A DNA stretch of 34,840 bases from a delta proteobacterium MLS_D (GTDB lineage Bacteria > Desulfobacterota > Syntrophia > Syntrophales > UBA2210), in the NCBI GenBank assembly GCA_002030015.1, contig LQBH01000014.1, positions 1-34,840 of the forward strand, written 5' to 3'. The notes under the pieces are model-generated. The model did not search any database. It was not told the origin of the DNA and saw nothing but the letters and a program-made list of their open reading frames with translations. Made by a program: the position numbers and the translations under genes. Below, piece after piece: positions 1 through 34,840 of the stretch (positions within the stretch are counted from its first letter, which is position 1; each line of letters starts with the position of its first letter).

Positions 1-1
1 C

Positions 2-670
2 GACGCTTATATCGAGGACCTGCTCAAGAACCGGAACATGACACGAAAGGAACTGCTGGAAGGTCTCGCCGAGGAAGGGACCACCGTCGAGGAGCACCGG
101 GAAACGGTCCGCCGGGAAATATTGAAGTCAATACTTGTCGGACGCGAAATCAGGGCTCGGGTCTCGGTAAGCGACGAAGATATCGGGAACTATTACCGTG
201 AACACCGGGAACGGTACGAGGGAAAACAGGCGGTTCGCATTCAACAGTTGCTGGTAGCCGTCCCGAAAGACGCGGGTGACGAAATCCGAAAATCCTTCAG
301 GGCACGGGCCGAAAAAATACGGGCCATGCTCGCGTCGGGCGAAAGTTTCGACGCCATGGTGGCGCACTATTCCGACGGTCCCGAGGCGCAGGCGGGAGGA
401 GACCTGGGTTTTATTGAAAAGGGCATGATTCTGCCCGACGTGGAGGAAGTCGCCTTTTCTCTTGAAAAAGGAGCGATAAGCGACATTATCGAATCTCCCG
501 CGGGATTCCATATCATACAGGTCATCGATCGGCGGGGCGCCGGGCTGAAGCCGCTTGAGGAAGTACGGCAGGAAATAATCGACGAAATCGCCGGTGAACA
601 GATGGAACAACGTTTTCAAGGCTGGCTCGAAGATTTGCGGGCGAAAGCCTATGTCGAAATCCGGCTCTAG
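2..670 (+). CDS. SurA/PpiC-type peptidyl-prolyl cis-trans isomerase, 5' truncated
   Basis: The frame is open from the window edge, so this is the C-terminal part of a larger protein. What remains has the end of a helical SurA-type N-terminal domain (roughly the first 65 residues, with the VSDEDIGNYYREH segment that precedes rotamase domains). A PpiC/parvulin domain follows, with the AQAGGDLGFIEKG and SPAGFHIIQV blocks. This family acts in the periplasm as chaperone and prolyl isomerase for outer-membrane proteins. The signal peptide would lie upstream, outside the window. Only one rotamase domain is visible, whereas E. coli SurA has two, so it could equally be a single-domain PrsA/SurA-like paralogue. 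No gene symbol is given for that reason. uvrA follows 64 bases downstream on the same strand. Confidence 0.85.
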   Translation, partial: DAYIEDLLKNRNMTRKELLEGLAEEGTTVEEHRETVRREILKSILVGREIRARVSVSDEDIGNYYREHRERYEGKQAVRIQQLLVAVPKDAGDEIRKSFRARAEKIRAMLASGESFDAMVAHYSDGPEAQAGGDLGFIEKGMILPDVEEVAFSLEKGAISDIIESPAGFHIIQVIDRRGAGLKPLEEVRQEIIDEIAGEQMEQRFQGWLEDLRAKAYVEIRL

Positions 671-734
671 AAGGAATGATCGATCCGCCGCCGCGTCACG
701 ATAAACACGCAGCTACAGGTACACACGCCTCATA

Positions 735-3626
735 ATGAACGCCATAAAGGTCCGCGGTGCATGCCGGCATAATCTGAAAAACATTGACGTCGATATTCCC
801 CGGAACCGCCTGGTCGTCATCACGGGAATGAGTGGTTCCGGGAAATCATCACTGGCTTTCGACACCATTTACGCCGAAGGACAGCGACGATACGTAGAGT
901 CACTTTCAACCTATGCCCGCCAGTTTATCGGCCAGATGGACAAGCCCGACGTAGAATCCATAGAGGGACTGTCCCCGGCCATCGCCATCGAGCAGCGCTC
1001 GGCGAGTCACAATCCCAGGTCCACCGTGGGAACCGTCACGGAAATTTACGATTATCTCCGCCTTCTCTTCGCGCGGGTGGGGATCCCGCACTGTCCCCGC
1101 TGCGGCAGGGAGATCCGCTTCCAGACGGTGGACGCCATGATCGAGCAGATCAATGCCCTGCCGGAGGGAACGCGTCTGCAGGTGCTCGCACCCGTCGTCA
1201 GGGGAAAGAAGGGGGAGTTCCGAAAAGATCTCGACCGGTTGAGAAAAGACGGATTTGTCCGCGTCCGGGTCGACGGCGAGGTTCGCGATCTGTCCGAGGA
1301 CATCGAACTTGAAAAGAACCACCGCCACGATATCGAGGTGGTGGTCGACCGTCTCGTTGTGCGCGAAGGAATAAGAACAAGGTTGAGAGATTCCCTGGAA
1401 ACGGGTTTGACCCTCTCGAGCGGCACCATCAGGATCGCCCTTCAGGGGCGCGGAGACGAAGAAGACCTTGTTTTCAGTGAGCACTATGCGTGCGACGTCT
1501 GCGGCATCAGCATTTCCGAAATAGCGCCCCGCATGTTTTCCTTCAACAGCCCCTATGGGGCTTGTCCCGAGTGTGACGGACTGGGAATAAAAAATTTTTT
1601 CGATGTCGACCTGGTGGTTTCCGATCCCGGTCTTTCTCTGCGGCAGGGGGCCGTGGCGCCCTGGCGGAACCGGCATTCACTGTATTTCCACCAGATGCTG
1701 GAAACACTCGCGGACCACTACAATTTCGACTTGAACAGGCCTTTCGAAAATCTTTCCGAGAAGGTACGCCGGATCATTCTCTTCGGGTCGGGGGATGAAA
1801 CAATCGAGTTTTCTTATAACCGTCGGGGGCGACGGCATTTCTACCGCAGACCCTTTGAGGGCGTCATTCCTGCTTTGGACAGGCGGTATCGCGAGGCGGA
1901 ATCGAACGACGTCCGGGCCGATCTGGCGCGTTATATGAATATAACGGAATGTCCCGCCTGCGGCGGCGCCCGGCTTCGCAAAGAAAGCCTGTCGGTCCTG
2001 GTCGGCGGCATGAACATAGACGAGGTGTGCCGTCTTCCCATCCGCACGTGCCGGGATTTTTTCGACACGGTAAAACTATCGGGACAACAGCAGGCGATTG
2101 CCGGGCCTATTTTTAGGGAGATAAGGGCCCGCCTGAACTTTTTGCTGGACGTGGGAATGGATTACCTGAACCTGGCCAGGTCCTCGGGAAGCCTGTCCGG
2201 GGGCGAGTGGCAGCGCATCAGGCTGGCCACCCAGATCGGGTCGGGCCTGATGGGTGTCCTGTACGTGCTTGATGAACCGACCATCGGACTGCACCATCGG
2301 GATAATCTCCGCCTCACGGCAACGCTCCACCGGCTCCGGGACATGGGAAACACCGTCATCGTCGTCGAACACGATGCCGCCGTCATCAACGCGTCGGATC
2401 ACATTATCGACATGGGGCCGGGCGCGGGTCTCGACGGCGGGCGCATAATTTTTCACGGAACGCCCGAAGAGGCCCGCCGGTCGGAGTCATCGCTCACGGG
2501 ACAGTATCTCTCGGGCAAACTCGCCATTCCCGAGCCCCAAAAACGACGGGCGCTTCCGCGACGGTTCATTCGTATCGAAGGCGCCGTGGAAAACAACCTG
2601 AAAAATATCGACATAACAATTCCCGTCGGTCTCTTTACCTGTGTCACCGGCGTGTCGGGATCCGGCAAGAGCACTATGGTTATCGAGACGCTTTACAAGG
2701 TGCTTCGCAACCGCCTGAACCGTGAATGGTCCCGCACGGGAAAGATCAGGCGGCTCGTGGACGCCGGCGGAATCGAGCGGACGATCATGATGGATCAGCA
2801 GCCCATCGGCAGGACACCCCGGTCCAACCCGGCCACGTACACCGGTGTTTTCACCTTGATCCGCGACCTCTTCAGTCGACTGCCGGAAGCGAAAGCCCGG
2901 GGATACAAGCCGGGTCGTTTCAGCTTCAACGTGAAAGGCGGGCGGTGCGAAGCCTGCCAGGGCGACGGGGTCACGAAAATAGAAATGCATTTTCTGCCGG
3001 ACGTGTACATAACCTGCGATATCTGCCGGGGAAGACGGTTCAACAGCGATACACTCGAGATACGATACAAGGGGAAAAACATCGCTGACGTGCTTGATAT
3101 GACCGTCGACCAGGCACTTATTTTTTTCGACGGTATTCCCGTCATCAGGGCCAAGCTTCAGTTACTTGTGGATGTTGGACTCGGCTACATCCGGCTCGGC
3201 CAGTCAGCCACGACGCTGTCGGGGGGTGAAGCTCAGCGCATCAAGATGTCCCGGGAGCTGGCGAAACGCGATACGGGAAGCGTTCTGTACGTTCTCGACG
3301 AACCGACCATCGGACTGCATTTCGCCGATATCGAGAAACTGTTGCGGGTGCTTGACCGCCTGGTGGAACGGGGCAACACAGTAGTAGTGATAGAGCACAA
3401 CCTGGATGTCATCAAATGTGCCGATTACGTGATCGACATGGGTCCCGAAGGGGGTGACGAGGGAGGGCGGATCGTCGTCGCCGGTACGCCGGAAGCAATC
3501 GCGGCCTGCGAGGCGTCCCTGACGGGACGGTTTCTGCATGGCCTGTTGCATAAAGACAAACCCTCGGAGAGGCAGCCCGCCGCCAGGCGTGATAAATCGC
3601 GAAATTCCGGTGACGCATCGGTATGA
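735..3626 (+). CDS. uvrA: Excinuclease ABC subunit A
   Basis: UvrA is the ATP-dependent damage-recognition subunit of nucleotide excision repair. It works with UvrB to scan DNA. The protein is 963 residues, slightly longer than the usual ~940 because of a basic C-terminal tail. Visible features in order: Walker [10 protein letters not shown] at residues 31-39; a first zinc module (CPRCGRE); a second with CDVCG and CPECDG; an ABC signature LSGGEWQ near 487; Walker [11 protein letters not shown]; a second Walker [10 protein letters not shown] near 640; a zinc module [14 protein letters not shown]; and a second signature LSGGEAQ with [10 protein letters not shown]. Start ATG 735 gives the family N-terminus ([14 protein letters not shown]). 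Both ATPase sites look intact. The gene is convergent with nadD. Confidence 0.98.
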
Positions 3627-3631
3627 CGGGA

Positions 3632-3656
3632 GCGGTCCTCACGGGTGAGGGGCCGC
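3632..3656. terminator. Hairpin between convergent uvrA and nadD
   Basis: GCGG-CCTCA pairs with TGAGG-CCGC around a CGGG loop, with a small internal mismatch. It lies just after the uvrA stop (3624-3626) and contains the nadD stop. There is no T-run on either side, so its role as a bidirectional terminator is inferred from its position. Confidence 0.4.
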
Positions 3657-4298
3657 GGTGTAAAGACCGTTGGCTGTTAGGTAGGCCGCGACGGTTTCCG
3701 GGACCAGGTAGCGGATCGAGCGTCCCGCCGCCAGCCTGTTTCGAATGTCCGTCGATGATATGTCGAGCAGCGTGAGGCGCCTGAAATAGAGGTTTCCGCC
3801 GTGCTCTCCCCGGAAGCACTGTGCGCCGTCGTCGTATCGGTATTCCGACGCGATTTCCGAAGGCGGGGCATCACCGGCATCGGTGGGTCCGACGCCGGGT
3901 CGTGTCATGACGATGATGTCGCATCGGCGCATCACGTCGCGCCAGTCTTTCCACCGGGTGATGTCCTGAAAGGCGTCGCGTCCCATGATAAAGTAAAGCC
4001 GGTCGTCGTTGGATTGCTCTCGCAGGAACGCCTGTACCGTGTCGATTGAATACGAAAGGCCGTCCCGACGGTTTTCCCGCTCCGAGACGATAAAGGATGG
4101 GTTCTCTTCGACGGCCAGCCGCGTCATGACGGCGCGGTGATGAAACGCCGCCGGTTGCTGCTCCGTTTTCAACGGCTGCCGGGCGGCGGGAATAAAGACT
4201 ATCTCGTCGAGATCGAACAGTTCCCGAATCTCTTCGGCGCAGCGCAGGTGTCCCAGGTGAACAGGATCAAAGCTGCCTCCGAACAGTCCTCGTTTCAT
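3639..4298 (-). CDS. nadD: Nicotinate-nucleotide adenylyltransferase
   Basis: NadD transfers AMP from ATP to nicotinate mononucleotide, giving deamido-NAD in NAD synthesis in the cytoplasm. At 219 residues it is of normal length. The nucleotidyltransferase motif [11 protein letters not shown] is at residues 7-17 (HxGH signature), and the C-terminal [10 protein letters not shown] is the expected ISSTxIR motif. The central [15 protein letters not shown] block is also typical. Its ATG lies inside the end of proA (4-base overlap), indicating translational coupling. A proA-nadD pair is a familiar order in deltaproteobacteria, normally preceded by obgE and proB, which here lie about 24 kb away. Confidence 0.95.
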
Positions 4299-5554
4299 GA
4301 TCGTAACTGGCCGTCGCCGTAAATAATAAATTTGGTCGTCGTCAATTCCTCGAGGCCCATGGGGCCGAAGGCGTGCAGCTTCGTCGTGCTGATGCCGATC
4401 TCGGCGCCGAGACCGAGCTGGAAGCCGTCGCTGAATCGTGTGGACGCGTTGGCGAGAACCGTTGAGGAATTGACCTCGGTGATGAAGCGCCGGGCGTTGT
4501 GGTAATTGTTGGTGACAATGGCTTCCGTGTGCAGTGATCCGTAGGCGGCGATATGGTCCATGGCCTGGTCGATGTCGTCCACCACGCGGATCGCGAGAAT
4601 CAGGTCAAGGTATTCAGTGCTCCAGTCTTCCTCGGTCGCCTCGTCGATGTCCGGCAATACGGCCCTGGCTTTTTCGCACCCCCTGAGCTCGACGCCCGCC
4701 TCGCGGAGGCGCTTCGCCGCCACAGGAAGAAAAACCTCCGCGATGTCACGGTGAACGAGCAGTGTTTCCATGGCGTTGCAGACACCGGGCCGCTGGGCCT
4801 TTGCGTTGACGCAGATGTCGACGGCGCTTCCCATGTCGGCGTCAGCGTCGACAAAGACGTGGCAGACGCCCTTGTAGTGTTTGATGACCGGTATGCGGGA
4901 GAGGCGGACCACGGTCCGTATCAGTTCTTCGCCGCCCCGGGGAATGATCAGGTCGATGTAGTCCTCCAGCGTGAGAAGCTCTTCCACGGCCAACCGGTCC
5001 GTCATGGCAACGGTTTGAATGGCGCCGCCGGGGATTCCTTCCGCCTGCAGAACTTCACGCAGAACGGCGGTTATGGCGAGGTTCGAATGAATCGCTTCGG
5101 AACCTCCTCGCAGAATGACGCTGTTTCCCGACTTGAGACAGAGCGCGGCCGCGTCGGCGGTGACGTTGGGCCGGGATTCGTATATGATGCCGATCACGCC
5201 GAGAGGAATGCGCATCCTGCCGACCAGGAGTCCGTTGGGACGTTTCCACATGCCGGTTACGGCCCCGACAGGGTCGGGAAGGGCGGCCACTTCCCGCAGG
5301 CCGCGGGCCATGTCGGCGACGACGCTGTCCGTCAGCTGAAGCCGGTCCGTCATGGCGGCCGAAAGACCTTTCTTTTCCGCGCCGTTCAGGTCTTTTTTGT
5401 TTTCCGAGATCAGCGTCGCTGCTTCTTCCTCGAGCCGATCCGCCATGCGGAGCAGGGCACGGTTTTTTGTTTCCGATGAGAGGGTGGACAGCGTTCTCGA
5501 CGCCTTTTTCGCTTCGCGCGCCAGGTTCATGATGGGTTCTGATATATGCGCCAT
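4295..5554 (-). CDS. proA: Gamma-glutamyl phosphate reductase
   Basis: ProA reduces gamma-glutamyl phosphate to glutamate semialdehyde with NADPH, the second step of proline synthesis, downstream of the ProB kinase also encoded in this window. The 419-residue protein has the ALDH-superfamily layout. The catalytic cysteine is C259 in [11 protein letters not shown], and [16 protein letters not shown] and LILRGG-like nucleotide-binding segments are present. Start ATG 5554 is preceded by AGGAG at a suitable distance. A TTGACA-containing promoter and a GC-rich leader hairpin lie upstream. nadD overlaps its 3' end. Confidence 0.97.
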
Positions 5555-5590
5555 AGGATACTCCTTGCCGCGCCGAAGACCGTAGAATGG

Positions 5591-5624
5591 AAAACAGCCG
5601 CGGCGGGCAGCCGCCTGTTTTTTT
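5591..5624. promoter_or_regulatory. GC-rich hairpin in the proA leader
   Basis: An outer stem AAAACAG/CTGTTTT encloses a CGGC/GCCG inner stem. On the minus strand it falls within the first ~40 bases of the predicted proA transcript and is followed by TTTT, like a weak terminator or attenuator. On the plus strand it is followed by seven T, but no plus-strand gene lies upstream. Confidence 0.4.
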
Positions 5625-5637
5625 GTTGAGAGGACGT

Positions 5638-5666
5638 AATCTATAGTATATGAGGTGACCTGTCAA
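5638..5666 (-). promoter_or_regulatory. Predicted sigma-70 promoter of proA-nadD
   Basis: On the minus strand a perfect -35 TTGACA (5661-5666) is 17 bases from TAGATT (5638-5643). A TATAGA hexamer two bases closer is an alternative -10. The predicted start near 5631 gives a leader of about 75 bases that carries the hairpin at 5591-5624. Confidence 0.5.
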
Positions 5667-5688
5667 GAAACAGCGGGGTTGGGTGACC

Positions 5689-6759
5689 ATGGAACAGGCT
5701 ATTGAAATAAGTGCCGGCGGAAACATTTACGAAAAGATCCGCGACGGCATGTTCACGTTCGATGATGTCTCGGGAGTTGTTGGACCTGCCGTGGGACCCC
5801 GGTGGTTCCTGGCGGCGGGTTTCGACCTGGCTCTCATGAGGGCGGGCGTTCTGGGCAGGAAATACCCGGTAACCCTGGCTGGCGCGTCGGCGGGAGCCCT
5901 GCGGTTCGGCGCCTGGGTACAGCCGGAACCGGAGCGTGCTTATCGGCGTCTGGTCGATTCTTACAGCAGTCTTTCATTCACCGGGCGGGACACACCGGCG
6001 ACAATTCAGCAGGCACTTGCGGACGTGATCGATGAGTACATCGAGGACGACGCCGTTCCCTTCGTGCTGGCGAACAGGCGATACCGACTGGCTTTTACGG
6101 TCGCCCGCATGCGGCACCTGCTCCGTTCCGACATCGGCCTGTTCCAGCTGCCCGCACTGGTCATGGCGGGTCTCTGCAACATCGTTTCACCGGGAGCCCG
6201 GTCCCTGTTTTTTCAGCGGGTCGTATTCTACAGCGGGTACCAGCCGCCCGCCTTCTGTCGCAGACCGGAGTTCCGGGGACTGACGATTCCGCTCGACCAG
6301 GCGAATTTCAAGCGTGTTCTGCTGGCCTCCTCGGCGGTGCCTCTGCAGGTGGCGGGTGTAAAAAATATTTTCGGGGCGCCCCGCGGTTTGTACCGCGACG
6401 GCGGCCTGGTGGATTACCATTGCAACCAGTATCACGGCGGTGATGGAGACGGCGTGGTACTGATGTTTCATCACCAGAAGGACATCGTACCCACCTGGCT
6501 GGACGGCCGCCTGATACATCGGACCCTGCCGCCGTCATGGACCGGCAACGTGCTGCTTATAACGCCGACGCCTTCGTTTGTAGCGTCACTGCCGGACGGA
6601 AAGATTCCCGACAGGACCGATTTCACCACGTTCGCCGACAACCCGGAAGAGCGACTGAAACGGTGGCGGCGGGTTATTGACCTGTCCATGCCCCTGGGCG
6701 GGGGATTCCTTGATCTTGTTGCGGGCGGCGGCATCAGGAATGTTGTTCAGAGGCTTTGA
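5689..6759 (+). CDS. Patatin-like phospholipase family protein
   Basis: This is a predicted serine acyl hydrolase with a Ser-Asp dyad. The nucleophile elbow GASAG has the serine at residue 67, and the catalytic aspartate motif is DGG at 237-239 (YRDGGLVDYH). The protein has 356 residues from ATG 5689; a GTG two codons earlier is also possible. No clear signal peptide was seen, so a cytoplasmic or membrane-associated lipase is likely. The lipid substrate cannot be told from the sequence. It is the first gene of a plus-strand cluster: its stop (6757-6759) sits one base before the radical SAM gene. It is divergent from proA, and the -35 of proA lies within 30 bases of this start. Confidence 0.85.
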   Translation: MEQAIEISAGGNIYEKIRDGMFTFDDVSGVVGPAVGPRWFLAAGFDLALMRAGVLGRKYPVTLAGASAGALRFGAWVQPEPERAYRRLVDSYSSLSFTGRDTPATIQQALADVIDEYIEDDAVPFVLANRRYRLAFTVARMRHLLRSDIGLFQLPALVMAGLCNIVSPGARSLFFQRVVFYSGYQPPAFCRRPEFRGLTIPLDQANFKRVLLASSAVPLQVAGVKNIFGAPRGLYRDGGLVDYHCNQYHGGDGDGVVLMFHHQKDIVPTWLDGRLIHRTLPPSWTGNVLLITPTPSFVASLPDGKIPDRTDFTTFADNPEERLKRWRRVIDLSMPLGGGFLDLVAGGGIRNVVQRL

Positions 6760-6760
6760 C

Positions 6761-7726
6761 ATGGAAGGTACATCCGCCTCACGGAACAGGCGGGAACGTT
6801 GCGAGAGCGCCCGCCGTGTGCTCGATAAAGCGATGCGGAACTGCCGCCTCTGTCCCCGTCGGTGCGGCGTCGACCGTTTCCGGGGGGAGCGGGGATTCTG
6901 CGGTCTCGACGATCACATGGTTGTCAACTGTGCCCTTCCCCATTACGGCGAGGAACCGCCCCTGTCTGGAACGGGAGGGGCGGGTACGATATTTTTTTCA
7001 TCCTGCAACCTGCGGTGTCCGTACTGTCAGAATCACCAGATCAGCCATTCCGTCCGGGGACGTCCGGTCTCGCCGGACGAACTGGCCGACATGATGCTGC
7101 ACCTTCAAGAACTCGGTTGCCATAATATCGAGTTCGTAACAGGAACGCCCCATGTCGCGGGTATCGTGCGGGGCGTCGGCAGGGCGCTCGAGCAGGGGCT
7201 GAGTCTTCCGCTGGTTTACAACTGCGGCGGATATGAAAGCGCGGAGGTTGTCGAGTGTCTTCAGGGAATCATCGACGTGTATCTTCCCGATTTCAAATAC
7301 GGCGAAACCGAGGTGATCAGACGCCTGGGGGCTCCACCCGATTACGCGGAACGGGCACTGGCGGCTCTGAAGATTATGATACGACAGGTCGGCGACGGTT
7401 TGATTCTGCGAGATGATGCGGCATACGGGGGAATCATCGTGCGTCACCTGGTGCTGCCGGGCATGGTGGACAATAGTCTCGCCGTTATGAGACTCCTGGC
7501 GCGACACGTGTCGAAGTCGATCCCGCTGAGTCTCATGGCGCAATATACGCCGATGCCCCTCGTGGCGGACGACCCGCTTCTCGGGAGGCGCGTCGCGAAG
7601 GACGAATACGAACGCGTGGTGAACGAGGCGATCGCCCTTGGTTTCGAGTATCTTTTCGTTCAGCAGGTCGACACTGTCGACAAAATTCCCGACTTCGATA
7701 AAACAGCTCCTTTTCAATGGAACTAA
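6761..7726 (+). CDS. PflX-type radical SAM protein (pyruvate formate-lyase activase-like)
   Basis: The radical SAM cluster motif CxxxCxxC is C82-C86-C89 (SCNLRCPYCQN), preceded by a cysteine-rich N-terminal stretch (C28, C31, C35, C47) typical of the uncharacterised PflX/COG1313 group. Family members resemble glycyl-radical-enzyme activases, but their substrates are mostly unknown and no glycyl radical enzyme is encoded nearby. ATG 6761 was chosen because CAGAGG (6748-6753) sits 7 bases upstream and it follows the patatin stop directly. An ATG at 6740 would overlap that gene and has no good ribosome site. The protein is 321 residues. Confidence 0.88.
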   Translation: MEGTSASRNRRERCESARRVLDKAMRNCRLCPRRCGVDRFRGERGFCGLDDHMVVNCALPHYGEEPPLSGTGGAGTIFFSSCNLRCPYCQNHQISHSVRGRPVSPDELADMMLHLQELGCHNIEFVTGTPHVAGIVRGVGRALEQGLSLPLVYNCGGYESAEVVECLQGIIDVYLPDFKYGETEVIRRLGAPPDYAERALAALKIMIRQVGDGLILRDDAAYGGIIVRHLVLPGMVDNSLAVMRLLARHVSKSIPLSLMAQYTPMPLVADDPLLGRRVAKDEYERVVNEAIALGFEYLFVQQVDTVDKIPDFDKTAPFQWN

Positions 7727-7795
7727 GAGTATGAAAAGGTGTTCAGCCGGGCGTGCCGACCCGCCAGCGAAGGCTTCAGTTACAGTTATACTAGT

Positions 7796-8002
7796 ATGGA
7801 TTTGTCGCTGTTCGGAAAAATGCTTGTCGTGATCGGTCTCGGCGTTATGCTCACGGCGGGCGGAAAAATTCCCTGGCTCGGCCGTCTTCCGGGGGATATT
7901 TTCGTTTGGGGCAAGTACGGCTCGTTTTATTTTCCCCTGGCGAGCTGCCTTATCGTAAGCATTGTGATGTCCCTGATAATATTTTTTTTCAGAAACCGTT
8001 GA
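7796..8002 (+). CDS. DUF2905 small membrane protein
   Basis: A 68-residue protein with two membrane segments (about residues 5-22 and 44-64) separated by the conserved GRLPGDIFVWGKYGSFYFP block, which identifies the DUF2905 family. The function is unknown; family members are small inner-membrane proteins. The start ATG 7796 matches the usual family length, whereas the open frame extends upstream to 7739 without family resemblance. It follows the radical SAM gene by 69 bases and ends 6 bases before the convergent lolA stop. Confidence 0.8.
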   Translation: MDLSLFGKMLVVIGLGVMLTAGGKIPWLGRLPGDIFVWGKYGSFYFPLASCLIVSIVMSLIIFFFRNR

Positions 8003-8008
8003 AAGTGG

Positions 8009-8704
8009 TCAGGGCAGCTCTTCCACGGGAACGTCGGGCGGTGGATCGCAGCTGAAAAGATCGTCGGGAAGCCCCTGGTTGACGGCGATGTCCGTGAAGC
8101 GATAGCTGCTGGTCGTGTCGTACGGATCGGTTACGTCATATCCTGTAATAAGAAAGGTATCGACGTCGACCGAGAGGGTGATCTCCTGAATGCCGTCAAA
8201 GGGTTCCCGCGGTTCCAAGTCTATATGGTAACATTTCTTCACGTCCCCGGCGGGCTCGCCGAGGCTGATGATGAAGTCGTCCTCGAGCCTGCCCTCTCCG
8301 GTGAGAAACTTCGCCACCATCCGCGAGGCCCGCGCCTCGCCGGTTTTCTGCAGATACACCTTGTTGTCGTCCGGCAGGTAGAGCCAGAGGACGTCGGGAT
8401 TCATCACCAGCAGCTTGCCCCGCGGTTCCCGGTATTCCCAGCGGAGCCGTTGCGGCTTCTTGTAATAGAAGGTTCCCTCTTCCCGCAGCACGGTTCCCGT
8501 GAGGGCGACGGGCGCCTGGTGAAAGAATTCCGCCTGAAGATCTTCAATCCCGTCGTACTTGTCCCGGATTCCCGCGACGATTTCGGAGAGATCCGGCGAA
8601 TCCGGGGAAGAAGTCGATTCGGCGTTCACGGATACCAGCGTCAGAGCGAATGTCAAGGCCGCCAGAAACGTGAGGAAAACATATCTGCCTGCGGTACTCT
8701 TCAC
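8009..8704 (-). CDS. lolA: Outer-membrane lipoprotein carrier protein LolA
   Basis: A 231-residue protein with a signal peptide (basic start, hydrophobic residues about 8-25, cut near VNA-EST). The LolA fold is recognisable from DLQAEFFHQA, GTFYYKKPQRLRWEY, LLVMNPDVLWLYLPDDNKVYLQ and the late SYRFTDIAVNQGLPDDLFS segment. LolA carries lipoproteins from the LolCDE exporter across the periplasm to the outer membrane. It is downstream of ilvE on the same strand with a 147-base gap containing two inverted repeats, so it may be transcribed independently. Confidence 0.93.
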   Translation of the reverse strand: MKSTAGRYVFLTFLAALTFALTLVSVNAESTSSPDSPDLSEIVAGIRDKYDGIEDLQAEFFHQAPVALTGTVLREEGTFYYKKPQRLRWEYREPRGKLLVMNPDVLWLYLPDDNKVYLQKTGEARASRMVAKFLTGEGRLEDDFIISLGEPAGDVKKCYHIDLEPREPFDGIQEITLSVDVDTFLITGYDVTDPYDTTSSYRFTDIAVNQGLPDDLFSCDPPPDVPVEELP

Positions 8705-8741
8705 GGGGTGATCCTTTGCACAGAGGCCGTTCTTTTCGCCC

Positions 8742-8758
8742 TGCCCGAAAGGCGGGCA
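8742..8758. repeat. Short inverted repeat upstream of lolA
   Basis: TGCCCG and CGGGCA form a perfect 6-base-pair stem with a 5-base loop, about 40 bases before the lolA start. There is no adjacent T-run, so the role is unknown. Confidence 0.4.
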
Positions 8759-8800
8759 AACCGTTACTAGGTTCTTGTCTTTGCCGACTTATGCGGTCCT

Positions 8801-8840
8801 TCAACAAGGCTGTCCACAGACCTTTTAACAGGCCTGTTGA
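8801..8840. repeat. Imperfect inverted repeat between ilvE and lolA
   Basis: TCAACAAGGCTGT (8801-8813) and AACAGGCCTGTTGA (8827-8840) pair at 11 of 13 positions around a ~14-base loop. The second arm contains a perfect 12-base palindrome. It lies 12 bases past the ilvE stop. It may be a terminator without a T-run or a protein-binding site. Confidence 0.4.
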
Positions 8841-8851
8841 TGAGTCGACGT

Positions 8852-9928
8852 TCAGGGGTCAATTCTGGCGCGCCACCCGAAGGGATCATCCCCTTCGCCG
8901 TACTGGATTTTTAAAATCTCGTCGTAGAGCCGCCTGGTTATTTGGCCGACCGATCCGCCGTTGATTTCATAGTCCCGGTCCCGGTACCGGATCAATCCCA
9001 CGGGGGAAACAACCGCGGCCGTTCCCGAAGCGAACACTTCGGTAAGGCGACCCGCATTCATTGATTCGATGAGGTCATCCATGGACAGCCGCCGTTCCTC
9101 GACGTTCATGTCCCAGGAGCGGGCCAGCCGCATGATGGAATCCCGCATGACGCCCGGAAGGATGGTGCCGCTCAGGGGAGGCGTGACCAGCGTCCCGTCC
9201 AGGACAAAAAATATATTACTTGTTCCCACTTCTTCGGGACAAGTGCGGGTCAGGGCGTCGAGCCAGAGTACTTGTGTGTATCCCTGTTTGCTCGCTTCCG
9301 TGCTTGCGTACAGACTGGCCGCGTAGTTTCCCGCCGCCTTGCAGTTGCCGACGCCGCCGGGGCAGGCCCTGACGAAGCCGTCGCTCACGTAGATCCTGGT
9401 GGGATTGAATCCTTCCGGATAATACGCTCCCACGGGAGACAGAATGATGAAAAAAAGGTAGGCGTTTGACGGATGAACGCCCAGGGCGACCTCGGTGGCG
9501 ATCATCGTCGGCCTGATGTAAAGCGACGTACCCCGTCCGTGGGGGATCCAGTCTTTTTCAACCCGGATCAGCGTTTTCAGGGCTTCCATGAAGAAATCAG
9601 GATCAACGGGCGGCATACAGAGCCGCTCTGCGGAGTTGTTCATGCGGGCGATGTTCTTTTCTGGGCGGAACATGTAGAGAGTGTCATTTTCTCCCCGGTA
9701 GGCCTTCATGCCTTCGAATATTTCCTGCCCGTAATGAAAACACATGGTTCCCGGGTCGAGCGAAAAGGGGCCATAGGGAACGATGGACGGGTCGTGCCAT
9801 TTCCTTTCGGCATCATGATGCATGACAAACATATGGTCGGTGAATATTTTTCCGAAGCCGAGGGCCGATTCATCAACGGGTTTCGGTTTCCTTCGCTCCG
9901 GCGTGACGGGGTGTATTGTGATTTCCAT
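8852..9928 (-). CDS. ilvE: Branched-chain amino acid aminotransferase
   Basis: A PLP fold-type IV enzyme that moves the amino group between glutamate and the 2-oxo acids of valine, leucine and isoleucine. The 358-residue length and internal sequence fit the class II (eukaryote/Bacillus-like) BCAT subgroup: PYGPFSLDPG, HYGQEIFEGMKAYR, LYIRPTMIATE. The PLP lysine is expected to be K197 in GNCKAAGNYAAS. The later EEVGTSNIFF block corresponds to the usual EVGTMNIFF, with Ser in place of Met. The C-terminal GTAAVVSPV and YDEILKIQYG segments are standard. All catalytic elements appear intact. lolA follows. Confidence 0.95.
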   Translation of the reverse strand: MEITIHPVTPERRKPKPVDESALGFGKIFTDHMFVMHHDAERKWHDPSIVPYGPFSLDPGTMCFHYGQEIFEGMKAYRGENDTLYMFRPEKNIARMNNSAERLCMPPVDPDFFMEALKTLIRVEKDWIPHGRGTSLYIRPTMIATEVALGVHPSNAYLFFIILSPVGAYYPEGFNPTRIYVSDGFVRACPGGVGNCKAAGNYAASLYASTEASKQGYTQVLWLDALTRTCPEEVGTSNIFFVLDGTLVTPPLSGTILPGVMRDSIMRLARSWDMNVEERRLSMDDLIESMNAGRLTEVFASGTAAVVSPVGLIRYRDRDYEINGGSVGQITRRLYDEILKIQYGEGDDPFGWRARIDP

Positions 9929-9997
9929 TGATGTGGTTCCCCTCCGGTAGGATGATTTTTGTGACGCCTTTTCTATGTAAGATTTTTCGGGGTTCGC

Positions 9998-10018
9998 GCC
10001 GTCGGCGCTGCGGACGGC
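9998..10018. terminator. Hairpin downstream of the comM gene
   Basis: GCCGTC and GACGGC form a 6-base-pair stem with a 9-base GC-rich loop, about 30 bases past the comM stop on the minus strand. No T-run follows directly. The terminator role is tentative. Confidence 0.3.
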
Positions 10019-10048
10019 AACCCATGTCTCAAACGGAAATATCTAGCA

Positions 10049-11575
10049 CTAAACAGCGGTTCGATCAAGGGTTCTGTACTGAATCGCCTCCGAAACATGG
10101 TGCGCCTGGATCGCGGATTCGGCCTCGAGGTCGGCTATCGTGCGGGCCACTTTGACTATTTTCGTGTATCCCCGGGCGCTCAGGCCGAGTGAATCCACGG
10201 CCATTTCTATAAGTTCCCGGGAGCTTTGATCGAGAGGGCAGAACTGTTTTATTTCTTTCGAACTCATGCGCGCGTTGGTTATCGTTCTTCCGTCGAAACG
10301 GCGTTGCTGAATTTTACGGGCCTCACGGATCCGTTGTTTGATGGCAGCCGAGGATTCGGCCGGCGCGGCGCCTGCCAACTCGTTATAGCGCAGCGACGGC
10401 ACATCTACGTGAATGTCGATCCGGTCCAGCAGGGGACCGGATATTTTCGCGCGATACTGGCGCACCTGTTGCGCCGTGCAGTGGCAGGTTCGACGGGGAT
10501 CGGTCAGGTAGCCGCAGGGGCAGGGGTTCATGGCCGCGACGAGCATGAAGCGAGACGGAAAGGTGATCGTGGCTTGCGAGCGGGATATCGTAACGGCGCC
10601 TTCTTCAAGGGGTTGTCTCAACACCTCGAGCACGTTTCGCTTGAACTCGGGCAACTCGTCGAGAAAAAGAACGCCGTTGTGGGCAAGGCTGATTTCGCCG
10701 GGTTTGGGAACATGCCCGCCGCCCACCAGGCCGGCGTCGGATATGGAATGATGGGGCGCCCGGAAAGGCCGGGTTACCAGGAGCCGGTCGTCGCCGTTCA
10801 GGGTGCCCGCCACGGAGTGAATCCTGGTTGTTTCCACCGATTCCTCGAAAGACGGTTCAGGCAGAATCGTGGTGAGACGCCTTGCCAGCATGGTCTTTCC
10901 CGATCCTGGCGGTCCGATCATAAGAAGATTGTGTCCACCGGCGGCGGCCACTTCCAGCGCCCGCTTCGCCTGCGCCTGTCCCGCCACGTCACTGAAATCG
11001 ATGTCCTGTTCGAGACTCAGGCGATAGAGATCATCGCGGCATGACCTCGTCGGTTCGATGGACCGGATCCCGTTCAAGTACTCCACCGCTTCGTGCAGGT
11101 AATCAACGGCGATGACCTCGATGGAATCCACCAGAGACGCCTCCCCGGCGTTGACGCGGGGCAGAATAATGCCCGCAAGACCCATGTCCCTTGCTTGCAG
11201 GGCCGCGGAAAGCGCTCCGTTCACTGGTTTTACGGCGCCATCGAGAGAGAGCTCGCCGATGAAGAGATGTTGTTCCATGGTTCCCGGCGGAATTATTTCT
11301 TCTGCGGCGAGAATGCCCAGCGCTATGGGAAGATCGAAAGCGGTCCCTTCCTTCCTGATGTCCGCCGGTGAAAGGTTGACGGTAACCTTGTGGCGGGGAA
11401 AGGGATATCCTGAATTCCTCACGGCCGACCGTACCCGGTCGCGGCTTTCTTTTACGGCGGTGTCGGGAAGTCCTACGGTTGAAAACTGCGGGAGGCCGGA
11501 AGCTGTGTCGATCTCCACATCGACGGGGTGCGAGTCTATGCCGATAATGGTCCCCGTCTTTACCTTAACTATCAA
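10049..11575 (-). CDS. comM: ComM/YifB-type Mg-chelatase-like AAA+ ATPase
   Basis: An N-terminal Lon-protease-like domain (TGLPQFSTVGLPDTAVKESRDRVR, NLSPADIRKEGTAFDLP) is followed by an AAA+ module with Walker A GPPGSGKT, FLDELPEF and MNPCPCGYLTDPRRTCHC. The C-terminal domain ends in a helical lid. In naturally transformable bacteria ComM is a branch-migration helicase for incoming DNA; elsewhere the role is less clear. The start chosen is TTG 11575 (508 residues, usual family N-terminus IVKVKTGTIIGID). AGGGGGG lies 7 bases upstream and a good promoter at 11602-11630 lies between it and the upstream in-frame ATG 11677, which would add 34 unrelated residues. Divergent from murI. Confidence 0.92.
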   Translation of the reverse strand: MIVKVKTGTIIGIDSHPVDVEIDTASGLPQFSTVGLPDTAVKESRDRVRSAVRNSGYPFPRHKVTVNLSPADIRKEGTAFDLPIALGILAAEEIIPPGTMEQHLFIGELSLDGAVKPVNGALSAALQARDMGLAGIILPRVNAGEASLVDSIEVIAVDYLHEAVEYLNGIRSIEPTRSCRDDLYRLSLEQDIDFSDVAGQAQAKRALEVAAAGGHNLLMIGPPGSGKTMLARRLTTILPEPSFEESVETTRIHSVAGTLNGDDRLLVTRPFRAPHHSISDAGLVGGGHVPKPGEISLAHNGVLFLDELPEFKRNVLEVLRQPLEEGAVTISRSQATITFPSRFMLVAAMNPCPCGYLTDPRRTCHCTAQQVRQYRAKISGPLLDRIDIHVDVPSLRYNELAGAAPAESSAAIKQRIREARKIQQRRFDGRTITNARMSSKEIKQFCPLDQSSRELIEMAVDSLGLSARGYTKIVKVARTIADLEAESAIQAHHVSEAIQYRTLDRTAV

Positions 11576-11601
11576 TGTCTTACCCCCCTGAAGTTCCGCC
11601 G

Positions 11602-11630
11602 ATTGTAGGAGATGAGACGAATTATGGCAA
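11602..11630 (-). promoter_or_regulatory. Predicted promoter of comM
   Basis: On the minus strand TTGCCA (11625-11630) is separated by 17 bases from TACAAT (11602-11607), each five of six to consensus. The predicted start near 11595 leaves a leader of about 20 bases and supports the TTG start at 11575. Confidence 0.6.
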
Positions 11631-11638
11631 GATTTTTG

Positions 11639-11668
11639 TTGTTTCCGCTGCGGCGATGCTGGTACACT
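11639..11668 (+). promoter_or_regulatory. Predicted extended -10 promoter of murI
   Basis: TACACT at 11663-11668 is preceded by TGG, an extended -10 element. A weak -35 TTGTTT (11639-11644) is 18 bases upstream. It overlaps the region just behind the comM promoter, so the two divergent promoters are nearly back to back. Confidence 0.4.
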
Positions 11669-11711
11669 CCTCTGCACCGCGATTTCTAATCAGGGAGAAT
11701 AATGTGAAATC

Positions 11712-12530
11712 ATGATCGGGTTTTTTGACTCCGGTTTCGGCGGGCTTACCGTTATGAAAAGCGTCGTGGAACGTCTTCCTTCATACGATTATTATTATCT
11801 CGGCGATAACGCGAGGGTTCCTTATGGAACACGTTCCGCCCGACTTGTTTATGAATTCACCCGCCAGGCAGTGGATTACCTGTTCAGGGAAGGATGCCCC
11901 ATTATTATTATTGCCTGTAACACGGCATCGGCCGGTGCGCTGAGGCGAATTCAGCAGGAATATCTTCCACAGGCCTGGCCGGAGAGAAGGGTACTCGGTG
12001 TTGTCCGGCCATCGGCGGAGGCGGTGGTGGAAAGGGGCGGTCGCCGCGTGGGAATTCTCGCGACCGAGGGTGTCGTGACTTCGCAGGCCTACATTACGGA
12101 GATCCACAAGCTCGATCCCTCTGTTCACGTAGTCCAGCAGGCCTGTCCGCTGCTGGTACCAATCGTTGAGGCGGGGGAACATGACCGTCCCGTCGCCGCC
12201 GCCGCGGTCGCCGCCTACATGGAATCGCTCTTCGAACAGGCGGATCGGCTCGATACGATCCTTCTCGCCTGCACACACTATCCTGTTCTGAAGAATCAGC
12301 TGGAACGCCAGGCACCACCCGGTGTCGAGATTGTCGAGCAGGGGCCCGTTGTGGCGGAAAAACTGGAGTATTATTTCAGGCGGCATCCGCGTATTGAGAA
12401 CATGATTTCCCGGGAAGGTAAACGCATCTTTTGTACCACCGACAGCTGTGACCGATTCGACCGCCTTGCGGGAATGTTTTACGGGAAAAGTATATCCTCG
12501 GAGCTGGTTCGGCTGGAGGGAGCTTCCTGA
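11712..12530 (+). CDS. murI: Glutamate racemase
   Basis: MurI interconverts L- and D-glutamate to supply D-Glu for peptidoglycan. The 272-residue protein shows the two catalytic cysteines in their motifs, C69 (ACNTAS) and C187 (ACTHYP). It also has the N-terminal DSGFGGLTV loop and YLGDNARVPYGT. Both racemase half-domains are complete. GGGAG lies about 14 bases before ATG 11712. It has its own predicted promoter; moaC follows with a 117-base gap and a separate predicted promoter. Confidence 0.96.
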   Translation: MIGFFDSGFGGLTVMKSVVERLPSYDYYYLGDNARVPYGTRSARLVYEFTRQAVDYLFREGCPIIIIACNTASAGALRRIQQEYLPQAWPERRVLGVVRPSAEAVVERGGRRVGILATEGVVTSQAYITEIHKLDPSVHVVQQACPLLVPIVEAGEHDRPVAAAAVAAYMESLFEQADRLDTILLACTHYPVLKNQLERQAPPGVEIVEQGPVVAEKLEYYFRRHPRIENMISREGKRIFCTTDSCDRFDRLAGMFYGKSISSELVRLEGAS

Positions 12531-12564
12531 TGGTATAAGGTGGTTCGGCGGGACACAGCTCGTC

Positions 12565-12593
12565 TTGACGGGTCGGTGATGCTGTGCTACAAA
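12565..12593 (+). promoter_or_regulatory. Predicted promoter of moaC
   Basis: TTGACG (12565-12570), a 17-base spacer, then TACAAA (12588-12593) preceded by TGC as an extended -10. Transcription would start near 12600, downstream of the upstream in-frame GTG at 12540, so that GTG cannot be the start from this promoter. Confidence 0.5.
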
Positions 12594-12647
12594 AAGCTTC
12601 GCTTTTCCGCATTCCAACATTGCCCGTTTCACATGGTCGCGCAAACA

Positions 12648-13130
12648 ATGGCTGAATTTACTCATCTTGATCAAAACGGTATGCCTCGAATGGTCGATGT
12701 CTCCGAGAAGCCGGAGACTCATCGCGAGGCAGTCGCCCGTGGAACCGTGCGGATGAAACCCGAGACGGCGCAAGCCGTTGAACGGGGAGTCGTCGCCAAG
12801 GGCGACGTACTCGGCACGGCAAAGACGGCAGGTGTCATGGCTGCGAAACGGACGGGTGATCTCATCCCCATGTGTCATCCACTCCAGTTGACGTCTGTGG
12901 ATATTTTCTTTTCCGGGAACGCCGCCGCCGGTGAAATTTCGATCGAGGCACGGGTGAAAACAGTCGGCAGAACGGGCGTCGAGATAGAGGCCATGACGGC
13001 CGTCAGCGTGGCGGCCCTGACGATTTACGACATGTGCAAGTCAGCGGACCGGGGAATCGTTATTTCCGATATTCGACTCGTGAAGAAAAGCGGCGGTAAA
13101 AGCGGAACATTTCAGAGAGAACCGGAATAG
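12648..13130 (+). CDS. moaC: Cyclic pyranopterin monophosphate synthase MoaC
   Basis: MoaC completes cPMP, the first stable intermediate of molybdenum/tungsten pterin cofactor synthesis. Hallmarks are THLDQNGMPRMVDVS, KGDVLGTAKTAGVMAAKRT, MCHPLQLTSVDI, VGRTGVEIEAMTAVSVAALTIYDMCKS and KSGGKSGTF. From ATG 12648 it is 160 residues, the normal length. An ATG at 12633 is also possible, but the frame's first start, GTG 12540, lies upstream of the predicted promoter and would add 36 unrelated residues. No strong Shine-Dalgarno was seen at 12648. No other moa/moe gene is in the window. The tungsten/molybdenum-type AOR domain encoded at 23.2-26.1 kb would use this cofactor. Confidence 0.94.
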   Translation: MAEFTHLDQNGMPRMVDVSEKPETHREAVARGTVRMKPETAQAVERGVVAKGDVLGTAKTAGVMAAKRTGDLIPMCHPLQLTSVDIFFSGNAAAGEISIEARVKTVGRTGVEIEAMTAVSVAALTIYDMCKSADRGIVISDIRLVKKSGGKSGTFQREPE

Positions 13131-13135
13131 AAATC

Positions 13136-13669
13136 ATGGCTTTCAACCAGATCGAAGACAGTGCCGTTTATGGAACGAGAAAGATGCTGCTCGTTCCCCT
13201 TGCGCTGGACGCGATGCTGGCCCTGGCGTTGTTCCTGATCGTTTTCCCGGCGGCGGGCGTGTCGGCCGAAGCCGCTGCGCTCGGTATTATTGCGCTCGCG
13301 CTCGTCGTGCTTCTCGCCGAGTTGTTTGTCCGAAAGGTCGAGCTCGGGATGGAAGGCATTACCATTTCGAAGTTTTTGCGGACAAAAACGTTGGCCTGGA
13401 ACGATATAACCCGCGTGGACGCACTGGCGGTGAGGAAGAAAGTCTACATTCTGCTGTCGACGAACGGCGGTTTTCATGTCGTGTCGAACAATCTTGCCGA
13501 TTTCACAAAAATCGTCTCTTACATAGTATCGAAAACGGGTGACGAAAAAATTGATCCCGCCGTGAGGAACATTCTCGCAAATCCGTTGCGAAGAATATCC
13601 GACGTGGTTCTTCTCTGGCTCGCGGCGTTCATCATGGTCGGGATCTTGTGCTATAAACTGGTTTACTGA
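13136..13669 (+). CDS. Membrane protein with a PH-like central domain
   Basis: A 177-residue protein of no firmly recognised family. Hydrophobic segments lie at about residues 18-38, 44-66 and 156-175. Between the second and third is a beta-rich stretch (about 67-130: LGMEGITISKFLRTKTLAWNDI, VYILLSTNGGFHVVS) that resembles bacterial PH-like domains, where a 'W-x-D-I' turn is common. This assignment is by appearance only. It starts 5 bases after the moaC stop, so it is probably co-transcribed with moaC, but no link to cofactor synthesis can be seen. Confidence 0.75.
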   Translation: MAFNQIEDSAVYGTRKMLLVPLALDAMLALALFLIVFPAAGVSAEAAALGIIALALVVLLAELFVRKVELGMEGITISKFLRTKTLAWNDITRVDALAVRKKVYILLSTNGGFHVVSNNLADFTKIVSYIVSKTGDEKIDPAVRNILANPLRRISDVVLLWLAAFIMVGILCYKLVY

Positions 13670-13793
13670 CGCGTTACCAGTCGATGTACCATCTCGCGGC
13701 CGTACGGTATGCGAAAGGCGCAGGTCGATCAGCGGAATGGCGCCCGCCGCCGGCCGGGCTCAGAGAAACAGGAAAGGACGGGTTGAAACAGAT

Positions 13794-14084
13794 ATGATAA
13801 TGCGCAGCACCGACGGGGTCAATTCGGAGAATTGCCGGGCCGTGGAAGAAGTCATCGAAAAACGGCTGGAAGAGATCGTAACGATTCTCAGTTCGAAGTG
13901 CCAGGATAACAGCGCTCTCTATGACGAAATCCTCTCTATGGTGGAACGGGCACTGATCAGAATCGCCCTGCAACGATCATGCAATGTCAAAAAGTCCGCG
14001 GCCCTGTTCCTGGGAATCAACCGTAACACACTCCACAGCAAGATGAACAAGTTGGGCATAGAAACCGCGGAAGACAACCGCTGA
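13794..14084 (+). CDS. Small Fis-family DNA-binding protein
   Basis: From ATG 13794 the protein is 96 residues, close to E. coli Fis in size. The C-terminal 45 residues form a Fis-type helix-turn-helix (VERALIRIALQRSCNVKKSAALFLGINRNTLHSKMNKLGI by position, residues about 47-90), as found in Fis and at the end of NtrC-type activators. The N-terminal half is helical and could dimerise. No ATPase or receiver domain is present. The start is uncertain: an ATG at 13737 is in frame, but its first 19 residues are arginine-rich and unlike the family. It lies 124 bases after the previous gene and ends 44 bases before the convergent FTR gene. Confidence 0.7.
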   Translation: MIMRSTDGVNSENCRAVEEVIEKRLEEIVTILSSKCQDNSALYDEILSMVERALIRIALQRSCNVKKSAALFLGINRNTLHSKMNKLGIETAEDNR

Positions 14085-14128
14085 GGTATTTTCGCCTTTC
14101 CTTCTCTTCCTCATTCCGCCGCGTCAGA

Positions 14129-14473
14129 TCACTCATCATCGGGAAACATGCGGTCAGCAGGTCTCCGCTCGGGGACGCAGACTTTTGGAAGACGACCTTC
14201 ATTCCAGGCCGCAGACACGTACAATCCGCAGTAACAGCTTCCGTATTCCCGTATATCGTCGGCCCGGTATTCGCAGGGGCAGATGATATCCCGGTCCTTC
14301 TCGCGGGATCCGGAGGCAAGCCGGCAGGGGCAGCTCATGTAACCGTATCGCCCCCGGTTCAGAATAAGCGCTTTCAGCAATTCCATTACCAGGCCGGAAT
14401 CCCTGTTGAAGAAAAATCCCTGTCTTTCCTGTGACGCCTTGAGTGCTTCATAAAGTTCTTCCGGAGTTTTCAT
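14129..14473 (-). CDS. Ferredoxin:thioredoxin reductase catalytic-chain-like protein
   Basis: A 114-residue protein with the three paired-cysteine motifs of the FTR catalytic subunit: CPC 48-50, CPC 65-67 and CYC 80-82. In plant and cyanobacterial FTR four of these bind a [4Fe-4S] cluster and two form the redox disulfide that is opened by electrons from ferredoxin. The spacings here (14 and 12 residues between motifs) differ from the classical 16 and 8, and CYC replaces CHC. It is therefore a divergent FTR-like protein, as found in anaerobes. Its start overlaps the end of the glutaredoxin gene by 4 bases, suggesting the redoxin is its partner. No variable subunit is encoded nearby. Confidence 0.85.
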   Translation of the reverse strand: MKTPEELYEALKASQERQGFFFNRDSGLVMELLKALILNRGRYGYMSCPCRLASGSREKDRDIICPCEYRADDIREYGSCYCGLYVSAAWNEGRLPKVCVPERRPADRMFPDDE

Positions 14474-14721
14474 GCTTGCAGGGCCTCCTTGATAACCTCT
14501 TCCCTGTATCCCACGATGACCAGATCATCAATGAGAAGCGTCGGGAAGGAGCAGCGGGGATTCAGCCGTTTGACTTCGGCGACCGCCGCCGCCTTGTCCA
14601 CCGTGTCGAGCAAATCCACGTCGGTCCAGTCGTATTCGACATTGTGTTCGTCGAGCAGTTTTTTTGTCGCCCTGCAGTGAACACAGGTGCTCAGGGAATA
14701 CAATTTTACGGATCGTGCCAT
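14470..14721 (-). CDS. Glutaredoxin-family redoxin
   Basis: An 83-residue single-domain redoxin with an N-terminal active site CVHC (residues 13-16) and the TFP-like cis-proline segment SFPTLLIDD. The CxxC with VH and the NrdH/Grx-like size leave it between glutaredoxin and NrdH-type redoxin. The gene follows suhB by 14 bases and overlaps the FTR-like gene by 4 bases, so the FTR-like protein is the likely electron donor (inference). The predicted substrate is protein disulfides or a reductase such as ribonucleotide reductase, but nothing nearby identifies it. Confidence 0.88.
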   Translation of the reverse strand: MARSVKLYSLSTCVHCRATKKLLDEHNVEYDWTDVDLLDTVDKAAAVAEVKRLNPRCSFPTLLIDDLVIVGYREEVIKEALQA

Positions 14722-14735
14722 GGCCCGCGCTCCTT

Positions 14736-15545
14736 TTACTTACCGAGTTTTTGATCGCTGGAATCACCTGACATGCCGCCGGCGATGACGGCCAGCATAT
14801 CCTGGTGAATAAAGCTGTTCGAGGCGACGACGGCCGGTGATTCAAGGTGGTATTCGTTCCCGCCGAGGTCGGTGACCAGGCCGCCCGCCTCGGTTACAAG
14901 CAATGTTCCCGCGGCCGTATCCCAGGGGTGCAATCGCAACTCCCAGAAGCCGTCAAAGCGGCCGGCCGCCAGGCAGGCGAGATCAAGCGCGGCAGAACCG
15001 GCCCGGCGGATCGCCCGTGCGCGCAGGGCCATGTTGCCGAAGTGATTCAGATTGTTGTCCGGGTTGACGCGGATGTCGTAGGGGAAGCCTGTTGCCAGGA
15101 GGCTGTCCGACAGCCGGGCCCGTTGCGAGACGCGAAGCGGCTGCGTGTTCAGGAAAGCGCCCGTTCCCTTTTCAGCCGTAAAGAGTTCGTTCCTCAGTGG
15201 ATCGAAAACCACGCCCAGCACCACGACGCCTTTGCGTTCAAGGGCGATGGAGACGCAGAAAAAAGGGAATCCGTGAGCGTAATTGGTGGTTCCGTCAAGA
15301 GGGTCGATGATCCACCTGTACTCGGCGCCGGTGGAAAGGGGCGGCGATTCTTCGGACAGAATGTCATGGTCGGGGAAGACACTTCTGATCCGGTCGATCA
15401 GAAACCGTTCAGATTGACGATCGGCTTCCGTCACGAGGTCGATTTCACCCTTGAAGCTGATCTCGTTGATCGATCCGAATCGTTGCACAAGGAGTTTGCC
15501 CGCTTCCAGCGCCGCGTGCACGGCGAAATCTTTTACATGAATCAT
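14736..15545 (-). CDS. suhB: Inositol-1-monophosphatase family protein
   Basis: A 269-residue Mg-dependent phosphatase of the IMPase superfamily. The metal-binding motif is DPLDGTTNYAHGFPFF (81-96), with SEES near 64-67 as the first acidic ligand and WDTAAGTLLVTEAGG in the C-terminal half as the second signature. Substrates in the family include inositol phosphates, fructose-1,6-bisphosphate and PAP. The SuhB name follows overall similarity, but the substrate is not provable here. It is the first gene of the suhB-glutaredoxin-FTR unit and divergent from rodZ. Confidence 0.9.
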   Translation of the reverse strand: MIHVKDFAVHAALEAGKLLVQRFGSINEISFKGEIDLVTEADRQSERFLIDRIRSVFPDHDILSEESPPLSTGAEYRWIIDPLDGTTNYAHGFPFFCVSIALERKGVVVLGVVFDPLRNELFTAEKGTGAFLNTQPLRVSQRARLSDSLLATGFPYDIRVNPDNNLNHFGNMALRARAIRRAGSAALDLACLAAGRFDGFWELRLHPWDTAAGTLLVTEAGGLVTDLGGNEYHLESPAVVASNSFIHQDMLAVIAGGMSGDSSDQKLGK

Positions 15546-15708
15546 GCCCCAGTCCCCCCATTGGCATACACAAAGGCATCGTTCTTTTCAAACCGAAAAT
15601 TTCTGTTCACCGCCGGCGGAGCATGCGGGAATTTTTCTATTGATTCCCACTGGTATTGGTGCTACTAAAATTCAGTTATCACAATATACCGGTAGTGTGA
15701 ATGGAAAT

Positions 15709-16737
15709 ATGGAGGGAGAGTATATCAAGGAGCGAAACGAGGATCGCAAAGAAGGCCAGTCTCTCTTTGGACTCCGGGAGCTTCGAGAATCAAAGGGGAT
15801 AAGTTTCAGGGAGATTGTAAAGGCGACAAGAATAAGTCCTTTCATGCTTGAAGCGATCGAAGGTGATGACTTCAGCAGGCTGCCCGAACCGGTTTACACG
15901 CGGGCCTTTATCAAGGCCTACGCCAGGGCGCTCGACATAGATCCCGCACCCGTTCTCGAACGGTACGACGCATACAGTGAGGTCCGCGAAATACCGGACA
16001 ACCGGTATGAAGAGTTGAAAAAGAGAAGAAGCCGGTCTTCCGGCCGGCCCCGGTTGATTCTGACGGCACTCATTCTCTGTCTGGTATTGGTGGCGTTCTG
16101 GTATGCCTGGGGGCAGAGATCACACTGGTACCCGGAAGTCCGGCAGATCTTGAAGAAGCAAGTATCGGAAACGGTTTCGGTTGCGCTGCCGGACGTGGAA
16201 GAAGCGATCACGGTCGATGAAAAGACAGATCGAATGTCGGAGCCGGTTTCCGTCGAGAAGAATGCCGGAACGGATCTTGCGGCTGAAGCAGTTCAGGAAC
16301 CCGTGCAAGAGGAGTATACAATTCCCGAGGCGGTGATGGACGGGGATTCCGGGGACCTGCAATCAATTGGCATCGGCGAGATGCCGGAGAGTGAAGAAGT
16401 TCTTCGGCAGGAGGTTCCGGCGGAGGAAGAAGCCTCGGTGGAAGAAACGGTTTCGATTGAAGAAACAGAACCCGCCGCAACCATACGGTCGGAGGAACAA
16501 CCGGAAGAGTTGGTTCTCGAGATACGGGCCAGGGAATTAACCTGGCTGCAAGTCATTGGGGACGAGGGACTTCCTGAACAGATGTACTTGAAAGAGGGCG
16601 ATGTCATTACGCGAAAAGCGATGGAAAATTTTGATATCATCATAGGTAACGCCGGGGGCACGGAAGTGATTTTTCAAGGCTCATCCCTGGGATCTCTCGG
16701 GGAAAAGGGAGAAGTTGTATTTCTGACACTGCCGTGA
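15709..16737 (+). CDS. rodZ: RodZ-like cell-shape protein (HTH, one membrane segment, DUF4115)
   Basis: A cytoplasmic Cro/CI-like helix-turn-helix (GLRELRESKGISFREIVKATRISPFMLEAIEGDDF, residues about 18-52, given by position) is followed by a basic linker KKRRSRSSGRP. One membrane helix (about 110-128) leads to an acidic, low-complexity periplasmic linker rich in Glu/Val. A C-terminal DUF4115 domain ends the protein (ARELTWLQVIGDEG, FQGSSLGSLG). This order is that of RodZ, which anchors MreB and supports rod shape. From ATG 15709 it has 342 residues. The frame extends upstream to 15544, but that stretch runs into suhB and is unlike the family. No strong Shine-Dalgarno precedes 15709, so the start is uncertain. 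No mreB lies nearby. Confidence 0.88.
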   Translation: MEGEYIKERNEDRKEGQSLFGLRELRESKGISFREIVKATRISPFMLEAIEGDDFSRLPEPVYTRAFIKAYARALDIDPAPVLERYDAYSEVREIPDNRYEELKKRRSRSSGRPRLILTALILCLVLVAFWYAWGQRSHWYPEVRQILKKQVSETVSVALPDVEEAITVDEKTDRMSEPVSVEKNAGTDLAAEAVQEPVQEEYTIPEAVMDGDSGDLQSIGIGEMPESEEVLRQEVPAEEEASVEETVSIEETEPAATIRSEEQPEELVLEIRARELTWLQVIGDEGLPEQMYLKEGDVITRKAMENFDIIIGNAGGTEVIFQGSSLGSLGEKGEVVFLTLP

Positions 16738-16785
16738 CGTTGTTGTGTCGGTGCCCTAATGAGGAGAAGAGCAATAAATCCCGGT

Positions 16786-16815
16786 TGACGGGGGCCTGTA
16801 TGTTTCATTATTATA
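16786..16815 (+). promoter_or_regulatory. Predicted sigma-70 promoter of tatA
   Basis: TTGACG (16786-16791), an 18-base spacer, then TATTAT (16810-16815); both hexamers match consensus at five of six. The predicted leader to the tatA ATG is about 85 bases and GC-rich in its first half. Confidence 0.6.
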
Positions 16816-16907
16816 AGCTGACGGGGCGGGGAACGGGACAGACCCGTCGCCCGGTATCCCCTTTCCCGAAACGGAAATCAAAATGCTACGGTGCGAGGTA
16901 GAGTGAA

Positions 16908-17102
16908 ATGTTCGGAATAGGAATGCCGGAACTGCTGATAATCCTGGTGATAATCCTGATCATATTCGGTGCCGGAAAACTGCCGGAGATCGGCGGGGCC
17001 ATCGGAAAGGGAATACGGAACTTCAAAACGTCCTTCCATGACGAGGACAATCTGTCGGATAGTGAAAAGCCGGACAAGAAGATAGAAGACAAAGACAAGT
17101 AA
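16908..17102 (+). CDS. tatA: Sec-independent translocase subunit TatA
   Basis: A 64-residue TatA/E protein. A short N-terminal membrane helix (LLIILVIILIIF, residues 9-20) is followed by the FGAGKLPEIG hinge, an amphipathic helix (GGAIGKGIRNFK) and a charged acidic/lysine tail. TatA oligomers form the pore for folded, signal-bearing proteins such as cofactor-loaded enzymes. GAGG lies 9 bases before the ATG. tatB/tatC are not in the window. Its stop is 3 bases from the convergent ssb stop. Confidence 0.95.
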   Translation: MFGIGMPELLIILVIILIIFGAGKLPEIGGAIGKGIRNFKTSFHDEDNLSDSEKPDKKIEDKDK

Positions 17103-17105
17103 CCG

Positions 17106-17519
17106 TCAGAACGGTACGTCGTCGTCGTACGTGCCGGAAGTACCGGTATTTCCGTAGTTGCCCGCCGGAGCATCGTCCTGGTCGGATCCCTGTCCCTTTC
17201 TGTCGAGCATCTGCATGGTGGAGGCGACGATCTCCGTCGTGTAACGCTTGTTGCCGTCTTTGTCGTCCCACGAACGCGTCTGTATGCGACCCTCCACGTA
17301 GACAAGGCTTCCCTTGGACAGGTATTTGCTGCATATTTCCGCGAGCCTTCGAAAGGTGACCACCCGGTGCCACTCGGTACGTTGCTGCTTTTCGCCTTCC
17401 CTGTCTTTCCACTGTTCGTTGGTGGCGATATTCAGATTCGTTACCATCGTTCCGTCCTGCGTGTAGCGAATCTCGGGATCCGCTCCCAGCCGACCCACAA
17501 GGATAGCTTTGTTGACCAT
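17106..17519 (-). CDS. ssb: Single-stranded DNA-binding protein
   Basis: A 137-residue SSB. The N-terminal OB-fold covers residues 1 to ~107 ([53 protein letters not shown]). A short glycine/aspartate-rich linker leads to the acidic tip DDDVPF, which recruits partner repair and replication proteins. The AAAGGAGG ribosome site lies just before ATG 17519, and a strong promoter is visible at 17558-17586. It stands alone, not beside rpsF/rpsR. Confidence 0.97.
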
Positions 17520-17557
17520 AGAACCTCCTTTCGAAATGTCTTCTGGATTCGGGAGCG

Positions 17558-17586
17558 ACTATAACAGCCTTTCCAGCCGTTGGCAA
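17558..17586 (-). promoter_or_regulatory. Predicted promoter of ssb
   Basis: On the minus strand TTGCCA (17581-17586), a 17-base spacer, and TATAGT (17558-17563) with a TGT extended -10 element directly before it. Both hexamers are five of six. The leader would be about 30 bases. Confidence 0.65.
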
Positions 17587-17621
17587 ATCAATTGTACGGT
17601 AATCCCGAAGCCATGGGTACG

Positions 17622-17663
17622 AGGCGAGGGGCGATGGGCGACAGGTAGGAGGTGAGGGGCGGG
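17622..17663. repeat. Imperfect heptamer tandem repeat, six copies
   Basis: Consecutive 7-base units aggcgag, gggcgat, gggcgac, aggtagg, aggtgag and gggcggg share the pattern RGGYRRN. This looks like a decaying GC-rich minisatellite. Confidence 0.7.
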
Positions 17664-17680
17664 GTCCCGTTTTCTCAGTC

Positions 17681-17695
17681 CCCTCCCCGGGAGGG
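17681..17695. repeat. Perfect palindrome CCCTCCC-C-GGGAGGG
   Basis: A 7-base-pair inverted repeat with a single central base, followed by a second AAGGG/AGGGG purine-rich stretch. No flanking T-run and no nearby gene end except the upstream region of uppP. Confidence 0.6.
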
Positions 17696-17800
17696 AAGGG
17701 ATAAAGGGGAGGGAGATACCAGGCAGGTTCTGATATCCGGTTTCACCTGTTTCCCGGGCAATCCCCGGATGCCGGCCCGTGTGCTCGTTAGGGTATTCGC

Positions 17801-17925
17801 CGGCATGATGAACAATGGGAACAGGAGGCGCGTCCACAAACCCGGAATGGCGGAAAATAAGAAGACGTCGGGTCGAAACCGGAATGACAGGGCATAAGTG
17901 GTGCCGGGTCAAGTCGGCATGACGG
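17801..17925. repeat. Four dispersed copies of a CGGMATGRCGG-like motif
   Basis: CGGCATGATG (17801), CGGAATGGCGG (17843), CGGAATGACAG (17880) and CGGCATGACGG (17915) lie at intervals of about 35-42 bases in the same orientation. They resemble the arms of the CCGGAATGAC-type intergenic repeats common in deltaproteobacterial genomes; that link is from memory. Confidence 0.5.
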
Positions 17926-18014
17926 TGTTGAAGCGGGAGGGAATTTTTTCAAATCTCTCTCTTTTTCCGTAAGAATTATGCAACACTTCCGCCTTTCTCT
18001 TCGGGATATATGGG

Positions 18015-18043
18015 TTGACTTCACCCTTCATATGCATTAGAAA
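18015..18043 (+). promoter_or_regulatory. Predicted promoter of uppP-ftsK-rimO
   Basis: TTGACT (18015-18020, five of six), a 17-base spacer, then TAGAAA (18038-18043, four of six). The start would be near 18050, so the uppP start must lie downstream, supporting TTG 18120. Confidence 0.5.
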
Positions 18044-18076
18044 CTGCGAAGAATACACGGGGGATTGCCCGGCGTG

Positions 18077-18098
18077 CGGTTCGAGCGGGAGTGAACCG
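18077..18098 (+). promoter_or_regulatory. Hairpin in the uppP leader
   Basis: CGGTTC and GAACCG form a perfect stem around a 10-base loop about 20 bases before the TTG start, just ahead of the GAGGGAGAG ribosome site. It may affect access to that site. Confidence 0.35.
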
Positions 18099-18119
18099 GG
18101 AAGAGGGAGAGCACGTTCT

Positions 18120-18935
18120 TTGAGCATCTGGGAAAGTATAGGGTTGGGTGTTCTTCAGGGCCTGACGGAATTTCTTCCTGTCAGCAGCTCCGGTCACCTG
18201 GTTATAGCACAGAGTTTCATCGGGGAATTTGAACAGCCGGGCGTGCTCTTTGACGTAATGGTTCATTTCGGTACCATGCTGGCCGTCCTGGTGTTTTTCA
18301 GGCGTGAACTGTTCGCCGTTCTTCGGGCCTGCCTTCCCGGGGACCGGCCCGCCGGCGCCGAGGGGTTGTCGTCCGCGGCGGGACGGAAACTCGCGGGAAT
18401 AATTGTTGTCGCGACCGTGATGACCGGCTTTCTTGGCTTGATGTTTCAGGACAGGATTTATGCCCTTTTCGAATCTGTGCAGACCGTGTCCGCGGCGCTG
18501 GTGGTAACGGGCGTTCTGCTCTTTCTGTCGGACCGGGTGCGGGAGGGACGTCGCGGCCTGGAGAACATGCGGATCATCGACGGCATAATCATCGGTCTTG
18601 TTCAGGCCTGCGCGTTGGTGCCGGGTATTTCGCGATCGGGATCAACCATAACCGCCGGAATTTTTCTCGGATTGAAGGGTGAAGCGGCGGCGCGGTTTTC
18701 TTTTCTCATCGCCGTTCCCGCGATTCTGGGGGCGACGATCCTGGAAATGAGGCAGGTATCGATGGTCTCTTTCGAAACGATGATGATTTATTGCATTGGT
18801 GCTGCTGCGGCCGCCGTGGTGGGATTTGTGACCATCGCGCTGCTCATGTTCGTCGTTTCAAGGCGGAACCTGCGCTATTTCGCGTATTATTGCTGGATAC
18901 TGGCATGTGTATTGTGCCTGGTGAACAACCTGTGA
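18120..18935 (+). CDS. uppP: Undecaprenyl-diphosphatase (BacA type)
   Basis: An integral membrane enzyme that recycles undecaprenyl pyrophosphate to the monophosphate carrier for wall synthesis and is linked to bacitracin resistance. The family signatures [13 protein letters not shown] and [11 protein letters not shown] are both present, with about seven to eight hydrophobic segments. TTG 18120 was chosen because it gives the normal 271 residues, starts at the family N-terminus ([13 protein letters not shown]) and lies after the predicted promoter. The frame open from 18015 would add 35 residues rich in Cys, Gly and Arg. GAGGGAGAG lies about 10 bases upstream. ftsK follows by 10 bases. Confidence 0.93.
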
Positions 18936-18945
18936 TCCGGATTCC

Positions 18946-21156
18946 ATGAAGAAAACAAACAGCGAATACAAAAGATGGCGGGAGATAGCGGCGGTTGTCC
19001 TTTTTGCGGTCGCCGTTTTTCTGTTCATTTCCCTTCTGTCCTATGACCCGCGGGACCCCTCCTTCAGTCACTATGTGTCGGAAAAGATCAAGGCGCACAA
19101 TCTCGCCGGGATCGTCGGTTCCTACACGGCCGACGGCATGGTTCTGCTGCTGGGTCTGACCGCGTATCTTCTGCCTCTTGGCCTGGCCTTTCTTTCCTTC
19201 AACCTGTTTACCGGAAAAACAAAAAAGATTGATTCGTTCAAAATTCTGGGATTCCTGGGCATTCTGTTTTCGTGCGCCGCCTTCATCGGGCTTCGTTTCC
19301 CCGATTCGAAGCTGTTTCACGCCGGGTCGGGAGGTCTGCTGGGAAGGCTGTCGTCCGAGGCGCTTCATCTGTATCTCAACACGACGGGAAGCACCCTCCT
19401 GCTCATCGTCGTGTTTCTTGTCGCCCTTATCGTGACCTTCGACATATCTCTCGCCGTTCTTGCGCGCCGGTTGCGCACCGTCGTCCTGGCACTATCTTCA
19501 TGGGCCGGGGACCGGCTTGCCGCCGGACTGAAGCGGTTGAAACGAAAGAAGAAAAAGGCAAAAGCTCCGAAATCGGCCCCGGTAAAAGCCGCCGTCCACA
19601 TAGCCGAACCGTCCTCGGAAAAGCCGGCGTCCCGGCGCGGCAAGGAAATAGAGCAGACGACCTTTTCTTTTCTTGATCATCACAAGCACGCGGAGTTGCC
19701 GCCCGTGAATCTTCTTGACAAAGTCGAGGTTCAGGACAGGACAGTGAGGAAGGAAAGCCTGCTTATGAACGCCAGGCTTCTCGAGAAAAAGCTGTCCGAT
19801 TTCGGCGTGGAGGGAAAAGTCGTCGAGATCAAGCCCGGTCCCGTGATCACCATGTATGAACTGGAACCGGCATCGGGCGTCAAAATCAATCGCATCACCA
19901 ATCTGTCCGATGACCTTGCCCTTGCCATGAAAGCCAAAAGTGTCCGAATCATCGCGCCCATTCCCGGGAAGGCGGCCGTGGGCGTTGAAATTCCCAATCA
20001 GGAACGGGAAAACGTATACCTGCGGAGTGTCCTCGATACTGAAACATTCCGCGAGTCGAAATTGAAGCTTCCCATCGCGCTCGGTCAGGATATCGTCGGG
20101 AATCCGATGCTGGCGGACCTTGCCAGAATGCCCCATCTTCTGATAGCGGGCACCACCGGTTCCGGCAAGAGCGTGTCCCTCAATGCCATGATCTGCAGCA
20201 TCCTTTTCAAGGCCGCTCCGGAAGAGGTAAAATTCCTCATGATCGATCCCAAGCGGCTGGAATTGTCGGCATACGAGGGAATTCCGCACTTGCTTCATCC
20301 CGTCGTGGTGAACCCGAAAAAGGCGGCCCAGGTGCTCAAGTGGGCCATCGAAGAAATGGAGCGCCGCTATGAACTGATCAGTCGCGAGGGAGTGAAAAGC
20401 ATCGAGCGGTACAATAAAATAGTGGAAAAACAAAGGGCGGAAGAAAGCATCCGCGCGCAAAAAGCGTCCGAATCGCCGGCGGACGAAAACGACCGGTTTC
20501 ACGAACGGTTACCCTACATCGTTATCGTTATCGATGAACTCGCCGACCTGATGATGGTGGCTCAGAGAAACGTGGAATCGTCACTGGCCCGTCTCGCCCA
20601 GATGGCCCGGGCCGCGGGTATACACCTGATCTTGGCGACCCAGCGGCCCTCCGTGGACGTCATCACGGGCGTCATCAAGGCGAATTTCCCCACACGCATA
20701 TCCTTTCAGGTGTCCTCGAAGGTGGACTCACGCACCATTCTTGACCAGCTGGGCGCGGAAAAGCTTCTCGGCGCTGGCGACATGCTCTTTATTCCTCCGG
20801 GCACCTCAACGCTTGTCCGTATCCACGGCGCTTTCGTTTCCGACCGGGAAATAAAGAATATTGTTACGTTTCTGAGAAAACGCGGCGAGCCGGAATACGA
20901 CGAATCTATAGACCGATTCACGCCGGAAAGCAGGGAAGAAGGACCCCAGGATGAGGATATCGACGAGCGATACGATGAGGCCGTCGAACTGGTGACCGAC
21001 CTGGGACAGGCCTCCATATCGCTGGTCCAGCGGTACCTGAAAATCGGCTACAACCGAGCCGCCCGCATGATCGAGAAAATGGAGGCGGAGGGCATCGTTG
21101 GCCCGGCGGACGGGTCGAAGCCCCGCAAAGTGCTTACCGGAAAGATGCCGCGGTGA
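18946..21156 (+). CDS. ftsK: FtsK/SpoIIIE DNA translocase
   Basis: A 736-residue protein that pumps chromosome termini through the division septum and activates XerCD recombination. Four membrane segments lie in residues 1 to ~185. A short basic linker ([17 protein letters not shown] region) replaces the long one of E. coli FtsK. The alpha/beta motor has Walker A GTTGSGKS near residue 401 and Walker [12 protein letters not shown]. The C-terminal winged-helix gamma domain (about 675-736, [20 protein letters not shown]) reads KOPS/FRS sites. A variable 30-residue charged insertion ([21 protein letters not shown] region) sits before Walker B. rimO begins 1 base after the stop. Confidence 0.97.
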
Positions 21157-21157
21157 C

Positions 21158-22543
21158 GTGAAAACCTTTTCATCGGTTCGCCTTGGTTGCCCCAAGAACA
21201 TCATAGATTCTGAAGTCATGGAAGCCCTGCTCGAGGAGCGTGGCTGGGTTCTGCAATCGTCCTCAGATTTCGTGGATGCCATTCTTGTCAATACCTGCGC
21301 CTTCATTGATGAGGCAAAGGAGGAGGCAGTCGACGCGATTCTTCATGCCGTGGAGATGAAAAAGCAGGGTCGTTGCGGACGCGTCATTGTGGCGGGATGC
21401 CTGGTGCAGCGCTACGGGCCGGAACTGGTACGGGAACTGCCCGAGGTGGATCTTTTTGTCGGCACCGACGAGGTGGGACGAATAGCGCGCCACGTCGCGT
21501 CACTCGAGAATGAAGCCGGAAACGCGCCTCGTCTTGCCGCGGAACCCCCGCGTTTTCTCATGACGGCCAACCATTCCCGTAATATGGTCGCCATAGGGCC
21601 GAGCGCCTATATCAAGATAGCCGAGGGATGTTCGAATCATTGTTCCTATTGTGTCATCCCGGCACTCCGCGGTCCATTCCGAAGCAGGCCCGTCGAGGAT
21701 ATTCTCGAAGAGGCCGAAGGTCTCGCCCGGAACGGCGTCCTGGAACTCGTGCTCGTGGCCCAGGAAACAACCTGCTACGGTCCAGATCTGCCGGGTCGCC
21801 CCGGCCTGGCCCGGCTCCTGGAAGAGCTTGCCTCCATCGAGAAAATACGGTGGATCCGGGTGCTCTACACGCACCCCCGGCGACTTGACAAAGGGCTTTT
21901 CTCGGTCATGGCGCGCGAGAAGAAGGTTTGTCCCTACCTCGACGTTCCCCTGCAGCACATTGACGACGATATTCTGCGGGCCATGAACAGGCGGTGCGAC
22001 AGCCGCCGGATTCGACGTGTACTGGAACAGGCACGGGAAATAATACCGGACGTCGCCCTGCGCACCTCGCTCATCGTTGGATTCCCGGGCGAGAGCAGGG
22101 ACCGTTTTCAAAAGCTTCTCGATTTCGTCAGGGAAATCCGTTTCGACCACCTGGGCGTTTTCCGGTACTCGAGAGAAGAAGGCACGGCGGCGGCTTCCAT
22201 GGAAAAGCAGGTCGGAACGAGGACCGCGGAATCGCGAAGAAATATTATAATGTCGGAGCAGGCCCGTATTTCCGGCGAGATAAACCAGGCCCGCCGGGGA
22301 TCGGTTTACGACGTGCTGCTGGAAGAACCGTCCGATATTCCCGGTTACACTCATATTGGAAGAACCCCTTTCCAGGCGCCTGAAATCGACGGTGTCACCT
22401 ATGTGGACGCGCCGGGGGCCTCGACGGGAACAATCATCCGGTGCGTCATAACGGATGCTGACACGTACGATCTGTTCGGAAGCGCCCTTTCCCCGGAAGA
22501 ACAGGGTACGGGTATAAGCGAAACCGCGAAGCGGCACGATTGA
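21158..22543 (+). CDS. rimO: Ribosomal protein uS12 methylthiotransferase
   Basis: RimO inserts a methylthio group on an aspartate of ribosomal protein S12. The protein has an N-terminal UPF0004 domain with three cluster cysteines (C11 in GCPKN, C47 in NTCAF, C81 in AGCLVQ). A radical SAM core follows with C158-C162-C165 (CSNHCSYC), and a C-terminal TRAM domain. GTG 21158 was selected because it gives the family N-terminus (MKTFSSVRLGCPKN); an earlier frame start at 21098 would lie inside ftsK. The protein is 461 residues. RimO rather than MiaB is favoured by LGCPKN and CVIPALRGPFRSRP. Confidence 0.93.
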   Translation: MKTFSSVRLGCPKNIIDSEVMEALLEERGWVLQSSSDFVDAILVNTCAFIDEAKEEAVDAILHAVEMKKQGRCGRVIVAGCLVQRYGPELVRELPEVDLFVGTDEVGRIARHVASLENEAGNAPRLAAEPPRFLMTANHSRNMVAIGPSAYIKIAEGCSNHCSYCVIPALRGPFRSRPVEDILEEAEGLARNGVLELVLVAQETTCYGPDLPGRPGLARLLEELASIEKIRWIRVLYTHPRRLDKGLFSVMAREKKVCPYLDVPLQHIDDDILRAMNRRCDSRRIRRVLEQAREIIPDVALRTSLIVGFPGESRDRFQKLLDFVREIRFDHLGVFRYSREEGTAAASMEKQVGTRTAESRRNIIMSEQARISGEINQARRGSVYDVLLEEPSDIPGYTHIGRTPFQAPEIDGVTYVDAPGASTGTIIRCVITDADTYDLFGSALSPEEQGTGISETAKRHD

Positions 22544-22606
22544 TGTTACGATACCGCCCGGGTGTTCGATAGGTGTTGCGAATAATTGAGGATTGTGAGA
22601 CATAGC

Positions 22607-22629
22607 AAAAACGCCCGCAGAGGCAGGCG
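22607..22629 (-). terminator. Intrinsic terminator on the minus strand upstream of the first USP gene
   Basis: On the minus strand CGCCTGC and GCGGGCG pair (7 base pairs, one G-U) around CTCT and are followed by five T. It would stop transcription coming leftward across the USP gene from the aldehyde oxidoreductase gene. On the plus strand it forms a hairpin in the USP leader. Confidence 0.5.
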
Positions 22630-22672
22630 AGTACTACGACACGGGCAATTACAATCAGGGAGGATGAATGCC

Positions 22673-23158
22673 GTGATACCCAAGATCAAAAGAATATTGT
22701 ATACGACCGATCTTTCCGGGAACGCCGGGCACGTCTTCGGGTATGCCGTGAATTCGGCGCGGAAACACAACGCCGAGATGATTCTGCTTCATGCCATCGA
22801 GCCGCTTCCGCAAAACGCGCGCATGTGGATGGAGCTCTACGCGGATGAAGGCAGACGGGCGAAACTGTTTGAAGAGAATCGGCAACAGGTGACTGAGATG
22901 ATCCGTGAACGGATCAGGACATTCGCGGAGCGTGAACTGGCTGATGATCCCGAAGGTTCCGTACCCATAGCCGACATCATCGTCGAGGAAGGATACCCCG
23001 CCGAGGTAATTCTCAAAAAGGTGGATGAACTGAAGTGTGACATCATCATCATGGGAACCCACAGCAAGGGCGTCATTACCCACGCCTTTCTCGGAAGCGT
23101 GGCCGAACGGGTACTGCGGCGCGTAAGAAAACCGGTGTTCATTATTCCGCAACCCTGA
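22673..23158 (+). CDS. Universal stress protein (UspA family)
   Basis: A 161-residue single-domain USP. It begins IPKIKRILYTTDLSGNAGHVFGYA, carries a central DIIVEEGYPAEVIL block, and ends with the nucleotide-binding loop MGTHSKGVITHAFLGSVAERV. In that loop the second glycine of the G-x2-G-x9-GS ATP motif is Ser, so ATP binding is uncertain. GTG 22673 was chosen because AGGGAGG (22657-22663) sits 9 bases before it; the in-frame ATG 22664 touches that site. A frame start at 22586 is unlike the family. USPs respond to starvation and redox stress by unknown mechanisms. Convergent with the AOR-ADH gene. Confidence 0.88.
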   Translation: MIPKIKRILYTTDLSGNAGHVFGYAVNSARKHNAEMILLHAIEPLPQNARMWMELYADEGRRAKLFEENRQQVTEMIRERIRTFAERELADDPEGSVPIADIIVEEGYPAEVILKKVDELKCDIIIMGTHSKGVITHAFLGSVAERVLRRVRKPVFIIPQP

Positions 23159-23183
23159 CGGGTAACGAAGTGAATCCGGTCAT

Positions 23184-23213
23184 GCCGGGCCTTGCGTGTT
23201 TCAAAGGCCCGGC
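23184..23213. terminator. Perfect 10-bp hairpin between convergent USP and AOR-ADH genes
   Basis: GCCGGGCCTT (23184-23193) and AAGGCCCGGC (23204-23213) form a perfect stem with a 10-base loop between the two stop codons. It lacks a clear T-run, so it may be a bidirectional terminator of the stem-only kind. Confidence 0.6.
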
Positions 23214-23226
23214 ACCGGCCGGTTCG

Positions 23227-26079
23227 TCAGTAGAAATCGCGGAGCAGCTCGAGCAGCTGTCGCTCTTCGACGGGAGCGGGATTTCCCACCGTGTTGACGA
23301 CGTCCTTGGATGCTTCAAAGGCTATTCGGGGCAGATCCTCCTCGGGTACGCCCAGGTCCCTGAATCGGGTGGGCGCTCCGATTTCCTCGTAAAGTTTCAG
23401 CAATCCTTCCTCGAGATTCCGCGACCGGTTCAGTGTCCAGGCGATGTCCTCGAATTCCTGTCGGCAGGCTTTTTCATTAAACCTGGCGAAACAGAGCAGC
23501 GACGGCGTGACGGCCCTTCCGTGGGATATGTGATACCGGGCACCGATGACGTGGCCGAGACTGTGACCGACGCCCAGTCCCTTGGTAAAGGAGACACCGC
23601 CGTAAACCGCCGCCATCGCCATGTCGGTCCTGGCCTGCAGGTCGCCGGGGTCGGCGCAGACCTTTGGCAGGCTCGATCCGACGAGCTTGATCCCGTAAAA
23701 GGCCAGAGCGGAATAGTAGGGATGATAAGGCATGAGTGTCCCCGTGTATCCCTCGATGCAGTGGGCGAGGGCATCAATGCCGGTTTCGGCGGTAACGCGC
23801 TTCGGCAGCGTGCTGGTCAGCTCGGGGTCGATGATGGCGAGTTTCGGAACGATGAGTTCGCTCATGATAATAAATTTGATGCCCCGTTCGTGGTCGCTCA
23901 ACACCGCGTAGGTATTCGCCTCGCTTCCCGTTCCCGAAGTTGTGGGAATACAGATGACGGGAGGCAGGGGGTTCCGTATCTTGGCTGTTCCTCCCGCCAG
24001 GCTTTCGAATTCCGACATGTGCCCTTCATGCGTGACCCGCACGGAAAGGGCCTTGGCGGCGTCCATGGAACTTCCTCCGCCCATGGCGATAATGCCGTCG
24101 CAGTCTTCCCGGTGATAGAGATCTCCCAGGCGGTCTATCTCCTCGATGGGCGGATCGGCTTCGATATCACTGAAAAGAACCGTTTCAACCTTGTGCTTCT
24201 CCAGTCGTTTTATCACCTCGTCGGCGCGTCCCATTTCTTTCATAGTTGGATCGCAGATGAAGAGCGCTCTTGTCATGCCGAGTGCCGCCGCCTGACCGCC
24301 GATTTTCGAAAGTACGCCCGCTCCGATCATGAGCGGCGGCAGTGAAGTGATGCGCACCTCCCAGATTTTCCGTGGTTCCCTGAACGCGTCCATGCGGTCC
24401 CAGATACCCCGGATTTCGCTGTCGTCAACGTCGAATACCCGGTTGGTCGGCGGCAGCGGTTCGGTTCGGTAGAAAGCGGGGTAAGGCTCCCAGATAGTGC
24501 TGAACTCAGCCCCGCTGTTGAAGGTGTTTTCATCTTTCAGCGTCTGTTTGGCTATTTCAATGACGTCGTTGCCCGCCAGTGATGTTCCGTAGCGGCTGTT
24601 GAGCAAATCGGCGAAAAACCCGTAGAGGGACGCCTGGCCTCCCGGCACGGAATTGAGACAATACCCGATGGTGTCGCAGGCCGCCGCACGGATCTGGAAT
24701 GCCAGGGAATTGTCCGCCTGTCCCGTCTTCCTCCCGGGCATTTTGTAGGTGAGACCGGCATTGTGGTCGGCGCCCATGGGGCTGGTGGCGTACGTGACGC
24801 CGATGCCCTTGGCGGCCCGCCCGTCGTGCGCCGGCAGTCCCTGGCCCTTGAAAGCGGGAACCCGATCGACGTTCAGGAATTTTGCCGTTTCAACGACGCC
24901 CTGTCCCAGGATGGCCCCGAAGCCGTCGCCCTTTTCTATTTCATCGAGCAGTTTCAGGGCGCCCCCGGCGTCGCCCATGCGCAGCCTTCCGCCGGAGACA
25001 GCCACGGCCAGGGTGGCGCCTGTTTCGATGAGATCAATGCCGATGTCGTCGCAGCGGTGTTTCAGCCGGGCGATATCATCGAGTTCGGTAATGTCGAGAT
25101 TCGTGCCCAGCAGGCTGATCGCTTCATATTCCAGGGCCGAGCAGAGCAGTTGCCCGTCGGGACCATTGTATCTGATAGAACACTGCACCACGCAACCGGG
25201 CATGCAGGCGTGCATGGAGCCGCCCCGTTCCCACAGCCGGTCCCTGATCGCTTCGCCGCTGACCTTTCTGAAATCTTCATGCCTGCCTTCGCTGTAGCCC
25301 CGGGTGGCCATACTTCCCTGCATGCTCAGACTTGAAACGGCGAGTGGCGTACCGAAGGTGTGAAACAACTGGCAGCCGGCGTCTTTCCTGATGATCCGTA
25401 CCCATTCTCTCACTGTTTCCCGGAAATGTGCGGAGTCGGCCAACTCGACTGTTCCCGTGTTCTCGGCGTCTATGACAACGGCCTTGAGTCCTTTCGATCC
25501 CATGACGGCGCCGACGCCTCCGCGACCGGCGATTCTGCAGGGATCTCCGTCCATGTCTCCCAGGGCGATTGACGCGGCCCCGTACCGCCGCTCGCCGGCG
25601 ACGCCGATCGTGACGAATGTCGGGCGTTTGCCGTATTCTTTGGAAAGCTCTTCCACGAGGCGGTAATTATTCATGCCGATGTAGGCATCAGCCGGTTCCA
25701 GTGAGGCGCCGTCCTTTGATATTTTCAGAAGATACCAGTGTCCCGGTTCGGGCGCGCCTTCCACGATGACCGCGCGGATACCCAGCTTGTCAAGCTTCTG
25801 GGCCGCGGGCCCCCCCACGTTGGATTTCTTGATGCCCCGGGTGAGCGGGCTCTTGCATCCAAAACAGATGCGTCCCATTTGAGGCGCCATTGTGCCGGCC
25901 AGCGGACCTGCGGCGATGACGAGTTTGTTGCCGGGTTCGAGAGGATCCGTCTCGGGCGGTACTTCCCTGTTCATTATTTTCGCGATAAGTCCCCGGCCTC
26001 CGATCAGGAGCCAGTCCGGAGACAGTTCTTCCGTCGTTACAGTCAGCGTTGACATGTCAACGCGCAGAATCTTCATCAC
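23227..26079 (-). CDS. Fusion of aldehyde:ferredoxin oxidoreductase and iron-containing alcohol dehydrogenase
   Basis: One uninterrupted 950-residue frame. Residues 1 to ~560 are an AOR. It begins MKILRVDMSTLTVTTEELS and IGGRGLIAKI, and has AGPLAGT and the GRGGVGAVMGSKGLKA cofactor segment. The predicted [4Fe-4S] ligands are C292, C296, C300 and C474 (DTIGYC). The first pair is CxxxC (CMPGC), not the CxxC of Pyrococcus AOR. Residues ~575-950 are a group III alcohol dehydrogenase with NAD(P) motif GGGSSMD (667-673) and metal ligands D769, H773, H839 and H853, all present. AOR interconverts carboxylates and aldehydes with ferredoxin on a tungsten or molybdenum pterin; the second half would interconvert aldehyde and alcohol with NAD(P)H. 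Starts GTG 26079 and ATG 26076 are adjacent, after AGGAG. A USP gene lies 30 bases upstream on the same strand. Confidence 0.93.
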   Translation of the reverse strand: MMKILRVDMSTLTVTTEELSPDWLLIGGRGLIAKIMNREVPPETDPLEPGNKLVIAAGPLAGTMAPQMGRICFGCKSPLTRGIKKSNVGGPAAQKLDKLGIRAVIVEGAPEPGHWYLLKISKDGASLEPADAYIGMNNYRLVEELSKEYGKRPTFVTIGVAGERRYGAASIALGDMDGDPCRIAGRGGVGAVMGSKGLKAVVIDAENTGTVELADSAHFRETVREWVRIIRKDAGCQLFHTFGTPLAVSSLSMQGSMATRGYSEGRHEDFRKVSGEAIRDRLWERGGSMHACMPGCVVQCSIRYNGPDGQLLCSALEYEAISLLGTNLDITELDDIARLKHRCDDIGIDLIETGATLAVAVSGGRLRMGDAGGALKLLDEIEKGDGFGAILGQGVVETAKFLNVDRVPAFKGQGLPAHDGRAAKGIGVTYATSPMGADHNAGLTYKMPGRKTGQADNSLAFQIRAAACDTIGYCLNSVPGGQASLYGFFADLLNSRYGTSLAGNDVIEIAKQTLKDENTFNSGAEFSTIWEPYPAFYRTEPLPPTNRVFDVDDSEIRGIWDRMDAFREPRKIWEVRITSLPPLMIGAGVLSKIGGQAAALGMTRALFICDPTMKEMGRADEVIKRLEKHKVETVLFSDIEADPPIEEIDRLGDLYHREDCDGIIAMGGGSSMDAAKALSVRVTHEGHMSEFESLAGGTAKIRNPLPPVICIPTTSGTGSEANTYAVLSDHERGIKFIIMSELIVPKLAIIDPELTSTLPKRVTAETGIDALAHCIEGYTGTLMPYHPYYSALAFYGIKLVGSSLPKVCADPGDLQARTDMAMAAVYGGVSFTKGLGVGHSLGHVIGARYHISHGRAVTPSLLCFARFNEKACRQEFEDIAWTLNRSRNLEEGLLKLYEEIGAPTRFRDLGVPEEDLPRIAFEASKDVVNTVGNPAPVEERQLLELLRDFY

Positions 26080-26109
26080 GTCCTCTCCTTTTTATTATTA
26101 TTGTCCCGC

Positions 26110-26547
26110 TTAACGCTTGATCACGATGACTGGCTTCCGGGACTTTTTTATGACCTGTTCCGATACAGACCCGAGGAGCATTTCCCTCAGGTTGCTCTTG
26201 CCGTGGGAACCAATGATGATCGCCGATACCCCCGCCGATTTCGCCGTTTTGAGTATTTCCTGCGAAGGAATGCCCTCGGAGATCACGACTTTCACGGCAA
26301 GACCCGCCTTCGCGAGTGCGTTTGCCGTCTGGGCGGCCTTTTCCGCCGCCCCGTCCTCTATCACTTTTCTTGTCCGCTCGTATTCGGCGGGCGACCAGTG
26401 AACAACAGCATCAAGGTTTCTGCTGTCGATGATGTGCTGTACCACCACCTCCTCGACAGTTCCCGCTTTCCCCAGTTTTTTGAGAGCCGAAATGACCTTT
26501 TTCGAGATTTCCGAAAAATCGGTGGGATATAATATTTTTCTGAACAT
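26110..26547 (-). CDS. Universal stress protein (UspA family), upstream of the AOR-ADH gene
   Basis: A 145-residue USP with MFRKILYPTDFSEISKKV at the start and a canonical ATP-binding loop IGSHGKSNLREMLLGSVSEQV (G-x2-G-x9-GS intact). ATG 26547 was chosen because GGAGG lies 7 bases upstream; the frame continues to 26601 without family similarity. The AOR-ADH gene begins 30 bases after its stop, with no terminator seen between them, so the two are probably one operon. Unlike the USP at 22.7 kb it keeps all ATP-loop glycines, so the two are likely functionally distinct paralogues. Confidence 0.92.
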   Translation of the reverse strand: MFRKILYPTDFSEISKKVISALKKLGKAGTVEEVVVQHIIDSRNLDAVVHWSPAEYERTRKVIEDGAAEKAAQTANALAKAGLAVKVVISEGIPSQEILKTAKSAGVSAIIIGSHGKSNLREMLLGSVSEQVIKKSRKPVIVIKR

Positions 26548-26881
26548 GCCGTTCCTCCTTTCCGTAAAGCCGGCGCGCCCACGACTCCTGTTCCGCACCA
26601 TGCCGCATGACCGCGAGATAATATGCTTACCACCAATGGCGTTCTTCGATCAAGGCATGCTGTGAAAGCGGCCATTGCCGCAGAATGCGGAATCACCTTT
26701 CAGTACAGGAAAGACGCTTTTTTGAAAAGAAGAAATATCCGGACCGGAAAACCACCGGCGAAAACCATCCGCGGTTGCTCTTTTGAAGCACCTTCGTATA
26801 CAATACACAAAAAAGTCCATTGAATCGATGATTTCGGAGGGAAACGGTTCGAGCCGTCATCACGGGATTTGGAGTGTTCTC
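26548..26881. other. 334-base divergent intergenic region, USP / SRAP genes
   Basis: No gene is supported here. It holds two overlapping hairpins (26668-26690) and an A/T-rich stretch with a possible extended -10 TATACAAT at 26797-26804 for the SRAP gene, with only a poor -35 (TTGCTC, 18 bases upstream). No convincing sigma-70 promoter was found for the USP gene. No LexA-like CTGT-N8-ACAG box was noticed. Confidence 0.5.
26668..26690. repeat. Two mutually exclusive short hairpins
   Basis: GCGGC (26668-26672) pairs with GCCGC (26677-26681), and CCGC (26678-26681) can instead pair with GCGG (26687-26690). The shared arm means only one can form at a time. Confidence 0.35.
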
Positions 26882-27541
26882 ATGTGCGGACGTTTTGTCA
26901 TGATATCGAATGTGGATGAAATAGTTGAGCAGTACGGGGTGGTGCGCGTCGCCTCGCGGGCCCGCCGCAGCTACAATATCGCGCCGGGCTCCGACGTGGT
27001 CGTGGTCACCGAAGAACGCGGGGAGCGGGCCCTCGTGGACATGCGATGGGGATTCCCCATGATCGGTTCCCGGACGAACCGTCTGTTGATCAATGCCCGT
27101 TCGGAAACGGCGGACCGAAAGCCGAGTTTCCGGGAGGCCTTCAGGAAACAGCGCTGTCTGGTCATGGCGGACGGGTATTATGAATGGGAATCGCGGGGCA
27201 AATCGCGGGTTCCCTGGTATGTGCATTTCGTCTCCCGCGGGCCGGTGGGACTCGGGGGGCTCTTCCGGTTTATCCCCGTTCCGGGGGGCGGCGTTCGCCC
27301 CGCCTGCGTCATCATGACCACGGCCGCCAATGAATGTACCCGCCCGATTCACGACCGTATGCCCGTCATTCTGACCGGGGAAGATGCCGGTCTCTGGCTC
27401 GACGGAACGGGAGATCAGGAGCTGGTGAAAAACCTGCTGTGTCCCCGTGACTTCAGCGATATGGAGGCGTACCAGGTTTCGACGCTGGTGAACTCGCCCG
27501 GCAACGATGTTCCTGATTGTATTGAACCGGTCGCACGGTAA
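26882..27541 (+). CDS. SRAP (YedK/HMCES-type) abasic-site DNA-protein crosslink protein
   Basis: A 219-residue SOS-response-associated peptidase-family protein. After removal of Met, C2 forms a stable thiazolidine crosslink with abasic sites in single-stranded DNA. The key residues are visible: MCGRF (C2), N71 in INARSET, E101 in GYYEW and H157 in RPIHDRMP, which match the known YedK active site. ATG 26882 is fixed by the need for Cys at position 2; the frame continues upstream to 26783 but that would bury C2. It is followed by the polyprenyl synthase gene with its own promoter. Confidence 0.95.
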   Translation: MCGRFVMISNVDEIVEQYGVVRVASRARRSYNIAPGSDVVVVTEERGERALVDMRWGFPMIGSRTNRLLINARSETADRKPSFREAFRKQRCLVMADGYYEWESRGKSRVPWYVHFVSRGPVGLGGLFRFIPVPGGGVRPACVIMTTAANECTRPIHDRMPVILTGEDAGLWLDGTGDQELVKNLLCPRDFSDMEAYQVSTLVNSPGNDVPDCIEPVAR

Positions 27542-27563
27542 AACCGGCGGACAATGAATTTCT

Positions 27564-27592
27564 TTGACAATGCAACCGTCATGCAATATACC
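27564..27592 (+). promoter_or_regulatory. Predicted sigma-70 promoter of the polyprenyl synthase gene
   Basis: A perfect -35 TTGACA (27564-27569), a 17-base spacer and TATACC (27587-27592, four of six). The start would be near 27600, giving a 28-base leader with AAAGG before the ATG. Confidence 0.6.
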
Positions 27593-27627
27593 GGGGCGTA
27601 CGTCCAAAGACTAAAGGTATAATATTT

Positions 27628-28602
27628 ATGCAATTACAGGAAGTAATCAATTCCTACGAGAAGGATCTCGCCGTTGTTGAATCCTTTCTCGAGCAGGGAC
27701 GCGAGTCATACGTCGACCTTATTCCCGAAATCTCCAAGCATATCATCATGAGTGGCGGCAAGCGCATAAGGCCGCTTCTGATCATGATCAGTGCGGACTT
27801 GTTCGGCTATCACGGTGAAAACCGATACCCGCTGGCAGCGGCCATAGAATTCATTCACACCGCGTCGCTTCTTCACGACGACGTCATCGATCATGCCAGC
27901 ATGCGGCGTGGAAAAGCCGCGGCCAACCGGCTCTGGGGCAACGCGGCAAGCGTCCTCGTCGGCGATTATTTGTATGCCATGGCGGTCAAGTTCCTTACTG
28001 CATCGAACAACCAGGCCGTACAGGAATTCGTCTCCGTGGCGACGGCCACCATGGTGGAGGGTGAAACATTGCAGCTCATCAAGAGCGGCGACGTAAATAT
28101 CACCGAGGAAGATTATCTTTCCATAGTCGAAAAGAAAACCGCCATTCTGATGGCGACGGCCTGCGCTCTCGGGCCCGTCCTTGCCGGTGAACCGTCGTCG
28201 GTGGTCGACGCGATGACCGATTTCGGCATGAAACTGGGAATCACCTTCCAGTTGACCGACGATACCCTCGACTACATCGGCGTCGAGGAAGATTTCGGCA
28301 AATCCATCGGCATGGACGTGCGGGAAGGGAAAATGACCCTGCCCCTGATATGGGCCCTTCAGAACAGTCCGTCGTCGCGGGCGGACCGGATACGGCGGAT
28401 TGTAGCCGGCAAGTCGGCCGACGACGGCGATGTCGAGGAAGTCGTCGGCTTTATTCGGGAGACCGGCGGGATTGACTATGCCCTCGAAAAGGCGGGCCGC
28501 TTCGTGGCGGAGGCGAAAAAACTCATCGCCGATCTTCCGCCGTCCTTTCCGCGGGACGCGATGGTGGTACTGTCGGATCACGTGCTCAGCCGTACTATCT
28601 GA
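27628..28602 (+). CDS. ispB: Long-chain trans-polyprenyl diphosphate synthase
   Basis: A 324-residue all-helical prenyltransferase adding isopentenyl units to an allylic primer. The first aspartate-rich motif is DDVID (84-88) and the second DDTLD (211-215), with GGKRIRP (43-49) binding isopentenyl diphosphate. The residue five before the first motif is A79, a small residue as expected for long-chain (C40-type) enzymes, so a quinone side chain is the probable product. IspB is named by family; chain length is inference. Its promoter is at 27564-27592, and a possible terminator follows at 28611-28645. Confidence 0.92.
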   Translation: MQLQEVINSYEKDLAVVESFLEQGRESYVDLIPEISKHIIMSGGKRIRPLLIMISADLFGYHGENRYPLAAAIEFIHTASLLHDDVIDHASMRRGKAAANRLWGNAASVLVGDYLYAMAVKFLTASNNQAVQEFVSVATATMVEGETLQLIKSGDVNITEEDYLSIVEKKTAILMATACALGPVLAGEPSSVVDAMTDFGMKLGITFQLTDDTLDYIGVEEDFGKSIGMDVREGKMTLPLIWALQNSPSSRADRIRRIVAGKSADDGDVEEVVGFIRETGGIDYALEKAGRFVAEAKKLIADLPPSFPRDAMVVLSDHVLSRTI

Positions 28603-28610
28603 CGGTATCG

Positions 28611-28645
28611 CGCCGGACGACAACCTGCCCGGCGGAGCGTTTTTT
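28611..28645 (+). terminator. Possible intrinsic terminator after the polyprenyl synthase gene
   Basis: CGCCGG (28611-28616) pairs with CCGGCG (28629-28634) around 12 bases; six T (28640-28645) begin five bases after the stem. The gap between stem and T-run weakens the call. Confidence 0.4.
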
Positions 28646-28661
28646 CTTTTAGATTCGAATC

Positions 28662-29198
28662 GTGAGCGTTATGCCGTCCTATCAACTCCAGGGAAAATCA
28701 CCCCGCATAGATGCCGACGCCTTCATTCACCCGGAAGCCGTGATCATCGGCGAGGCGTCCATCGGGGCGGGATGCTTTGTCGGTCCGGGCGCCGTGATAC
28801 GGGCTGATTTCGGGCCGGTTACTCTCGGCGAAGGTGTGAGCCTCCAGGACAACGCCGTTATTCACGTCAGCCCCGGGTCCCGGGTGCTTGTAGAAGACGA
28901 CTGCATCATAGGACACGGAGCACTCCTGCACGACGTTCATCTTGCCCGGGGCTGCGTCATCGGAATGGGGGCCATTCTTCTATTCGACGTTGTCTGCGGG
29001 AAAGAATCCTTCGTCGCCGCCGGAGCGGTGGTGACAAGGGGAACGAAAATTCCCGAAGGCTCCGTGGCGGCAGGCAATCCCGCGGAAATAATAAGACAAG
29101 AAACTTCACCCGAGCGTATTCGCGAGGCGCGTGACGGGGCCCGGTTGTACCGGGAACTGGCGGCTTCTTACCGCGAAAGCATGAAACATCTTTCCTGA
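28662..29198 (+). CDS. Gamma-carbonic-anhydrase-like left-handed beta-helix protein
   Basis: A 178-residue hexapeptide-repeat protein of the gamma carbonic anhydrase / PaaY-YrdA group. Repeats such as IGEASIGAGCFVGPGAVIRAD run through the first 130 residues, followed by a C-terminal helix. The three zinc-binding histidines of the family are visible in NAVIH and in IIGHGALLH (both histidines). The start may be GTG 28662 or ATG 28671. Catalysis is not provable: many members are inactive as carbonic anhydrases. It lies between the polyprenyl synthase and methyltransferase genes with no clear functional link. Confidence 0.88.
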   Translation: MSVMPSYQLQGKSPRIDADAFIHPEAVIIGEASIGAGCFVGPGAVIRADFGPVTLGEGVSLQDNAVIHVSPGSRVLVEDDCIIGHGALLHDVHLARGCVIGMGAILLFDVVCGKESFVAAGAVVTRGTKIPEGSVAAGNPAEIIRQETSPERIREARDGARLYRELAASYRESMKHLS

Positions 29199-29207
29199 CC
29201 GGTCGTT

Positions 29208-29393
29208 TTATCGGCGTGATGCTTCGTACTCCTGAATCATGCGTTTCTCGATGCGTCTCCGGATCACCTCCAATGAGTCCGTATCGGGGCGGAAGCGAAC
29301 GTGCTTGAGAGAGCCGAACCGCAGTTTGCAAGTCGACAGGCAGAAAGATAGTGAAAAAATTACCTCACGCGAAGAGTGCGCCCGGTTGGACAT
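29208..29393 (-). CDS. Possible small unrecognised protein
   Basis: This minus-strand frame of up to 61 residues fills the gap between two plus-strand genes. Its last ~40 codons have G/C-rich third positions and a charged, helix-prone sequence (SLEVIRRRIEKRMIQEYEA), as a real gene would. The upstream part overlaps the methyltransferase start and looks less coding, and no Shine-Dalgarno was found for any start. It could be a real small gene with an internal start, a gene remnant or chance. The function is unknown. Confidence 0.25.
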   Translation of the reverse strand: MSNRAHSSREVIFSLSFCLSTCKLRFGSLKHVRFRPDTDSLEVIRRRIEKRMIQEYEASRR

Positions 29394-29950
29394 TGTTCCG
29401 TCGCAGAATGGAAACGTTTATGGGGCCGCTCGAAATCGTCTGGGCGGGAGAGGACCGGGCCGCCTGGTCAGTGGTTGCCATAACGCTTCCCGGCGCTCCT
29501 CCGGTCGCCCTGTCCGCGGTACCCGGAAAACCGCTCGACTTCACCGGGGATCCGCCCGGGCCGGTTCAAAAACTGGAGGAAGACCTGCGACGTTATTTCA
29601 AGGGGGAACGCGTCAGGTTTACTCTCGATCGTATCGACGTTTCACGGTGTCGGCCCTTTCAGCGCAGAGTGCTCATGGAAACCTCCCGTATCCCCCGGGG
29701 AACGACGCTTGCTTACGGGAAACTGGCGGAACGAGTCGGTGTTCCCGGCGCCGCCCGCGCCGTTGGAACGGCGCTGGCGCGGAATCCTTTTCCCCTGGTG
29801 ATTCCCTGTCACCGGGTGATCAGGTCGTCCGGCGATGTGGGGCGCTTCGGCGGCGGTTCCGACATGAAGAGGGCGCTTCTGCGTCTCGAGGGGGTGTCCT
29901 TCGACGCGAAAGGACACGTGCGGCCGATCGCGCGGAATGCGGGATCATGA
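29351..29950 (+). CDS. ogt: Methylated-DNA-[protein]-cysteine S-methyltransferase
   Basis: A suicide repair protein that takes the alkyl group from O6-alkylguanine onto its own cysteine. The active site is PCHRVI within the expected NPFPLVIPCHRV block, with the RAVGTALARNP helix, the TLAYGKLAERVG recognition region and a VGRFGGG loop. The 199-residue length fits the Ogt/MGMT group without an Ada domain. The GTG start at 29351 is the only convenient one, and the ribosome site is weak. Its TGA stop shares the palindrome TCATGA with the proB stop on the other strand. Confidence 0.9.
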   Translation: MKKLPHAKSAPGWTLFRRRMETFMGPLEIVWAGEDRAAWSVVAITLPGAPPVALSAVPGKPLDFTGDPPGPVQKLEEDLRRYFKGERVRFTLDRIDVSRCRPFQRRVLMETSRIPRGTTLAYGKLAERVGVPGAARAVGTALARNPFPLVIPCHRVIRSSGDVGRFGGGSDMKRALLRLEGVSFDAKGHVRPIARNAGS

Positions 29951-31120
29951 TCCGGCCGACGTGTCCCGGTCGGTCGTTTTACTGGCTGATTTCGAGACCG
30001 CCATATTGTCACGGTGAATCACTTCGTCGTAGGGTTTGCTTCCCAGTACCTGCTCGATCCGTGATGTTTTCAGCCCCTTGATCTTTTCCAGGTCGGCGGC
30101 ACAATAATTCACGAGTCCCTTCGCTATGCTCGTACCTTTCGCGTCGACACAGGTCACCGGGTCGCCGACGGCGAAATCTCCCTCGACGCGAACGATTCCC
30201 GAGGGAAGGAGGCTCTTGCCCTTTTCGATGACGGCAGCCGCCGCGCCGTCGTCGATATGAAGTTTTCCCCTTGACCGCAGCGTGTAGGCGATCCAGTATT
30301 TCTTGCTCGTCATATGGGTCTTCGTGGGCAGAAAAAGCGTGCCCGTTTCGTTGCCTTCGAGAATATCTTCGAGCACCCCTTTCCGTCTGCCCGGCGCGAT
30401 GATGCAGGGAATGCCGAAGGCCGTCACCCTGCGCGCCGCCATGACCTTGCTCTTCATACCGCCGGTCCCCGAAGGATCGGCTTCGGACGAGGTAAACGAC
30501 TCGATCTCTTCCGTGATTTCCTTTACCAGGGGAATGAGGACGGCCGTGCCGGAATCGCGGCGGGGGTTCCTGTCGTAGAGGCCTTCCGTATTGGTCAGGT
30601 TTATCAGCAGGTTCGCCTCCATGATGTTCGCCATCATCGCCGCCAGCGTGTCATTGTCGCCGAACCTGATTTCTTCCACTGACACGGTGTCGTTTTCATT
30701 GATAATGGGGATCACCTTCCACTCCATGAGCGTCGAGAGGGTGTTGCGCGTGTTGAGATAGCGGCGGCGGTCCACGAGGTCGCTCATGGTGAGGAGCATC
30801 TGAGCGACCGCGATGCCGTGCTTATCAAAGGCCCTGGAATAGACGTCCATCAGGATTCTCTGTCCCACGGCCGCCGCCGCCTGCTTCTGGGGGAGGCTTT
30901 TCAGGGGTCCGCTGAATTTCATGCGACCTCTTCCCGAGGCGATCGCCCCCGACGAGACGATGACAAATTGAAGTCCCCGCCGGGAGAGCAGGGCGATTTC
31001 ATCGGCCAGGTTCTTGATGATTTTTTCGTCGATGCCGTTACTGGTCGTCAGGACGCCGCTTCCCACCTTGACGAGAATGCGCCGCGCCTTTCCTACTATG
31101 TCCTTTCGTTCTTCGGTCAT
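29945..31120 (-). CDS. proB: Glutamate 5-kinase
   Basis: ProB phosphorylates glutamate, the committed and proline-inhibited step of proline synthesis. The amino-acid-kinase domain (about 1-265) has VKVGSGVLT, VSSGAIASGRGRM and the NENDTVSVEEIRFGDND block. A PUA domain (about 280-375, DDGAAAAVIEKGKSLLPSG) follows, as in most bacterial ProB. 391 residues, with a short polar tail. It follows obgE by 5 bases and ends the rplU-rpmA-obgE-proB unit. Its partner proA is about 24 kb away. Confidence 0.97.
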   Translation of the reverse strand: MTEERKDIVGKARRILVKVGSGVLTTSNGIDEKIIKNLADEIALLSRRGLQFVIVSSGAIASGRGRMKFSGPLKSLPQKQAAAAVGQRILMDVYSRAFDKHGIAVAQMLLTMSDLVDRRRYLNTRNTLSTLMEWKVIPIINENDTVSVEEIRFGDNDTLAAMMANIMEANLLINLTNTEGLYDRNPRRDSGTAVLIPLVKEITEEIESFTSSEADPSGTGGMKSKVMAARRVTAFGIPCIIAPGRRKGVLEDILEGNETGTLFLPTKTHMTSKKYWIAYTLRSRGKLHIDDGAAAAVIEKGKSLLPSGIVRVEGDFAVGDPVTCVDAKGTSIAKGLVNYCAADLEKIKGLKTSRIEQVLGSKPYDEVIHRDNMAVSKSASKTTDRDTSAGS

Positions 31121-31125
31121 GACCG

Positions 31126-32170
<1,045 letters not shown>

Positions 32171-32179
32171 CGTTCCATG

Positions 32180-32217
32180 AAAAAAGGTGTTAGCGGAAAC
32201 ACGCGTCACTAACACCT
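32180..32217 (-). terminator. Intrinsic terminator between rpmA and obgE
   Basis: On the minus strand AGGTGTTAG (from 32217) pairs perfectly with CTAACACCT (32185-32193) around a 15-base loop and is followed by six T. It should end most rplU-rpmA transcripts, with obgE-proB made by read-through or from its own promoter. Confidence 0.75.
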
Positions 32218-32274
32218 CTGAAAGCAATGAATGTGGGGAGCCGGAAGAGTCCCGACCCGCGGCGGGTTATGGTC

Positions 32275-32529
32275 TCAGGCCGCGTAAACACTGACCTTTT
32301 TTCGAGTCTTGTCTTTTCGCTCGAAGGTGACGATTCCGTCGATTTTCGCGTAGATCGTATAATCTTTGCCCATGCCGACGTTCTGGCCGGGGTGAATTTT
32401 CGTTCCCACCTGGCGTATGATAATGGATCCGGCGCTGACGCGCTCTCCGCCGAAGGCTTTCACTCCCCGCCTCTGCGACTGGCTGTCTCTTCCGTTCCGA
32501 CTGCTTCCCTGGCCTTTCTTATGAGCCAT
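32275..32529 (-). CDS. rpmA: 50S ribosomal protein bL27
   Basis: An 84-residue protein that begins [20 protein letters not shown] and has [25 protein letters not shown], the bL27 signature near the peptidyl-transferase centre. There is no N-terminal extension of the Firmicute type. It follows rplU by 14 bases and is followed by an intrinsic terminator. Confidence 0.98.
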
Positions 32530-32543
32530 GGTTCTTTCCTCCG

Positions 32544-32855
32544 CTATCCAGCTATATCCGTAATTTTCATGCGCGTCAACGGCTGTCGGTGTCCGATCTT
32601 TCTGCGGTATCCCTTCCGGCGTTTCATCTTGAACACCGTAATTTTCGGACCCTTTGTCTGCTCAACGATTGTTCCCGTTACCGTCGCCCCTTCAACCAGC
32701 GGGGCGCCCAGTCTGATCGAGTCGTCGTCACGCACCATCAGGACCTGGTCGAATGTCACCGCATCTCCACGGTTACCTTCGATTTTTTCGAAATCGTGTG
32801 TTTCTCCAACGGCAACCTGGTACTGCTTGCCTCCTGTTTTTATAACTGCGTACAT
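32544..32855 (-). CDS. rplU: 50S ribosomal protein bL21
   Basis: A 103-residue bL21 with [18 protein letters not shown] at the N-terminus and the C-terminal [17 protein letters not shown] block typical of the 23S-binding tail. It is the first gene of the rplU-rpmA-obgE-proB unit, read from the strong promoter 40 bases upstream. Confidence 0.98.
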
Positions 32856-32891
32856 GATCGGCTACCCTTCAAAATGGTCAATATTCCAGTA

Positions 32892-32919
32892 ATTATATAT
32901 AAAATATCGGACATGTCAA
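32892..32919 (-). promoter_or_regulatory. Near-perfect sigma-70 promoter of rplU
   Basis: On the minus strand TTGACA (32914-32919) and TATAAT (32892-32897) both match consensus fully, with a 16-base spacer. The predicted start near 32885 leaves a leader of only about 30 bases. This is the strongest promoter seen in the window, fitting a ribosomal protein operon. Confidence 0.85.
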
Positions 32920-33071
32920 CTACCGCCGGCATCCGCCGTGCGCTGCCGACGAGGGAGCAGACATACCCGAATATAACGAGAAAATCAAACATTATTTTTT
33001 ACCCGCGGAAAATATAAACCGTGTATCTTTATAGAGGTGCGCGTGAGCCGTCGGTAGTGTATAGTAGCTCC

Positions 33072-33092
33072 CACAGGCGGTTCGGCCCTGTG
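33072..33092 (+). promoter_or_regulatory. Hairpin upstream of the DUF456 gene
   Basis: CACAGG (33072-33077) and CCTGTG (33087-33092) form a perfect stem around a 9-base loop, immediately before the GGAGGAGG ribosome site of the DUF456 gene and its upstream mini-frame. Confidence 0.35.
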
Positions 33093-33106
33093 CCATCGGA
33101 GGAGGA

Positions 33107-33121
33107 ATGAAACTTCAGTGA
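33107..33121 (+). other. Four-codon upstream frame overlapping the DUF456 start
   Basis: ATG at 33107, after GGAGGAGGA, encodes Met-Lys-Leu-Gln and stops at TGA 33119-33121. The main GTG start at 33118 overlaps that stop (GTGA), a layout suited to translational coupling. A one-base sequence error that joins the two is the plain alternative. Confidence 0.4.
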
Positions 33122-33597
33122 CGGTTGTTCTTGTTGTAATAGGTCTTATAATGGCGGTTCTGGCCGTGGCGGGGAGCCTGCTTCCGATAATCCCCGGTCC
33201 TCCCCTGGGGTTCGCGGCCCTGCTGGTTCTTTCCTTCGCAAAGGACTGGGAGCCTTTCAGTGCGGAGTTTCTTATAATCGCCGGCGCCACCGCCCTGCTT
33301 ATTGAAGTTCTGGACAACGTGCTGCCGGCCGAGGGGGCGCGCCGTTACGGCGCGTCGAAATTCGGCATCATCGGCGCCGTCGTGGGCATCGTGGCGGGGT
33401 TTCTGATCATGCCCCCGCTCGGTATCATTATCGGCGCCCTGCTGGGCGCTGTTGCGGGGGAACTGGCGGCGAACAAGAGCGGCCACGACGCCCTGCGTGC
33501 AGGATGGGGCGTCTTCATGGGCTTCATGGTGGGAACGTTGATCCGCGTAGCCTATACACTGGGAATACTTTTCTTTTATATAAAAGAGTTGTTCTGA
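33118..33597 (+). CDS. DUF456 membrane protein
   Basis: A 159-residue hydrophobic protein with about four or five membrane segments. The SLLPIIPGPPLGFAALL segment at residues 19-35 identifies DUF456, as do the glycine-rich GAVVGIVAGF and IGALLGAVAGELA stretches. The function of the family is unknown. GTG 33118 is 12 bases after GGAGGAGG, and a four-codon frame ends on it. It is convergent with the cyclase gene, 22 bases apart. Confidence 0.85.
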   Translation: MTVVLVVIGLIMAVLAVAGSLLPIIPGPPLGFAALLVLSFAKDWEPFSAEFLIIAGATALLIEVLDNVLPAEGARRYGASKFGIIGAVVGIVAGFLIMPPLGIIIGALLGAVAGELAANKSGHDALRAGWGVFMGFMVGTLIRVAYTLGILFFYIKELF

Positions 33598-33619
33598 CGG
33601 AGACTGTCGCCGCTTCGGC

Positions 33620-34381
33620 TTACTCCGGCAGGATCGCCACGACACGGGCCGGCGCCGCGCTTCCGCCTTTGATCTTGAGCGGAAAGCAGGCGACCTTGAA
33701 GCCGAAGGGAGGCAACCGGTCCAGGTTTGTCAGCCGCTCCATGTGGCAGTAAGGAAGATCCACCTGGTGGGCTTCCCAGAAAACACCTTTCCTGTCGCCC
33801 GAGCGGGCTTCCTCGGCCTGGAGATTGAGGGGCCGGTCCCATCCCCAGGCATCAATTCCCGTCACCCGAACGCCCCGGTCGAAGAGCCACCTTGTCGCCG
33901 GGGCGGTCACGCCGCATCCACGAAACAGGTAGTCGGGTTCTTCGCGGAACCGGTCACGTCCCGTATGAATCAGCACGATGTCCAGGGGTTTGAGCACGTA
34001 CCCGATGCGAGCCAGTTCCCGTTCCAGGTCTGCTTCACGGGCGGCGTCGCCGTCGGCTTTCGCCGTCATATCAAGCTTGACGCCGTCCGAGAAAAACCAT
34101 TCCAGCGGCAATTCGTCTATGGTCTGCGCCCGTTTTCCCCGGATCCTGCTGTTGTAGTGCCAGGGAGCGTCCACATGGGTCGAGGAATGAGTGCCCAGGT
34201 GCGTGATGATTTCCGTCGCCCAGCCTTCGCCGTCGCGGAGCAGGTCGGGGGAGACGCCGAAGAGCCTCTCGATATCGGCCGCGCCGTCGGCGTGTCCTGA
34301 GTAGCGTATGCCGATTTTCTGATACTCCGGGACATCATCGGACGTTGGGCTGATCGTTAGTGACAGGTCGATAACGGACAT
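33620..34381 (-). CDS. Cyclase-family (kynurenine-formamidase-like) metal-dependent hydrolase
   Basis: A 253-residue protein from ATG 34381 (MSVIDLSLTISPTSDDVPEY). The metal motif is H65, H69, D71 and H75 in HSSTHVDAPWH, the family's HxxTHVDAPxH pattern. The C-terminal half has VLIHTGRD, GVRVTGIDAWGWDRP and PPFGFKVACFPLKIKGGSAAPARVVAIL, all common in this family. Members include kynurenine formamidase, isatin hydrolase and polyketide cyclases, so the substrate is open; the long GxDAWGWD motif fits general amidohydrolase-like members. The frame extends to 34474, but GAGGAGG lies before 34381. Divergent from the small-RNA locus. Confidence 0.88.
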   Translation of the reverse strand: MSVIDLSLTISPTSDDVPEYQKIGIRYSGHADGAADIERLFGVSPDLLRDGEGWATEIITHLGTHSSTHVDAPWHYNSRIRGKRAQTIDELPLEWFFSDGVKLDMTAKADGDAAREADLERELARIGYVLKPLDIVLIHTGRDRFREEPDYLFRGCGVTAPATRWLFDRGVRVTGIDAWGWDRPLNLQAEEARSGDRKGVFWEAHQVDLPYCHMERLTNLDRLPPFGFKVACFPLKIKGGSAAPARVVAILPE

Positions 34382-34444
34382 AATTTTTCCGGCCTCCTCT
34401 TCACGTGCCGCGTCGCCGCGGCGATAGAACCTCTGTCTGCGGCT

Positions 34445-34464
34445 GACGCTCGTTCCGGAGCGTC
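34445..34464. repeat. Perfect inverted repeat next to the small-RNA promoter
   Basis: GACGCTC (34445-34451) and GAGCGTC (34458-34464) form a 7-base-pair stem with a 6-base loop, 3 bases before the predicted -35 at 34468. It may be a regulator site or a hairpin in the cyclase leader. Confidence 0.45.
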
Positions 34465-34467
34465 TGA

Positions 34468-34496
34468 TTGTCATGAAAAATAATTAAAAAAATACT
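34468..34496 (+). promoter_or_regulatory. Predicted promoter of a small RNA
   Basis: TTGTCA (34468-34473, five of six), a 17-base spacer that is almost entirely A/T, and AATACT (34491-34496, four of six). Transcription would begin near 34502-34504. No coding frame follows before the terminator. Confidence 0.5.
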
Positions 34497-34501
34497 CGAT
34501 T

Positions 34502-34593
34502 CCCGGCGGGAAGTCAAAGGGCCGCTTCCGGCTATTCAGTTGCACGTTTCGTTCAATCCCCGTAACGCTTCGTTGAAGCGTGCGGGGTTTTTT
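34502..34593 (+). ncRNA. Candidate ~90-nt small RNA
   Basis: This segment is bounded by a sigma-70-like promoter and a strong intrinsic terminator and holds no coding frame. It has a GCCG-CTTC-CGGC hairpin (about 34521-34532) ahead of the terminator stem. It lies in a divergent gap between the cyclase gene and a secreted-protein gene, so the terminator has no upstream gene to end. It matches no familiar RNA (not tRNA, SRP, 6S or RNase P by eye). Without comparative or expression data this stays a candidate. Confidence 0.45.
34558..34593 (+). terminator. Strong intrinsic terminator
   Basis: CCCCG and CGGGG (outer) plus ACGCTTC and GAAGCGT (inner) form a long stem around a GTT loop, followed by TTTTTT. 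On the minus strand no T-run follows, so it acts on the plus strand, ending the candidate small RNA. Confidence 0.85.
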
Positions 34594-34686
34594 ATGGTTG
34601 TTGTTCTGTGGCGCCGTTTCGGCTGGTGGCAATAATAAGCAATAATATTAAAGGGATAAAAATAATAGAGTGACCGTTATTCAGAT

Positions 34687-34702
34687 TGGCACGGATTTTC
34701 CA
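34687..34702 (+). promoter_or_regulatory. Possible sigma-54 promoter of the last gene
   Basis: TGGCACG at 34687-34693 fits the -24 element, and TTCCA at 34698-34702 sits at the correct distance (10 bases between GG and the second pair) for a -12 element. The conserved GC is CC, so the match is imperfect. The start would be about 35 bases before the ATG. Confidence 0.35.
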
Positions 34703-34749
34703 ATAGAGAAAGACAACGAACACAATCCGACACGAAGGAGGGCGGAACG

Positions 34750-34840
34750 ATGAAACGGACAATACAGACAATGATCATGACGGTGTTTGCGGTACTGGTC
34801 ACCAGTTCCTTCGCCTACGCCGAGTACATGGCGACCACGG
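34750..34840 (+). CDS. Start of a secreted protein, 3' truncated
   Basis: ATG 34750 follows AGGAGGG with 6-7 bases of spacing. The 30 visible residues are a classic signal peptide: KRT basic start, a hydrophobic core (MIMTVFAVLVTSSFA), and a probable signal peptidase I site after AYA, followed by EYMATT. The rest lies outside the window, so the product is unknown. A sigma-54-like element lies upstream and no gene intervenes. Confidence 0.75.
   Translation, partial: MKRTIQTMIMTVFAVLVTSSFAYAEYMATT

Follow-up and report, generated by a model that had tools for sequence, protein, structure and literature searches.

Direct reduction of unactivated carboxylic acids ranks among the hardest biological redox steps, and aldehyde:ferredoxin oxidoreductases (AORs) are described as the sole known enzymes to achieve it (PMC9295118). 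The acid/aldehyde couple lies at approximately -520 to -560 mV and requires ferredoxin, and alcohol dehydrogenases (ADHs) remove the aldehyde product, reducing it to alcohol with NAD(P)H (PMC10816221). This AOR-ADH pathway with separate enzymes is well established and underlies the alcohols made in gas fermentation (PMC10816221); an earlier note on the DNA studied here had cited it for acetogens. The same pathway is found in Thermoanaerobacter and in engineered Pyrococcus (PMC10816221, PMC12096430). Here we describe a gene in a 34,840-nt stretch of deltaproteobacterial DNA (contig LQBH01000014.1; hereafter the window) that matches the AOR-ADH pathway in predicted reactions, cofactors and domain families. 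However, whereas the pathway uses separate proteins, the gene specifies a single polypeptide, in which an AOR is followed by an iron-type ADH (Fe-ADH).

Several other described enzymes resemble the fusion in part. AdhE also carries a C-terminal Fe-ADH behind an aldehyde-handling domain, and its structure (6scg_A) superposes on our model of the ADH half with a Z score of 50.4. However, the first domain of AdhE is a CoA-acylating aldehyde dehydrogenase, whereas that of the fusion is predicted to be a tungsten AOR acting on the free acid with ferredoxin. The AORs of Pyrococcus furiosus (1aor, homodimeric) and Clostridium autoethanogenum (9g7j) have the fold of residues 1-565 (Z of about 48) and share the predicted cluster cysteines and tungsten-cofactor residues, but they are only about 30% identical to the fusion, have a CX2CX3C rather than a CX3CX3C motif, and lack an ADH. 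The nearest solved folds for the ADH half are the NAD-dependent methanol dehydrogenase of Bacillus methanolicus (8zwd) and a 1,3-propanediol oxidoreductase (3bfj); both are stand-alone enzymes with about 31-32% identity, a level at which the substrate is not transferable. Finally, AorABC of Aromatoleum aromaticum belongs to the AOR family and likewise ties acid/aldehyde chemistry to a pyridine nucleotide. It does so with three subunits, reducing NAD+ via a separate one, whereas the fusion carries an ADH instead, and no AorA- or AorC-type neighbour was found among the annotated genes of the window.

What is new, as judged from the open-access literature, is the single-protein form; its domain families and the pathway were known before. 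The earlier note did not recognise this domain order as that of a described enzyme, and we likewise found no description of an AOR-Fe-ADH fusion in open-access sources, although one may exist elsewhere. Nor does it appear in the searched parts of a 2025 review of tungsten enzymes, a paper on AOR subfamilies and a survey of domain fusions in molybdoproteins.

Gene structure and predicted fold

The fusion is encoded by one open frame on the minus strand (26079..23227), giving 950 amino acids when counted from the GTG at 26079; the plus strand across 23227-26079 is full of stops. The real start is probably not this GTG but the ATG at 26076, since a Shine-Dalgarno-like sequence, AGGAGAGG (26082..26089, minus strand), lies ahead of it and the protein would then begin in line with the conserved MKILRV start of its relatives. 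The gene as we read it therefore spans 23227..26076 (minus strand; 949 amino acids), with residues numbered here from the GTG. A universal stress protein gene (Pfam Usp; 26110..26601, minus strand) ends 33 nt upstream, and the two genes probably share a transcript. A second universal stress protein gene is present on the other side of the fusion (22586-23158, plus strand). Promoter and terminator signals were not in excess over shuffled sequences, and an Rfam scan of the window returned no RNA element at gathering scores, so no tungsten or molybdenum riboswitch was seen at that threshold. The window's genome contains moaA. It also has a separate AOR adjoining a separate ADH (G000:C31:6154-9124; ADH first), which are 39% and 31% identical to the halves of the fusion.

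Pfam recognises four domains in the protein, AFOR_N (residues 3-204; 204.4 bits), AFOR_C (222-543; 168.4 bits), Fe-ADH (583-752; 160.2 bits) and ADH_Fe_C (763-949; 131.2 bits), the first two against gathering cut-offs of 29.8 and 27 and the last two also far above their gathering scores. We predicted the fold of the whole protein with AlphaFold2 from a 44-row alignment (pLDDT 92.3, pTM 0.89). In this model the AOR half (residues 1-565; 24385..26076, minus strand), which comprises tungstopterin-binding AOR domains 1-3, superposes on 1aor over 547 residues at 1.8 Å (Z 48.4). The Fe-ADH half (residues 573-950; 23230..24363, minus strand), made up of a Rossmann-like NAD-binding domain and a helical metal-binding domain, superposes over 371 residues at about 2 Å on 8zwd (Z 54.0) and 3bfj (Z 53.6). 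The best PDB matches from Foldseek were all AORs or Fe-ADHs, each covering one half, and a search of BFVD gave nothing significant. The superposition of both halves on solved folds indicates that both enzymes are complete and leaves a linker of only about seven residues (approximately residues 566-572; 24364..24384, minus strand). The lowest-confidence block of the model (pLDDT 66; residues 571-580) takes in the end of this linker, and unfused sister AORs end near residue 566, close to the junction. As modelled, then, the protein is a structurally complete AOR and a structurally complete Fe-ADH in one polypeptide. The frame, the Pfam domains and the model all bear out the view taken in the earlier note, namely that one continuous frame encodes a full AOR and then a full Fe-ADH.

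More specific assignments were sought with NCBIfam models. No equivalog reached its cut-off (best score 272.9 bits against 550), and the 4-hydroxybutyrate dehydrogenase model gave 255.1 bits against 500; neither half can therefore be given a named substrate. Similarly, the AdhE model PRK13805 scored 202.5 bits against a cut-off of 951, and the Pfam search found no Aldedh (CoA-acylating aldehyde dehydrogenase) domain, the N-terminal half being an AOR.

Predicted active sites and selection

The cysteines, nucleotide-binding loop and metal ligands listed in the earlier note are all present. Three predicted [4Fe-4S] ligands, C292, C296 and C300 (25180..25206, minus strand), align to C288, C291 and C295 of the P. 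furiosus AOR (PfAOR), and the fourth, C474 (24658..24660, minus strand), aligns to C494 and is invariant. In a pairwise alignment the first of these cysteines had appeared to be absent, but a multiple alignment ruled this out, showing that a one-residue insertion converts the CX2CX3C spacing of PfAOR into CX3CX3C. Across the 44 fused and unfused AOR relatives C296 and C300 are invariant and C292 is at least 90% conserved. A single fused homologue, that of genome G007 (L010/L036), has Arg in place of C292. Additionally, R70, N87, E319, D344 and H439 align to PfAOR R76, N93, E313, D338 and H448, and the DxxG-x-C motif of the AOR family is present (D469, C474). We take R70, N87, E319, D344, H439, D469 and C474 to have catalytic roles. 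Overall, the predicted tungsten-cofactor and cluster residues are mostly invariant across the 44 relatives.

In the ADH half, the nucleotide-binding loop GGGSS (residues 667-671; 24067..24081) and the predicted metal ligands D769 (23773..23775), H773 (23761..23763), H839 (23563..23565) and H853 (23521..23523), all on the minus strand, are invariant in 14 fused homologues. The cofactor-specificity position is occupied by Asp610, invariant in the fused set, which presumably corresponds to the NAD-preferring Asp of other Fe-ADHs. On this basis NAD(H) appears a likelier cofactor than NADP(H).

These data bear on the idea that one half has lost its activity and now plays a structural or regulatory part, so that the fusion works as a single-function enzyme. 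The loss of C292 in G007 and the long branch on which the ADH half sits would fit such an idea. However, across the fused group the active-site residues are invariant in the AOR half as well as in the ADH half, and purifying selection acts on each (dN/dS of about 0.04-0.13 against close relatives; over the 40 codons at the junction the ratio, based on few sites or saturated, is uninformative). We therefore regard the idea as improbable.

Distribution and origin of the fusion

The earlier note had proposed a search for homologues with the same domain order. We found the full-length fusion in 21 of 155 genomes of the window's order, with about seven more genomes carrying it cut by contig ends, and a wider search of the phylum added five further full-length fusions. 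The total is thus at least 26 genomes with a full-length homologue (49-96% identity), and these belong to eight family-level groups. The named records are mostly metagenome-assembled Deltaproteobacteria, 'Syntrophaceae' or 'Desulfobacteraceae', together with Desulfatitalea sp. BRH_c12 and a fragment from a contig end that is labelled Dehalococcoidia. The closest fused relatives are from deltaproteobacterial, Syntrophales-like genomes rather than acetogens, and viral contigs contained no relative. Within the window's order, ADH halves with at least 46% identity exist only in fused form, the nearest unfused ADHs having at most 37%; the ADH half is tightly co-inherited with the fusion.

Could the frame be an assembly or frameshift artefact that unites two adjacent genes? 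The single suggestive case is that of a close relative, genome G005, in which two contigs break exactly at the junction, but their ends abut with one base missing. Moreover, the identical architecture recurs in many independent assemblies across the whole range of 49-96% identity, which leaves an artefact with practically no credibility. The junction near 24,370, singled out in the earlier note for checking, is genuine.

Some other frames turned out not to be fusions of this kind. Those of 1214 and 1094 amino acids in G003 and G011, taken at first as extra fusions, are in fact separate AOR and ADH genes, and an 896-residue frame in G003 is by sequence an aldehyde dehydrogenase-ADH protein. Elsewhere the fusion gene is duplicated in tandem (L171:4934-10900, L072:1884-7850). 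A different kind of AOR fusion was seen on one deltaproteobacterial contig, where an AOR of the sister group is joined to a pyridoxal-dependent decarboxylase (PF00282; L092:1145-4294, plus strand, 1050 amino acids).

In a tree of AORs the main fused group forms one clade (SH-aLRT 99), sister to unfused AORs, and a contig-end fragment with ADH sequence (L082) falls inside it. A second fused group (L095, L155, L156 and L157; about 987 amino acids, 34-37% identity) is placed elsewhere, beside L090, whose AOR and ADH genes are neighbours but unfused, with about 106 nt between them. Forcing all fused AORs into one clade lowered the log-likelihood by 220 and was rejected (p-AU 2e-204). The same constraint on all fused ADH halves, for which few unfused ADHs were sampled, was not rejected (p 0.07). 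We therefore favour at least two independent origins of the fusion, as shown for the AOR side only.

Proposed function and substrate leads

We consider it probable that the fusion is a bifunctional cytoplasmic enzyme that interconverts a carboxylic acid and its primary alcohol via an aldehyde that is either free or retained locally. Its N-terminal half, a tungsten AOR, would carry out the acid/aldehyde step with ferredoxin, through a W-bispterin and the [4Fe-4S] cluster, and the C-terminal iron ADH would carry out the aldehyde/alcohol step, most likely with NAD(H). With only about seven residues between them, the two enzymes would be made in a 1:1 ratio and the aldehyde would be used near its origin. 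We infer both activities, the use of W rather than Mo, the NAD(H) preference and the proximity coupling. That such a fusion exists in nature suggests an evolutionary benefit of having both steps in one protein, and either direction would gain from joining them. As to the direction in the cell, we give acid reduction a slight preference, with low confidence, the acid/aldehyde step being the most uphill one.

The opposite direction is a substantial possibility, to which we give somewhat less than even weight. In oxidative alcohol degradation the ADH half would convert alcohol to aldehyde with NAD+ and the AOR half aldehyde to acid with ferredoxin, and the resulting NADH and reduced ferredoxin would be pooled for comproportionating formate or hydrogen production. 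Such a pattern has been described with separate enzymes in the syntrophic Pelobacter carbinolicus (PMC4275255), the record titles of the fusion hosts resemble syntrophic or sulfidogenic Deltaproteobacteria, and the direction in which AORs are easily assayed is aldehyde oxidation (PMC10816221). However, in the window's genome, which is 96% complete, we detected the large subunit of neither an [FeFe]- nor a [NiFe]-hydrogenase, so hydrogen-based disposal is unsupported there. dsrA was not detected in this genome either.

Gene neighbourhoods in relatives offer some indication of substrate. In one Syntrophaceae lineage (L169, L171 and L071) the order is 4-hydroxybutyryl-CoA dehydratase, fusion, acyl-CoA dehydrogenase. 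The dehydratase (L169:4001-5491) matches the solved enzyme 1u8v over its full length (769 bits over 14-493) and keeps the Cys-x3-Cys and His/Cys cluster region of that enzyme, residues that we presume to act as ligands. In L095/L157, which belong to the second group, a related dehydratase is found close to the fusion, the adjacency being confined to the one lineage and one contig of the second group. Since 115 of the order's 154 genomes carry abfD-like genes, their genome-wide co-occurrence with the fusion carries little weight and only adjacency is informative. In L073/L077 the nearby genes include subunits of a succinate-CoA ligase and of a Na+-translocating decarboxylase, and in L173 a 2-hydroxyacyl-CoA dehydratase set. 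Together, these neighbourhoods suggest a setting of acyl-CoA and dicarboxylate metabolism in the hosts concerned, and for the one Syntrophaceae lineage the best substrate lead is succinate/succinic semialdehyde/4-hydroxybutyrate. In the window itself the fusion sits among UspA and housekeeping genes, with no dehydratase neighbour, a context that is uninformative on substrate.

The same comparison speaks to aldehyde detoxification or dismutation, in which one site would oxidise and the other reduce the same aldehyde. Detoxification of aldehydes has been proposed as a function for several AORs (PMC10816221), and a UspA gene lies directly upstream of the fusion both in the window and in G016 (L033). 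However, this adjacency was seen in only two genera, and the neighbours in L169/L171/L071, L073/L077 and L173 are acyl-CoA and carboxylate genes rather than stress genes; we think this role unlikely.

Returning to acid/alcohol interconversion, a bolder and distinctly tentative version would make the fusion an at least twice-invented, CoA- and ATP-free interconverter in one polypeptide, with the aldehyde kept between the sites, and would have it serve, in some Syntrophaceae, a ferredoxin-driven route from succinate through 4-hydroxybutyrate to crotonyl-CoA. The fusion provides a ready-made construct for tests of aldehyde channelling and of CoA- and ATP-free conversion of acids to alcohols, for which the unfused sister AORs that end close to the junction would be natural controls.

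Two further arrangements were observed. In G173 a ThiS/MoaD-like gene (L165:158-478, plus strand) lies just upstream of the fusion, and in L086:6224-10240 (plus strand) the genes that come after an unfused sister AOR are FrhB-like and indolepyruvate-oxidoreductase-like, as judged from the starts of their sequences.
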